Virus record (IMG/VR): IMGVR_UViG_3300022871_000032 | Span: 1-46,026 of that record | Length of the DNA stretch: 46,026 nt | Source of the DNA: a virus | Strand: one strand, 5' to 3' | Shown: positions 1 to 46,026 of the stretch, one piece after another | How positions within the stretch are numbered: position 1 is the stretch's first letter | Layout: each line of letters starts with the position of its first letter | Made by a program: the position numbers and the translations under genes | Notes under the pieces: model-generated | Database searches by the model: none | Told to the model about the DNA's origin: nothing | The model's input: the letters and a program-made list of their open reading frames with translations, nothing else

Positions 1-36
1 ACAACCACCAGAGAAATTAAAACGTCTTGTTAACAT
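1..36 (-). CDS. N-terminal fragment of a second allele of the tail nozzle gene
   Basis: Reading left from the ATG at 36 gives MLTRRFNFSGGC before the window ends. The complete nozzle gene at 44466-45917 begins MLTRRLDSSGGV with the same upstream DNA. The first five codons are identical at DNA level and the next seven differ, but the two Gly residues are kept. The edge of the contig therefore seems to come from a related strain with a diverged nozzle gene. It is too short to say more. Confidence 0.6.
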   Translation of the reverse strand, partial: MLTRRFNFSGGC

Positions 37-145
37 ATTAAGGCCTTATAATTCCAGAACGATTGGTTGATCCTCTAGAAATAGAGAAGCCCATCGGTTT
101 GGTCTTATCTTTATAAGTGTTTTCAGATATCATATTTAAGAAACC
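20..145. repeat. Terminal direct repeat, left copy (circular overlap)
   Basis: Bases 20-145 are identical to 45901-46026, a 126-base exact repeat at the two ends of the window. It covers the end of the adaptor gene and the first codons of the nozzle gene, so joining the ends restores an unbroken gene order. This is best read as an assembly overlap of a circular or circularly permuted molecule. A true short terminal repeat of a linear genome cannot be excluded. Confidence 0.9.
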
Positions 146-751
146 GTCTCTAAGTAGTGCCTCGTATTCTCTAGCCTCTGTAAATTTTCTTAGTTTTCTA
201 AAGCCTTTGGCGGTTGCTCCATAAGCAAGTATGTGGTGAAAAGCCTCTGGTAAGGAAGGAATATCTGTACCACCTGATAGGTCATCTTGCATTTCTACAA
301 ACCATAACTTGATTGCTTCTCCTGAGTCTGTCGTCCAAGCAGAACTGTCACTGTCTGGAACAGCTTTTATATAAAAGTCGTTTTCCCAAATAGCATAAAA
401 AGGATTTTCTTTACTCCAAGGATCACTCTCTGGGTTTACTGTGTTCTGAATATCATTTATATCAGCAGGAGTTACTCTAACTTTATCCACATCGTCTTCA
501 TATTGTATCTCCATCCTCTTCATGGCTAGGAATTTTGTAGGTAGTTGATACTTGTCTATACCATCCTCTATATCTAGGGTTTGGATTTCTCCTTGATAGT
601 AATTTACGTTAGCATTGGCTAATTTACTTTGGGCGGATCTATAGTCAATGTTGACCCATCTTTCAACAGAGGTCGTCGAAACACGGCTGGTAGTGCTAAG
701 TGTTATTCCTAAATTATCTTGTATATCTAGTTTTATGTTTGTTAGGTTCAT
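38..751 (-). CDS. Head-tail adaptor protein (short-tail type)
   Basis: 237 aa. It is mostly alpha-helical in style, with an N-terminal helix, a central segment with a WENDFYIKAVP strand-like motif and a C-terminal helical pair. This layout resembles adaptor/tail-tubular-A proteins (P22 gp4 or T7 gp11 type), which dock the short tail to the portal. No catalytic motif is visible. In circular order it is immediately upstream of the nozzle gene, the usual adaptor-nozzle pairing in podoviruses. The start at 751 has no Shine-Dalgarno sequence. Function is inferred from length, style and position. Confidence 0.6.
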   Translation of the reverse strand: MNLTNIKLDIQDNLGITLSTTSRVSTTSVERWVNIDYRSAQSKLANANVNYYQGEIQTLDIEDGIDKYQLPTKFLAMKRMEIQYEDDVDKVRVTPADINDIQNTVNPESDPWSKENPFYAIWENDFYIKAVPDSDSSAWTTDSGEAIKLWFVEMQDDLSGGTDIPSLPEAFHHILAYGATAKGFRKLRKFTEAREYEALLRDGFLNMISENTYKDKTKPMGFSISRGSTNRSGIIRP

Positions 752-779
752 AATTGTTTAGTAATTAGTAAGGTCATAT

Positions 780-1922
780 TTAGATTTGATAAATTACGTT
801 AAATGCAAAGTGGTCAGCATTAACCCAAGTATTAGGAGTAGTAGGGGACAAAAAAACATTATCTACTTGATTTATAAACATCAAAGTCGTCCCTGCTTGA
901 AATCCAAGGTAAAGATTGTAGTGTGCTACTCCTGATCTAATTGCCCACATATTACCTAATATTCCATAAACAGTAGAGGCTTGTGTTATGGGAAGTGAAA
1001 AATGGTAACTACCTGTCCCAAAAGTAGTAGTACTTCCCATCATAACATACCCATTTACATAACACATATTCCGTATTATTGTAAACCGACCAGTAATAGT
1101 CCCATTTCCAATAACAGGGTTAGTCGTAGAGCCAGTCCAAGCAAGTGCATAATTAAAATACAACGGAAAACCCATTGGGCTTTCAGCATGAGAATAAGCA
1201 TTTTCGGTAATTGCCGAGTCAGCAACTGTGTAACTTGAACCTCCAGTAACAGTTAAAAGAGTACTTGCCACTGCGGTAATGTAAAAATACTTCCAAGCGG
1301 CGGATTGAACCAGTCTTATCTTGTCGCCTTTTTGATATTTACTAGTCGCACCTGCGGGAACTGTAATTGTAGTCGCCGAAGCATAAACCCAATCCTCTCT
1401 AGCTGGTATCCACCCTGATTCTATCCAACTATCTGCTATTGCTTTAGGTGTAACTATCTTTGCGTCTTCTGTACCTGTGTTTATTTCTGCACCTGTGGCT
1501 TTAGCAGTACCCGAAAAACTTGTATTTAATACTGGTGTAGTAAGTATCTGGCTATTCGGCAAAACGACTGTACCTGTAAAGGTTGGAGAAGCTAAGGGAG
1601 CTTTTAGGTTCATTTGGGTTTGGATAGCTGAGGTAACACCATCTACATAACCAAGCTCTGTTTTTGTAAGAGTTGTTGGTATACCGTCTAATACATTTAT
1701 TTCTGTGGCCGTAGAAGTGACAGCCACATCTTCATTAATCTTTGGGCTTGTTAAGGTTTTATTGGTTAAAGTTTTCTCGCTAGCTGAGAGGTAATCATCT
1801 AAAGTATCAATTTCAACTTTTGTAGTAGTGGGCGTACCAGAAACATCATCTATTCCTATTATCAAATCAGTGGAAGCAAGTGTACTTAGTTCGTCAAGTT
1901 TCGTTGTTTTTTTGTTTGACAT
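780..1922 (-). CDS. Tail fibre / receptor-binding protein
   Basis: 380 aa. Residues 1-120 carry repeated short segments of the phage fibre shaft type (for example LTNKTLTSPKI and LKAPLASPTFTGTV). A middle segment has the KGDKIRLVQ and FYITAV strands of a small beta-domain. Residues from about 250 to 380 are rich in Gly, Tyr and Phe and look like a compact beta-sandwich tip. The start at 1922 has a clear GAGGAG ribosome site. It is the last structural gene before the adaptor and is followed upstream by a homing endonuclease gene. Likely a virion fibre that touches the host surface; the receptor is unknown. Confidence 0.65.
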   Translation of the reverse strand: MSNKKTTKLDELSTLASTDLIIGIDDVSGTPTTTKVEIDTLDDYLSASEKTLTNKTLTSPKINEDVAVTSTATEINVLDGIPTTLTKTELGYVDGVTSAIQTQMNLKAPLASPTFTGTVVLPNSQILTTPVLNTSFSGTAKATGAEINTGTEDAKIVTPKAIADSWIESGWIPAREDWVYASATTITVPAGATSKYQKGDKIRLVQSAAWKYFYITAVASTLLTVTGGSSYTVADSAITENAYSHAESPMGFPLYFNYALAWTGSTTNPVIGNGTITGRFTIIRNMCYVNGYVMMGSTTTFGTGSYHFSLPITQASTVYGILGNMWAIRSGVAHYNLYLGFQAGTTLMFINQVDNVFLSPTTPNTWVNADHFAFNVIYQI

Positions 1923-2696
1923 TTAATTTATCTCCTCATCTAATTTTAACTTAAAAGTATCATCTCTTATTTCTGTACCAGTTATTCTTAGTAGACTATA
2001 ACCACACTTAGTCAGATAAGCGTTTTTAGCTTTATCGTGTTTTTTTACTCTATTTAAAGAATGCCAATAGTCTCCATCTGCTTCTATTACTAAATTAAGA
2101 GAAGGGATATAGGCATCTACTAAGAATTTCCCATTAATTAATCTTTGCTTCTCGAATAAGATACCCCTATTTTTAAGTTCTTCGTAGAGTTTCTTCTCTA
2201 TTGAGGTAGGCTCTTTTGCGTCTTGTTGTTTTTTTACCCCAAGTAAACCAATTTTTTGGTAATAATCTTTACTCCTTAGGTTTTCTTTTTGATACTCGCT
2301 TAATTTTCTTTTATGTTCTTTAGAAAATGGTTTACGTTTTTTTCCCTTAAACCAAGAAGCACAACCAGTTTTAGCCACACTCATCCTTTGTCTAGTTTCT
2401 TTAGATACCTCTTTTCCTATAAGAGACTCACTTATATGACTTCTATGTTCTTCGGTAAAAATCTTGCCTTTCCAATATGAACATTCTTCTTTGGTAGGGA
2501 AATGGTGATTTTTAAGGGCTTTTTTAGATAATTTCCAACCGCTCCCGTGTTTATATGTTGTTTTTTTTCCTTTATTCCAAGGAGAATCACCTTTTTTAAA
2601 TCCATTAAAAAGACCAAAACATTTTTGAGAACAAAACTTTCTATTATTTATTCCTTTAAAAGAAGTTTTACAGTTTAAACAAATTTTATTTACCAT
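1923..2696 (-). CDS. Homing endonuclease, zinc finger + NUMOD3 + DUF559 nuclease
   Basis: 257 aa. An N-terminal zinc finger has Cys6, Cys9, Cys22 and Cys26. The middle (about 70-140) has several NUMOD3-type repeats (FTEEHRSHISE, FSKEHKRKLSE) that bind DNA modularly. Residues 165-250 form a DUF559/Vsr-like PD-(D/E)XK nuclease with LVDAYIP and VIEADGDYWHS carrying the acidic residues. It lies freestanding between the fibre gene and a small virion gene, abutting the fibre gene by one base. Its nuclease half is almost the same as that of the gene at 15647-16438, while the DNA-binding half differs. Probably a selfish mobile gene. The start is preceded by a hairpin around the ribosome site. Confidence 0.8.
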   Translation of the reverse strand: MVNKICLNCKTSFKGINNRKFCSQKCFGLFNGFKKGDSPWNKGKKTTYKHGSGWKLSKKALKNHHFPTKEECSYWKGKIFTEEHRSHISESLIGKEVSKETRQRMSVAKTGCASWFKGKKRKPFSKEHKRKLSEYQKENLRSKDYYQKIGLLGVKKQQDAKEPTSIEKKLYEELKNRGILFEKQRLINGKFLVDAYIPSLNLVIEADGDYWHSLNRVKKHDKAKNAYLTKCGYSLLRITGTEIRDDTFKLKLDEEIN

Positions 2697-2697
2697 T

Positions 2698-2721
2698 GTG
2701 CAAATTCCCCTCTCCTTGCAC
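2698..2721 (-). promoter_or_regulatory. Hairpin enclosing the ribosome-binding site of the homing endonuclease
   Basis: On the minus strand GTGCAA (2721-2716) and TTGCAC (2703-2698) can pair, with the purine-rich GGAGAGGGG ribosome site in the loop. The stem ends one base before the ATG at 2696. A closed stem would hinder ribosome access. Translation control of phage homing endonuclease genes by RNA hairpins is known for I-TevI and relatives; control here is inference. Confidence 0.4.
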
Positions 2722-2746
2722 GAGAAGCTATTAATACTAAATTATA

Positions 2747-2998
2747 TCACGCATCGGACCACGAATCGCTTGGTTTAGTTACATCATTCCAGGAATCACT
2801 TGGTTTTGCTATATCACCCCAAGTATCACTTGGTTTAGACGTGTTATTCCACTCACTGTCCTCTGGTGGTTCTAATATGATTTTTCCACCCGTTTCCAAA
2901 AGCAAAAGTCCACCATCCTCCATAAGTAAATAAGAGGTTCCAGGATTGTCCTTATCGTTCCAATCACTGGTTGGATTAGTTTCGTCTGTCCAAGACAT
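2747..2998 (-). CDS. Small tryptophan-repeat protein, probably virion
   Basis: 83 aa, acidic. The C-terminal half is three tandem units of about nine residues, KPSD(T/S)W with a following acidic residue, and the N-terminus has related NPTSDWND units. The centre, LLMEDGGLLLLETGGKIILE, is a short beta-hairpin of the kind seen at the ends of phage fibre proteins. AAGG upstream of the ATG can act as ribosome site. It lies between a homing endonuclease and a decoration-like gene in the late arc. No function is recognised; a small head or tail accessory protein is likely. Confidence 0.5.
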   Translation of the reverse strand: MSWTDETNPTSDWNDKDNPGTSYLLMEDGGLLLLETGGKIILEPPEDSEWNNTSKPSDTWGDIAKPSDSWNDVTKPSDSWSDA

Positions 2999-2999
2999 T

Positions 3000-3461
3000 C
3001 TAAGCCTTCACAACTTTCCCGTCTAAACTAATTGGTCGCCATAAGCACTGGTAATATATTTGACCAGATGTTATGTCGGCAGTCGTAGTCGTCTCAATAA
3101 TATCCAATCCATTAACGACAGCAAAAGGTCCAACTAAAGAACCAAAAGCAACTACACCAGCATCTGCAGGTGCAGCAGCAGTCCAAATATCATTAGCGTC
3201 TATATCCGTAGCAGTAGTCTCTGCTACTATTCCTGCCAAATTTCCAACAACACCAACTTCTAGTTTTCCACTTCCAGCAAGATCAACAGTACAAACAGGC
3301 ATAAGTATAACGGATACATCACCAGTAACAGTAAAAAGAGTATGTGAAGCACCTGTACCAGCCGAGTCCCCTCTAGCATTAGTGGTTCCACCAGCAAAAG
3401 CAGTGGGAGCAGATTTTACAACGGCATAACTATCTATATTCAAAGCGTCTTCATTTTTCAT
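3000..3461 (-). CDS. Probable minor virion / decoration protein
   Basis: 153 aa, rich in Ala, Gly, Thr and Val, with alternating strands (HTLFTVTGDVSVILMPVC, KLEVGVVGN) typical of beta-rich phage head or tail surface proteins. No enzyme motif. Its ATG overlaps the end of the gene upstream (3458-3766), suggesting translational coupling. Assignment as a structural protein rests on composition and position. Confidence 0.5.
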   Translation of the reverse strand: MKNEDALNIDSYAVVKSAPTAFAGGTTNARGDSAGTGASHTLFTVTGDVSVILMPVCTVDLAGSGKLEVGVVGNLAGIVAETTATDIDANDIWTAAAPADAGVVAFGSLVGPFAVVNGLDIIETTTTADITSGQIYYQCLWRPISLDGKVVKA

Positions 3462-3766
3462 TTCACGAATCTTTCATAAAGGTTAATGTGTTTAGCTTCA
3501 AGTTTCTTTTCTTTATCTAGTTTTTGAAAGGACTCTTTTATGATGTCTTGTGCTTTTTCCCCAACTTTCAATTCAACTTCTTTTCTTCCTTCCTCTATGT
3601 TCCAAGTAATTTGTCCATTTTCTTGCTCAATCTTGTATTTCTTGTAATCAGCTTCTGAAAAACCGAGAACGTTTTGTAAATCACGAATAACTTTTAAGGT
3701 AATAAGATCACCTTCTGTTGGTAAGATTTGTAGTAAAAGTATTCTTTCTAGTATCGTTAGTTTCAT
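3458..3766 (-). CDS. Small charged phage protein of unknown function
   Basis: 102 aa with an N-terminal hydrophobic helix (LERILLLQILP) and a Lys/Glu-rich helical C-terminal half. The spacing resembles small conserved proteins found between capsid and tail genes of many tailed phages, for which no function is established. It overlaps the next gene by four bases. Confidence 0.55.
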   Translation of the reverse strand: MKLTILERILLLQILPTEGDLITLKVIRDLQNVLGFSEADYKKYKIEQENGQITWNIEEGRKEVELKVGEKAQDIIKESFQKLDKEKKLEAKHINLYERFVK

Positions 3767-3858
3767 TTTTTTGTTTAATTTTTAAATAATATTGAGCGGA
3801 GACAACTGCAAGGGTCGTCTCCATAAAATTATACATTTAAAATACTTATTTAACAACC

Positions 3859-4311
3859 TTAACGAATCAAAAAAGTTTTATGACAAAAGGGACATTCTAT
3901 TTTTCCACGATTGTTTTTAGTCTGAACAATTTTTAAATTATCTATTCTATTATCATCTTTAATTCCATTCATATGATGAACTATCTCATTTTTTTCTAAA
4001 TATCTCCCAATATGTTTCTCCATAACCAAACGATGTTCAAAAATATATCCATCTACCTGAGCATTCGGATGTTCAACACGTTTTAAAAGAATATAACCTT
4101 TTTTAAAGTGTCTCCCCCCTTTCCATCTAGAGTTATTCTTTCCCCACTGGTCTCTCAGCCTTGACTTAATTTTATACTTTTTAAGCCATCTTCCTACCGT
4201 TCTGGGATTAACTCCAACTATTAGAGCTATTTCTCTTAAAGATTTTTTTTCTTCGCTATAAAGTTGTGAAAGTACTTTTTTTGTGAGACCCATGTATTGA
4301 GAATAACACAA
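3859..4311 (-). CDS. HNH homing endonuclease with HTH and terminal zinc knuckle
   Basis: 150 aa from a TTG start that has AAGGGA at suitable spacing; the internal ATG at 4293 lacks one. Residues 20-47 form a helix-turn-helix of resolvase style ([20 protein letters not shown]). Residues 87-127 are a classic HNH_3 nuclease with [12 protein letters not shown], His112-His113, Asn121 and Asn125. Cys140 and Cys143 suggest a short zinc knuckle at the end. It is a freestanding insertion between a small gene and the 750-aa fibre gene, with about 90 non-coding bases on each side. Likely selfish, cutting relatives that lack it. Confidence 0.8.
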
Positions 4312-4394
4312 TCGTCCCTTTGGAACAATATCTCAAACAAGGTCCACCCCATAAATATTAATTGATATATTTTAACAAAATTATGTTAGTTGGT

Positions 4395-6647
4395 CTAGGC
4401 AATTGTACCGACCTGAAGATATAATGGGCCCGTACCCTCAATATCAACCATTACAAAGTGTGTAGTTGTAAGCGATTTAGCAGCAACGGCTTCAATAGCA
4501 TTACCAGTACCAACAGTAGCTTCAAAAGTGACAAATGGAATATTTACATCATCTTGTTTAAGAGCCATACATGTGGCTACACCTGTCGTGTGTGTTTGTT
4601 CTATCCTAAGTACCGCACTATCTGCATTACAAGCTGAAGCATTAGAGACTAGTTCCATTACTGCCTTATCAGCAGCTAAGACACCAGTGGTTGTAGCAAC
4701 AAAAGCTGAATTTGTGGTTGGAGCAGATACTATATTAATAGCTGTCATATCCAAAGCTGCACAATCTATCTGCATGGCAGATGGACTATTAGTTGCAGTT
4801 ACACCTTCAGCACTTAGTCTAAGTAATGAGCCGTCAGCATTTAATGCACCAGCTGCATCTATTTCTAGACAAGCTTTGTCAGCACCAATTATTCCACCTG
4901 AAATTATCTCTACGATACTTCCAGTACCATTTACAGAAGTAATAGTTGTTGTGTCAGTGTCAGTAAGAACGATATCACCTAAATCTAGAGTTAAGGCTGC
5001 GGTTCCAGCTGCTTTACCAGCAATCGTGGTTTCACCGTATCTTTGAACGGTAAATTGTGCAGTATCATCATCATTACAATTAATGTAATTACCATTTCCT
5101 TCGGTCATTGTTGCACCGCCATTGTCTAGATAAAGCATGTCACCCGTGGTCAAAGCATCCATTCTGACTAAAATACCTTTTGGTCCAGTTGTGGCTGCTG
5201 CCATTGTTACCTCGACACCTATAGCTGTTCCAGTCGTAACTGAATCTATTACTATATCTAATCCTGTTGGAGTTGAAGTTGTGTCGCCTGCTGAAACCAA
5301 TTCCAAGATCATTCCATCATGGGTAGCTGCATTAGCGTTTATCTTCATCATCGCTCCAGTTGTGGAAACTGATGTGCTGCTAATATCAACTAAGTCTCCA
5401 GTCGTAAGAGTATTATTGACTACTACTAATGAACCTGCGTTATCTGCATCTGTAATATTTACCGAACCATCAACTAATGTTAAGTCACCAACGGTCATAT
5501 CTATATGTCCAGATGACAAAAGAATGTCGCCTGCAGTTAAAACCAAAGCGTCGGTTCCAGAAGAGCTACCAGTAATAGTTGTTAAACCAGCTACTCCCAC
5601 CGAGAAATCTGAAGTATCGTCATCGTTACAATTAATGTATTTTCCATCTCCAGTTATACTTCCACCCCCATTATCCAAGTAAAGCATATCGCCTGTAGTA
5701 AGGGCATCCATAGTAACAGAAATGCCTTTAGCTGTAGTCGTAGCTCCTGCCATAACAACGTCAATACCTTTTGCTTCGCCAGTTGTTACATCGTCAATTG
5801 TGAGAGATATTCCAGTTGGGGTTGCAGTCGTGTCTCCAGCCGAGATTAATTCAAGAATCATTCCATCGTGAGTAACCGCATTAGCGTTGATTTTCATCAT
5901 TGCACCTGTAGTCGTAATTCCTGTTGAAGAAATACTAACTAAGTCTGCTGTTGCTACTGAATCGTTTACAATCGTAAGAGTTGTGGCTGCATCTGCGTCT
6001 GTAATAGAGAGAGAACCATCACTCATAGTCATATCGCCAGCTGTATATGTGAAAGCCCCGTCAGTCATGGTAAGTCCACCACTAGTTAAGGTTAAAGCAC
6101 CGCTAGTTAGGGTTAAAGCACCATCTGAAAGAGTTACTGCACCGACTGTAACAGTAAGAGCACTGTCGGTATTTGCACCCATTTCTACTTCCATACCTAT
6201 TGGCGTGCCAATAGTTTCTGATCCAACTGAAATTTCTAAGAATTTGACTGTACCCGAAGTGCTATGAGCACCAGTAGAGTTAATGTGAAAAACAGAAGCA
6301 TCGTGTGTACTAGCAATTACACCACTTTTGGTGATTAAAAGACTTCCACCAGTAGTAGTTTGAGTATCAGTTAAAGTAACCGCACCTGCGTCTACAGCAA
6401 TTTCAGCACCGCCATTATAGGCAGCATCTAAAGAACCTGCAGCTGAGCCATCAATGTTACTCCATCCCGAAATCTGATATATCCTATACTTCCCCAAAGT
6501 TGAGTCGTAGTAACTCTGTCCAACTGTAGGAGAACTAGGAGCAGAACTTAGAGATGAAACTGTCAGGCTTCCTGTCGAATTTGATAGATCCAAATCACCG
6601 TCTATTCTGACGTTGTTTTGAAATCTTGTTATTTTTCCACTAGACAT
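4395..6647 (-). CDS. Long repetitive fibre / head-fibre-like protein
   Basis: 750 aa, very rich in Thr, Gly, Ala, Asp and Ser with almost no Lys or Arg. The N-terminus has a phage-type motif (GQSYYDSTLGKYRIY). Residues about 170-210 are short LT(S/D)G(A/G) repeats like a beta-solenoid. Residues about 210-392 and 393-565 are a long tandem duplication that shares GAMMKINANA, THDGMILEL and MDALTTGDMLYLDNGG. The rest repeats the same beta pattern. It is directly downstream of the major capsid gene, so it may be a capsid fibre or a tail spike. No catalytic site is seen. Confidence 0.6.
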   Translation of the reverse strand: MSSGKITRFQNNVRIDGDLDLSNSTGSLTVSSLSSAPSSPTVGQSYYDSTLGKYRIYQISGWSNIDGSAAGSLDAAYNGGAEIAVDAGAVTLTDTQTTTGGSLLITKSGVIASTHDASVFHINSTGAHSTSGTVKFLEISVGSETIGTPIGMEVEMGANTDSALTVTVGAVTLSDGALTLTSGALTLTSGGLTMTDGAFTYTAGDMTMSDGSLSITDADAATTLTIVNDSVATADLVSISSTGITTTGAMMKINANAVTHDGMILELISAGDTTATPTGISLTIDDVTTGEAKGIDVVMAGATTTAKGISVTMDALTTGDMLYLDNGGGSITGDGKYINCNDDDTSDFSVGVAGLTTITGSSSGTDALVLTAGDILLSSGHIDMTVGDLTLVDGSVNITDADNAGSLVVVNNTLTTGDLVDISSTSVSTTGAMMKINANAATHDGMILELVSAGDTTSTPTGLDIVIDSVTTGTAIGVEVTMAAATTGPKGILVRMDALTTGDMLYLDNGGATMTEGNGNYINCNDDDTAQFTVQRYGETTIAGKAAGTAALTLDLGDIVLTDTDTTTITSVNGTGSIVEIISGGIIGADKACLEIDAAGALNADGSLLRLSAEGVTATNSPSAMQIDCAALDMTAINIVSAPTTNSAFVATTTGVLAADKAVMELVSNASACNADSAVLRIEQTHTTGVATCMALKQDDVNIPFVTFEATVGTGNAIEAVAAKSLTTTHFVMVDIEGTGPLYLQVGTIA

Positions 6648-6726
6648 ATTTCGTTTAAGATTCCATCCAAGAGGAAGTTAACCTCTCAGACACCCCTTTT
6701 TTAAATTGTTAATTAATGTTTGTTAT

Positions 6727-7656
6727 TTAAACTGTACCGTCTGCACAATATGTGGCTCTCCAATCCGAGAAACCAGCTTCATATTCTACTTCGACTTTGT
6801 ACTTAGAAACTCCTGTGTCAAAAACGAGCTCACTATCAAAGCTAGGCTTGTTTCTCCAGAAGAAGTTTATCTTGTGTCCGTTAGCTAAAAGGAACCAAGC
6901 AGTATCAGAACCACCAGCAGCAGCTGAGATATAAGGACAGACAACTACTGTTGAGTTTCCTTTATATACATTGATTGCATTTTCAGCTGTATCTGGGTCT
7001 AATTCCGATTGCGTAATCTCTAGAGCCTCTCTCTTAAGTGCTGGAGGTACTAGTAAAGTGTGCTTACCTGTAAATTCAAGTAAAGTTCCATGACCAGCTT
7101 TTTGTTCGGTCATTGCTACTTGAGCAGCTTCATAATTATCATAATTAAGTTTATTAGTTGAATAGTTAGACTGACTACCAGTATCACCATTCTCGTAAGT
7201 TTGTGCAGCAGAAGCAAGAGCTAAAGCACCATTATTGTAATTTGCATAACCAGATGGATTAGCAGTAAAAGCGTTATTAAATAATCCGTAAGCATAACTG
7301 ACAGGATCATAAGAGGCTCTTTGTGCCAACCATTTCATCATGTCTTTCATCTCACGATATTTATTATCTTGAGCCATTTGTTTGGTTATCTGAATACCTT
7401 TCTTAAATATTCTGTAAGCATAGGTTGTTGAATAACCGAGACCTGGATCAGCATAAGGTACACTTCCACCTTCTCCGACATCTTCAAGTGCACCGACACC
7501 ATGAGACGTTATGTCCTTGGCTTCCGCACCCTCCATGTTTTCAACATTAAAAATCTTTGCAATTTCAATTTCTGGGTCTTTATATTCTAATTCGTATACT
7601 TTTCTTAGAGGTTGATCTACATCTAATAAAGGTTGTAATGAAGTTCTTGTTAACAT
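6727..7656 (-). CDS. Major capsid protein
   Basis: 309 aa. Length, position after scaffold and head-protein genes, an N-terminal arm, a long helix with aromatic residues (YRIFKKGIQITKQMAQD) and a C-terminal beta-rich part (LFNNAF, LLVPPALKRE, WRNKPSFDSELVFDTG) fit HK97-fold phage capsid proteins. No protease is encoded nearby. Its start lies four bases after the stop of the preceding gene and has no Shine-Dalgarno sequence, so translation is probably coupled. It should be among the most expressed late genes. Confidence 0.75.
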   Translation of the reverse strand: MLTRTSLQPLLDVDQPLRKVYELEYKDPEIEIAKIFNVENMEGAEAKDITSHGVGALEDVGEGGSVPYADPGLGYSTTYAYRIFKKGIQITKQMAQDNKYREMKDMMKWLAQRASYDPVSYAYGLFNNAFTANPSGYANYNNGALALASAAQTYENGDTGSQSNYSTNKLNYDNYEAAQVAMTEQKAGHGTLLEFTGKHTLLVPPALKREALEITQSELDPDTAENAINVYKGNSTVVVCPYISAAAGGSDTAWFLLANGHKINFFWRNKPSFDSELVFDTGVSKYKVEVEYEAGFSDWRATYCADGTV

Positions 7657-7660
7657 ATTT

Positions 7661-8161
7661 TTATGAGTCTAGACTACCTAATTGGTGATCTGCAATTCTA
7701 TACAGTCCCATTGAGGCATCGCTCACTCCTTCTGGATCTAATTTAATAAGCTGAACTGCTCCATTACTGTCTGAAGCGTCCCCTACGTCAACTTGATAAG
7801 AGTTGTTTAGGTCAAAATATTGGAAAAGGTTGGTTTGAGCAAGACTAGCATCTCCATCCATTTGGAATCGGATTTCTCTACCAACATCAACTAAAACACG
7901 TACATAATCAACAGTAGTGTTGTCTGACTCGGCAGTTACCCTGTCTAAATATCCAGTATCAAAAGTTACATGTTTACCATTTCTATCTACAAAACCGACA
8001 GCTATACCAGCAATTTTTTCATCAGAACTGGTTATTAAAGCTACGTGACCGTCACTATTGACAGTTACCATATCTCCTATTACGATTGTTGCGGAATCAT
8101 CCATCAGGATAGGTAATATTTCGGACCTTTCTGGTTTAGATTTTATTGTTGCTCCTCTCAT
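7661..8161 (-). CDS. Head decoration / capsid accessory protein
   Basis: 166 aa, beta-rich and acidic, with strands such as IVIGDMVTVNSDGHVALI and IAGIAVGFV, which resemble small head-stabilising proteins encoded between scaffold and capsid genes. No catalytic motif. It has a good AGAGGAAAA ribosome site and sits two bases after the scaffold gene. Function is inferred from context. Confidence 0.55.
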   Translation of the reverse strand: MRGATIKSKPERSEILPILMDDSATIVIGDMVTVNSDGHVALITSSDEKIAGIAVGFVDRNGKHVTFDTGYLDRVTAESDNTTVDYVRVLVDVGREIRFQMDGDASLAQTNLFQYFDLNNSYQVDVGDASDSNGAVQLIKLDPEGVSDASMGLYRIADHQLGSLDS

Positions 8162-8163
8162 TT

Positions 8164-8967
8164 TTAGTTTTCCTCTTTCATAGATTTATAATATTTGTCT
8201 CCAAATTTCTTCCCTGCCTCCAATTCGGCTTGGGAATACTTAGGCTTCCCCGATTTTTTACCTTCGGTTGAAGACTGGCTTGAAAAACCAGCTTGATTTG
8301 CGTCTAGTCTCTCAAGATAGGCTTCGTCTTTACCTTCTTGTATCGCAGCTTTAGGGTCTATTGTTAAATAAGCTCTGTCAACGGCTTGCTTATAACTCAT
8401 CCCAGTTTCTTCCAAGGTTCTGGCAACTTTGCCAATTTTCTGTCTAATAGCGGATCTTTCCTTCTTTGTTGTCTTTGTAGAAAACAAATCTGGATGCTTA
8501 TCTTCAAAAGAGGACAAAACTCCTAGTTTTGCTTTTCTCTCTCTCTCTTCAAAGCCTTTTACGATCTCATTGACAGGTTCTAAAGCCTTGTCTATCTGCT
8601 GTTGTGCTAATGTGCCTGAATCTTGATTAGTAGACTCACCCTTTCGAGCTTTATCTATTTCAGCTGAGATTTGTGGATTAATCTTAGCTAACTTTTCAAG
8701 ATTCTCCATAGCTAAAGACAATTTATCGCTATCTGTCTTAAGTTTCTGGTATTCTCTGGTCGAATCACTGTATCGCTTTTCATAATCAACTTCGCCTTTC
8801 GGTTCTTTTGATTCATCTAAGTAATCAGAAGCTTTATCTTCTGTTGATTCAACTTTTGAATCTTTGGATTCATCTAGGTTTTCCTCTTCGGAGCTAGAAT
8901 CTTCTTTAATGGTTTCTGAGGCGTTAGCCATTTTGGCGGTCTCGTCTTCCTTATTTTTTGTTGTCAT
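8164..8967 (-). CDS. Scaffolding protein
   Basis: 267 aa. The N-terminal third is strongly acidic (Glu, Asp, Ser, Lys). Residues about 60-150 are a long coiled coil (REYQKLKTDSDKLSLAMENLEKL). The C-terminus is basic (KKFGDKYYKSMK), as expected for the part that binds capsid protein. This acidic-coil-basic layout just before the capsid genes is typical of phage scaffolds. The first ATG at 8967 has no Shine-Dalgarno sequence and follows a small hairpin; a second ATG at 8931 has AAGGAAG upstream and may be the real start. Confidence 0.7.
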   Translation of the reverse strand: MTTKNKEDETAKMANASETIKEDSSSEEENLDESKDSKVESTEDKASDYLDESKEPKGEVDYEKRYSDSTREYQKLKTDSDKLSLAMENLEKLAKINPQISAEIDKARKGESTNQDSGTLAQQQIDKALEPVNEIVKGFEERERKAKLGVLSSFEDKHPDLFSTKTTKKERSAIRQKIGKVARTLEETGMSYKQAVDRAYLTIDPKAAIQEGKDEAYLERLDANQAGFSSQSSTEGKKSGKPKYSQAELEAGKKFGDKYYKSMKEEN

Positions 8968-9021
8968 ATAGGGTAAGAGCCTTGCTCTCTTAGTTACCTT
9001 TTTTCGGGAACTGTATGTTAA

Positions 9022-9065
9022 ATAAAAAAATGGACTTATCCACTCCTTTCAGAGTTTCTAGTCCA
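9022..9065 (-). terminator. Rho-independent terminator upstream of the scaffold gene
   Basis: On the minus strand TGGACT (9065-9060) pairs with AGTCCA (9036-9031), with a smaller ACTC/GAGT hairpin inside, and is followed by seven T and ATTT. It lies after the gene at 9111-9479 and before scaffold, so it could reduce read-through from portal into the abundant head genes. Confidence 0.65.
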
Positions 9066-9110
9066 GTTACTTTAATTTAACAGAATAAGTAAAAATGTCA
9101 ATGGGGTAAA

Positions 9111-9479
9111 CTACTTCTTAAATTTATCAATAGTGTCTCTTACAAAGGCTCCTGGTGCAAACTTCCTTCTCTTGGCTTCTTCTTCATCTACTTTCTTTTT
9201 TGTTTTTTCTTTCTTCTCTTCTGATTTAACCAAATCAACCAACCTTGGCAATAATACGATACTCTCCATACCTCTTATCAAATTCTTAAACTTTTGCATC
9301 TCTTTTAAGCTGTCTGTTTCAAAGGCTGTTTCCAGTAATAACTGTTTTAGTTCCATCACAAATCTCTTAACCGTTTTCCACTCCTCTAATTTTCCCAAAC
9401 TGACAGCAGCTTCTTGAGCCTTCTCATCCTTTTTAAGAGATAAGAAAATAGAGTTGTGTTTCAGGTTTTCAGCATTCAT
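9111..9479 (-). CDS. Small helical basic protein of unknown function
   Basis: 122 aa, nearly all helix, with many Lys and Glu residues and a Lys-rich stretch near residues 90-105. No motif is recognised. It lies between portal and scaffold, where many phages encode small head-assembly proteins. A strong terminator follows it. Confidence 0.5.
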   Translation of the reverse strand: MNAENLKHNSIFLSLKKDEKAQEAAVSLGKLEEWKTVKRFVMELKQLLLETAFETDSLKEMQKFKNLIRGMESIVLLPRLVDLVKSEEKKEKTKKKVDEEEAKRRKFAPGAFVRDTIDKFKK

Positions 9480-9567
9480 AGTATTTTCTAACTTTTTTAA
9501 ATCTGTAATCTATTATTTTAGTAGCTTTTTTAAAAATAGCTGTTCTTTTATAAACTCCCGTTGGCAT
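9469..9567 (-). CDS. Possible 32-aa basic peptide
   Basis: Reading left from the ATG at 9567 gives a 32-residue ORF beginning MPTGVYKRTAIFKK, very basic, with the stop inside the next gene. The opening words resemble the first residues of NUMOD3-type homing endonucleases, so it may be a remnant or simply a small gene. There is no clear ribosome site. Confidence 0.3.
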   Translation of the reverse strand: MPTGVYKRTAIFKKATKIIDYRFKKVRKYYEC

Positions 9568-9577
9568 TTTAAATTAA

Positions 9578-11452
9578 TTATATTCTACCATTAACAACAG
9601 GAGCAGATGGGGGATGAGCAACTGGACTGTTACTCAAAGGATCAACGCCTCCCCCACCCACTTCTGGTGTCAGTGGTAATTGTGTCTCTTCTTTTATTAG
9701 TAGATCATCTGGATTTTTGTCTAAACTTTCCATAAAATTAGCCTTAAGTTTTCTCTGATCTACATCTGGATCTCCGACAAATGTCTCATAGAACGCCTTT
9801 TCTCTTTCTTGCTCTAAACCTTTAGACATCTTTATACCAGACTGAGGATCTACTTTTATATCAAAATCATAGAATCTTTCATTTTCAGAATCTCTAAATA
9901 AATCAGGAATTGTTTGGAAGAATGAAAATCCTTTAAAATCATCCTGCATATAGTATTGACCCGTTTGTTCATTCATAGCCAAAGCTTTATCTTTCATTCT
10001 TATTGTTCTATATTTCTTAACAATTGCCTCAGCCCCATCCTCTCCTATGACTTTCTCAACCTTAATTGGGTTCTTATAGAATTGCTTTATGTTAGCCACT
10101 CTTAGCCTCCCTAACCTTGTTAAACCTTCTTCATAGGCTATTGTCATCTGAAGTCTTATTCTCTTGAGTAGAGACTCGTGCATCATCTCTGCTTGCCCAA
10201 GCGTGTCTGCTTCTGGAATCCCAGTTATCTCTGGAGATATACCAGTTGCTTTTGTACCATCAGCCTCCATCATTTCTTCTTCTTTATATCTATCAGCTTT
10301 TATACCAGAATATTCTAATGGGTAAACAGCCTTTCTAGGATCTCCCTGAACAGGAATAGCCATACCTGGCTTAAGTTTCAACTGATCGTCTGTTAAACCT
10401 GCTTCTGGATTTATGAAAAATACCTTTAAGATATTAAGTCTAGCTTGATCTAAGGCTATATTTCTAACTACATTTCTTTCATACTGTAATTTCTCCAATA
10501 CCTCACACATTCCCTTACCCCATATCCTATGTGGTCTCTTGGTTGAAGTTATGACAGCAATTGGTATCTCTTTATGTTTGTAAGGAATGGGCATATCTGG
10601 CTTCGTAAGCAATACACCATTAGCCAGGACGTTCATTTGGTCCTTAGTCTTATTCCACTCCCACAAAACCTCTATCTGATTTTCTTTTAAGTAAGACATA
10701 CCCGTTGTGTCCCACCAATTCCACTCTGGATCATTTGATAAATGATCTTGACTTGGCATTACATACTTAGCATCTGCAAATTTCTTATCATATAAGGAAT
10801 GAAAATCGTCTTTGTTAAAAATAAACTTTCTAAAAGCATAATTACACTTGTTCATGCTTTCACAATGAGGTTCTGGATAAAAATGATAGGGTGAAAATTC
10901 TTCCGCATATACGTCATTAAATGTACTTATCTTCTTTTTCTTGTATTTATACTCCATTGTCTTTGGATTATATTCAGACAATTCTTTTATGACTCTGCTT
11001 TCACATTTATAGTATTCATATATAGGAGCTGTACCAAAAATAGAAGCATCTAAAAAAGCTTTATACATTTCTATCAAAAAATCACCTTTGTCCATAGAGA
11101 AATTTGCAATTTCTTTCATAATATCTGCAAATGGCACGTCTTCGTTTCCACGAGGTAAGAGCATAATTGTTGGATTTTGCTGGATATATTCAGACATAGC
11201 CGACATAGTTAGCCAGTACGTCATTGGAACCCATACATTAGATCTATATTCTCCTTCACCATCTCTATCTGAATCCATTAGTTCATCAGAAAAATATCCT
11301 TCCCATTGCTTTTCAAATCCTTCCCAATTCTTGTCTACATATTCTCTACCGTCTCTAGCCTTTTCAAAACGATCATAGCTCGCACTCAACCTCTTTTGTA
11401 TTCTTTGTGATGGTTTATAAATACTACTTGGTGTTTTTTCTTCTTCGGCCAT
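9578..11452 (-). CDS. Portal protein
   Basis: 624 aa, the usual size for podovirus portals of the P22 class. The N-terminal helices (ASYDRFEKARDGREYVDKNWEGF) with a conserved Trp-rich patch, a central stem and crown region (LQYERNVVRNIALDQ, NPEAGLTDDQLKLKPG) and an acidic, Pro-rich C-terminal tail fit portal architecture. The portal forms the ring through which DNA is packaged and ejected and binds the terminase and the adaptor. The gene follows a small ORF and precedes the scaffold-capsid block. No Shine-Dalgarno sequence is present before the ATG at 11452. Confidence 0.75.
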   Translation of the reverse strand: MAEEEKTPSSIYKPSQRIQKRLSASYDRFEKARDGREYVDKNWEGFEKQWEGYFSDELMDSDRDGEGEYRSNVWVPMTYWLTMSAMSEYIQQNPTIMLLPRGNEDVPFADIMKEIANFSMDKGDFLIEMYKAFLDASIFGTAPIYEYYKCESRVIKELSEYNPKTMEYKYKKKKISTFNDVYAEEFSPYHFYPEPHCESMNKCNYAFRKFIFNKDDFHSLYDKKFADAKYVMPSQDHLSNDPEWNWWDTTGMSYLKENQIEVLWEWNKTKDQMNVLANGVLLTKPDMPIPYKHKEIPIAVITSTKRPHRIWGKGMCEVLEKLQYERNVVRNIALDQARLNILKVFFINPEAGLTDDQLKLKPGMAIPVQGDPRKAVYPLEYSGIKADRYKEEEMMEADGTKATGISPEITGIPEADTLGQAEMMHESLLKRIRLQMTIAYEEGLTRLGRLRVANIKQFYKNPIKVEKVIGEDGAEAIVKKYRTIRMKDKALAMNEQTGQYYMQDDFKGFSFFQTIPDLFRDSENERFYDFDIKVDPQSGIKMSKGLEQEREKAFYETFVGDPDVDQRKLKANFMESLDKNPDDLLIKEETQLPLTPEVGGGGVDPLSNSPVAHPPSAPVVNGRI

Positions 11453-11533
11453 AAAAACGGGTTAACTATAAAGTTATACCGCTTTTAGTAAAGTAGGTAA
11501 GATAATATTACTTCTTTTGGTGTTTTTTATCAA

Positions 11534-11803
11534 CTAACTTACGTCTAGTGTTTCAAGATCTGTGTCGGCTGTATCCATAGCTGTAGCCTTGTCTTTGTCA
11601 AATTCTTTAGCTACTTGTGCCCTGTAGCAATTCCTTAAATGCTCTTTAACCTTACCTAGTAAGAACTTTGATCTACCCTGTGGGTTTGGGATCATCTCTC
11701 CCTCATTCTCTGGATCTACTACCTCTGCTTGATACGAGAGGTAATCTGTAATCTTTTCCATCTGGTCATCGCTTATAGTGAATGTTGGTGTGTATGTTGG
11801 CAT
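11534..11803 (-). CDS. Small conserved-type phage protein, probably leaderless mRNA
   Basis: 89 aa, with a C-terminal acidic tail and a helical core (QMEKITDYLSYQAEVVD, RSKFLLGKVKEHLRNCYRAQ). No function is recognised. Its ATG is at the predicted transcription start of a promoter at 11810-11838, and no ribosome site is present. It precedes portal and may be a head-assembly protein. Confidence 0.55.
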   Translation of the reverse strand: MPTYTPTFTISDDQMEKITDYLSYQAEVVDPENEGEMIPNPQGRSKFLLGKVKEHLRNCYRAQVAKEFDKDKATAMDTADTDLETLDVS

Positions 11804-11809
11804 AATTGT

Positions 11810-11838
11810 ATTATAAACTATTAACTTTGTTTAACCAA
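11810..11838 (-). promoter_or_regulatory. Promoter with start on the ATG (leaderless)
   Basis: On the minus strand TTGGTT (11838-11833), a 17-base spacer and a perfect TATAAT (11815-11810) are followed six bases later by the ATG at 11803. Transcription would start at or next to the A of ATG. Confidence 0.5.
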
Positions 11839-14112
11839 TCCTAAATTTTGTAAAGCAGTAATCACATTGTCTACCGTCGCTCCTGCACCTGTTGCTAAAA
11901 CCGCCTGAACAATAGGAGTTGAACCATAAAAAGCTAGTTTCTGTCCTGTCGCCGTACCGATTTTAGTACCCGTGGTTGTATTTAAGACAATGTTCTTAGC
12001 GTCAGGAATAATAAAATTGCTTCCGCTGGGGCTTATGGTGAGGTCACCATTAGTATCTACTGCAAAGATAGCGTTGTCTGTAGCGTCAAAGCTTAACTTT
12101 AATTGGTTACCTGCTTTAAATATCTCTAGTTTAGTATCTGGGTCTGTAACCCCGATGCCGACGTTTCCATCTTTATCTACCACTGTTAAAGCTGTTCCAG
12201 CACTATTCTGCCATTCTTGAAGGTTAGCTACCTGAGTAGCATGAGCTTTAACAACAATTGCCTTATTAGTACCAGTTGCATCATTAAAAGTTACAGTATC
12301 TTCAAAATCAGTTTGGACTGTTCCAGTTCCAGAGTTTTTAACATTAAAAGTTTGGGTAGTTCCAACACCTGCTTGTAGCGATATATTATCAACATAAACA
12401 GTTTTTACTGCTTTTATTTGTACTCCGTAACTTTTGCTAGATGCTACTCCTGTTAGCGTTCCTGATAATCTATACCAGCCACCACCAACGCTAGTGTAAC
12501 TTGTTGAGAGAACAGCACTGTCATACCATAATTCTAAATCTGCCAAAGTAACCGCACTACCATCCGTATAAGCATAAGCAATCAAAGTATAGGTAGAAGT
12601 ATCTCCCACATTAGCCGACTGCACTATTCTAGTATCTATAGGGCTACTATTAACTATTTTCATAGATGAAGTACCAGAGTATTTAATAGAAGTAGAGTGA
12701 GAGAGGTCTACGTGATCACTGGCGCACCGAAACCCAATATGGTAGTACTGAGTAGCTGGCGTATTATGCAAATTAACGGCAAACACACCCGCAGTAGCCG
12801 TATCAGCCCAATTCGCGCCCCGACGGAACGCATAAGGACCGCCGCTGGCGGAACCTTGATAGTAGCGCCCTACACCGTGATCAGCATTCCAAGTATTGTT
12901 GCTGGGCAAATAATCATCACTATCACCATTACCAGCCCCGGTGCCATTAAAATCTGTGACCGTGGTCCATTCCACCCAAGCACTGGGATTGCCCACCGGC
13001 TTATCCACCCCCATAATAGTCCCAGCAGTCCAATGCCAAACATTACCGGAAAGATCCCAAACTTCATTCCCATTGCTTAAAACTAGCTTAGCTTTTTCAT
13101 CTCTGCCGGTGCCATAATCCGGATCAGTACTAGCGTTGTAACCAACACTAGTGGCTTCACCCACATTACCCCGGTATAAACCGCCTCCAGCGGCTACTGT
13201 GGAACCAATCACGCCATCAGCCCAGTTGGCTGTTTGAGCTTCTACATTACGAGCAATAGTCATCCATTCATCATTGGTAATTAAATGGTAGCCGGTTGGG
13301 CAAGCACTAATAGCTTGGGTTTGGGTAATGTGGACAATTGGAGCCCCGTTAGCGGTAGAAACGACCTTAGCACTATCAAAAGTTAGATCACGATAGTCCA
13401 GCCCCAAACCAGAATTAGCTACGGCACTAGCCTCAACGGCTGTATTACCTTGTCCGTCACCACTAGAGTCATATTTAGCCTCATACTTCATGGCGTAGAA
13501 AGCGCCACCTGTACCAAAGTCTGGGTCTCCAGGTACTAATATCCAATCTCCATTGGCGTTGTTTTCTTCTGTGTTACCAATATCCCAGCCTGTTAAATCA
13601 GTTTCAAAAGTTCCATTAGTTATTTTATTAGTTGGTTCTTCACTAAATATATCTAGGGTAACAGTATTAGTTCCCCACAATAGCGAAGCTCTCTTAGTTG
13701 AGCCGTCTTTAAGAACGATTGCGTCCTTATCTACAACTCCATTAAATATTGTTTGTGCATTAGTCGTATCTACATTAAAGACTACGGTATTGTCTGCCTG
13801 TTGTATTTGAAAGAAGGTGGTGGAGTTTGTACCGATCATTGTGTCGCCTGTGACTTCAACATAGTCTAAATCTAATGCACTATCAGGAATACCAGTAAAA
13901 TTTGTTCCTGTAAGAGTAGGAGTAGAGCCACTTGAAACATCTTGGTCAATAAAAGCTGAAATGTCTATACCGTCAACTGTTTCAGTTCCAGTCATAACTA
14001 TATTTCCACCATTCATAGTTAAATCACCAGTCATCGTGTCGCCAGTGATATTGACAAATTCACCGTTTAAAAACCCTACTCCTGGTGGCATGTATTCTAC
14101 GCCTCTCTCCAT
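11821..14112 (-). CDS. Receptor-binding fibre with nested FGE-sulfatase/C-type-lectin domain
   Basis: 763 aa. Residues 1-160 are fibre shaft repeats (NITGDTMTGDLTMNGG). Residues about 165-182 (NGTFETDLTGW) look like the first strand of a carbohydrate-binding jelly roll, which resumes at about 470 (STSIKYSGTSSMKIV) and ends near 590. Between them, residues about 184-466 are an FGE-sulfatase/C-type-lectin fold: FYAMKYEAK, CPTGYHLITNDEWMTIA, WDLSGNVWHWT and GFRCAS. The last 40 residues of that insert match the pattern of variable regions in diversity-generating retroelement target proteins. The C-terminus returns to fibre repeats. Likely an adhesin for host recognition. There is no Shine-Dalgarno sequence. 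Confidence 0.7.
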   Translation of the reverse strand: MERGVEYMPPGVGFLNGEFVNITGDTMTGDLTMNGGNIVMTGTETVDGIDISAFIDQDVSSGSTPTLTGTNFTGIPDSALDLDYVEVTGDTMIGTNSTTFFQIQQADNTVVFNVDTTNAQTIFNGVVDKDAIVLKDGSTKRASLLWGTNTVTLDIFSEEPTNKITNGTFETDLTGWDIGNTEENNANGDWILVPGDPDFGTGGAFYAMKYEAKYDSSGDGQGNTAVEASAVANSGLGLDYRDLTFDSAKVVSTANGAPIVHITQTQAISACPTGYHLITNDEWMTIARNVEAQTANWADGVIGSTVAAGGGLYRGNVGEATSVGYNASTDPDYGTGRDEKAKLVLSNGNEVWDLSGNVWHWTAGTIMGVDKPVGNPSAWVEWTTVTDFNGTGAGNGDSDDYLPSNNTWNADHGVGRYYQGSASGGPYAFRRGANWADTATAGVFAVNLHNTPATQYYHIGFRCASDHVDLSHSTSIKYSGTSSMKIVNSSPIDTRIVQSANVGDTSTYTLIAYAYTDGSAVTLADLELWYDSAVLSTSYTSVGGGWYRLSGTLTGVASSKSYGVQIKAVKTVYVDNISLQAGVGTTQTFNVKNSGTGTVQTDFEDTVTFNDATGTNKAIVVKAHATQVANLQEWQNSAGTALTVVDKDGNVGIGVTDPDTKLEIFKAGNQLKLSFDATDNAIFAVDTNGDLTISPSGSNFIIPDAKNIVLNTTTGTKIGTATGQKLAFYGSTPIVQAVLATGAGATVDNVITALQNLGLVKQS
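12718..12840 (-). other. Candidate DGR-style variable region inside the fibre gene
   Basis: This codes for residues about 425-465: FRRGANWADTATAG, VFAVNLHNTPATQ, then YYHIGFRCA. The same order of words ends many C-type-lectin target proteins of diversity-generating retroelements. TAC TAC CAT (Tyr-Tyr-His) is one adenine change per codon away from AAC or AAT codons. I see no reverse transcriptase and no second copy of this sequence in the window. Confidence 0.45.
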
Positions 14113-14114
14113 AA

Positions 14115-14579
14115 TTATGTTAAAGCAACTTTATAAACTTTTTGACTAGCTGTATCGCTAACACAATAAACAGCACTCGAAGCATCATCCAAAGGTATAG
14201 TTACTGCCGAATCTGCCGTTAATTCTCCCTCTGCATTTGCACCAGTATTCGTAATGTTACTAGGTCCAAACCAAATTAAACCAGTATTAGTAGAAGCCGA
14301 CTTAATAGTAATTGCCTTAGTGGCTCCCGTAAATGTTATTTCCACAGCCGATGTGCCAATTGTAACTGGTCCACCGTTTCTGCCAGATGGGGCATCACCA
14401 ACTACCTTCATTGCATTTCTACTAGTAACCTCCACCCGGTCCGACCCATCGTGGTCCTTTATTTCCACCGCACCTATCTCAATATCACCTGTACTTAAAA
14501 CACCATCCCACTTTTCCCACGTTTTAGTAGTAGCGTTCCATAAAGATAAGTTTACTCTTTGTCCGCCTTCTCCACTCAT
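14115..14579 (-). CDS. Probable virion protein, beta-rich
   Basis: 154 aa from the ATG at 14579, which overlaps the upstream stop (ATGA) and has AAGGA before it; a longer start at 14594 is less likely. The sequence has GPVTIGTSAVEITFTGATKAITIKSAS, split by short loops, a pattern found in phage fibre-associated and head proteins. It lies just upstream of the 763-aa fibre. Function inferred from context. Confidence 0.5.
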   Translation of the reverse strand: MSGEGGQRVNLSLWNATTKTWEKWDGVLSTGDIEIGAVEIKDHDGSDRVEVTSRNAMKVVGDAPSGRNGGPVTIGTSAVEITFTGATKAITIKSASTNTGLIWFGPSNITNTGANAEGELTADSAVTIPLDDASSAVYCVSDTASQKVYKVALT

Positions 14580-14797
14580 ACATCCTTCAACCACTTAATA
14601 ATTTCCAGCCGACCTGCCGATCTAAGCAGTTCTTTTTTGTTATCCTCTCTTTTTGCCTTATGATACATCTTTTTTACACTCTTCTCCAGTTCCAACAAGT
14701 CTCTAGCTCTCAAAAATCCTTTTGTATTGAAGACGCTTTGGATGACCCACTTCCTTTTTAACCAAATCAATTTTAGCCTGTGTCTTAATTTTTTCAT
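14576..14797 (-). CDS. Small basic protein of unknown function
   Basis: 73 aa, very rich in Lys, Arg and Leu, predicted helical throughout. AAGGAA precedes the ATG and both ends overlap neighbouring genes by four bases or fewer. No family is recognised. It could bind nucleic acid or act in assembly. Confidence 0.5.
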   Translation of the reverse strand: MKKLRHRLKLIWLKRKWVIQSVFNTKGFLRARDLLELEKSVKKMYHKAKREDNKKELLRSAGRLEIIKWLKDV

Positions 14798-15093
14798 GAA
14801 TTCCTTACAATTACTAATATAATAAACTCTTCATCTACTGTAGCGTTATCTATAGTAATAGTATAGATACCAGATAAAGGTAAAATCATCAGCTCGTTAA
14901 ACGTAGCCTCTTCGTCAGACCGTTTAAAGACAGTAACACTATCACTATTTAAAATAGAAACATCGTATTGTGTGGAAGCTGTTGACGGTTTAACCAGGAT
15001 TTGGTGACACAGGCCGTGTGTTGAAAAGGTTTCTGAAACTGAACCAGAGGAAGGAGTAACTGTTTTACGTATAGGGTTGTTAAGAATAGACAT
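14794..15093 (-). CDS. Probable small virion protein
   Basis: 99 aa with beta-strand pattern (YDVSILNSDSVTVFKR, LPLSGIYTITIDN, EFIILVIVRNS), typical of small surface-exposed phage proteins. No motif is recognised. Its ATG overlaps no upstream gene and lies a few bases after a predicted promoter start. Confidence 0.5.
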   Translation of the reverse strand: MSILNNPIRKTVTPSSGSVSETFSTHGLCHQILVKPSTASTQYDVSILNSDSVTVFKRSDEEATFNELMILPLSGIYTITIDNATVDEEFIILVIVRNS

Positions 15094-15103
15094 ATATTTA
15101 ATT

Positions 15104-15133
15104 ATTTTAACACCTAAGTAGTGGAGCCGACAA
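15104..15133 (-). promoter_or_regulatory. Putative late promoter
   Basis: On the minus strand TTGTCG (15133-15128), an 18-base spacer and TAAAAT (15109-15104). Transcription would start within about five bases of the ATG at 15093, leaving almost no leader. Confidence 0.4.
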
Positions 15134-15141
15134 TTAATAAA

Positions 15142-15384
15142 TTACTTTACCAAACCAGCGGTTACTATCGGTTCATCTTTTACTGACATTTCAAGTGTTC
15201 TTCTTGAATCCCAAAGGACATTCCTCATAAGAGACTTCATTGCATCCCTTTGAACGTTGTCGTTGATAGACGCATCAACAATTGTCAACAGTTGACCTTC
15301 CATATAACTAAACTTACCTTGCCATCGACTAAGTGAGGATAACTCACTTGCTTCTGTCGTTGGCAGACTATTTTTTTTTGACAT
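15142..15384 (-). CDS. Small helical phage protein of unknown function
   Basis: 80 aa. Mostly helical (FSYMEGQLLTIVDASINDNVQ, RDAMKSLMRNVLWDSRR). It has a strong AAAGGAG ribosome site. Found between terminase and portal genes, where small head-assembly proteins are common. No function recognised. Confidence 0.55.
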   Translation of the reverse strand: MSKKNSLPTTEASELSSLSRWQGKFSYMEGQLLTIVDASINDNVQRDAMKSLMRNVLWDSRRTLEMSVKDEPIVTAGLVK

Positions 15385-15434
15385 AACTAAACTCCTTTAA
15401 ACTCGACTCCACTACTCAACCGTTAATGTACAAT

Positions 15435-15644
15435 TTATTTTATCATTATTCTTTTTGTCATACTCTTGCCTATTGTCTTTTTCTTTGGCTTAACAGCCTT
15501 CATAGTTACCATTTTGGCTTTATAGTCATGGGTAGAAACATCAAACTCAATAGAACCATAACCTAGTTTTTTAGCATCGATAATAAACTTATGAATACCA
15601 TATAGAGTAGGATGAATTTTTTTTAATTTATCTATAAAAACCAT
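15435..15644 (-). CDS. Small basic protein of unknown function
   Basis: 69 aa, very Lys-rich, with a C-terminal KPKKKTIGKSMTKR stretch. The stop of the homing endonuclease lies three bases upstream of its ATG, so coupled translation is likely. No family recognised. Confidence 0.45.
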   Translation of the reverse strand: MVFIDKLKKIHPTLYGIHKFIIDAKKLGYGSIEFDVSTHDYKAKMVTMKAVKPKKKTIGKSMTKRIMIK

Positions 15645-15646
15645 TT

Positions 15647-16438
15647 TTAATTAGCCATACAAATTGATAATTTTTTTTTAAAACTACCATTATTAATCTC
15701 TGTTCCTGTTAGTCTTAATAGATTATAACCACGCTCCAAAAGATACGTATTTTTAATCTTATCTTTCTCAATACTTTTAGGTAAAGAATGCCAGTAGTCT
15801 CCGTCTGCTTCTATAACTAGGTTTAAGTTGGGGATATAGGCGTCTACTAAAAATCTACCATTAATAAGTCTTTGCTTCTCGAATAAAAGGCCTCTAGTTT
15901 TTAACTCTTCATAGAGTTTTTTTTCTATTGAAGTTGGACCTTTGGATATTGCTTGTTTTTTAAGAGACAGAGCAAGTAATTTTTTTTGCCTTATACCCCT
16001 CTTAAGTCTCGTTGCCTTTCCTTTTTCAGTAAATAGTTTAATATTTTTTGGCAACTTACCACTCTTCACCTTACTCATTTTCTCCTTAGTTTCTTTAGAT
16101 AACTTTTTACCCATCATCCATTGACCAAAACCTTTTTCTTTAGCAACTTTACTCATTTTTTCCTTTACCTCCTCAGAACGCTTACTTCCACTATTATCAA
16201 ACCTTTTTGCCATATTTCTTACGGCTTCTCGATTTCTTTTGCCTTCTGCCCATTCTTTTTTTCTTGCTTCACTCATGTTTTTTTTAGCCCTTAAAGACAT
16301 TTTTACACCCTTTTTAGATGTACTTATCTTTTGTTTGGTCTCCTCTAAGTGGTGTTTTCCCAACCAATGCCTAGCATTATTTTCACTTATTTTTCTCTTT
16401 GTTTCTTCTGAATGTTTAAATCCCGCTAATCTTGGCAT
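15647..16438 (-). CDS. Homing endonuclease, NUMOD3 repeats + DUF559 nuclease
   Basis: 263 aa. The N-terminal two thirds hold six or so NUMOD3-like repeats (HSEETKRKISE, HHLEETKQKIST, LSKETKEKMSK) for DNA binding. Residues about 170-255 are a DUF559/Vsr-like nuclease with LVDAYIP and VIEADGDYWHS. This half is close to identical to the gene at 1923-2696 at DNA and protein level. It sits between the TerL nuclease ORF (14 bases away) and a small gene, and no Shine-Dalgarno sequence is visible. Probably selfish DNA aimed at the terminase locus of related phages. Confidence 0.8.
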   Translation of the reverse strand: MPRLAGFKHSEETKRKISENNARHWLGKHHLEETKQKISTSKKGVKMSLRAKKNMSEARKKEWAEGKRNREAVRNMAKRFDNSGSKRSEEVKEKMSKVAKEKGFGQWMMGKKLSKETKEKMSKVKSGKLPKNIKLFTEKGKATRLKRGIRQKKLLALSLKKQAISKGPTSIEKKLYEELKTRGLLFEKQRLINGRFLVDAYIPNLNLVIEADGDYWHSLPKSIEKDKIKNTYLLERGYNLLRLTGTEINNGSFKKKLSICMAN

Positions 16439-16452
16439 GATTTTATTAAAAT

Positions 16453-17103
16453 TTATCGATATAACTTTGCAAAATTGTCTGACCAGACCTGAATCGGCTT
16501 GACTATCTTATCCATGATGCGGTTTGGTATGGTTTGCACCACTTGGAATGCACCCGAACAACAAATCACCAAATCGTCATGCTTTCCAGTTATAGCCTCT
16601 GGATGGTTTGGTTTCTTTTCTGGTCTGATAAATGATAAATGTTCCTTTATTATACCCTCATCGTATACAATTACTTCCCGTTTGACTAAAGCCTCCGCCC
16701 ATTCGTCCAGCATCTTTGGTCTTGTTTTCTTGTTAGTTGTCCAGCCAAACCGTTCCTCTTCTTTTTGTTCCAATAAGTCAAAACTCTTCATCCGCCATAT
16801 TCGGGGGTATTCCAGTTCTAACAATCTAGCAATAGTAGCTTGCCCCGTGTTCCTCTCTACGGCTATGTAGGGATATAAGCCAGTCATCTTTTGTATGTAC
16901 TTGCCCATCTTGCTGGCTTCATTGCCCAACCGTGCCGAGCCGATATCGCTGGTAGTATCGGCAGTCTTTGCGTGGTATACCATTGGTATATCTAGGTATT
17001 TTTTAGACATTGCCACCATTGCAGAAAAATCTCCACCCTCGGCAGGATCTACGAATATGACCAGTATTTCTTTTTTGTCTAGTTTTCTATATAGACTATA
17101 CAT
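16453..17103 (-). CDS. Terminase large subunit, nuclease half (separate ORF)
   Basis: 216 aa. It is the RNase H-like nuclease domain of TerL: VDPAEGGDFSAM carries Asp19, AVERNTGQAT carries Glu83 and GKHDDLV carries Asp176-Asp177, the three acidic positions that bind the metals which cut concatemeric DNA. Its ATG follows the stop of the ATPase half by two bases (TAATTATG), in the -1 frame, so it is probably translated by re-initiation. No canonical slippery heptamer is present. Together the two ORFs are 538 aa, a normal TerL length. Confidence 0.8.
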   Translation of the reverse strand: MYSLYRKLDKKEILVIFVDPAEGGDFSAMVAMSKKYLDIPMVYHAKTADTTSDIGSARLGNEASKMGKYIQKMTGLYPYIAVERNTGQATIARLLELEYPRIWRMKSFDLLEQKEEERFGWTTNKKTRPKMLDEWAEALVKREVIVYDEGIIKEHLSFIRPEKKPNHPEAITGKHDDLVICCSGAFQVVQTIPNRIMDKIVKPIQVWSDNFAKLYR

Positions 17104-17105
17104 AA

Positions 17106-18074
17106 TTAAATAAATACTCCACTAGGTGCTAACAAACCCGTATGGATAGGCGGTTTAACATTGTCTAGATACCATTTTAAAGTTGGTAGATCAAAGAAAC
17201 ATGACCCACTCGTCAAGAAACTGTCCAGTACACATGAGGGGTATTCTCGTCTACCTTTGTTTATGTCCTTAAACTCCGTCATCTTCAAGTGATACCAATA
17301 CAGTTGATCGGAGTCTACATCATAGGTCCGTCTTAACTCTATCTCATTGGGTAAAAACTTAAATGCTGGTGGACACTTTACCCGATAACTCTTATGTATG
17401 AACCAAGGAAAGAATCTAGACCTAAAGTTTGACTGTCTCTCGTCCCCTCGATTCCACTCACTATAGAAAAAGTCACCGACAACGTTTCCAGTCGACTCTC
17501 TAACAATCTTACCTTTACCCATTGGCACTTGTTGTTCTGCACCCGTTACCAAGTCTTCAGCGTTTATGATTGGTGTATTTGGGTAAAACGCTATCTCCGT
17601 CCATAGTAGATTCTGTGTATCGCCACCACGCCCAAGCACCTTTGATCCAGCCGATCCAACAAACAACTCTAGACCCGTCCTAGACTTCATGTAACTTGAC
17701 CTATTGTCTACATCTAGGAAAAACGACCGTTCAAGACTTTTTCTAGCTAGATAAGAATCTAAAAACATACTGATACGTTGGAAATGGGGTTTGACCTCTT
17801 CCATCTTATGACTAATCACTTGACCCGATATGATGGGTGCTAGTCCAAGTGTACCGAGTATGAAATCTGTAGTGAATATAGCTTCCCAAAAGGAGCTAAA
17901 GCCCTCACGTCTAGCCTTTAAATCATTTTCCCGTATGCCCTCAAGAGTTGGATAGTCTTTTAATAGCTGGTCATAGTACATATTCTGTGTACTGTTAAAT
18001 ATAAAGGGTACTATCTTACCCTCAATACTTTTTATCCTAAAATACTTTTGTATAAAGCCTTTGTAATCAATCAC
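17106..18074 (-). CDS. Terminase large subunit, ATPase half (separate ORF)
   Basis: 322 aa from a GTG. It has a Q-type motif near residue 27, a Walker-A-like KARREGFSS at 53-61, and a Walker-B-like LLWTEIA with Glu160. These power DNA translocation into the prohead. The ORF ends exactly where the linker to the nuclease domain is expected, and the nuclease follows as its own ORF. It follows the TerS candidate with a 15-base gap. Either the terminase is naturally split or a recent frameshift has occurred; both motifs sets are intact. Confidence 0.8.
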   Translation of the reverse strand: MIDYKGFIQKYFRIKSIEGKIVPFIFNSTQNMYYDQLLKDYPTLEGIRENDLKARREGFSSFWEAIFTTDFILGTLGLAPIISGQVISHKMEEVKPHFQRISMFLDSYLARKSLERSFFLDVDNRSSYMKSRTGLELFVGSAGSKVLGRGGDTQNLLWTEIAFYPNTPIINAEDLVTGAEQQVPMGKGKIVRESTGNVVGDFFYSEWNRGDERQSNFRSRFFPWFIHKSYRVKCPPAFKFLPNEIELRRTYDVDSDQLYWYHLKMTEFKDINKGRREYPSCVLDSFLTSGSCFFDLPTLKWYLDNVKPPIHTGLLAPSGVFI

Positions 18075-18089
18075 CTTGCATAATAATTA

Positions 18090-18497
18090 CTAATTAACAA
18101 AATCACTTTCACCAGTTTTTGATTGGTTGAAAAAGTTTACTTGTGTCTTGTTTCCACTATCACTTGATAAGCCTTTAAGCTTGTCTACATACTTTAAAGC
18201 CTTCTCACGAGCAGACCAATCAGCTTCCTTTTTGCCTGACTTACCGTGTAATTTGTTTGCTTTCGTCATTTTGCCCCATTGTTCCGCCCTTTCTGAGTCA
18301 CCAGCACCGTTTTGCTCTATCATAGCGATATATGCTTTACGCATTAATACGATTTCCTCCTTATCCTGCTTTGCAATGACACCAGCCGTTGATTGACTAG
18401 CAATGCCCGTCCCCTTGATAGATTCTTTATAGCTTTGGCCAATTGCAAGACGTTCCTTTATGATCTGTCGGGTGCGCGGTCTAGTCTTTTTTCTCAT
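18090..18497 (-). CDS. Terminase small subunit
   Basis: 135 aa. The first half has an HTH-like segment (RQIIKERLAIGQSYKESIKGTGIASQ), the second a helical oligomerisation region (RAEQWGKMTKANKLHG) and a polar C-terminus. Size and position next to TerL fit TerS, which recognises the packaging site. The start has no Shine-Dalgarno sequence. Confidence 0.65.
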   Translation of the reverse strand: MRKKTRPRTRQIIKERLAIGQSYKESIKGTGIASQSTAGVIAKQDKEEIVLMRKAYIAMIEQNGAGDSERAEQWGKMTKANKLHGKSGKKEADWSAREKALKYVDKLKGLSSDSGNKTQVNFFNQSKTGESDFVN

Positions 18498-18569
18498 AGG
18501 CTTAAAATGGGGGTAGATGATACACCACCTCTTAAATAATAATCGCTTAGAAGTCCGCTAATAAGCGGG

Positions 18570-18878
18570 TCAAGCCTGTTTTTTAGTATTTTTATCATCA
18601 CCTTGCATAATTTCTTTTACATTGTCGATAAAGTCCTTGCGATACCTCATCATGCCAGCCGATCCAAGCAGTTTGCTTAATATATCTGTTACCAGTAAAG
18701 CAAATTGATCCAGGCGAGTGTCTTGGGTGTCTTGGGTGTCTTGGGTGTCTTGGGTGTCGGGTGTGTTGTCTTCATCGGCTATATCTTTTTCAATATCTTC
18801 AAAGGACCTGATTTTTGTTTTAGGCGTTTCCCCTCGGATTTTAGCAATTGATTTTTTTGTGAATTTATCTCTGGTCAT
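18570..18878 (-). CDS. First late gene: small charged protein with (DTQ) repeat
   Basis: 102 aa. The N-terminus is basic (TRDKFTKKSIAKIRG), the centre is a tandem DTQ repeat and the C-terminus has helices that end in KKQA. No family recognised. It is first after the divergent promoter at 18.93 kb and precedes TerS. A packaging or regulatory role is possible. Confidence 0.5.
   Translation of the reverse strand: MTRDKFTKKSIAKIRGETPKTKIRSFEDIEKDIADEDNTPDTQDTQDTQDTQDTRLDQFALLVTDILSKLLGSAGMMRYRKDFIDNVKEIMQGDDKNTKKQA
18721..18756 (-). repeat. Tandem 9-bp repeat coding (DTQ)n
   Basis: Four exact copies of TCTTGGGTG in a row on the plus strand, with partial copies on both sides. In the gene on the minus strand each unit codes Asp-Thr-Gln. 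The unit is a multiple of three, so slipped-strand copy changes keep the frame. Confidence 0.8.
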
Positions 18879-18911
18879 AGTTTTTTGGTGTGTTAAATAA
18901 TAAGCAATACT

Positions 18912-18939
18912 ATTATATCAAGACCCAAAAGATAATCAA
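18912..18939 (-). promoter_or_regulatory. Promoter for the late minus-strand arc
   Basis: On the minus strand TTGATT (18939-18934), a 16-base spacer and TATAAT (18917-18912). It faces left toward the gene at 18570-18878 and the terminase genes. The leader is about 30 bases without a Shine-Dalgarno sequence. Confidence 0.5.
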
Positions 18940-18948
18940 AATATCTAC

Positions 18949-18977
18949 TTGACAACCATTGTATACCGTTGTAAGAT
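18949..18977 (+). promoter_or_regulatory. Early promoter with possible operator
   Basis: TTGACA (18949-18954), a 17-base spacer and TAAGAT (18972-18977) face the early small-gene array. The spacer lies inside an inverted repeat ACAAC...GTTGT and contains GTATACC (18961-18967), a word that recurs as an inverted pair before the endonuclease VII gene. The promoter is back to back with the late promoter, so one DNA-binding protein could control both. Confidence 0.6.
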
Positions 18978-19006
18978 ATTTATATATTAACAATTAATGA
19001 CAACTT

Positions 19007-19165
19007 ATGATAAATAATATAGATCAAAACAATCCTTATAATAATATAGATATTGATGATATCATAGGCGAATTATCAGCTTTGAAAGAGGCAAAAATGT
19101 TAAATGTTGATAGAGATATTAATAATCAATTAGCAGAAACAATTATAAATTTAAAGGATAACTAA
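19007..19165 (+). CDS. Early small protein 1 (52 aa), shared C-terminal tail
   Basis: Starts MINNIDQNNPYNN; acidic and Asn-rich with a helical second half (ELSALKEAKML). It ends INLKDN, encoded by the linker element A1. First gene after the early promoter, with no Shine-Dalgarno sequence before its ATG. No family recognised. Confidence 0.5.
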   Translation: MINNIDQNNPYNNIDIDDIIGELSALKEAKMLNVDRDINNQLAETIINLKDN

Positions 19166-19170
19166 AAATG
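19143..19170 (+). repeat. Linker element A1
   Basis: First of six copies of the class A linker, consensus TTATAAATTYAAAGGAYAAY followed by TAAAAATG. It holds the last codons and stop of the upstream gene, the AAAGGA ribosome site and the ATG of the next. Other copies: 19369, 19551, 19827, 20101 and 20956. Confidence 0.8.
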
Positions 19171-19374
19171 AATATAATAACAAGACTACCAGCTAAACCA
19201 AACCCAAAACTATTCAATGGTAACTTATATATTGAAATTTACTCATTTGCTAGTTGTCATTATGCAAGGCTAGTTGATGATATGGGGTTCGTACACAAAG
19301 ATAACATTGGATATAACCATACAAGCAATACATATCAAGACGCCTTGAAATTTGCTTATAAGTATCAATTATAA
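19168..19374 (+). CDS. Early small protein 2 (68 aa)
   Basis: Basic N-terminus (MNIITRLPAKPNPKLF), then an aromatic-rich domain (LYIEIYSFASCHYARLVDD) and a helical end. The AAAGGA of linker A1 precedes the ATG; linker A2 provides its Leu-stop. It could be a small beta-alpha fold; no family recognised. Confidence 0.55.
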   Translation: MNIITRLPAKPNPKLFNGNLYIEIYSFASCHYARLVDDMGFVHKDNIGYNHTSNTYQDALKFAYKYQL

Positions 19375-19396
19375 ATTTAAAGGACAATTAACAATG
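19369..19396 (+). repeat. Linker element A2
   Basis: Class A linker between early genes 2 and 3. Here the TTATAA is read in another frame as Leu-stop of the upstream gene, so the element works in more than one reading frame. Confidence 0.75.
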
Positions 19397-19573
19397 AATA
19401 TACTTAATAACAGTTACTATGAGGTCTTAACAGATAACCTATACAAAGCAAGACAAGACTATTTTAATAAGTTTGGCAAGAATGAGATATTTAACAGCGT
19501 ATATCCTAACAAGCTATATCAAAACAAACAGTTAAATAAAAAATACCCGCTTATAAATTCAAAGGATAATTAA
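19394..19573 (+). CDS. Early small protein 3 (59 aa), shared C-terminal tail
   Basis: I place the start at 19394 (MNILNNSYYEVL), directly after the AAAGGA of linker A2, and not at an upstream ATG in the previous gene. It is Asn- and Tyr-rich, basic, and ends LINSKDN, encoded by linker A3. No family recognised. Confidence 0.55.
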   Translation: MNILNNSYYEVLTDNLYKARQDYFNKFGKNEIFNSVYPNKLYQNKQLNKKYPLINSKDN

Positions 19574-19578
19574 AAATG
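19551..19578 (+). repeat. Linker element A3
   Basis: Class A linker; codes INSKDN-stop for early gene 3 and gives ribosome site and ATG to early gene 4. Confidence 0.8.
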
Positions 19579-19815
19579 GAAATAACAAAACAACAACTCA
19601 AACAATATTATCAAGACGGTTTAACAATGATTTGGCAATATAAAACACTTTATCAAATTAATTATAGCCAAAACACGGGAATAGGTTACAGAAAAATAGC
19701 AAGGAAGCCAAAAACTGACTTCTTGGGTGTAACTCGAAGGGGGAGATATAAAGCGATGAAGCCCGATGAAGCAATTACATTTTTAGGGGTTAATTATCAA
19801 AGATTATCAATTTAA
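19576..19815 (+). CDS. Early small protein 4 (79 aa)
   Basis: Basic, with MEITKQQLKQYYQDGLTMIW, then a Tyr-rich middle and a RKPKTDFLGVTRRGRYKAM segment. The profile suggests nucleic acid or host-protein binding, but no family is recognised. Ribosome site from linker A3. Confidence 0.55.
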   Translation: MEITKQQLKQYYQDGLTMIWQYKTLYQINYSQNTGIGYRKIARKPKTDFLGVTRRGRYKAMKPDEAITFLGVNYQRLSI

Positions 19816-19826
19816 TAACTAAACAA

Positions 19827-19854
19827 TTATAAATTCAAAGGATAACTAAAAATG
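19827..19854 (+). repeat. Linker element A4
   Basis: Class A linker downstream of the stop of early gene 4. It gives the ribosome site and ATG to early gene 5, so here it acts as a spacer and not as coding DNA. Confidence 0.8.
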
Positions 19855-19983
19855 AACCAACAACAAACAGATCAAGTAAACCAAGTTATAAAAGATAATC
19901 CAGATGTACCAGCCGAAATATTCGATATTGAAGCAAGCCCCGAAGTAGCTGAAATGTATCGAGATATGGAGAGCCAACTATGA
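19852..19983 (+). CDS. Early small protein 5 (43 aa)
   Basis: Acidic peptide starting MNQQQTDQVNQVIKDNPDVP and ending MYRDMESQL. It overlaps the next gene by ATGA. Ribosome site from linker A4. No family recognised. Confidence 0.5.
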   Translation: MNQQQTDQVNQVIKDNPDVPAEIFDIEASPEVAEMYRDMESQL

Positions 19984-20123
19984 AAATAACCCAAATATTA
20001 AAACAATTAGATAATGGATACTACTTAAATAAAACAGAAATTGAAAGCGGTATCACTAAGCTAAAAATATACATCAATCAACTAGAACACAGATTAAAAT
20101 TTATAAATTTGAAGGACAAATAA
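19980..20123 (+). CDS. Early small protein 6 (47 aa), shared C-terminal tail
   Basis: MKITQILKQLDNGYYLNKTE, then a helix (ITKLKIYINQLEHRLKF) with heptad spacing that could dimerise. It ends INLKDK, coded by linker A5. Starts in an ATGA overlap. No family recognised. Confidence 0.5.
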   Translation: MKITQILKQLDNGYYLNKTEIESGITKLKIYINQLEHRLKFINLKDK

Positions 20124-20127
20124 AATG
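20101..20127 (+). repeat. Linker element A5
   Basis: Class A linker; codes FINLKDK-stop for early gene 6 and supplies GAAGGA ribosome site and ATG for early gene 7. Confidence 0.75.
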
Positions 20128-20424
20128 ATAACCACAGTAACAAATACATTTTTTGTAGACACCTTTGTAAAAAGTGACACTTATAAAAACCAATTCAGCC
20201 ATGAAGCCTTAAACGCTTTGTTTGACTACTATGAGCAACTTGAAGACGGCACGGGTGAACCCATAGAATTTGACATGGTCGCCATCTGTTGTGAGTGGTC
20301 TGAATATGACAGCTTAAAAGAGGCCTTGTCAGACTACAATGATATCAAGACCCTTGAAGACCTACAAGACAACACCACGGTAATAGAATTAGATAATGGT
20401 GGGTTAGTAATTGAACAATTTTAA
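20125..20424 (+). CDS. Early protein 7 (99 aa), acidic
   Basis: Strongly acidic with many aromatic residues: FFVDTFVKSDTYKNQFS, ALNALFDYYEQLEDGTG, IEFDMVAICCEWSEYDS and TTVIELDNGGLVIEQF. The words DYYEQLEDG and EFDMVAICCEWSEY resemble small phage proteins of unknown function found widely in early regions. A DNA-mimic or host-takeover role is possible because of the charge, but there is no direct evidence. Confidence 0.6.
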   Translation: MITTVTNTFFVDTFVKSDTYKNQFSHEALNALFDYYEQLEDGTGEPIEFDMVAICCEWSEYDSLKEALSDYNDIKTLEDLQDNTTVIELDNGGLVIEQF

Positions 20425-20427
20425 TAA

Positions 20428-20444
20428 TTTAAACTAAAACTATG
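20428..20444 (+). repeat. Linker element B1
   Basis: First of three copies of the class B linker TTTAAACTAAAACTATG, ending on the ATG of the next gene. It lacks a Shine-Dalgarno sequence. Other copies: 20594 and 20796. Confidence 0.7.
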
Positions 20445-20603
20445 ACAAATAAACAAGCATTGAGGAAACTATGGGCAATGACAGACGAAGATTTTACTAC
20501 ATTTCTTAACTCACTACCCTCTAGAGTAGGGTTAGCAGTTAGGGGCGGATTAGTGAAATGGGTAGATGTCTTGCCAAGCTGGTATATTAAAAGTTTAAAC
20601 TAA
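20442..20603 (+). CDS. Early small protein 8 (53 aa), KSLN tail
   Basis: MTNKQALRKLWAMTDEDF, then helices ending in SWYIKSLN. The final KSLN is coded by linker B2 and is shared with early protein 9. The sequence has four Trp residues. No family recognised. Confidence 0.5.
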   Translation: MTNKQALRKLWAMTDEDFTTFLNSLPSRVGLAVRGGLVKWVDVLPSWYIKSLN

Positions 20604-20610
20604 AACTATG
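20594..20610 (+). repeat. Linker element B2
   Basis: Class B linker; the preceding TTAAAAG is also shared with B3. It codes SLN-stop of early gene 8 and ends on the ATG of early gene 9. Confidence 0.7.
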
Positions 20611-20805
20611 AAAATACAAACCTTTAAAAACAAAATACAAGCCGAAAACGTAGAGGGCAACCTCACTTATTTATCAGTTAAAATAAACGGTTGTAAATAT
20701 GGACAATCTTATCAAAACCAAGCCAACACGCTTGAGGGTATGAAAAACGCCTTTGTTCTGTTCTACTATCCCCTAGCTTGCGAAGACGTTAAAAGTTTAA
20801 ACTAA
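20608..20805 (+). CDS. Early small protein 9 (65 aa), KSLN tail
   Basis: MKIQTFKNKIQAENVEGNLT and VSVKINGC-like strands, then a helical C-terminus ending VKSLN. A small beta-alpha protein; no family recognised. Confidence 0.5.
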   Translation: MKIQTFKNKIQAENVEGNLTYLSVKINGCKYGQSYQNQANTLEGMKNAFVLFYYPLACEDVKSLN

Positions 20806-20813
20806 CAACTATG
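20796..20813 (+). repeat. Linker element B3
   Basis: Class B linker with one added base (TTTAAACTAACAACTATG). Codes the SLN tail of early gene 9 and carries the start of early gene 10. Confidence 0.65.
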
Positions 20814-20975
20814 AAAACATATAAAGTATATCTATACGAAGGACCATACACTTACAAGATCAAAGCCGACAGCAAAGGTGATGCAGAATGGAGAGCCATC
20901 AAAGCACACAATGGCGGTGATGAGGCAAGAATAGGCCACTCAAAGGTTAACAGACTTATAAATTCAAAAGGGTAA
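20811..20975 (+). CDS. Early small protein 10 (54 aa), shared C-terminal tail
   Basis: MKTYKVYLYEGPYTYKIKAD, then AEWRAIKAHNGGDEARIGHSK. The layout resembles small viral beta-hairpin proteins. It ends LINSKG, encoded by linker A6. No family recognised. Confidence 0.5.
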   Translation: MKTYKVYLYEGPYTYKIKADSKGDAEWRAIKAHNGGDEARIGHSKVNRLINSKG

Positions 20976-20980
20976 ACATG
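20956..20980 (+). repeat. Linker element A6
   Basis: Shortened class A linker: TTATAAATTCAAAAGGGTAA and then ACATG. Codes INSKG-stop of early gene 10 and starts early gene 11. Confidence 0.65.
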
Positions 20981-21289
20981 ACAAAAAAAGAAATGATAAA
21001 AATATTAAAGGGTGTATACGACAACTCGACACCTGGAGATTTGGTAACAGTTATCAAAGGGTTAGAAAAACCTACCAAGATAAAAGCGGTTATGACTGAA
21101 TATATAAACGATAATAATGAGTGGGAGTGGACGGAGATAGCCACAAACACCACCCCACGCGAGGCAATTAAAAGATATTTAATTGACAATGAGCTAATCA
21201 CAAATGACAAAAGTATAAAATTTACCATTGATGGCCGTTACACATACACAGAGGGTCACGATGTTAGAGCCTTTTATATTACTATTTAA
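20978..21289 (+). CDS. Early protein 11 (103 aa)
   Basis: MTKKEMIKILKGVYDNSTPGDLV, a strand-rich middle (KIKAVMTEYINDNNEWEWTEI) and a helical C-terminus (EAIKRYLIDNELI). AAAGGG in linker A6 is the ribosome site. No family recognised. Confidence 0.55.
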   Translation: MTKKEMIKILKGVYDNSTPGDLVTVIKGLEKPTKIKAVMTEYINDNNEWEWTEIATNTTPREAIKRYLIDNELITNDKSIKFTIDGRYTYTEGHDVRAFYITI

Positions 21290-21301
21290 ATAAACAACAC
21301 T

Positions 21302-21526
21302 ATGAAACACAAAAAAATATACATAATAGAATGGTTTAACGGTGACGCGATCACCACAGATTATTTTATCGAAGTAAAAGACATCTCAACCCATGAGTTA
21401 AACACCAAAGCTAAAAAGTACGTTGAGAGTGAATGGGACATAAAATTAAACATCGAGGACATATCCCAAGTATGGGGAATAGATGATAAGACAGTCTTAA
21501 AAGTTTCTAAGACAATAAAACTATGA
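21302..21526 (+). CDS. Early small protein 12 (74 aa)
   Basis: MKHKKIYIIEWFNGDAITT, an alpha-beta mix with acidic stretches (KYVESEWDIKLNIEDISQ). The end overlaps the next start by ATGA. No family recognised. Confidence 0.55.
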   Translation: MKHKKIYIIEWFNGDAITTDYFIEVKDISTHELNTKAKKYVESEWDIKLNIEDISQVWGIDDKTVLKVSKTIKL

Positions 21527-21639
21527 ACAATATAGAAATGATAAAGAGCTATTTAAAAAAACAAGGTGTCCCCAAAAGCGAACTAGACAAACACAACACC
21601 CTTGTTGAGTTAATGAATTTTATGAGGACTAACCAATGA
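21523..21639 (+). CDS. Early small protein 13 (38 aa)
   Basis: MNNIEMIKSYLKKQGVPKSE, then a helix ending FMRTNQ. Overlaps both neighbours by ATGA, so translation is coupled. No family recognised. Confidence 0.5.
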   Translation: MNNIEMIKSYLKKQGVPKSELDKHNTLVELMNFMRTNQ

Positions 21640-21731
21640 TAAAAGCCATCACCGCCACAATTATGCTACTCGCCATCGGTGGAGTATTCATCTTACTATT
21701 TTGGATAGAACCGCCCAAGAGAAAAAGATAA
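21636..21731 (+). CDS. Early small membrane peptide (31 aa)
   Basis: One hydrophobic helix (ATIMLLAIGGVFILLFWI) followed by a basic tail PPKRKR. The positive-inside rule puts the C-terminus in the cytoplasm. Phage early membrane peptides sometimes block superinfection or act on host membranes; role unknown here. Confidence 0.5.
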   Translation: MIKAITATIMLLAIGGVFILLFWIEPPKRKR

Positions 21732-21747
21732 AAAACCCAAACACAAT

Positions 21748-21777
21748 ATATCCTATACATATTTTTGTATAGGATAT
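21748..21777. repeat. Perfect 12-bp inverted repeat
   Basis: ATATCCTATACA (21748-21759) and TGTATAGGATAT (21766-21777) with a six-base loop TATTTT. No T run follows, so it is not a clear terminator. It lies between the early array and the HTH gene at 21809 and could be an operator or an RNA processing site. Confidence 0.7.
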
Positions 21778-21808
21778 GACACTTTATAACTTTAAACACT
21801 AAAAAACT

Positions 21809-22000
21809 ATGTCAAAACCAAAGACAAAAAGAAACATAAATATCTACCTCGCAAAGATGGGGTACAAGGAAGTTACAGACACTCGCCAGACCCTCACACC
21901 GATCACCTACCGCCAGTTAAGCCAAGCTTACGACCTCTCAACAACATACCTCCAAATAATCGTAAACAGACTAAGAAACAAATACAGGCCGTCTGCTTGA
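21809..22000 (+). CDS. Small HTH-like DNA-binding protein (63 aa)
   Basis: MSKPKTKRNINIYLAKMGYK, then a helix-turn-helix-like segment (TYRQLSQAYDLSTTYLQIIVNRLRNKY). The context after a perfect inverted repeat suggests autoregulation. The next 40 bases can be read in another frame as DELDDWLEQLDDWL, so the C-terminus may have been shortened by a frameshift. Confidence 0.5.
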   Translation: MSKPKTKRNINIYLAKMGYKEVTDTRQTLTPITYRQLSQAYDLSTTYLQIIVNRLRNKYRPSA

Positions 22001-22002
22001 CG

Positions 22003-22042
22003 AGCTGGACGACTGGCTGGAACAGCTGGACGACTGGCTGGA
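22003..22042. repeat. Two copies of a 19-bp direct repeat
   Basis: AGCTGGACGACTGGCTGGA at 22003-22021 and 22024-22042, period 21. In one frame it reads LDDWLEQ LDDWLD, a short amphipathic repeat that follows the HTH gene. The next 150 bases are very poor in G on the plus strand and have no ORF that I trust. Confidence 0.6.
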
Positions 22043-22195
22043 CACGAACACAACACCTGTCACACATCACCTGTCACCCGTTACACGTCCTATCCACACC
22101 ACACCCCCTCTAAACAAGCAAACATGACCCCACGCAAACATGACACCACTCAACCCCCAAACACATGTCTAATCAACGCTAACAAGCCCCTCTCA

Positions 22196-22459
22196 TCACT
22201 TAAACATGACCTGACAATCAAAATGATTGGCATCTTTGTTGTCCTCGTTAAAAACAGTTTTCAAAAAATCATTCCCTGACACGATCAGTGCCTCAATAAA
22301 AACTCTATCAAATCCCACCTCCACAAGGTCCTTAATTAAAAAATCACACTTGTCAAACAACCTGATCCGTTGCTCGTTAGTGGCTATTTTATAAACTTCG
22401 CTAACCTTCTTTAGCCTTATTAAAAGATTAGTTGTCCTTTGGTTCTTCACGTTCTTCAT
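22196..22459 (-). CDS. Small helical protein of unknown function (87 aa)
   Basis: Starts MKNVKNQRTTNLLIRLKKVS with a good AAGGACA ribosome site. Mostly helical with charged ends (IRLFDKCDFLIKDLVEVGF). It is read against the early array, last in the minus-strand replication block. No family recognised. Confidence 0.6.
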   Translation of the reverse strand: MKNVKNQRTTNLLIRLKKVSEVYKIATNEQRIRLFDKCDFLIKDLVEVGFDRVFIEALIVSGNDFLKTVFNEDNKDANHFDCQVMFK

Positions 22460-22484
22460 CTTTGTCCTTATTAAACTATTAAAT

Positions 22485-22513
22485 ATTATAAGATTCTAAA
22501 CCCACCGTATCAC
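22485..22513 (-). promoter_or_regulatory. Promoter for the 87-aa gene
   Basis: On the minus strand GTGATA (22513-22508), a 17-base spacer and TATAAT (22490-22485), about 25 bases upstream of the ATG. Confidence 0.45.
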
Positions 22514-22522
22514 CTCCCCATT

Positions 22523-22559
22523 CAATACCTCCCCCCTTTAAGGGGGGGGGAGGGTATTG
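22523..22559 (+). terminator. G/C-run hairpin, possible terminator of the early array
   Basis: CAATACCTCCCCCCTT can fold onto the right-hand AAG9AGGGTATTG. On the plus strand four T follow the stem. It lies after the last plus-strand early gene and may stop transcription from both sides. The nine-G run could also form other G-rich structures. Confidence 0.45.
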
Positions 22560-22590
22560 GTTTTGAGAGGGGTTGAAGTGATTTACTCGC

Positions 22591-22628
22591 TATCTTGGCA
22601 AAACCATTTTACCGAGATTGCCGAGATA
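22591..22628. repeat. Iteron 1 (38-bp palindromic element)
   Basis: Starts TATCTTGGCAA and ends GAGATTGCCGAGATA. Three copies at 22591, 22657 and 22780 share a left arm TA(T/A)(C/G)TTGGCAA and a right part TTGCCAAG(A/G)TTGCC(N)AG(A/T)TA, so each carries three GGCAA/TTGCC words. Together with the AT-rich DNA to 22925 this fits a replication-protein binding array (candidate origin) or operators. Confidence 0.7.
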
Positions 22629-22656
22629 CTCACTTTTGCCCTATTTATTCGGTGCC

Positions 22657-22694
22657 TAAGTTGGCAACGCCTTTTTGCCAAGGTTGCCAAGTTA
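22657..22694. repeat. Iteron 2 (38-bp palindromic element)
   Basis: TAAGTTGGCAA at the left and CCAAGGTTGCCAAGTTA at the right, 66 bases after copy 1. Confidence 0.7.
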
Positions 22695-22779
22695 ACTTTA
22701 TTCAGCACAAAACAACCACTTACTCAAAAACGATTATAAGATACTTTTTTTCGATAACCCCTGTTTTTACACCAATACC

Positions 22780-22817
22780 TATCTTGGCAACGACGTTTTG
22801 CCAAGATTGCCTAGATA
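22780..22817. repeat. Iteron 3 (38-bp palindromic element)
   Basis: TATCTTGGCAA at the left and CCAAGATTGCCTAGATA at the right, 123 bases after copy 2. The DNA from here to the end of the helicase gene is AT-rich and has no ORF. The whole 22460-22925 stretch holds only the promoter, the G-rich hairpin and the iterons. Confidence 0.7.
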
Positions 22818-22925
22818 CTACTTTTTTACTCAATAACAAAATTACAACCTGACTCTCCGCAATTTTCCATACCCTTAAAAAACACCATAAAAAAACATAC
22901 TATAAGATTTTAATGTGCCAGCCTG

Positions 22926-24563
22926 CTAAGGCGTGAAGTCGTCTACAATCTTAGAAATCTTAGATTGTTTTATGGAGTACAAATATTCTCTATTGGTCGT
23001 ATCGCAGAACACTTCATCGCTGTCTCTCAACTCTCTTAGAGCCGTTCTGATGTTCCTATCACCTATGTCTCTCTCTATTAGAGCCGTGGACATTTCTATA
23101 ATCGTAAACGGCTGATTAATGTTGTCTGAAAGCAGATCAATAATAGCCTGTTTGGCTATCATTATCTTTCGCACTATAGGTTCTACTTCCTTAACATACT
23201 TAAAGCCTATAACAACGGTGTCGTTTTGGTCTTGTGGGTCTGGTTGGATAAGCATTTCTATTTCAAAAGGGGTTAGTTTTCTAGAGCCTCTGACCTTTGT
23301 GTGTTCGACTATAATCTTTTCGGGGGACTCTTGGTTGGGGACGGAGAAGGAAAGGATAGATTGGCTGGCGTTTACCCAGTGGGTAGAGCCTCGGATGCGG
23401 ACATCACTGTTTTTTTTAAAGCCGAGGGGGGGTTTGTTCTCGTGGTGGATGGCTAAGATGGCTTGGTTGGGGAAGAGAGTTGTCCACATGTTTATGTTAT
23501 CGGCTACCATTACCGAGTCGTTTTCTGAACCAGAGAAGAAATCAACTACTGAATCCATGATGATGACACCTATGTCGTTGGCTTCTACGTAAAGTTTTAG
23601 GTAATTGGAGGCATCTGTTGGTGTCCAGTCTGGGTTCATGGTCTGGTAGTTTTTAGTTCCTAGAAAGTGGAGGAGGTTGGGGTTTGTTGCCCTCATGGTT
23701 TTAAGATGTTTTTGTGTATCTATGGGGGAATTTTCTTTATCTATTAATAGGACTTTTGCTTGGGTGGCTGGGAATTTGTTTAACCAGCTATCGCCATCTA
23801 CAATCGCCTTGGCAATGGACAGTGAAAGAAGGGACTTGCCTACACCACCTGCCCCAACAAGTAGAGATAGGCCGTCAGCTCTCAGTAGTTTTTCTATCAG
23901 CCACTTGGTTTGGGGAAAGGTGGAGGTGAGGAAAGCGGAGTTGTCTACGATGGGAAAGAGTTGGGAACCGTCTTTGAGTATCTTTTCTTTTAAGGAGATG
24001 GCAGATTGCATGAGTTTGGCAAAGTCTTTCTTTTTGTGTTTATCGGTAAAATATTCAGACACATCTTTATATGTGGGCGGTAGTTCTATGATCTTTGGGG
24101 TGGCTCCGATGTCGTTTAAAACTTGACAATACTTGCTTATCTCACTTCTACCAGCTTTGTCGGTGTCTAGACATATGATGATGGTCTTACCAGACAGAGG
24201 GCTGGCTAGATCTGGGCTAAAAGACTTTACACCCGATGTGGAGGTGATGGCTGGGATGCCCTCTTGCCACAGGCGGAGGCAGTCTGGTTCACCTTCGCAT
24301 AGGACGACTGTATCTATATCTTTTATCTTATGTAGGCAGAAGAGGGCGGTCTTGGCGGTGGTGTTGGGGAGTTTACTAAAGGAGAACTTGGTGGACCCCT
24401 GCCTGTCTGGGTAATCTAGCCACCTGATCTTGGAGTAGAGTAGCTTACCTGATGAGTTATATACTGGGAAAGTTATTTTGTCTTCCTCTATTACAACACC
24501 AAACTTGGTTGTTATGTAGTCGGGGTCTAGGGAGTGGTCTAGGAGGTATTGTTTAGCGTTCAT
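22926..24563 (-). CDS. Primase-helicase: TOPRIM + RecA-like ATPase
   Basis: 545 aa. The TOPRIM primase fold has VVLCEGEPD (Glu90) and CLDTDKAGR (Asp133, Asp135). A RecA/AAA_25-like helicase core follows with GAGGVGKS (237-244) and VIIMDS (Asp337), with HHENKPP later acting as a sensor. The C-terminal 90 residues look like a winged helix (IRTALRELRDSDEVF). The zinc domain that normally precedes TOPRIM is encoded by the next gene upstream, which overlaps by 11 bases. It would prime and unwind DNA at the fork. The iteron array lies just downstream. Confidence 0.8.
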   Translation of the reverse strand: MNAKQYLLDHSLDPDYITTKFGVVIEEDKITFPVYNSSGKLLYSKIRWLDYPDRQGSTKFSFSKLPNTTAKTALFCLHKIKDIDTVVLCEGEPDCLRLWQEGIPAITSTSGVKSFSPDLASPLSGKTIIICLDTDKAGRSEISKYCQVLNDIGATPKIIELPPTYKDVSEYFTDKHKKKDFAKLMQSAISLKEKILKDGSQLFPIVDNSAFLTSTFPQTKWLIEKLLRADGLSLLVGAGGVGKSLLSLSIAKAIVDGDSWLNKFPATQAKVLLIDKENSPIDTQKHLKTMRATNPNLLHFLGTKNYQTMNPDWTPTDASNYLKLYVEANDIGVIIMDSVVDFFSGSENDSVMVADNINMWTTLFPNQAILAIHHENKPPLGFKKNSDVRIRGSTHWVNASQSILSFSVPNQESPEKIIVEHTKVRGSRKLTPFEIEMLIQPDPQDQNDTVVIGFKYVKEVEPIVRKIMIAKQAIIDLLSDNINQPFTIIEMSTALIERDIGDRNIRTALRELRDSDEVFCDTTNREYLYSIKQSKISKIVDDFTP

Positions 24564-24861
24564 ATTGTTTTAAAAAAAATAAGGCGTCCCTATAAGAGAC
24601 CTTGTTTAACCTCATCACAAAACTAATTACATCTCCGCTGGCTTTGCAGGAGAAACAAAAGTATGTGTTTGTGGCTTCGTATAGTGCTAGGCTGGGTCGC
24701 TTGTCATCGTGGAAACAGCATTTACAGACATAAGCATCACCGCTTTTCCTCATTCTATTACCCGTCAAAGTCTCGTAGATGTCGGTAATTTTGGCAGTCG
24801 GCTTGGTGTCTGGTCGAAATACTTTTATCTTTGGTCGGTATTTTGGTTTTGTTGAGAACAT
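24553..24861 (-). CDS. Primase zinc-binding domain (CHC2), separate ORF
   Basis: 102 aa. DnaG-type zinc ribbon with Cys48-x2-His51 and Cys69-x2-Cys72 in CCFHDDKRPSL and YFCFSCKASGDVI. It recognises priming sites on single-stranded DNA. It overlaps the TOPRIM-helicase gene by 11 bases, so the primase works as two chains here. The promoter at 24872-24900 starts transcription about five bases before the ATG. Confidence 0.8.
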   Translation of the reverse strand: MFSTKPKYRPKIKVFRPDTKPTAKITDIYETLTGNRMRKSGDAYVCKCCFHDDKRPSLALYEATNTYFCFSCKASGDVISFVMRLNKVSYRDALFFLKQYER

Positions 24862-24871
24862 CAGTATTCTA

Positions 24872-24900
24872 TTTTTACACTAGCAAAGTGGTAGTGTCAA
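24872..24900 (-). promoter_or_regulatory. Promoter of the primase-helicase operon
   Basis: On the minus strand TTGACA (24900-24895), a 17-base spacer and TAAAAA (24877-24872). The predicted start is within a few bases of the ATG at 24861. Confidence 0.55.
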
Positions 24901-24929
24901 TTAGATGTTTACTATTACAGTTAGATGTT
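24901..24929. promoter_or_regulatory. Direct repeat operator candidate
   Basis: TTAGATGTT at 24901-24909 and 24921-24929, 20 bases apart (two helix turns), between and touching the -35 boxes of the two divergent promoters. A protein bound there could repress or activate both. The adjacent HTH gene product is the natural candidate. Confidence 0.45.
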
Positions 24930-24956
24930 GACAAACAGTTTTGTACGTGAGATATT
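24928..24956 (+). promoter_or_regulatory. Promoter of the replication/recombination operon (leaderless)
   Basis: TTGACA (24928-24933), a 17-base spacer and GATATT (24951-24956). Transcription would start at about 24963, the A of the first ATG. Confidence 0.5.
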
Positions 24957-24962
24957 GGGGTT

Positions 24963-25172
24963 ATGAAATCGAAACTAATGACGACAAGAGAGATGTTTAA
25001 ATACTTAAATGTGGATAGAACTACTATTTATAGATTAATAAAGGCCGGCATGCCTTCTTATAAGTTATCTAAAAGTTGCATCCGCTTCGATAGGAGACAG
25101 GTGGACCGTTGGCTGGAAGAGAGGGAGACCTCTATAAAGGCAGAGAACTTTACACCAGTCGAGATGAAATAA
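24963..25172 (+). CDS. HTH_17 / excisionase-like DNA-binding protein
   Basis: 69 aa. A MerR-like winged helix-turn-helix: TTREMFKYLNVDRTTIYRLI, then GMPSYKLSKSCIRFDRRQVDRWL. With no integrase in the genome, excision is unlikely; control of the two divergent promoters next to it is more likely. First gene of the plus-strand operon. The mRNA is probably leaderless, since GGGG only precedes the ATG closely. Confidence 0.7.
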   Translation: MKSKLMTTREMFKYLNVDRTTIYRLIKAGMPSYKLSKSCIRFDRRQVDRWLEERETSIKAENFTPVEMK

Positions 25173-25184
25173 GGGAAAAAATAT

Positions 25185-25676
25185 ATGGAACATAAAAAAG
25201 AACTTGACAAAAAATATAGAGGATTTAGATATGTGGTTTTGGGACTAACCGTTGGTCACAGGTGTGGCTATGTCTCTTTACCAAAAGGACATCCTTTATA
25301 TGGAGTGAGTTATAGTGAACAGTTGCCGATAACCCTTAAAAGAATCGGTAAAGAAAGCGTAGGAAAGAGAGGAGTTATCCCGATTCTTTGCTCTAGCGGT
25401 CTTAAACCAGATGACAGAATAAACATGGAGCTGTTATTCGATGTTCACGGTAGCCTTACTTTTTCTGGTAAGTTAAAAGATTTTTATGGGTATTGGATAG
25501 GTTTTGATTGTGCTCACTCTGGAGATGCTAAAGATTTTTCTTTAATGAGTAAGGAGATGAGAAAATCTTATGAAAATTGGCCTGACCTAGTTGGGGATGT
25601 TGTTAGAACAACAGATTATGTTGAGCAGGAGTGTAAAAACTTGATAGATCAGGTTATTAAACATTTTAAATATTAA
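25185..25676 (+). CDS. Conserved-type phage protein of unknown function
   Basis: 163 aa. The word YWIGFDCAHSGDAKD near residue 105, followed by a helical C-terminus (YVEQECKNLIDQVIKHF), occurs in proteins of many unrelated tailed phages whose function is unknown. The N-terminal part is beta-rich with VVLGLTVGHRCGYVSLP. No catalytic residues can be assigned. Confidence 0.6.
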   Translation: MEHKKELDKKYRGFRYVVLGLTVGHRCGYVSLPKGHPLYGVSYSEQLPITLKRIGKESVGKRGVIPILCSSGLKPDDRINMELLFDVHGSLTFSGKLKDFYGYWIGFDCAHSGDAKDFSLMSKEMRKSYENWPDLVGDVVRTTDYVEQECKNLIDQVIKHFKY

Positions 25677-25696
25677 ATAAGGAAGTATGAAAAACA

Positions 25697-25945
25697 ATGA
25701 CCAAGACAGATAAGAAGAAAGAAAATGAATTTATTAAAAGGCTGGTGTCTCTTGGATGGAGAATAAGAAGTATAATCGGTGATGAATATACTATGGAAAT
25801 TTCAATGATAAATCGGCATTATTGCCAAGTTTTCAATATTAACTACAATTTTCCAACTAAAAAGAAAGATATTGTTGGTTTGGCAGAACACGTAACAGAC
25901 CTAGCCATAATCAAGTTAGCAATTGAAACCTTTAAAACCAAATGA
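25697..25945 (+). CDS. Small basic protein of unknown function (82 aa)
   Basis: MTKTDKKKENEFIKRLVSLG, then RSIIGDEYTMEISMINRHY and a helical end. Overlaps the next gene by ATGA. No family recognised. Confidence 0.5.
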   Translation: MTKTDKKKENEFIKRLVSLGWRIRSIIGDEYTMEISMINRHYCQVFNINYNFPTKKKDIVGLAEHVTDLAIIKLAIETFKTK

Positions 25946-26112
25946 CCAAATTCACCATTAAAGACATAGAGGGGTTAGAGAGTATGGAGATGGAAGATCC
26001 CAAAAAGAACTTTCATTACCATAATAGGACATATTCTATTAAGGCAATTAAGGAAGCTAGAAACTCCCTAAGACAAGACATTATCAATGAACTAATGGGG
26101 AAGAACAAATGA
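25942..26112 (+). CDS. Small protein of unknown function (56 aa)
   Basis: MTKFTIKDIEGLESMEMED and a helix ending IINELMGKNK. ATGA overlaps on both sides indicate coupled translation. No family recognised. Confidence 0.5.
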   Translation: MTKFTIKDIEGLESMEMEDPKKNFHYHNRTYSIKAIKEARNSLRQDIINELMGKNK

Positions 26113-26402
26113 AAAAATATACTTTAAAAGATATAAAGAAGCTACCTTACAAAAAAGAGTTTGAAGAGTTATTAAATAGTTATGCCGACTGTACCCGCTA
26201 TTCGTCAACTGATAAAGAATATGAAGATGACAAGTTGCCACTGAAAAAATGGATAGTTAAATATACTAAACAAACCAGAAAACACGCCTTTCAAGAAGTA
26301 TTAGAGTTACCACTACTTGACGATGATTTGCCCTATTCAGAAGAACTAACTAGATTTGTTAAAAATTTTAGACAACAACTATTAGAAGAGATGGAAGAAT
26401 GA
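26109..26402 (+). CDS. Acidic helical protein of unknown function (97 aa)
   Basis: MKKYTLKDIKKLPYKKEFEE, a YADCTRYSSTDKEYEDDKLP middle and a helical C-terminus. ATGA overlaps on both sides. No family recognised. Confidence 0.5.
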   Translation: MKKYTLKDIKKLPYKKEFEELLNSYADCTRYSSTDKEYEDDKLPLKKWIVKYTKQTRKHAFQEVLELPLLDDDLPYSEELTRFVKNFRQQLLEEMEE

Positions 26403-26575
26403 ATAATATAAAACTAACCAAGGCTAAAAAAAGAGGGTGGTATGTTGAAATTGATGACGGGGTAGTAACGGATAAAATTGCATTTACCAGTGTGGAACTG
26501 TGGGCTCTTGGAAAAATGATTAAAGACAATATGTCAAAAATAATGAAAGATATTAGTTTAGAGGACAACAAATGA
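26399..26575 (+). CDS. Small protein of unknown function (58 aa)
   Basis: MNNIKLTKAKKRGWYVEIDDGV, then helices (LWALGKMIKDNMSKIMKD). ATGA overlaps on both sides. The small beta-hairpin and helix layout recurs in its neighbours. No family recognised. Confidence 0.5.
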   Translation: MNNIKLTKAKKRGWYVEIDDGVVTDKIAFTSVELWALGKMIKDNMSKIMKDISLEDNK

Positions 26576-26820
26576 AAAAAAGAATTGAAGAACAAGCTCT
26601 TGAGAAAATAGAATTTAATGGATATGATTTTGATGATGAAAAAACCAGAAAGAAGATGAAATATCTGGTTATTAAATCTGGCGATCTTGACCTAAACGGG
26701 GCTTATGCTTTTAAAAGTAAAAAGGAACTGAAAGATTATTTGGAAGATTGTTACAGGAAAATATACGCCGTCTTTGAAATTAAGGATATAACTAAGTTAT
26801 TTGACATAAAACTAAAATGA
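26572..26820 (+). CDS. Small protein of unknown function (82 aa)
   Basis: MKKRIEEQALEKIEFNGYDF, then YLVIKSGDLDLNGAYAF and a C-terminal helix. ATGA overlaps on both sides. No family recognised. Confidence 0.5.
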   Translation: MKKRIEEQALEKIEFNGYDFDDEKTRKKMKYLVIKSGDLDLNGAYAFKSKKELKDYLEDCYRKIYAVFEIKDITKLFDIKLK

Positions 26821-27047
26821 AAAATACAAGGGAGAAAACAAAGAAAGTAATGAACCCAAAAATATCATTGTTAGAATTATTAAAACTGTTAAAAAGGTAT
26901 GGTGTTGAATATGTTTTTTGGACTTTAGTCTATTGTTTTTCTGGCCACACCAGATATTCTTACTTCCAAATGGAGAGAATTAAATGGGAAAAAACTAATA
27001 ATAAAAAAGCTTGTTATTGGCCACATAAATTAAAGGACAATGTATGA
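26817..27047 (+). CDS. Small basic aromatic protein (76 aa)
   Basis: MKNTREKTKKVMNPKISLLE, then YGVEYVFWTLVYCFSGHTRYSYF and a basic end. Five Tyr, four Phe and three Trp. ATGA overlap with the next gene. No family recognised. Confidence 0.5.
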   Translation: MKNTREKTKKVMNPKISLLELLKLLKRYGVEYVFWTLVYCFSGHTRYSYFQMERIKWEKTNNKKACYWPHKLKDNV

Positions 27048-27286
27048 AAACCACAAGGGAACAGGCAAAGGTAATTTTTGTTAAAAGAATAGTTAAATTT
27101 GCCAAAGAACAGATAACAATGGGTAGAAACTATGGGTGGAGTGTAGATACTTTGACAGAAGAACTTGAACACCTACTAGAGAAAGAGAGGATAAACGGGG
27201 CAATAGAAGCAAGAGATGTGATAGCAAAAGAACTCAAGTCACTTGCAGAGGCATTATTAAAAATTAAACCAAAGGAGAGTCAATGA
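27044..27286 (+). CDS. Helical protein of unknown function (80 aa)
   Basis: MKTTREQAKVIFVKRIVKFA and a second long helix (NGAIEARDVIAKELKSLAEALLKI). The N-terminal TREQAK/TREKTK start is shared with the preceding gene, hinting at common descent. ATGA overlap follows. Confidence 0.5.
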   Translation: MKTTREQAKVIFVKRIVKFAKEQITMGRNYGWSVDTLTEELEHLLEKERINGAIEARDVIAKELKSLAEALLKIKPKESQ

Positions 27287-27450
27287 AATTAGAAGATATT
27301 ACAGTACAGACAACACTGGGAAGAACAATAGGTAATGATTTGCCCCTGAAATTACTCATAGAAAAAAGCTATTTTACTTTGAAAGAAACAAAGAAGTATT
27401 ACATCATCCGTTTGAGAAAAGTTAAACCAAACAAAGGAGAAATAAAGTAA
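27283..27450 (+). CDS. Small protein of unknown function (55 aa)
   Basis: MKLEDITVQTTLGRTIGND and a short beta-alpha end (KYYIIRLRKVKP). AAAGGAG lies six bases before the ATG. No family recognised. Confidence 0.45.
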   Translation: MKLEDITVQTTLGRTIGNDLPLKLLIEKSYFTLKETKKYYIIRLRKVKPNKGEIK

Positions 27451-27578
27451 TGAAAAGTTTTATAGGTGGAATGACTTTAGTTATAATCGCTTTGTTGGGA
27501 GGAATGCCGACACTTAATTCCCCACCAAATTCTGCTACTTTTGTTTATTTGTTAGGAATATATTTAATACTAAAATGA
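27450..27578 (+). CDS. Small membrane peptide (42 aa)
   Basis: Two hydrophobic segments, IGGMTLVIIALLGGM and FVYLLGIYLILK, joined by a short polar turn (NSPPNS). Starts on TAATG with the previous stop. An inner-membrane hairpin is likely. No family recognised. Confidence 0.5.
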   Translation: MKSFIGGMTLVIIALLGGMPTLNSPPNSATFVYLLGIYLILK

Positions 27579-27673
27579 AAAAGTCCTATTGGTGGTATAC
27601 CCCAGAGACTTCATGTCCTGATAAAGTCTGGCAATGGATTACTACTAACTTTAAACTTAAGGAGATAAAGTGA
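27575..27673 (+). CDS. Trp-rich 32-aa peptide
   Basis: MKKSYWWYTPETSCPDKVWQWITT, with four Trp in 32 residues. ATGA overlap upstream and a GTGA overlap with the Gre-like gene downstream. Possibly a regulatory or membrane-active peptide. Trp content is notable next to a phage tRNA-Trp. Confidence 0.4.
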   Translation: MKKSYWWYTPETSCPDKVWQWITTNFKLKEIK

Positions 27674-28104
27674 CACAAGAGACCAAGACCAGACTAGAGA
27701 AAGAATTGGTGGTGGCTAAGAAGAACTTGGCAGAGAGTTCTATTGCCCAAGGTGAAGCTTGTGGTATTAAGTGTGACTGGCACGATAATGCTGCTTTTGA
27801 TTTTGCTCAAAGAGAAACAGAGAGAAATGAAGTTTTGGTAAAAAGAATAGAGGTTGAGTTGTTACGTCCCAAGATAACCCCAATAAGAACTGAGACAGAT
27901 GTGGTTGGTGTGGGCAATAAAGTAGTCATCAAGCTTATTGGACAAGAGAGAGAATTTACCCTATTAACAGAAGTTGATTCAGTAACTAAGCCAGAATGGT
28001 TGTCGGTAGAGTCCCAAGTTGGTAAGAAAATTAAAGGTAAGCCGGTAGGAAAAATAGATGATAACTTGGAGATTGTTAAAATAATGGCAGGAGAGTTCAT
28101 ATGA
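27670..28104 (+). CDS. GreA/GreB-like transcript cleavage factor
   Basis: 144 aa from a GTG with AAGGAG upstream. Residues 1-65 form the antiparallel coiled coil: LEKELVVAKKNLAESS, the tip CDWHDNAAFDFAQ and RNEVLVKRIEVELLRPKI. The tip keeps acidic residues Asp36 and Asp39 followed by Asn40, where GreA has Asp41, Glu44 and Asn45. Residues 75-140 match the FKBP-like globular part (VGNKVVIKLIGQEREFTLL and VESQVGKKIKGKPVG). Gre factors enter the RNA polymerase secondary channel and stimulate cleavage of backtracked RNA. A phage copy could adjust host polymerase toward phage genes or act as an inhibitor of the TraR/Gfh1 type. Confidence 0.7.
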   Translation: MTQETKTRLEKELVVAKKNLAESSIAQGEACGIKCDWHDNAAFDFAQRETERNEVLVKRIEVELLRPKITPIRTETDVVGVGNKVVIKLIGQEREFTLLTEVDSVTKPEWLSVESQVGKKIKGKPVGKIDDNLEIVKIMAGEFI

Positions 28105-28649
28105 AAGAGTTTTACGCCCTAGAAGGGTTAGACGCTACAGGTAAAAGTACAATAATAGGAAAGCTTAGAGGTCTAGGTTATCCTGTTTACAAAACTCCAC
28201 CAGAGGAGATGAGTAGGTATAGAGATTTTTTTGAGGGTAAAGATTTACCTTCACGATTCACTTACTACTTAACTGGTTGTTTATGTGTTGGTCGTGAGAT
28301 AAGTTGGACTGGTGGGATAAGTGATAGGTATGTTCTATCAACCGTATCAGCCCATGAAGCTATGGGAATGTCACCTGAATTATTAGAGGCCATGATGCCA
28401 ATTATTGCTGGTATGCCTAAACCAAGAAAGACAATACTTTTAACTGCTATTGAGGATGTGAGATTACAAAGACTTAATTTGCGGGGTGCAAACAGCAAAG
28501 ATGTAGTCAACATGAAGATAAACACCAAATTACTAAAAGGATTCAGGAGATGGTCTAATAGATTAGAAATGGAGATGGTAGAGGTTGACACTTCAACTCT
28601 TTTACCAGATCAAGTTTTAGAGGAGGTCTTAAATGAAATACGAAGATAA
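28101..28649 (+). CDS. Thymidylate / deoxynucleoside monophosphate kinase
   Basis: 182 aa, small P-loop kinase. FYALEGLDATGKST is the thymidylate kinase start (9-17 P-loop). SDRYVLSTVSAHEAM fits the DR-Y motif that contacts the nucleotide and TILLTAIEDVRLQRLNLRG a lid. It would convert dTMP or a related dNMP to the diphosphate for phage DNA synthesis. Overlaps the Gre-like gene by four bases and the methyltransferase gene by 17. Confidence 0.75.
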   Translation: MKEFYALEGLDATGKSTIIGKLRGLGYPVYKTPPEEMSRYRDFFEGKDLPSRFTYYLTGCLCVGREISWTGGISDRYVLSTVSAHEAMGMSPELLEAMMPIIAGMPKPRKTILLTAIEDVRLQRLNLRGANSKDVVNMKINTKLLKGFRRWSNRLEMEMVEVDTSTLLPDQVLEEVLNEIRR

Positions 28650-29259
28650 CGAAATTTACAAAACAATTGGTAATTGGAGAAAATTTCATAAGTTTATAGT
28701 CAAGCCATTTAGTTACTTTTTTAGCTCTCTAATTCTTAGGAGGTCATTACTTAAAGCCATAGGGGAAGTCAAAGGTAAGAAGGTCATAGATGTCTCTTGT
28801 GGTGATGATAAGCTTGCTGTTAAGTTAATGCGTGAAGGGGCTAAAGTAACCTGTAATGATCTTTGTATTGAGTCTATGAAGCCGATAATGAAATATAAGA
28901 TGAAGTTTACAAATAAGAACCTATTAGATTTGACTGGTGATTATGATGTGGTTGTATTTAAGAACACTTTTCACCATCTCAAAAATATCACCCAAATTAG
29001 AAACTGTTTAAAGGTTTTAAAGAGGTTAGGCAAGAAAGTAGTCATCATGGATATAGACGATCCAAGAAAATTCTGGTTAGCCAAGATTTGGAATACTTAT
29101 TATCGTAAGGTATTAAAAGATCAAGGCAATTTCTTTATTGGGTATGACAACTTTAAATTTCACGTGATGGATGGGTTTAAGAAAAACAAGATATCGTTTA
29201 AGAGAATATTGACTATAAAAGGTTTTTATATGTTAGCTGTAATTGAGGAAAATGACTGA
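28633..29259 (+). CDS. Class I SAM-dependent methyltransferase
   Basis: 208 aa. Motif I is VIDVSCGDDKLA (51-62), an acidic residue ends the next strand (VTCNDLCIESM), and VVFKNTFHHLKN resembles motif IV/post-IV of Methyltransf_11 enzymes. There are no DNA-methylase catalytic words (no DPPY or PC). The substrate could be a small molecule, lipid or nucleotide. Tight coupling with the kinase suggests nucleotide metabolism, but that is inference. Confidence 0.65.
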   Translation: MKYEDNEIYKTIGNWRKFHKFIVKPFSYFFSSLILRRSLLKAIGEVKGKKVIDVSCGDDKLAVKLMREGAKVTCNDLCIESMKPIMKYKMKFTNKNLLDLTGDYDVVVFKNTFHHLKNITQIRNCLKVLKRLGKKVVIMDIDDPRKFWLAKIWNTYYRKVLKDQGNFFIGYDNFKFHVMDGFKKNKISFKRILTIKGFYMLAVIEEND

Positions 29260-29262
29260 ACA

Positions 29263-29463
29263 ATGTATTTGGAAAAAACTATAGAGTGTTTTATGAAGGG
29301 AATTGTTACAAAAGTAAAGGTCTATGAGGTGTATCAGAAGATATATCAGAAGATATATCAGAAAAGGAAATATGTTAATTTTAGAAAGTATGGTGACTTC
29401 TATCCTGTACTAGCTGGCGAAAAAGCTTATAAGTTTTTAGGACTAAAAGCGAGACTGATGTAA
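29263..29463 (+). CDS. Small basic protein with YQKI repeats (66 aa)
   Basis: MYLEKTIECFMKGIVTKVKV, a triple repeat VYQKIYQKIYQK and a C-terminus FLGLKARLM. The GAGG ribosome site is 13 bases upstream, further than usual. Its last codons overlap the first 15 bases of the tRNA-Trp gene. Real but uncertain. Confidence 0.4.
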   Translation: MYLEKTIECFMKGIVTKVKVYEVYQKIYQKIYQKRKYVNFRKYGDFYPVLAGEKAYKFLGLKARLM

Positions 29464-29521
29464 TTGGCAAGCATGGTGGTCTCCAAAACCACCCGTTTCG
29501 GTTCAAATCTGAAGTCTCGTG
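29449..29521 (+). tRNA. tRNA-Trp (anticodon CCA)
   Basis: A full cloverleaf of 73 bases. Acceptor GCGAGAC/GTCTCGT (last pair G-U), D arm ATGT/GCAT, anticodon arm GTGGT-CTCCAAA-ACCAC with CCA at 29483-29485, T arm TTCGG-TTCAAAT-CTGAA and G discriminator, as usual for tRNA-Trp. The CCA end is not encoded (CCG follows). It lies inside the operon and overlaps the end of the 66-aa ORF. It reads only UGG, so it does not recode UGA. Confidence 0.85.
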
Positions 29522-29546
29522 CCGATATTAAGTAGCTAACTACAAC

Positions 29547-29576
29547 TTGACACAACATAGCATAATGTGCTACTAT
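29547..29576 (+). promoter_or_regulatory. Promoter with start on the next ATG (leaderless)
   Basis: TTGACA (29547-29552), an 18-base spacer and TACTAT (29571-29576). Transcription would start at about 29583, on the ATG at 29582. No ribosome site is present. Confidence 0.5.
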
Positions 29577-29581
29577 CCATC

Positions 29582-29773
29582 ATGGTAAAAGAAGACAAAA
29601 AGTTTATGACATTAAAGCAAATAAAGGATAGATGGCAAATTCCTGACAGTACCCTAAGAGACTGGATGAGACGTAAACTAATTACTCCACACCAGTTAGG
29701 ACCAAAATGCAAAATATATATTGACCCATTAGAAATTCCAACATGGTTTCGAGGAGGAACAAATGACAAATGA
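29582..29773 (+). CDS. MerR/HTH_17-like DNA-binding protein
   Basis: 63 aa; start chosen at 29582 because of the promoter, not the upstream ATG. MTLKQIKDRWQIPDSTLRDW then MRRKLITPHQLGPKCKIYI is a winged HTH of the MerR/excisionase type. Related in style, not closely in sequence, to the gene at 24963. Overlaps the next gene by 11 bases. Likely a local regulator of the SSB-nuclease part of the operon. Confidence 0.65.
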   Translation: MVKEDKKFMTLKQIKDRWQIPDSTLRDWMRRKLITPHQLGPKCKIYIDPLEIPTWFRGGTNDK

Positions 29774-30095
29774 TAAAAACGAGGCTCTATTAAGAGATTT
29801 TTATGAAACAAAGTCCGCTTTGGACATCTTATCTAAAGAGGTGGATGAAAAAAAGAAGCTTGTTTTAGAATACTTAAAAACCCTACCTGACACTAAGACT
29901 AGTGTAGACGGTGTTGGTTTTTATGTTAGGACTACACCAAGATATGAATTTAGTGGTTTTGTGGACAACTTAGTTGAAGAAGTAAAAAAACAGAATGACG
30001 GTTTGAAGCTGGCTAAAAAGAATGAAATAGATGCTGGAACCGCCACCGTAGTCAGTGAAGCTTTTGCTGTAGTAGTAAAGCAACCTAAAAACTGA
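29763..30095 (+). CDS. Coiled-coil phage protein upstream of SSB
   Basis: 110 aa. N-terminal coiled coil (LLRDFYETKSALDILSKEVDEKKKLV) and a C-terminal beta part (VGFYVRTTPRYEF, AVVVKQPKN). Proteins of this kind often lie next to SSB and RecB-type genes in phages; some act as nuclease inhibitors such as Gam, but no decisive motif is present here. Confidence 0.55.
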   Translation: MTNDKNEALLRDFYETKSALDILSKEVDEKKKLVLEYLKTLPDTKTSVDGVGFYVRTTPRYEFSGFVDNLVEEVKKQNDGLKLAKKNEIDAGTATVVSEAFAVVVKQPKN

Positions 30096-30166
30096 ATGCC
30101 AACATTATTAGTTAAAAGGCCATAGGCCAAAAAACATAAGGCAGATTATAAAAAGGAGAAATAAAT

Positions 30167-30844
30167 ATGATAGGAGAAAATAGACCAAAAATAGGTACTG
30201 GTGGAGATTTTGAACCGATCCCATCTGGAAAATATACACTGCAAGTTGCAGATGTAGACGTAGTTACAAGTGCATACAAAGGGGTGGAAACTGATAAATT
30301 CAAATTCACATTCTTTGTATTAGACGATGTTAAATTCACTGTAGACGAAAAAGAGCAGACTACTCGTGGACGTAAATTGTGGAGCAGATTCTCCATGTAT
30401 TTAACTCCCCGAAGTTTTTTGACTGGATTCATAAAGGTTTTAGATCCTAGTGTTCTAGATATGTCTGTAGAGGCAAAAGAGAACTACAACATGGATTCTT
30501 TAATCGGTAAACAAGTGACTTCCCTAGTAGATAGAAAACCCAGTAAAGATGGTACTACTATCTGGAACAACGTCACTTCCTTCGAGAAGTGTGAGACAGA
30601 ACTAGAAGGTTTTACAGACTTGCCTGGAGACCCAGTAGTTATTACTAAGGAATCATCTCCAGCCAGTGTGCCAACAGAAGCACCATCTGATGAAGTAAAA
30701 CCAGAGAGTGCTGACGAATTCATAGACTCTTTGGAAAAAGAGAACGATGTCATGTCAGAGGAAGAGATAAAAAAAGAAGAGGAAAAATTGGCTAAAGCCA
30801 AAAAGAGAATAGCAGACGCAAAAGCAAAAGCAGCTAAAAAGTAG
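30167..30844 (+). CDS. Single-stranded DNA-binding protein-like (DUF669-type)
   Basis: 225 aa. Residues 1-150 are beta-rich with PSGKYTLQVADVDVV, KFKFTFFVLDDV and LIGKQVTSLVDRKPSKDG, in the style of phage OB-fold SSB or DUF669 proteins. The tail is very acidic (ESADEFIDSLEKENDV) and ends in a Lys/Ala helix. The acidic tail is used by SSBs to dock partners. AAAGGAG precedes the ATG. The stop codon is the first part of a structured RNA. Confidence 0.65.
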   Translation: MIGENRPKIGTGGDFEPIPSGKYTLQVADVDVVTSAYKGVETDKFKFTFFVLDDVKFTVDEKEQTTRGRKLWSRFSMYLTPRSFLTGFIKVLDPSVLDMSVEAKENYNMDSLIGKQVTSLVDRKPSKDGTTIWNNVTSFEKCETELEGFTDLPGDPVVITKESSPASVPTEAPSDEVKPESADEFIDSLEKENDVMSEEEIKKEEEKLAKAKKRIADAKAKAAKK

Positions 30845-30916
30845 ATGCTTGGGGGGTGCTCCCCCCTCGCGGTCACTGTTTGCAATGCGGAACAGTGGCT
30901 CGTGGGGGTAGCATCT
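30843..30916 (+). ncRNA. Structured RNA with alternative pairings
   Basis: Between SSB and the nuclease gene. Outer stem AGATGCT (30843-30849)/AGCATCT (30910-30916); hairpin GGGGGG-TGCT-CCCCCC (30851-30866); hairpin CACTGTT/AACAGTG (30874-30880/30891-30897), extended by G-C and wobble pairs. A second fold pairs TGCTCCCCC (30857-30865) with GGGGGTAGCA (30905-30914), excluding both the outer stem and the first hairpin. Such a pair of exclusive folds is typical of attenuators and riboswitches. It starts at the SSB stop and ends 20 bases before the nuclease ATG. Class unknown. Confidence 0.55.
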
Positions 30917-30935
30917 TTATTAAAACTAAAAAATT

Positions 30936-31706
30936 ATGGCAACTATAATAACAACACTATATAACGGAAAAGTAGAGATGAAGTTTGACAGTTATTGGCA
31001 CAAATATACCGTAGATGATGTGGAGAATGGAATAGTCGGCAAACCTGCTTTATCGGTCACTAAAGGCTTGGGAATAATCGCCAAGCCACAACTAATGTAC
31101 TGGGCAGTAAACATGGCTGTAGCGTCCTTTAAAGATAGTGTCCAGCCAGGAAAAAGCTATGACGAGCTAGAGTTGGCTAAAATATTAGAAACAGCTAAAA
31201 GAGCCCACCAACATAAGAAATCAGATGCTGGTGACGCTGGAACACTTTTGCACAATTGGGTGGAAGATTTTATAAATAAAGAGAATCCTAAAATACCAGT
31301 TAATAAGATGTTGAGAGAGTCTGTTAGAAAATTTCTGAAATGGACGGTTGATAACAAGGTAGAGTTTTTGTTAGCCGAACAGCCAGTTTATAGCAGGAAG
31401 TATTGTTATGCTGGTACGCTAGACTTTATTTGTAAGATGAATGGTAAGTTATACATCGGTGATCTTAAAACCAGTAAGGCTGTCTATTTGGGACAAAAGC
31501 TACAAACGGCTGCTTACAGAGGAGCTAGGGTAGAAGAATATCCAGATGAAGAGTATGCTGGACAGTTGATTGTCAGGATAGGCAAGGACGGCAGTTTTGA
31601 GACAGTGGTTCTAGAGGATGACAATTTGTATAGAAAAATGCTGAATACATTTATTTATTTCTTAAAGGGCGGAGAGCTGTATAGGTCTATGGAGGAGAGA
31701 AGATGA
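30936..31706 (+). CDS. PD-(D/E)XK exonuclease (Cas4/RecB-like)
   Basis: 256 aa. His106 lies in GTLLHNWVEDF, followed by the catalytic AGTLDF (Asp163) and IGDLKTS (Asp176, Lys178), then a Gln-Tyr motif at LQTAAYRGA. This is the Cas4/RecB/PDDEXK_1 order. Such phage nucleases resect DNA ends for recombination. It follows SSB and precedes endonuclease VII and an SF2 helicase, forming a recombination module. The structured RNA in its leader may control it. Confidence 0.75.
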   Translation: MATIITTLYNGKVEMKFDSYWHKYTVDDVENGIVGKPALSVTKGLGIIAKPQLMYWAVNMAVASFKDSVQPGKSYDELELAKILETAKRAHQHKKSDAGDAGTLLHNWVEDFINKENPKIPVNKMLRESVRKFLKWTVDNKVEFLLAEQPVYSRKYCYAGTLDFICKMNGKLYIGDLKTSKAVYLGQKLQTAAYRGARVEEYPDEEYAGQLIVRIGKDGSFETVVLEDDNLYRKMLNTFIYFLKGGELYRSMEERR

Positions 31707-31888
31707 AACAAGTATTCACATTTGGTTTTGGACAAAAACATGAAGGCAAATATGTGACAATTTCTGGTAAATCTAAAGCAGATTGTAGAAAGAGAATGTT
31801 TGATATGTTTGGGCAAAAATGGTCTTTTCAGTATGACAGCAAGGAAGATGCAGGGGTAGATGAGTTCAATTTGGTTGAGTTAAAGTAA
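31703..31888 (+). CDS. Small conserved-type phage protein (61 aa)
   Basis: MKQVFTFGFGQKHEGKYVTI, DCRKRMFDMFGQKWSFQYDS and EFNLVELK. This small fold occurs widely in phages, usually near replication genes; its function is unknown. Overlaps the nuclease gene by four bases. Confidence 0.6.
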   Translation: MKQVFTFGFGQKHEGKYVTISGKSKADCRKRMFDMFGQKWSFQYDSKEDAGVDEFNLVELK

Positions 31889-31889
31889 T

Positions 31890-31948
31890 GTATACCTTAC
31901 ATGAATGGAAACGATTTGGTATACTTTCTTTTCAATATGTAATATAAT
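31890..31948 (+). promoter_or_regulatory. Leaderless promoter with GTATACC inverted repeat
   Basis: A perfect TATAAT (31943-31948) ends six bases before the ATG at 31955. The -35 is poor. Upstream, GTATACC (31890-31896) and GGTATAC (31918-31924) form an inverted pair; GTATACC also lies in the early promoter at 18961. This suggests a protein-activated or repressed promoter. Confidence 0.5.
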
Positions 31949-31954
31949 GGTAAT

Positions 31955-32497
31955 ATGCCATATAAGAAATACGAAGATCAATTAGCCAGTAACAGAAGGT
32001 CTTATGAAAAAAATAAAAATAAAGAAAAAAATATCTTAAGGAGAAAAAAATACAGAGAGGACCATAAAAAGGAGCTTGCTTCATATTATGCAAAATATCA
32101 AAAAGATAGACTAGATTTGATAAATAAACGAGCACGAGAGAGGAGAAAGACCGATCCAGAATATAGGGCAAAACAAATAGAATACAGTCGGCTGTGGAGA
32201 AAAAACAATCCAGGAAAAATGGCTTTTATGAAAAAAAAATCTATTTTAAAACATACATATGGTCTTACATTAGAACAGTACAATGAAATGGTAAACAGAA
32301 ATGGGGGCAGGTGTTATATTTGTAATAAAATTAAAAAAAGAAATAATTGTAAGAACGGTTTGTGTGTAGACCACGATCACAAAACAGGTCAAGTACGAGG
32401 ATTACTCTGCCATTCGTGTAACAGAGCACTTGGGTTGTTAGGTGATGATATTAAAATATTAAAATTAGCTATTAAATATTTAGAGAAATATGCTTAG
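31955..32497 (+). CDS. Endonuclease VII (HNH, zinc)
   Basis: 180 aa. A long basic N-terminal region (residues 10-100, many Arg and Lys) and a C-terminal Recombination_7 domain: Cys120-x2-Cys123, VDHDHKTG (Asp139-His142), VRGLLC and Cys152-x2-Cys155-Asn156. Endonuclease VII cleaves branched DNA before packaging. Relatives also act as homing endonucleases. The next gene overlaps by eight bases. Confidence 0.8.
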   Translation: MPYKKYEDQLASNRRSYEKNKNKEKNILRRKKYREDHKKELASYYAKYQKDRLDLINKRARERRKTDPEYRAKQIEYSRLWRKNNPGKMAFMKKKSILKHTYGLTLEQYNEMVNRNGGRCYICNKIKKRNNCKNGLCVDHDHKTGQVRGLLCHSCNRALGLLGDDIKILKLAIKYLEKYA

Positions 32498-33671
32498 AAA
32501 ATATCAACAAGAAGCTTTAGATAAATTGATGTGGGACCGATCATTACCTGGAAATTCGCTTATTTCACTTCCGACAGGATCAGGCAAGTCGCATATAATT
32601 GCTGAATACGCCAAAGCCATAAATGAACCAGTTTTAATTTTTCAGCCATCTAGAGAACTGGTTATACAGAATGTGGACAAGCTGGTTGAAATTGTGGATG
32701 AAGAAGAGGTTGGAATCTATAGTGCCTCGTTTAGAAAGAAAGAGATAAAGAAGTTTACTTTTGCTACCATAGGCAGTATCTACAAAAAGCCTGAACTGTT
32801 TAGGCACTTCAAGCTGGTGATTATAGATGAGGCTGCCTTTGTAAATCCAAAAAGGATTAATAGTATGTACACTAGTTTTATAAGTGCTATAGGTAGTCCA
32901 AAAGTCGTGGGTCTAACTGCCACACCATACCGCCTGACTCCACAATACATGAGATACAAATCTGGCTTCATAGAAACGATCACGACCATTAAGCTGATAA
33001 ATAGGATGAGGCCGATGTTTTGGAATCGCCTAATTTACAATATAAATGTTGGTGATTTAATAAATCAAGGTTATTTGTGTAAACTTAAGTATAGATATAT
33101 TCCACTCATCCAGCAAGAAGATATAAAGCTAAATAAGAGTAGAAGTGATTTTGATTTGTTGGCCTTTGAGGAGCAAATATCTTATGGAGATAAAGCTATA
33201 TATAAAGTTTTGTTTGGTTGTAAAATGCACTTTAAATCCAGTCTTGTTTTCTGTAGTTCTGTGGACCAGGCTGAACAGTTGGCTGATAGGATCACTGGGG
33301 CAGAGGTGGTATCGGCTAAGACCAAACCAAAGGAAAGAAAAAGAATTGTGGAAGGTTTTAAGGATGGGTCCATAGAGATGGTTTTTAATGTAGGTATATT
33401 TGTTTGTGGGTTTGACCACCCTGCTTTGGACTGTATCGTGTTGCTTAGACCAACTAGGAGCTTAGGACTCCTGTACCAAATGATAGGTCGTGGCTTAAGA
33501 ACTGCCCCAGGTAAGGAATATTGTACTGTTGTGGACATGACAGATACTATTAAGAAGGTTGGCAGGATAGAGACGTTTAAGATAGAGAAGGTGGATGGTA
33601 AGTGGAATTTGACTACTGAAAAAGGGCAGTGGCACAACAAAGAGCTCTATAGATTCGCTATTCAAAAATGA
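32490..33671 (+). CDS. SF2 DNA/RNA helicase
   Basis: 393 aa. PTGSGKS (28-34, Walker A), DEAA (113-116, Walker B), GLTATPYRL (motif III-like), SLVFCSS (IV) and MIGRGLRTAPGK (VI). The SSL2/UvsW-like set suggests a branch-migrating helicase that works with endonuclease VII and the exonuclease. Overlaps both neighbours. Confidence 0.8.
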   Translation: MLRKYQQEALDKLMWDRSLPGNSLISLPTGSGKSHIIAEYAKAINEPVLIFQPSRELVIQNVDKLVEIVDEEEVGIYSASFRKKEIKKFTFATIGSIYKKPELFRHFKLVIIDEAAFVNPKRINSMYTSFISAIGSPKVVGLTATPYRLTPQYMRYKSGFIETITTIKLINRMRPMFWNRLIYNINVGDLINQGYLCKLKYRYIPLIQQEDIKLNKSRSDFDLLAFEEQISYGDKAIYKVLFGCKMHFKSSLVFCSSVDQAEQLADRITGAEVVSAKTKPKERKRIVEGFKDGSIEMVFNVGIFVCGFDHPALDCIVLLRPTRSLGLLYQMIGRGLRTAPGKEYCTVVDMTDTIKKVGRIETFKIEKVDGKWNLTTEKGQWHNKELYRFAIQK

Positions 33672-34015
33672 GATCACCAACTGAAATTAGTCTTAAACAT
33701 CTTCGCTCAAAAGGGTATACGGCTGAGGTTGTTGAACATTGGGTTCCAGTTGCTCATGTCAGAAGAGATTTCATAGGTATAATTGATATTCTGGCTTTTA
33801 AACCAAGCGAGTTTGGAGTTTTGGGTATTCAGTGTACAAGTAAATCTAATATATCAGCAAGGCTTAAAAAAGCTTCTTTTAATAAGAAGTTGTTATCTTG
33901 GCTGAAAGCTGGAAATTTCTTTGAAGTCTGGGGAACTTATAAAAATAAAGGAAGGTGGGATATAGAAAAGAGAGAGCTGGTCAAAAAAAAGTATTTACCT
34001 AAGAGAAAGGGGTAA
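33668..34015 (+). CDS. PD-(D/E)XK-like putative nuclease
   Basis: 115 aa. RRDFIGIIDILAF (Asp near residue 37) and GVLGIQCTSKSN form the two halves of a PD-(D/E)XK site with Gln replacing the usual Glu, as in phage Holliday-junction-resolvase-like proteins. KKLLSWLKAGNFFEVWGTYKNKG continues the fold. Last gene of the plus-strand operon; overlaps the helicase gene by four bases. Confidence 0.6.
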   Translation: MRSPTEISLKHLRSKGYTAEVVEHWVPVAHVRRDFIGIIDILAFKPSEFGVLGIQCTSKSNISARLKKASFNKKLLSWLKAGNFFEVWGTYKNKGRWDIEKRELVKKKYLPKRKG

Positions 34016-34165
34016 CTACTTATGCTATAACTGGTTGGTGATGAAATAGCTTGGCGTGAATCGGTCTATGTATGTTCTACCAGAAGAAGCCTAGGAATGA
34101 AAAGTGAGTATAACTGTGCTGATTGTAATTTCCCACCGCCCCTGTTTGCAAGGGAAACTAAATAA
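34016..34165. other. Convergent non-coding stretch, possible degenerate ORF
   Basis: The plus- and minus-strand operons meet here. After two stops, the plus-strand frame of the previous gene continues LVGDEIAWRESVYVC and then SEYNCADCNFPPPLF, which looks like coding DNA without a start. TTTCCC (34129-34134) and GGGAAA (34151-34156) can form a weak stem. No strong terminator is seen. Confidence 0.3.
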
Positions 34166-34519
34166 TTAACGTCTACGACCACGATACCTTTTACTTCTTG
34201 ATTTTTTCTTTTTCTTCTTTCTTCTTTTCTTTGGTTTTGTTGTCTCAACTTCTGGTCTTCTTCTTATAGTTACAGGCGGTAATCCCTCTAGTCTACGATG
34301 TAAGTTTGCATGTACCTCTATTGGAAGTGGACATAAATTAGCAACCGCATCTAAATCAAATCTTTCTGTCGGTACTGAGGCATCCCAAAATTTCCTATCT
34401 CTTTTATAATCACTTCTTAAAACTATATGGTGTATATTGACTGTTTTATCACTTCTTTCATAACCATATATCTCACGTACCCTAAAGCTGTTATCTTTAT
34501 AGTGTTCTTTTGTTCCCAC
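34166..34519 (-). CDS. HNH-type endonuclease with basic tail
   Basis: 117 aa from a GTG with AAGGAAG upstream. His30-His31 in NIHHIVLRSD, Asn61 in NLCPL and His70/His74 in EVHANLHRRL make an HNH fold. Residues 84-117 are a run of Arg and Lys (RRRPEVETTKPKKRRKKKK). It may be a homing enzyme or a late packaging nuclease. Last gene of the late arc. Confidence 0.65.
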   Translation of the reverse strand: MGTKEHYKDNSFRVREIYGYERSDKTVNIHHIVLRSDYKRDRKFWDASVPTERFDLDAVANLCPLPIEVHANLHRRLEGLPPVTIRRRPEVETTKPKKRRKKKKKKSRSKRYRGRRR

Positions 34520-34535
34520 AGTTGTTACTTCCTTT

Positions 34536-34772
34536 TTATTTTCCTCTAATTGTATATTGTCCTAGATCAAATAATCCACCTGCGGATAATCCAATCATCA
34601 GACACATTAGAATAGAGTTGTAGACATTGTTGTTCGTAAGTAAAATAGGAAGGGCTAAGAAGCCTCCAACCAAATTTACGATTGGACACCATCTGTCATT
34701 CATACCAACTTTTTTTAATAGTTCGTTTAGAGCTATCAAAAGGGCTGGTACTGCTATTATTGGGTCTATCAT
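34536..34772 (-). CDS. Putative holin
   Basis: 78 aa with two to three hydrophobic segments: IIAVPALLIALNELL, CPIVNLVGGFLALPILL and SILMCLMIGLSAGGLF. It overlaps the endolysin gene by ATGA, as holins often do. It would form membrane lesions to release the endolysin. Confidence 0.65.
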   Translation of the reverse strand: MIDPIIAVPALLIALNELLKKVGMNDRWCPIVNLVGGFLALPILLTNNNVYNSILMCLMIGLSAGGLFDLGQYTIRGK

Positions 34773-35644
34773 TTTTTGAATAGTTTTTTAATTTTTAACA
34801 TTGTGAAATTAAACAAAGAACATTTGTCTATAGACTTTTCTAAAGCTTTTTTGTATAAACTTTGATACTTGTTTGAAACCTCTCTTATGCTAGCCACTTC
34901 TTGCTCTTTTGTTTCAATCTGTTTCTCCAGTTTTATTGTTTTTCCATTAGCAGTGTTGAGGTCTGTCTGACAACTCTTCCTCAATTTCACTTCTACCTCT
35001 AATCGTTGGTTTATTTCTTTGATGGAATCTGCCTGTTGTCCGTTTATCACCTCTAGTGCTTTTATCCTGCTATCAAACTCTTTCACTTCTGTTTCAAAGC
35101 GTTTCACTGCTTTGGTGTTATTCACTACTGATCTGGCTGCACTTTCAACGTTTCCATATAATCCTAAATCTACTGCTTCTTGTAGGACTTCTAATGTTTT
35201 TTTTTGCATATCTGTCATGTCTTCCTCTGAATCTTTAATAGGAGTTAACCATCCAATTACTCCATTATACCCGTGTTTAACAATATGTGTTTCCTTGCCA
35301 TCCCAGTTCTGATCTAGTCCTACAAATTGAGCATCGCTTGCTCCATCTAAAGCAACATCTATGTGACCAAAGCTATTAGTACTAGTTGGTTTCCATATGG
35401 GGATGTCTCCATACTTGGGAAAATTGTCGAGAGTGCTGACGACCTTTTTAAATACTGTACCTAGTGGATCAGGAAAGTTTGACCAATACCCATAAGCTGA
35501 ATTACTGCCAGAAGGCGGAGGGTTAATACCAAAACATTCTTTTATGTAGACTTTTACCAAGCTAAGACACTGACCTACGTACCTTCCATCTGGATAACCA
35601 AGCGTTTCTCCAAGATATTTATCTATGAAGGCTTGGAGTGTCAT
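34769..35644 (-). CDS. CHAP-domain endolysin with long coiled-coil tail
   Basis: 291 aa. Residues 1-135 are a CHAP amidase/peptidase: Cys26 in GQCLSLV, His94 in FGHIDVAL and Asn113 in DQNW form the catalytic set. Residues about 165-270 are a coiled coil (RIKALEVINGQQADSI, NTANGKTIKLEKQIETK), unusual for an endolysin cell-wall binding region. The end is basic. It would cut peptidoglycan cross-bridges at lysis. Overlaps holin and the preceding gene by one to four bases. Confidence 0.75.
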   Translation of the reverse strand: MTLQAFIDKYLGETLGYPDGRYVGQCLSLVKVYIKECFGINPPPSGSNSAYGYWSNFPDPLGTVFKKVVSTLDNFPKYGDIPIWKPTSTNSFGHIDVALDGASDAQFVGLDQNWDGKETHIVKHGYNGVIGWLTPIKDSEEDMTDMQKKTLEVLQEAVDLGLYGNVESAARSVVNNTKAVKRFETEVKEFDSRIKALEVINGQQADSIKEINQRLEVEVKLRKSCQTDLNTANGKTIKLEKQIETKEQEVASIREVSNKYQSLYKKALEKSIDKCSLFNFTMLKIKKLFKK

Positions 35645-35883
35645 TAGTATTTAACAGTAATGTCTAACTTTTTAGCAATATCTATCTGAATGTTTTTTAT
35701 TGTTCTTATATCCTCTTGTATCATAATCATGTAACTTTCAGTATCTTCTCTTAGGGTTACTCCTTTTTCTTGCATAGCCTTAACGGTGCTTTCTAGCTTA
35801 GATCCCCAAATAGCGATACTAACAATAACAACAATCATTCCTTGCCACCATGTTATTTCTTTTCTTGTTATTGGGTTATTCAT
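35644..35883 (-). CDS. Single-span membrane protein, spanin- or XhlA-like
   Basis: 79 aa. One membrane helix (GMIVVIVSIAIWGS) followed by a helical stretch with heptads (YMIMIQEDIRTIKNIQIDIAKKL). It lies next to endolysin, consistent with a lysis accessory such as an inner-membrane spanin or XhlA-like protein. Confidence 0.55.
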   Translation of the reverse strand: MNNPITRKEITWWQGMIVVIVSIAIWGSKLESTVKAMQEKGVTLREDTESYMIMIQEDIRTIKNIQIDIAKKLDITVKY

Positions 35884-35902
35884 AGTCGTATGTTAAATTC
35901 TA

Positions 35903-36688
35903 TCATTTGTCTGTAAATATTTTTGTAAAATTCTCCACACCCCAGGTAAGATTTTTGGCATAGCTAGGATTGGCTGGTTCAAAGATCTTGGCTAGAATTT
36001 CCAAGTCACCTTCTGGTCTCTCTGGTGTAATAGTTTTTCTATAGTCTTCATAGTACCCAGCGTTTCTTTTTTGGTCCTCGCTCCACTCATCCCCTTCTCT
36101 ACCACCAATTATAGAAACCAATCCCTTTATGGCCTCATCAAAGGAATTGTAATCATAATTGCTTCTAATTGCCACATTGCCTATATTATAATTAATACCT
36201 GACTTTAAGTGTTTTCCACCAGAAGTTTCTAACATAGAAATGACTGGACCAATACGGTAGTCTAAGTTATAATCTTTGGCATATTTAGAGAAACTGCTGG
36301 CTTGGGTGGACAATGGTGCTTTATAATATTCAAAATATTTTCTTATATTTTCAGCATTGTCTTGTTGCTTGGGTGCTTGGGTAGGTGCTTGCTTAGGTGT
36401 TTGGGTAGGGGTTGGTGTTAGTTTTTGTCTTATACTCTCTTGACCTTTAACATCACCCTGCCTGACCCCATTTACAGTAACACCAGGTTTAAAGTTTTCC
36501 CATTTTGGATCGATAGGTCTTTGTGTGGGACGTGGAACAGTTTTACCAGATTTGTCTAACATGTATCTCTCTTGGGAAGTTGGTGTGGGAGCTAATGTTT
36601 CTTGTAGACTCTTTCTCTGTTTTGGCTGGGTTAGCTTATCGGCCAAACCGCCCTTAATCTTGGTGAGTAAATCTGTTAGCCAACTCAT
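35903..36688 (-). CDS. Virion-associated muralytic enzyme (lysozyme/glucosaminidase-like)
   Basis: 261 aa. N-terminal helix, a Pro/Gln/Thr linker (to residue 108) with PTQTPKQAPTQAPKQ, and a domain at 112-261: GPVISMLETSGGKH (Glu154), NYNIGNVA and EAIKGLVSIIG. This matches the order of glucosaminidase or soluble lytic transglycosylase-like domains. It is fused to structural genes by an ATGA overlap, so it is likely ejected with the tip proteins to open the cell wall. Confidence 0.6.
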   Translation of the reverse strand: MSWLTDLLTKIKGGLADKLTQPKQRKSLQETLAPTPTSQERYMLDKSGKTVPRPTQRPIDPKWENFKPGVTVNGVRQGDVKGQESIRQKLTPTPTQTPKQAPTQAPKQQDNAENIRKYFEYYKAPLSTQASSFSKYAKDYNLDYRIGPVISMLETSGGKHLKSGINYNIGNVAIRSNYDYNSFDEAIKGLVSIIGGREGDEWSEDQKRNAGYYEDYRKTITPERPEGDLEILAKIFEPANPSYAKNLTWGVENFTKIFTDK

Positions 36689-39600
36689 TTACCGAATCCT
36701 CCTGTATTAGCTGGTATATAGTCTCTGGTAAAGGTCTTAGCTACTCCAAGTTCTTTTAACATTTCCATGATCTGTTTCTCTTTTTCTTTCTCTATATTTG
36801 GTGTGTATATCTTTACTCCAGATAGCACATCCAATAGTCTTACTCCAAAATCTTTTCGTGCATCTGTTAGCTTTTCTCCAGTAGATACAAATCTGCCTAG
36901 TAATGATTTTAGTAAGTACATTCTCTTTGGATTTACTCTGTAATAAGTATCGCCTTGTTTGTTTTTTGTTTCCTTAGCTTCTAGTAGTTGTTTAAGAATT
37001 GGCAATCCACCTATTGCCTTAGTTGTGGCATTATAAGCACTAGTGTCTCTAATTTCGCTATCATAGAAGAATGATCTGCCTGTGGCTGTTTCAGCTGGTG
37101 TTTTTATTAGTGGACTAGTCATATCTAGTAGAGACTTCAATGGTTTGCTAAGTTTTCCAACATCCTCAAGCGGTAATCCAAGACCAGCCAACATTTGTGG
37201 ATAATCTGTTTCAGATCTGCCTATAGATATGCCAAACTTTTCAGATATATAATCTGGCATGTACCTCTTCTCTTCTGCAGTAAGATCGCCTGACTGTAGT
37301 CCAGCTATAGCATCACCTATGGCCTTATACTTTTTAGGTTGTTTAAATATTTGTTCTAACTGTAGGGGGATGTTCTTTCTTGAGAAGGTGTTTCCTGTTA
37401 TCGTGATTAACTTTCCTTGTTTCATTACCCATGTTTCATTGTTGGTTTTTGGACACCAAACTCTACCGAAGTATGGTTCTCTTGAAAACTTACCATCTTT
37501 TATACCAAGTGTTTGTATTTTACTAACGTAAAAACCACGACTGTTTTGTACTACTCGATAACCAAGTAATGTGGCTAAAACTTCAAAAGTTCTTGCGACT
37601 CCATCTAGCTGACAAGCATAAAACAGTTGTCTTCCTTTAACATTTCCGTCACCTTTATACATCGCATCATACATCGCCTCTAGAGATTCTCTTGATAATT
37701 GTGTAACAATATCGACCCAATCATCAGTTCGCTTATTTCTTTTTAAATATTTTTTAATTTTTATAAGTTTTTCCTGAGTTACTGGAACAGCGATAACACC
37801 ACTAACAGGATGTGGTTTTCTCGGTTTCCCTCCTGCTACTTTTTTTACTTCTTTTAAGAACTTTGAGGGATGTTGATAAATTATAGCCTCTATACAATTT
37901 CCTCTCCACCTAAAATATCCATCTGACAACAACCATCCAAGTAGTCTGGCTTCATCTACTGTTAATAAAGATTTACGATTATCTTTATATTCTGATATTG
38001 TCTTTATGTAGTAATTTGAATTTAATTTATATGCTTCAACTATTCCAGTTTCTTGTGGATATTCGTAAGTGCCGTAATCGTGTTTTGTAAGTTGTTTCTT
38101 TTTTTGATATACCCATCTGTGGTTATCTGTGAAATAGAGTTTATGTCTTTTATTTTCCCATGTTTTTATGTCTTGGTCATAATCAAAAATTGCTATATTA
38201 TTTAATTTGTTCCATTCTAATTGGTCATTTTTAAGACTGTAAGTTAGAACATTTTCCCCTATTATTAATTCATCTAAATTCTTCCATCCATTTTTAGTTA
38301 AAATCTCAGATGTTTCTGGAACACAGTAGAATGGAAAAATCCTCTTCATCATATTCTGTTCAATATCTGATAAATCACCATAATCAAATAAGAATTTGTT
38401 AACCGATTTACTGGCTTCTTCTATCCCCATACCACCTCTTGTTTTCTCAATAAAGTGGGCGATTCTAGCATTATCCTCTATAACGTTACCTACCTTTCGT
38501 GGCAACTTAGCTAGTTTTTTGGCGACAGTATCTGTACCAGATACTTTTTTAAATAGTTTTGGTACATCTTTGGCAAACTGACCTTCACCAGTTACACCCA
38601 ATTTAGCCATTATTTTTCTAGCTTCTTCAAAGGTTTTTGAATCAGGGAATATTTTTTTAAGATCGTCTGTTAGTAAGCCTTTACCTTTTTGTAGTTTTCC
38701 AGCATCAGTATAAGAAATGGGGTTTTTTACACCAGCTACAAAATTGTTGAAGATGTTACCTATGGCATTTCTGACATGGAAAGCTGGGAAAAAGGAAGTG
38801 ACTGACCCCTTCCACATATTTTGTATCTTGTCGTATACCTTAAAAACCTGGTTGGCCGTATCGTCATTTGTGAAAACCTTTTGGACTTTCTCTAGGTAAT
38901 CAACCACGTCTGGATGAGCCACATAATCTTTTAACTCTTTTACTCTAGTAAAGGCTTTCATGCCTTGTGTGCCAGCTTCACCAGCTTTTCTAACTATAGA
39001 GTTGCCAGCCAGGTCTTTTATCTCACCTGCTACCATTTGGTTAAGTGCTCCTTTGGCTTTAACAGCTCGCTGTGAAGTGGCTAATCTTAATGACAATGAT
39101 TCAGGTGCTTCTAAGTATTTGTAGCCAGCTTTCTCGCCCTCTGCTAGTGTCTTAAATACCCTGCCCTTTTCAGCCCCTTTTATAGTTGGCTTGATGTCTG
39201 GAACTCCACCAGAGAAACCTCCTTTAAATGGTTCTTTAACTACTTTTCTTGGGAAGTAATCTTTTACGTCTGTTTTTCTTATGCCGAGTGGTATTTCTTT
39301 AGCTGTTTTAGATTTAATTAGTTTTGTTATCTCATCAGATGCTTTAGACAACTTACCTCCTGCCTCTATTTCATAAGGGGCTTTTTTAATAGCTTCTATT
39401 CCGTGTTTATCTACTAGCTTTTTAACAATATCTACAGCCTCGTCATCTCCTACATTCATTGCTCTCTTTAGCTTATTAGTGAAGTCTGCCAACTCTGGTG
39501 CTACTTTCTTAACCTTATATCCAGACACAAATGCTTCTCCTAATAAATCTTTAGCTCCAGTAGCAGCTTTTATAATATCACTACCTTTTTCTGATTTAGC

Positions 39601-40113
39601 TAAAGCTTTTACACCAACTTCACCAACACCTTGGACTCCTTTGGCAATTCCTTTAAACATTGGAGCTAATAACAGGTTTCCTGGGTCTAAAGCAATATCA
39701 CCAGCTAAACCAACCCCACCTTTGGCTATCTTGCCTACTGTTGTCTGAGGATTCCAATTTAAAGCTGTTAGGGCGTCGCTAAACCCCTTTCTTTCTGTAG
39801 ATAACTCTTTTGGTTTAGTATATTTGTCTAAAAAGGGTAGAGCACTACCAAGTCCTCTGGTAACTTCAGAGAGGTATTGTTTGCCTGCTTTACCAGCATC
39901 TCCTGTTCTAATTAGAGTAGCTGCTTCATCACCTGGCTCAAAAGCTGATAAGACATTAAATAGTCTGGTAAGGGCTCCTACTTTTTCCTCTTTACCACTA
40001 TCTGCCAAGGCTAACATATCTTCCATATTGGACGGTTGGCTGGTTCTGGCTTTGTTTCCAGCACTATATCTTCCTGCCGTTGTTGTTTTTGCTCCAATAC
40101 TATATCTTCCCAT
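36685..40113 (-). CDS. Large internal virion protein interrupted by an intein
   Basis: 1142 aa, of which 312 are an intein, leaving 830 aa of mature protein. The N-terminal half is Ala/Gly/Leu-rich with possible amphipathic helices (GKIAKGGVGLAGDIALDPGN). The extein junction restores KRIFPFYTFSRKNIP, a word found in large virion proteins of other phages. Such proteins form the internal core or are ejected into the host. The gene starts without a Shine-Dalgarno sequence, and its last four bases overlap the muralytic enzyme gene. Confidence 0.65.
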   Translation of the reverse strand: MGRYSIGAKTTTAGRYSAGNKARTSQPSNMEDMLALADSGKEEKVGALTRLFNVLSAFEPGDEAATLIRTGDAGKAGKQYLSEVTRGLGSALPFLDKYTKPKELSTERKGFSDALTALNWNPQTTVGKIAKGGVGLAGDIALDPGNLLLAPMFKGIAKGVQGVGEVGVKALAKSEKGSDIIKAATGAKDLLGEAFVSGYKVKKVAPELADFTNKLKRAMNVGDDEAVDIVKKLVDKHGIEAIKKAPYEIEAGGKLSKASDEITKLIKSKTAKEIPLGIRKTDVKDYFPRKVVKEPFKGGFSGGVPDIKPTIKGAEKGRVFKTLAEGEKAGYKYLEAPESLSLRLATSQRAVKAKGALNQMVAGEIKDLAGNSIVRKAGEAGTQGMKAFTRVKELKDYVAHPDVVDYLEKVQKVFTNDDTANQVFKVYDKIQNMWKGSVTSFFPAFHVRNAIGNIFNNFVAGVKNPISYTDAGKLQKGKGLLTDDLKKIFPDSKTFEEARKIMAKLGVTGEGQFAKDVPKLFKKVSGTDTVAKKLAKLPRKVGNVIEDNARIAHFIEKTRGGMGIEEASKSVNKFLFDYGDLSDIEQNMMKRIFPFYCVPETSEILTKNGWKNLDELIIGENVLTYSLKNDQLEWNKLNNIAIFDYDQDIKTWENKRHKLYFTDNHRWVYQKKKQLTKHDYGTYEYPQETGIVEAYKLNSNYYIKTISEYKDNRKSLLTVDEARLLGWLLSDGYFRWRGNCIEAIIYQHPSKFLKEVKKVAGGKPRKPHPVSGVIAVPVTQEKLIKIKKYLKRNKRTDDWVDIVTQLSRESLEAMYDAMYKGDGNVKGRQLFYACQLDGVARTFEVLATLLGYRVVQNSRGFYVSKIQTLGIKDGKFSREPYFGRVWCPKTNNETWVMKQGKLITITGNTFSRKNIPLQLEQIFKQPKKYKAIGDAIAGLQSGDLTAEEKRYMPDYISEKFGISIGRSETDYPQMLAGLGLPLEDVGKLSKPLKSLLDMTSPLIKTPAETATGRSFFYDSEIRDTSAYNATTKAIGGLPILKQLLEAKETKNKQGDTYYRVNPKRMYLLKSLLGRFVSTGEKLTDARKDFGVRLLDVLSGVKIYTPNIEKEKEKQIMEMLKELGVAKTFTRDYIPANTGGFGK
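37390..38325 (-). mobile_element. Intein with LAGLIDADG-type endonuclease
   Basis: 312 aa from Cys1 (residue 597: CVPETSEILTKNGWKNLDEL) to Asn312 in ITITGN, followed by Thr as +1 residue. Splicing blocks: the N1 block, NHRWVYQ (block B), LLGWLLSDGYFRW and YDAMYKGDGN as the two LAGLIDADG-like helices, and the C-terminal block. The usual penultimate His is Gly, which is known in some active inteins. It sits in a conserved motif of the host protein, the typical site for inteins. Confidence 0.85.
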
Positions 40114-40117
40114 AGTT

Positions 40118-41188
40118 TTAACCCATTCTTAGTAATGATTTTTTCAGTTCATTGGATGGTTCAGAGAAGCCAGAAGAAGTATTACTATTTGCTTGTATTG
40201 ATGGGTAATTTAAGTCCATGTATTGCTTAACTCTTTCATAGTTATCTGGATCATTAGTTTGTACAAATTGTAAGAATGCGTTTTTTGCTTCATCAATATT
40301 CTCGTGTGCATTCTTAAATAAATTGAAGTCCTCTTCTACAATAGATGGTTCTATACCTTCGCTTGGTGGTTCAACATCACCCGTCCATTTCTTAAACTGT
40401 GCTGGATTTTCATCCATTGGTCCGTGTGGAGAATTTTTGTTATAAAGATCTATAAGTTCCCAATCATCCATTTGTCCACCGTATAAATTAGCCATATCTT
40501 CAGCAGTCATACCACCCTGTATGTTCGCTAATACATTTGCTTCTAAAACATTTTTTTGTTGTAGGCTCTCACTACCTCTGGAAGATTTTTGTTGTGCTAA
40601 TATGTCTTGTTGCTCTTGTCTAGCAAATCCGTACTCTTCCAGCAAATTTCCCCTTTCTTGTTGAGCCATTTGTGCAGCACCTTGACGAGAGGCTATGTCA
40701 GAATCTAATCCACCCTGTGCTCTACCCATAACGTCACCAATCGTACCTCTTGTGGCCTGCCCTTCTCTAGACACCATAGACTCTATAGCCATAGGTGTTA
40801 AGTTCTCGTTTTGTGAATATTTTTCTCTTAAAGCAGCGTGTGAAGGATATTGTCCAGCCTGCTTAACAGAATCTAGTAGTCTCTGTGCAAAGCTTGGAGC
40901 TTGTGCAGCTAACTCATAATAATCTTTTAAAAGTTGGTCTGATTTTTGTGTTATTGGTGCAAGTCTTTGTGAATATTGGCTCCACAAACTACCACCTTGG
41001 GCTGGTTGGGCAGATGGTTGGGCACTGGCAGGGGCAGGAGTCGCACCGCCACCTTGTAATTTAGCTAAAAGTTGTGCATTTTGTTCCGCTGACCCAACAT
41101 AGCTAGACCCTAATCCGTAAGTAGATCTTCTCTCTGCTAAAGAAGGTAATGCCTGTCCTTGTTGTTGAAAATAGTCTGATAAACTCAT
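40118..41188 (-). CDS. Internal virion protein, Gln/Ala/Ser-rich
   Basis: 356 aa. A low-complexity Ala/Pro/Gln segment at residues 49-66 (ATPAPASAQPSAQPAQ), a long helical middle (SMVSREGQATRGTIGDVMGRAQ) and an acidic end. Composition and position next to the 1142-aa protein fit an ejection protein. Starts in the late arc without a Shine-Dalgarno sequence; a TATAAT lies about 20 bases upstream. Confidence 0.5.
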   Translation of the reverse strand: MSLSDYFQQQGQALPSLAERRSTYGLGSSYVGSAEQNAQLLAKLQGGGATPAPASAQPSAQPAQGGSLWSQYSQRLAPITQKSDQLLKDYYELAAQAPSFAQRLLDSVKQAGQYPSHAALREKYSQNENLTPMAIESMVSREGQATRGTIGDVMGRAQGGLDSDIASRQGAAQMAQQERGNLLEEYGFARQEQQDILAQQKSSRGSESLQQKNVLEANVLANIQGGMTAEDMANLYGGQMDDWELIDLYNKNSPHGPMDENPAQFKKWTGDVEPPSEGIEPSIVEEDFNLFKNAHENIDEAKNAFLQFVQTNDPDNYERVKQYMDLNYPSIQANSNTSSGFSEPSNELKKSLLRMG

Positions 41189-41218
41189 TTTTTTGTTAAT
41201 TAAATAATTATAACCTTT

Positions 41219-42013
41219 TTAAGAATAACCAAGATATTGTTCCTCTTTTCTTGTAACCACTCCACCAGTAATGGCTGCTTCACGTTCTTGTGCCAAAGTC
41301 CTTTCTCTTTCTTTCCTTCGTCTTTCCACATCTGCTAAATATCTTCTGTTTTGTAATTGTCTGGCCTCTTCTTGTCTGGCATACTCTTCTTCCGTTCTAC
41401 CAGCGTTTGTTTCTAATCTAGTTTTTTCTGTACCGTATTCTCTACCATACCTTTCTTTGTCTCTGGCTTCTTTTTCTAATTGGAGATTCTGGTCTTCAAC
41501 TCTACCTCCACTAAAATAAGCACCACGGTCAGCTGCACTACCACCTATGGCTTCTTGAATAAGTGGACTCTCTCTATTTATATCTCCTAAATAATCTTCT
41601 TTTCTTGCATCTAATGTTTCCATGCTGGTTGCCAAATCCTCTAATGTTCTACCTCTTCTAGTATCTAATTCACTTAAATAAGTAGCCAAGTCTTCACCCT
41701 CACGACCTCTACCTATTGTTACTTCATTTAAGTAATCTTCTAGGAGTTGATCGTAGTAAGGATTCCATTGTTGCTCTGAGGCAGCTCTCGCCCCTGTTTC
41801 ATCAAATTCTAAGGCTTGAGGCACTACTTGTTGAGTAAGCGTATTTATAAGACCAGTTACATAATCGTTTTGGTCACTAGAACCAGAGGCAGTAGATCCG
41901 CCCACATACTCACTCCACATGTTTTCCATACCACGACTTTTTATCGTATTTTCAGCACTTATCCTGGAATGACCACCTTTCATCATTGCTTGTATTAAGG
42001 TTTCTTTATCCAT
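41219..42013 (-). CDS. Internal virion protein, coiled-coil rich
   Basis: 264 aa. Residues about 85-250 are mostly helical with many Arg and Glu (TEEEYARQEEARQLQNRRY), a typical ejection/core protein composition. The ATG lies six bases after TAAAAT, so the mRNA may be leaderless. It follows the tandem tail paralogues. Confidence 0.5.
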   Translation of the reverse strand: MDKETLIQAMMKGGHSRISAENTIKSRGMENMWSEYVGGSTASGSSDQNDYVTGLINTLTQQVVPQALEFDETGARAASEQQWNPYYDQLLEDYLNEVTIGRGREGEDLATYLSELDTRRGRTLEDLATSMETLDARKEDYLGDINRESPLIQEAIGGSAADRGAYFSGGRVEDQNLQLEKEARDKERYGREYGTEKTRLETNAGRTEEEYARQEEARQLQNRRYLADVERRRKERERTLAQEREAAITGGVVTRKEEQYLGYS

Positions 42014-42040
42014 AGTTTTATTTTAACATTGTAATAATTT

Positions 42041-42916
42041 TTATGTTGATAACTTATCTTTAAAAATAATAACTCTAAAGCTAATTGTTAGTGTTCCTGA
42101 GATTACGAGATCTAAGGTAGTTCCAGACGTGCTACTAAACCAAGCATCTGAATCACCAGAATCTTCATTTATAATAAATCCCATAGCATTACCACTAGAC
42201 CAACTACCCCTATCTGCTATTTCAAGAACAGCGTCCTTTACATCTATTTCTACGTCATCTCCTATATTTGTTGGAACACTTCTCGTATTAGAAGAATATG
42301 CTGTTGTTTTTGTTCTACCCATTGGACTACTACCAAAAGAAGAAGTGTTATCCTCATCTATTCCATACGTTTTAAATTTTATATCACCAGAACCATCTTT
42401 ACCTGTAACATTACTTTGTATTTTTGCACTTACCAAAGAGTCTGCTCCAGTAATTGCCACTGATGAGAAACGAAAAGCTCCCTCAAAAGGATTATTAGAT
42501 ATTCTTCCAACACTAAAATAATTATTATCATTGGCATAAGTTCTCCAATAATCAGTTACTGCTATTTGTGTTTTGTTATACGGATCAGCATACGAATATC
42601 CCACAGTCACCCCCGTTGTCGTGGCATAAGCCCATGGGTAAAAATCGAAATCTACACCATAAGGTATGTCAGGGACTAATCTCTCTACTGATTCATCGCT
42701 TCTCTTGTAATAAGCAATAAAAGCTGGAATATAACCTAAAGAGTGACTAACTGTTGAAGACTTCTCTGTATCACCAGCACTAATGACAACTGAAGTAGTT
42801 GAGTTAGAATGGTATTTGAACATACTATATCTAGAATCAAAAACAAAATCACGGATATCATTGGACGAAATACTTTTGCCACTTTTAGCTATTTTTACAA
42901 TTGGTGTATTGGTCAT
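42041..42916 (-). CDS. Tail-associated protein, paralogue 3 (long)
   Basis: 291 aa. Starts MTNTPIVKIAKSGKSISSND like its two upstream neighbours, then a shared beta-rich domain (SLGYIPAFIAYYK) and a unique C-terminal region with FRFSSVAITG and LVISGTLTISFRV, which may be a receptor or assembly domain. GGAG in the upstream gene end is the ribosome site. Probably part of the tail tip. Confidence 0.5.
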   Translation of the reverse strand: MTNTPIVKIAKSGKSISSNDIRDFVFDSRYSMFKYHSNSTTSVVISAGDTEKSSTVSHSLGYIPAFIAYYKRSDESVERLVPDIPYGVDFDFYPWAYATTTGVTVGYSYADPYNKTQIAVTDYWRTYANDNNYFSVGRISNNPFEGAFRFSSVAITGADSLVSAKIQSNVTGKDGSGDIKFKTYGIDEDNTSSFGSSPMGRTKTTAYSSNTRSVPTNIGDDVEIDVKDAVLEIADRGSWSSGNAMGFIINEDSGDSDAWFSSTSGTTLDLVISGTLTISFRVIIFKDKLST

Positions 42917-43323
42917 ACTCCATCATCTGCAAAAATATAATAGTGATAACTAATCGTTTTTTCAGTTCCAAAAGTGTTATAAACTTTAAAAACTAAATCA
43001 TCTTCGTCTACATAAGTTTCCGCTGAATTTGGAGAAACATAGAGGTAAGCTGTTGGAAAACCGTCTGCTTGATTTGGTATACAAACGCCCTGATAAAAAT
43101 GACCAGGTGACAATTTTGTAAAAAGCATTGAAATAGGAACAAAGCCCAAATCGTGATTAATTGTCACAGTTGTTGAACCACCTGCAGAAATCGTCACATC
43201 ATCTTCATCTTCAGCAAAAATCCTAATAGTTGAATATGAAGAGTGAAGGGCGAAATCTCTCGGCTCATTTGAGGTAATTGATTTGGTTGGTAGGGCTATT
43301 TTTACAATTGGGGTGTTGGTCAT
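42913..43323 (-). CDS. Tail-associated protein, paralogue 2
   Basis: 136 aa. MTNTPIVKIALPTKSITSNE and HDLGFVPISMLFTKL align with the neighbouring genes. Overlaps both by ATGA. The three genes form a tandem paralogous family of tail-associated proteins. Confidence 0.5.
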   Translation of the reverse strand: MTNTPIVKIALPTKSITSNEPRDFALHSSYSTIRIFAEDEDDVTISAGGSTTVTINHDLGFVPISMLFTKLSPGHFYQGVCIPNQADGFPTAYLYVSPNSAETYVDEDDLVFKVYNTFGTEKTISYHYYIFADDGV

Positions 43324-43628
43324 ATCGCTTGCTCGTAAAACACGTAATATCTAATATCAGATTCAGCATTTACATTTGTGGCATCAACACTTGACCCTGT
43401 GGTTTCTATTTGACCAACCAGTCCACCCTTTGTGGCAGTAAACTTTACCATTGAAAAAACAATTGGCACATAAGAAAGTCCGTGGGAATAACTGTTACCG
43501 TCTGTAAGAGTTCCAGAATGAGCTACTTTTAAGGTAGCCAAGTCTTCTCTGAAAACATAATCATTTGGATCTGACGAAGTTATAGATTTGCCACTTTTAA
43601 CAACCCTAAATCTTGGAGTATTCGTCAT
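43320..43628 (-). CDS. Tail-associated protein, paralogue 1 (short)
   Basis: 102 aa. MTNTPRFRVVKSGKSITSSD and HGLSYVPIVFSMVKF. It has the shortest version of the shared domain and may be close to the ancestral unit. GAGG is its ribosome site; ATGA overlap with paralogue 2. Confidence 0.5.
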   Translation of the reverse strand: MTNTPRFRVVKSGKSITSSDPNDYVFREDLATLKVAHSGTLTDGNSYSHGLSYVPIVFSMVKFTATKGGLVGQIETTGSSVDATNVNAESDIRYYVFYEQAI

Positions 43629-44464
43629 GTGACCTCAATCCCTATAAAAATAACATCATTTGTTCCATCGTTAACCACAATTCCCTTGTCTGTGCCAGTT
43701 CCATCAAACTTAACTGTTGTGGTTCCTCCAAAAGCCCCAAGGATAACATCTACACTGCCGGCAATAGTTAAAGTGCTTGGGTTCCAATTAAGGTAAGTTG
43801 TAGAGTCACCAATATAAAACTTAGCCTTATCAGAATCTGAATCATCAATTCCTAGAATAAATCCGCTTTGTGTATTGGTAAAATCAGTTTTGCCTGCATT
43901 AAAATAACAGTCTCCTTCTCCTGCCGTTACTGCTAAAGTAACTGTCTTAGACCTGATAGTGCCAGCCGATAGATGCTCTACACTTAGATTTCCTATATAC
44001 ATACCCGTTGCACCAAATGTTTGCACTTCTGCTTTTTTAGTAGTTACAGCATCTGGGACAGCAATGGCTAATAAGAGCCTTTCCCCTTGTGTAGCTACAC
44101 TAGCATCTGTGGTCACGTTTAGAGCCACCTTAGAGGCCTGTGGGTCGTAATATATATAAGTTCTGACTGTCATGTTGCCAGTGTTAGAAGTAGCTATCTC
44201 TGGGGTCACTAAACCGTCTTGGTAAGAAATGTTGCCAGCTGCCCAAGTAACAGTATTGTAATCTGTGGAAGTAAAAGCAATTGTGGTCGTAAAATCTTTT
44301 GCCTTTATGGTTTCCATGTTTTCCACTAGTTCTTGATAAGAGTAGCCAGTCTCCTGTTCAAGCTGGCTAGGCTCTTGTGCCAGCCCCTCAAAAGGTCTGT
44401 TCATGTGACTATCAAAACCTGAGTCAATTATGTTTTCCTCTAATGGTGTGCCCACTTTAGTCAT
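43625..44464 (-). CDS. Tail protein with fibre-tip-like C-terminus
   Basis: 279 aa. Helical N-terminus (FEGLAQEPSQLEQETGYSYQEL), beta-rich middle and a C-terminal part (GIDDSDSDKAKFYIGDSTTYLNWNPSTLTI) seen in phage tail and fibre-tip proteins. GAAGGA precedes the ATG. One base separates it from the nozzle gene. Confidence 0.55.
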   Translation of the reverse strand: MTKVGTPLEENIIDSGFDSHMNRPFEGLAQEPSQLEQETGYSYQELVENMETIKAKDFTTTIAFTSTDYNTVTWAAGNISYQDGLVTPEIATSNTGNMTVRTYIYYDPQASKVALNVTTDASVATQGERLLLAIAVPDAVTTKKAEVQTFGATGMYIGNLSVEHLSAGTIRSKTVTLAVTAGEGDCYFNAGKTDFTNTQSGFILGIDDSDSDKAKFYIGDSTTYLNWNPSTLTIAGSVDVILGAFGGTTTVKFDGTGTDKGIVVNDGTNDVIFIGIEVT

Positions 44465-44465
44465 A

Positions 44466-45917
44466 TTAGCTTTCCTTCGTTTCTAATTCACTAACCTCTG
44501 ATTCAACCGTATAACCATCTAGTCTCCACTGGTTTACCCCACCAGATTCGCTAAATTTCATTTTTAGTTCTCTACCAAAGGCATCTATATCCTCGTCTGC
44601 AAAATGCTTTTTACAGTAGCTGTCTTCTAGATCTACTGCTGTAGAGTAGTCACCACCGTCTACCGCAAACTGCCAGTCAACATCACCTAAACTATCATTG
44701 CCAAAAAAGAAAACACTTTGCATAGTATTGGTTGTTTCTGGACCAGAAGGCCAGTTAATAGTTTCTATGTTAGTTGCTATAGCTGTAGTGTCATCTGTCG
44801 TACCGCTATTCCAAGTAAACATTTCCCCATTAGCATCGCCAAAAGAGAGTAGTTTTGCTCCACTGGATATGTAATTTGAAAAGGCTTGTGGTTCGTCTGC
44901 TAGTGTGTGGTAAGTCCAAAGGTTTTGTGGAATATCGTAATCTATCATCACTTTTTGTAAAGCTGCACTGTCACCTGGCAGGGCGGATGTAAGAGTGCCA
45001 ACATAGAAGAGGGCATGGTCTCCATCTATACCACCGCAAATATCACCTAAGTTAGCTTGATTTACTCTATCTATAATCGGCTGGATAGGGCGTGAAATTA
45101 TCTGGGGAGCACCACCTACTGACATGGCTACTCCTTTGCGTGAATAGAAGAGAATAAGATTCTCATCTAGAACAACGGACTCTTGGCTGACTGCCCCAAG
45201 TTTCCACGAGACAGGTTTCAAGTTAGTTTGGTTGTAAGTTCCATCATATCTAAACATAGAGTTTTCTTTAAATACAATTAAGTAAGTTTTGTTTTTGGCT
45301 AGGGCGGTAATATGATCTCCGTCAGAAGTCTCCACATAAAACCAGTCATTCGTGGTATCCCACGTAATCGATCCGTCACTGGCTGGTAGAGACGAATAAT
45401 AAAAACGAGATGGATAGTCTGTACCACCCACATCACAATAAGCAACATACAATCTATTACGGTAAGACTCTATAAATTTAGCTTTTGGAGCAGAGGTTAC
45501 ATTAGTGGATGTTGACCAAGTTGTGCCATTGTAGCTACGAGTAGCATCTGCATAATTTACTAAGAAAAAAGAATCTACGAAGTCTGTTCCACGTGCCTTA
45601 TATCCAGCTGTCAGGTTTTGAGCTTGTTGTGTCCATGTTCCAGCCACGTTTACGTATACTTCCGACTCTGAGGCAGCATTACAAACGGCAATGTGTTTTC
45701 TAGTTGGGGTAGTTCCGTATTGATAAGTCGCATTCATTAGAATGTCTTTACCTGCTGTCATAGCAGTACCTATCTGTGTATAACCTAGACGTTTTGTAAA
45801 AGAGCCTATGGTTGGGGAGATAACATTTTGAGCCCTAAGAACCTGAGTCTTGTCCATTAAGTAGTGATTACTCTTTATTTGTACTCCACCGCTAGAATCT
45901 AAACGTCTTGTTAACAT
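44466..45917 (-). CDS. Tail nozzle / beta-propeller tail protein
   Basis: 483 aa. Starts MLTRRLDSSGG and has repeated blades of about 45 residues with conserved words such as FVDSFFLVNYADATRSYNG and NRLYVAYCDVGG, then ILFYSRKGVAMSVGGAPQIIS. This is the pattern of short-tail nozzle or P22 gp10-like proteins. It follows the adaptor on the circle (TAAGG ribosome site). The first five codons lie in the terminal repeat; the seven after them differ from the second allele at 1-19. Confidence 0.6.
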   Translation of the reverse strand: MLTRRLDSSGGVQIKSNHYLMDKTQVLRAQNVISPTIGSFTKRLGYTQIGTAMTAGKDILMNATYQYGTTPTRKHIAVCNAASESEVYVNVAGTWTQQAQNLTAGYKARGTDFVDSFFLVNYADATRSYNGTTWSTSTNVTSAPKAKFIESYRNRLYVAYCDVGGTDYPSRFYYSSLPASDGSITWDTTNDWFYVETSDGDHITALAKNKTYLIVFKENSMFRYDGTYNQTNLKPVSWKLGAVSQESVVLDENLILFYSRKGVAMSVGGAPQIISRPIQPIIDRVNQANLGDICGGIDGDHALFYVGTLTSALPGDSAALQKVMIDYDIPQNLWTYHTLADEPQAFSNYISSGAKLLSFGDANGEMFTWNSGTTDDTTAIATNIETINWPSGPETTNTMQSVFFFGNDSLGDVDWQFAVDGGDYSTAVDLEDSYCKKHFADEDIDAFGRELKMKFSESGGVNQWRLDGYTVESEVSELETKES

Positions 45918-46026
45918 ATTAAGGCCTTATAATTCCAGAACGATTGGTTGATCCTCTAGAAATAGAGAAGCCCATCGGTTTGGTCTTATCTTTATAAGTG
46001 TTTTCAGATATCATATTTAAGAAACC
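45901..46026. repeat. Terminal direct repeat, right copy (circular overlap)
   Basis: Exact copy of bases 20-145. The identity stops at 45901: the bases just left of it do not match bases 1-19, although both encode similar residues. See the partial gene at 1-36. Confidence 0.9.

Follow-up and report, generated by a model that had tools for sequence, protein, structure and literature searches.

A phage fibre carries an FGE/C-type-lectin cassette of DGR-target type nested in a jelly roll, probably swapped in and now probably frozen

Introduction

The variable regions of the catalogued DGRs are located at the C-termini of their target proteins (PMC8144416). This placement has been put down to the cis-acting homing DNA, which presumably has to be non-coding (PMC8144416). 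The phage BPP-1 requires a GC-rich hairpin directly past the variable region (PMC3240598). Loss of this hairpin severely impaired homing (PMC3240598, PMC12875486), and homing was not abolished in PMC12875486. The BPP-1 protein Mtd is a phage receptor-binding protein with a C-type-lectin surface made by the DGR (PMC8144416, PMC3240598). TaqVP of Thermus aquaticus (5vf4, PMC6328139) is a DGR variable protein with an FGE/C-type-lectin fold. Clade 2 of the DGRs, found in Patescibacteria, is almost entirely cellular (PMC8144416).

Here we describe a fibre gene in the IMG/VR virus record IMGVR_UViG_3300022871_000032. The whole stretch of 46,026 nucleotides was analysed and is called the window below. 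The fibre contains a cassette that resembles TaqVP in its fold, but TaqVP is part of a DGR, whereas this phage has neither RT nor template. The variable region is internal and nested, in contrast to the C-terminal regions of the catalogue. DGR clade 2 is the candidate kin of the cassette, as the nearest FGE relatives are patescibacterial and have template repeats and RTs nearby. Compared with the targets of clade 2, the target-type cassette here sits in a phage fibre and the machinery is missing. The cassette can also be likened to Mtd, although BPP-1 has its own RT, template, and hairpin, and the window has none of the three. The C-terminal half of the domain that surrounds the cassette folds like CBM35, CBM16, CBM6, and the EclA lectin, except that the first loop here and in relatives holds a whole domain of about 275–600 residues.

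Results

Record and Missing DGR Machinery

Self-alignment of the record showed a repeat of 126 bp at its two ends (Table 1), and the record looks circularly closed. No RVT_1 match was found by Pfam anywhere in the record, and in the self-alignment the variable region occurred only once in the window. The absence of the RT and of the template repeat is probably real, because the end repeat makes the record look circularly closed. The genome thus has neither of these two parts of a complete DGR. For host assignment, the portal protein was compared with Patescibacteria, which gave two weak matches only.

Other repeats were observed in the genome. The DNA of window 1941–2234 is 75% identical to 15668–15961. 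The former falls within ORF 1923–2696 and the latter within a NUMOD3/DUF559 homing-endonuclease-like gene (15647–16438); judged by their sequences, these are probably two related intron-type endonuclease genes. An internal duplication (5000–5397 and 5552–5946, 69% identical) lies in the 750-aa ORF 4395–6647, which had no match in Pfam or PHROGs. An element of 36–47 bp occurs in several copies (83–97% identical) at 19137–19867, amid small ORFs, and the copies are perhaps repeated promoters.

Table 1. Parts of the fibre gene and end repeats of the record, in window coordinates
Feature	Coordinates	Strand	Basis
Fibre gene, 763 aa	11821..14112	-	ORF; both ends have phage-fibre relatives in IMG/VR
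Motif NKITNGTFETDLTGW of the first jelly-roll strand (socket, N half)	13585..13629	-	also precedes the inserts of L040, L225, L226, L189, L238, and L239
FGE/C-type-lectin cassette, fibre residues 189–463 (275 residues)	12724..13548	-	Pfam, profile, fold, G+C segment, identity to host DGR targets
Variable region core RGANWADTATAGVFAVNLHNTPATQYYHIGFRC	12724..12822	-	codon-by-codon alignment with 15 host template repeats
Cassette tail ASDHVDLSH	12697..12723	-	in common with FGE-bearing jelly rolls (ASDPVDLS / ASDPVAISQS), by alignment
Jelly-roll remainder, C half of socket, starts STSIKYSG	12322..12696	-	tree, AlphaFold, Foldseek
Distal fibre repeats (LQEWQNSAGTALTVVDKDGNVGIG...)	11824..12321	-	many IMG/VR fibres; Patescibacteria surface proteins L225 and L226
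End repeat copy 1	20..145	.	self-alignment, 126 bp, 100%
End repeat copy 2	45901..46026	.	self-alignment

Fibre Gene and Nested Cassette

The fibre consists, in order, of a phage-like N-terminal region, NKITNGTFETDLTGW, the FGE cassette, the jelly-roll remainder, and the distal repeats. One relative, L027, has 87% DNA identity over window 13603–13809 in the N half, after which its contig ends. The whole fibre had no match among named phages, nor did the FGE part among plasmids.

Fibre residues 251–364 matched the Pfam family FGE-sulfatase (E 2.9e-5), above the family cut-off. A profile of the insert and its relatives matched SUMF2 (1.7e-7), FGE enzymes, and TaqVP (8.4e-5), and TaqVP was also the top PDB fold match of the cassette. 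A catalytic formylglycine-generating enzyme is defined by paired active-site cysteines. The cassette has only two cysteines, about 190 residues apart in the sequence, and these do not appear to make such a pair.

The AlphaFold model used (32 rows, mean pLDDT 66.9) replaced a first one (17 rows, 59.6). In it, the FGE part and the C-terminal jelly roll fold as domains. The pLDDT of the jelly-roll remainder is about 70–92 and that of the first N-terminal strand is about 35. Foldseek matched the C-terminal jelly-roll half to CBM35, CBM16, CBM6, and the EclA lectin. By sequence, the jelly roll matched no Pfam family, and a profile of FGE-free jelly rolls gave only weak, unrelated-looking matches among PDB sequences. 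The reading of the FGE cassette as nested inside a split jelly roll holds on sequence grounds, because the model leaves the NKITNGTFETDLTGW strand at low pLDDT; the nest recurs in many homologues.

The G+C content of the insert is 49.4%, compared with 37.3% for the genome and 46.4% for the highest 828-bp stretch elsewhere in the record. The maximum-likelihood G+C segment is 12695–13533 (log-likelihood gain 14.1), with its breakpoints at the cassette ends.

The sequence-only reading had described a nested FGE/C-type-lectin domain at 12715–13563, richer in G+C than its surroundings, with a DGR-style variable region and with no RT or template repeat in the genome. Its coordinates were right to about 20 bp. 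The fold agrees with the Pfam, profile, and TaqVP matches, the composition and the missing machinery were confirmed, and the nested position is upheld by the sequence and by the homologues. Structure prediction, from which confirmation of the nest was expected, supported the FGE domain and the C-terminal jelly roll and left the N-terminal strand uncertain.

Relatives in Patescibacteria and Phages

Relatives were sought in IMG/VR, in GTDB genomes, and in Patescibacteria by order, class, and phylum. In these scans the nearest cassettes were in Patescibacteria. About ten FGE-bearing proteins have the same nest (L040, L138, L189, L227, L228, L229, L233, L234, L014, and L016). L040, from another phage, has 48% identity over fibre residues 128–679, and the host protein L189 has 50% identity over residues 140–580. 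L189 is a protein of 1537 aa; its N-terminus is hydrophobic and TM-like, and it contains repeats of fibronectin type. L227, L228, L229, L233, and L234 are similar. The identity of the cassette to the host DGR targets L189 and L228 is 58–60%. The sequences suggest that the FGE nest did not originate in this phage; surface proteins of Patescibacteria and fibres of other phages have the same nest.

RTs adjoin several of the patescibacterial FGE targets, with template repeats nearby. The mismatches between variable region and template fell at template adenines in L015 (20/20), L138 (10/10), L191 (16/16), L192 (9/9), and L011 (16/18), and likewise in the nested targets L229 (13/13) and L233 (9/9).

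Some assemblies are interrupted within variable regions, by N in L138 (~8882) and by a scaffold gap/N in L228 (about 4811–4817), and the contig end of L235 (G475) and the contig start of L236 also fall there. Such interruptions are what a mixed population would produce. The nested FGE gene of L014, in a Shapirobacteria genome, contains a single in-frame TGA (8604–8606) at the glycine of GNVWEW, which may be a nonsense mutation, a sequencing error, or recoding.

DGR Signature of the Variable Region

Eleven codons that are AAY in most of fifteen equal-length host template repeats were defined as hot codons. In the window they read AAT GCT GAT ACT AAT CAT AAT ACT TAC TAC CAT; all 11 are NNY, and eight have changed from AAY. 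The hot codons of the phage protein L040 are also NNY in 11 of 11 cases.

When the hot codons were compared with the closest template, L228, the first and second bases differed at 9 of 22 positions and the third bases at 1 of 11. The pattern was reversed in the other 22 codons, with differences at 4 of 44 first and second bases and 13 of 22 third bases. Hot and other codons differed at Fisher p 0.004 and 0.007 against this template, the templates being from other genomes and the sequences homologous and so not independent. Templates L252 and L237, which with L228 make up the three closest, show the same base-position pattern. Differences at third bases are the pattern of normal divergence and those at first and second bases that of adenine mutagenesis of AAY, and the pattern at the hot codons therefore identifies the variable region as the product of a DGR. 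The sequence of the window variable region thus points to descent from a DGR target through adenine-directed changes, in line with the sequence-only reading. A simple test of adenine against non-adenine mismatches reached p 0.012 at best (L228). All templates are too distant for this test to carry much weight, and the within-codon base-position test is clearer.

For L138 and L235, the template repeat in the host continues into the same TGYGCCAGTGAT as the cassette tail. As a check for synonymous homogenisation, synonymous identity in the variable region was 10/17 for L040 and 13/23 for L189, compared with 49/131 and 57/131 elsewhere in the cassette; these counts are too small to establish homogenisation. 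Window 12799–12810 and the variable region of L138 both read TGG GCT GAT ACG, where the L138 template reads TGG AAT AAT ACG; this is chance or shared descent. When the exact sequence that precedes the variable region was looked for in IMG/VR, no second viral contig with the same flank was found.

Hairpin and Diversification in Trans

The C-terminal host targets L011, L122, and L192 have a hairpin past the variable region. An in-frame GC hairpin lies at about the same distance in nested targets, 46–49 nt past the GFRC codons. Of the ten nested relatives with an FGE, six have it (L040, L014, L138, L189, L227, and L228). The stem is GGCCGC-GGA-GCGGCC in L014, L138, and L228, and GGCCGC-GAA-GCGGCC in L227. 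The L189 stem, GGTCGC-GAA-GCGACC, shows a compensatory change, and that of L040 is 7 bp. In all but L040 the hairpin codes for GRGAAG, GREAAG, or GREATG. Codon shuffling gave p values of 0.002 to 0.064 for the individual hairpins, which are not independent. The coding hairpin is possibly a homing signal inside coding sequence.

In the window, the 95 nt that follow GFRC contain no stem of 5 bp or longer, and the FGE-free jelly rolls have no hairpin either (9/9). By the same rule a perfect hairpin is missing in the verified DGRs L015, L191, L229, and L233. A hairpin as a universal DGR requirement was rejected on this ground, and its absence in the window is not decisive for the same reason.

With moderate confidence, the sequence suggests that the variable region is now frozen. 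Alternatively, it may be diversified in trans, by the cDNA of a host DGR homing into the phage fibre during infection. The intact reading frame and the NNY codons, despite no local RT or template, are consistent with this, and nested relatives occur in hosts that carry TR and RT. At its 3′ end, the variable region is near-identical to host templates (TTTCGGTGYGCCAGTGATCA), almost base for base; homing would need such a match, so this also fits. We consider diversification in trans unlikely, as the window is without the hairpin that most close nested relatives keep, and the loss of which badly hits homing in BPP-1 (PMC3240598, PMC12875486). In addition, the best template differs from the window at 13 of 67 non-adenine sites, and the sample of patescibacterial genomes searched held no near-identical template. 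The narrower scenario, in which the variable region is retained by the phage as a recipient and the DGR of a patescibacterial host diversifies it during infection, is slightly less probable again. If it were true, the receptor head of the phage would follow the mutagenesis by which the host varies the proteins on its own surface. The sequence-only reading had left the choice between fixation after transfer and diversification in trans; fixation is favoured by the missing hairpin and by the template search it had suggested, and it is not proven.

Chimeric Origin of the Fibre

Phylogenetic analysis of the C-terminal jelly roll grouped the window with the FGE-free proteins L225, L226, L230, L231, and L232 (support 100/99). 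All ten FGE-bearing jelly rolls, including that of phage L040, were on the opposite side of this tree. In the FGE tree, the window fell inside the clade of host and phage FGE domains (96/96). The jelly roll of the window has 50–59% identity to FGE-free and 35–47% to FGE-bearing jelly rolls, and it has the 5-residue gap and the TRxTxxKY-like start of the FGE-free clade. The joint ASDHVDLSH/STS at 12696/12697 is at most 2 bases from the G+C breakpoint at 12695. In the alignment, ASDHVDLSH is of the FGE-bearing type (ASDPVDLS) and STSIKYSG of the FGE-free type.

The same jelly roll occurs in the host protein L225 (2456 aa) and in two IMG/VR records, L238 and L239, where it contains an insert of about 500–630 aa, called LamG-like here by eye, as Pfam gives no match. 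These sequences show the fibre to be a chimera, with the jelly roll of the LamG-insert clade and the FGE of host-type DGR targets. Since the FGE lies in a jelly roll of the LamG-insert clade, the cassette would have been swapped into an existing socket. As the same jelly roll has either a LamG-like or an FGE insert, one socket seems to take different heads in bacteria and phages. This swap is read from one phage genome, which cannot date it. It may also be that the two halves of the jelly roll, and not the cassette, were the parts exchanged.

A less probable explanation than diversification in trans is that a host supplied the nested module complete, in a single transfer, the G+C step resulting from faster amelioration of, or a different constraint on, the jelly-roll halves. 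Complete nested modules do occur in host proteins at 50% identity. We regard this move as improbable, since the jelly roll belongs to the FGE-free clade by tree, gap, and start motif while the FGE groups elsewhere, and the host modules with the FGE nest show no such G+C step.

Discussion

The evidence is best explained by a cassette that probably came from a DGR target of host type, was swapped into the socket of a phage, and is now probably frozen. Ordinary divergence of an old phage lectin that had at no time served as a DGR target in this lineage, with the likeness due to fold conservation, is the least likely explanation: the final GFRC-like motif is common in FGE/C-type-lectin proteins and, with the codon use of the insert taken into account, 11/11 NNY by itself has p ~0.017, but hot and cold codons are opposite in base position within the same 33-codon stretch against three templates, the nearest relatives are verified DGR targets, and 11/11 NNY is repeated in L040.

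For the swapped and frozen cassette, we propose the following mechanism. The CBM-like jelly roll would act as a socket whose first loop holds a whole second domain, which would make the recognition head of the fibre exchangeable. This socket, usually the holder of a LamG-like insert, may have received the FGE cassette from a Patescibacteria-type DGR target, perhaps by way of another phage. The nine residues ASDHVDLSH at the joint would be the end of the donor sequence, left there by recombination at the shared socket edges. Adenine-directed mutagenesis may have shaped the variable surface before or around the transfer. The variable region most likely now evolves as ordinary sequence, because the phage has no RT, no template, and no hairpin beyond the joint. 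We infer that the cassette is the receptor-binding head and binds a ligand on the host surface, and that the host is a patescibacterium.

The relatives show that variable regions can be internal, nested in a jelly roll and followed by hundreds of further residues, and several of them have a coding hairpin (GRGAAGG / GREAAGG). The findings suggest that heads made by DGRs are exchanged as cassettes, between surface proteins of host type and the fibres of phages, in a fixed socket that also takes LamG-like heads. By this route, phages could acquire recognition diversity that bacteria, probably their hosts, have generated. The bacteria concerned, the Patescibacteria, are tiny, and their phages are little known.
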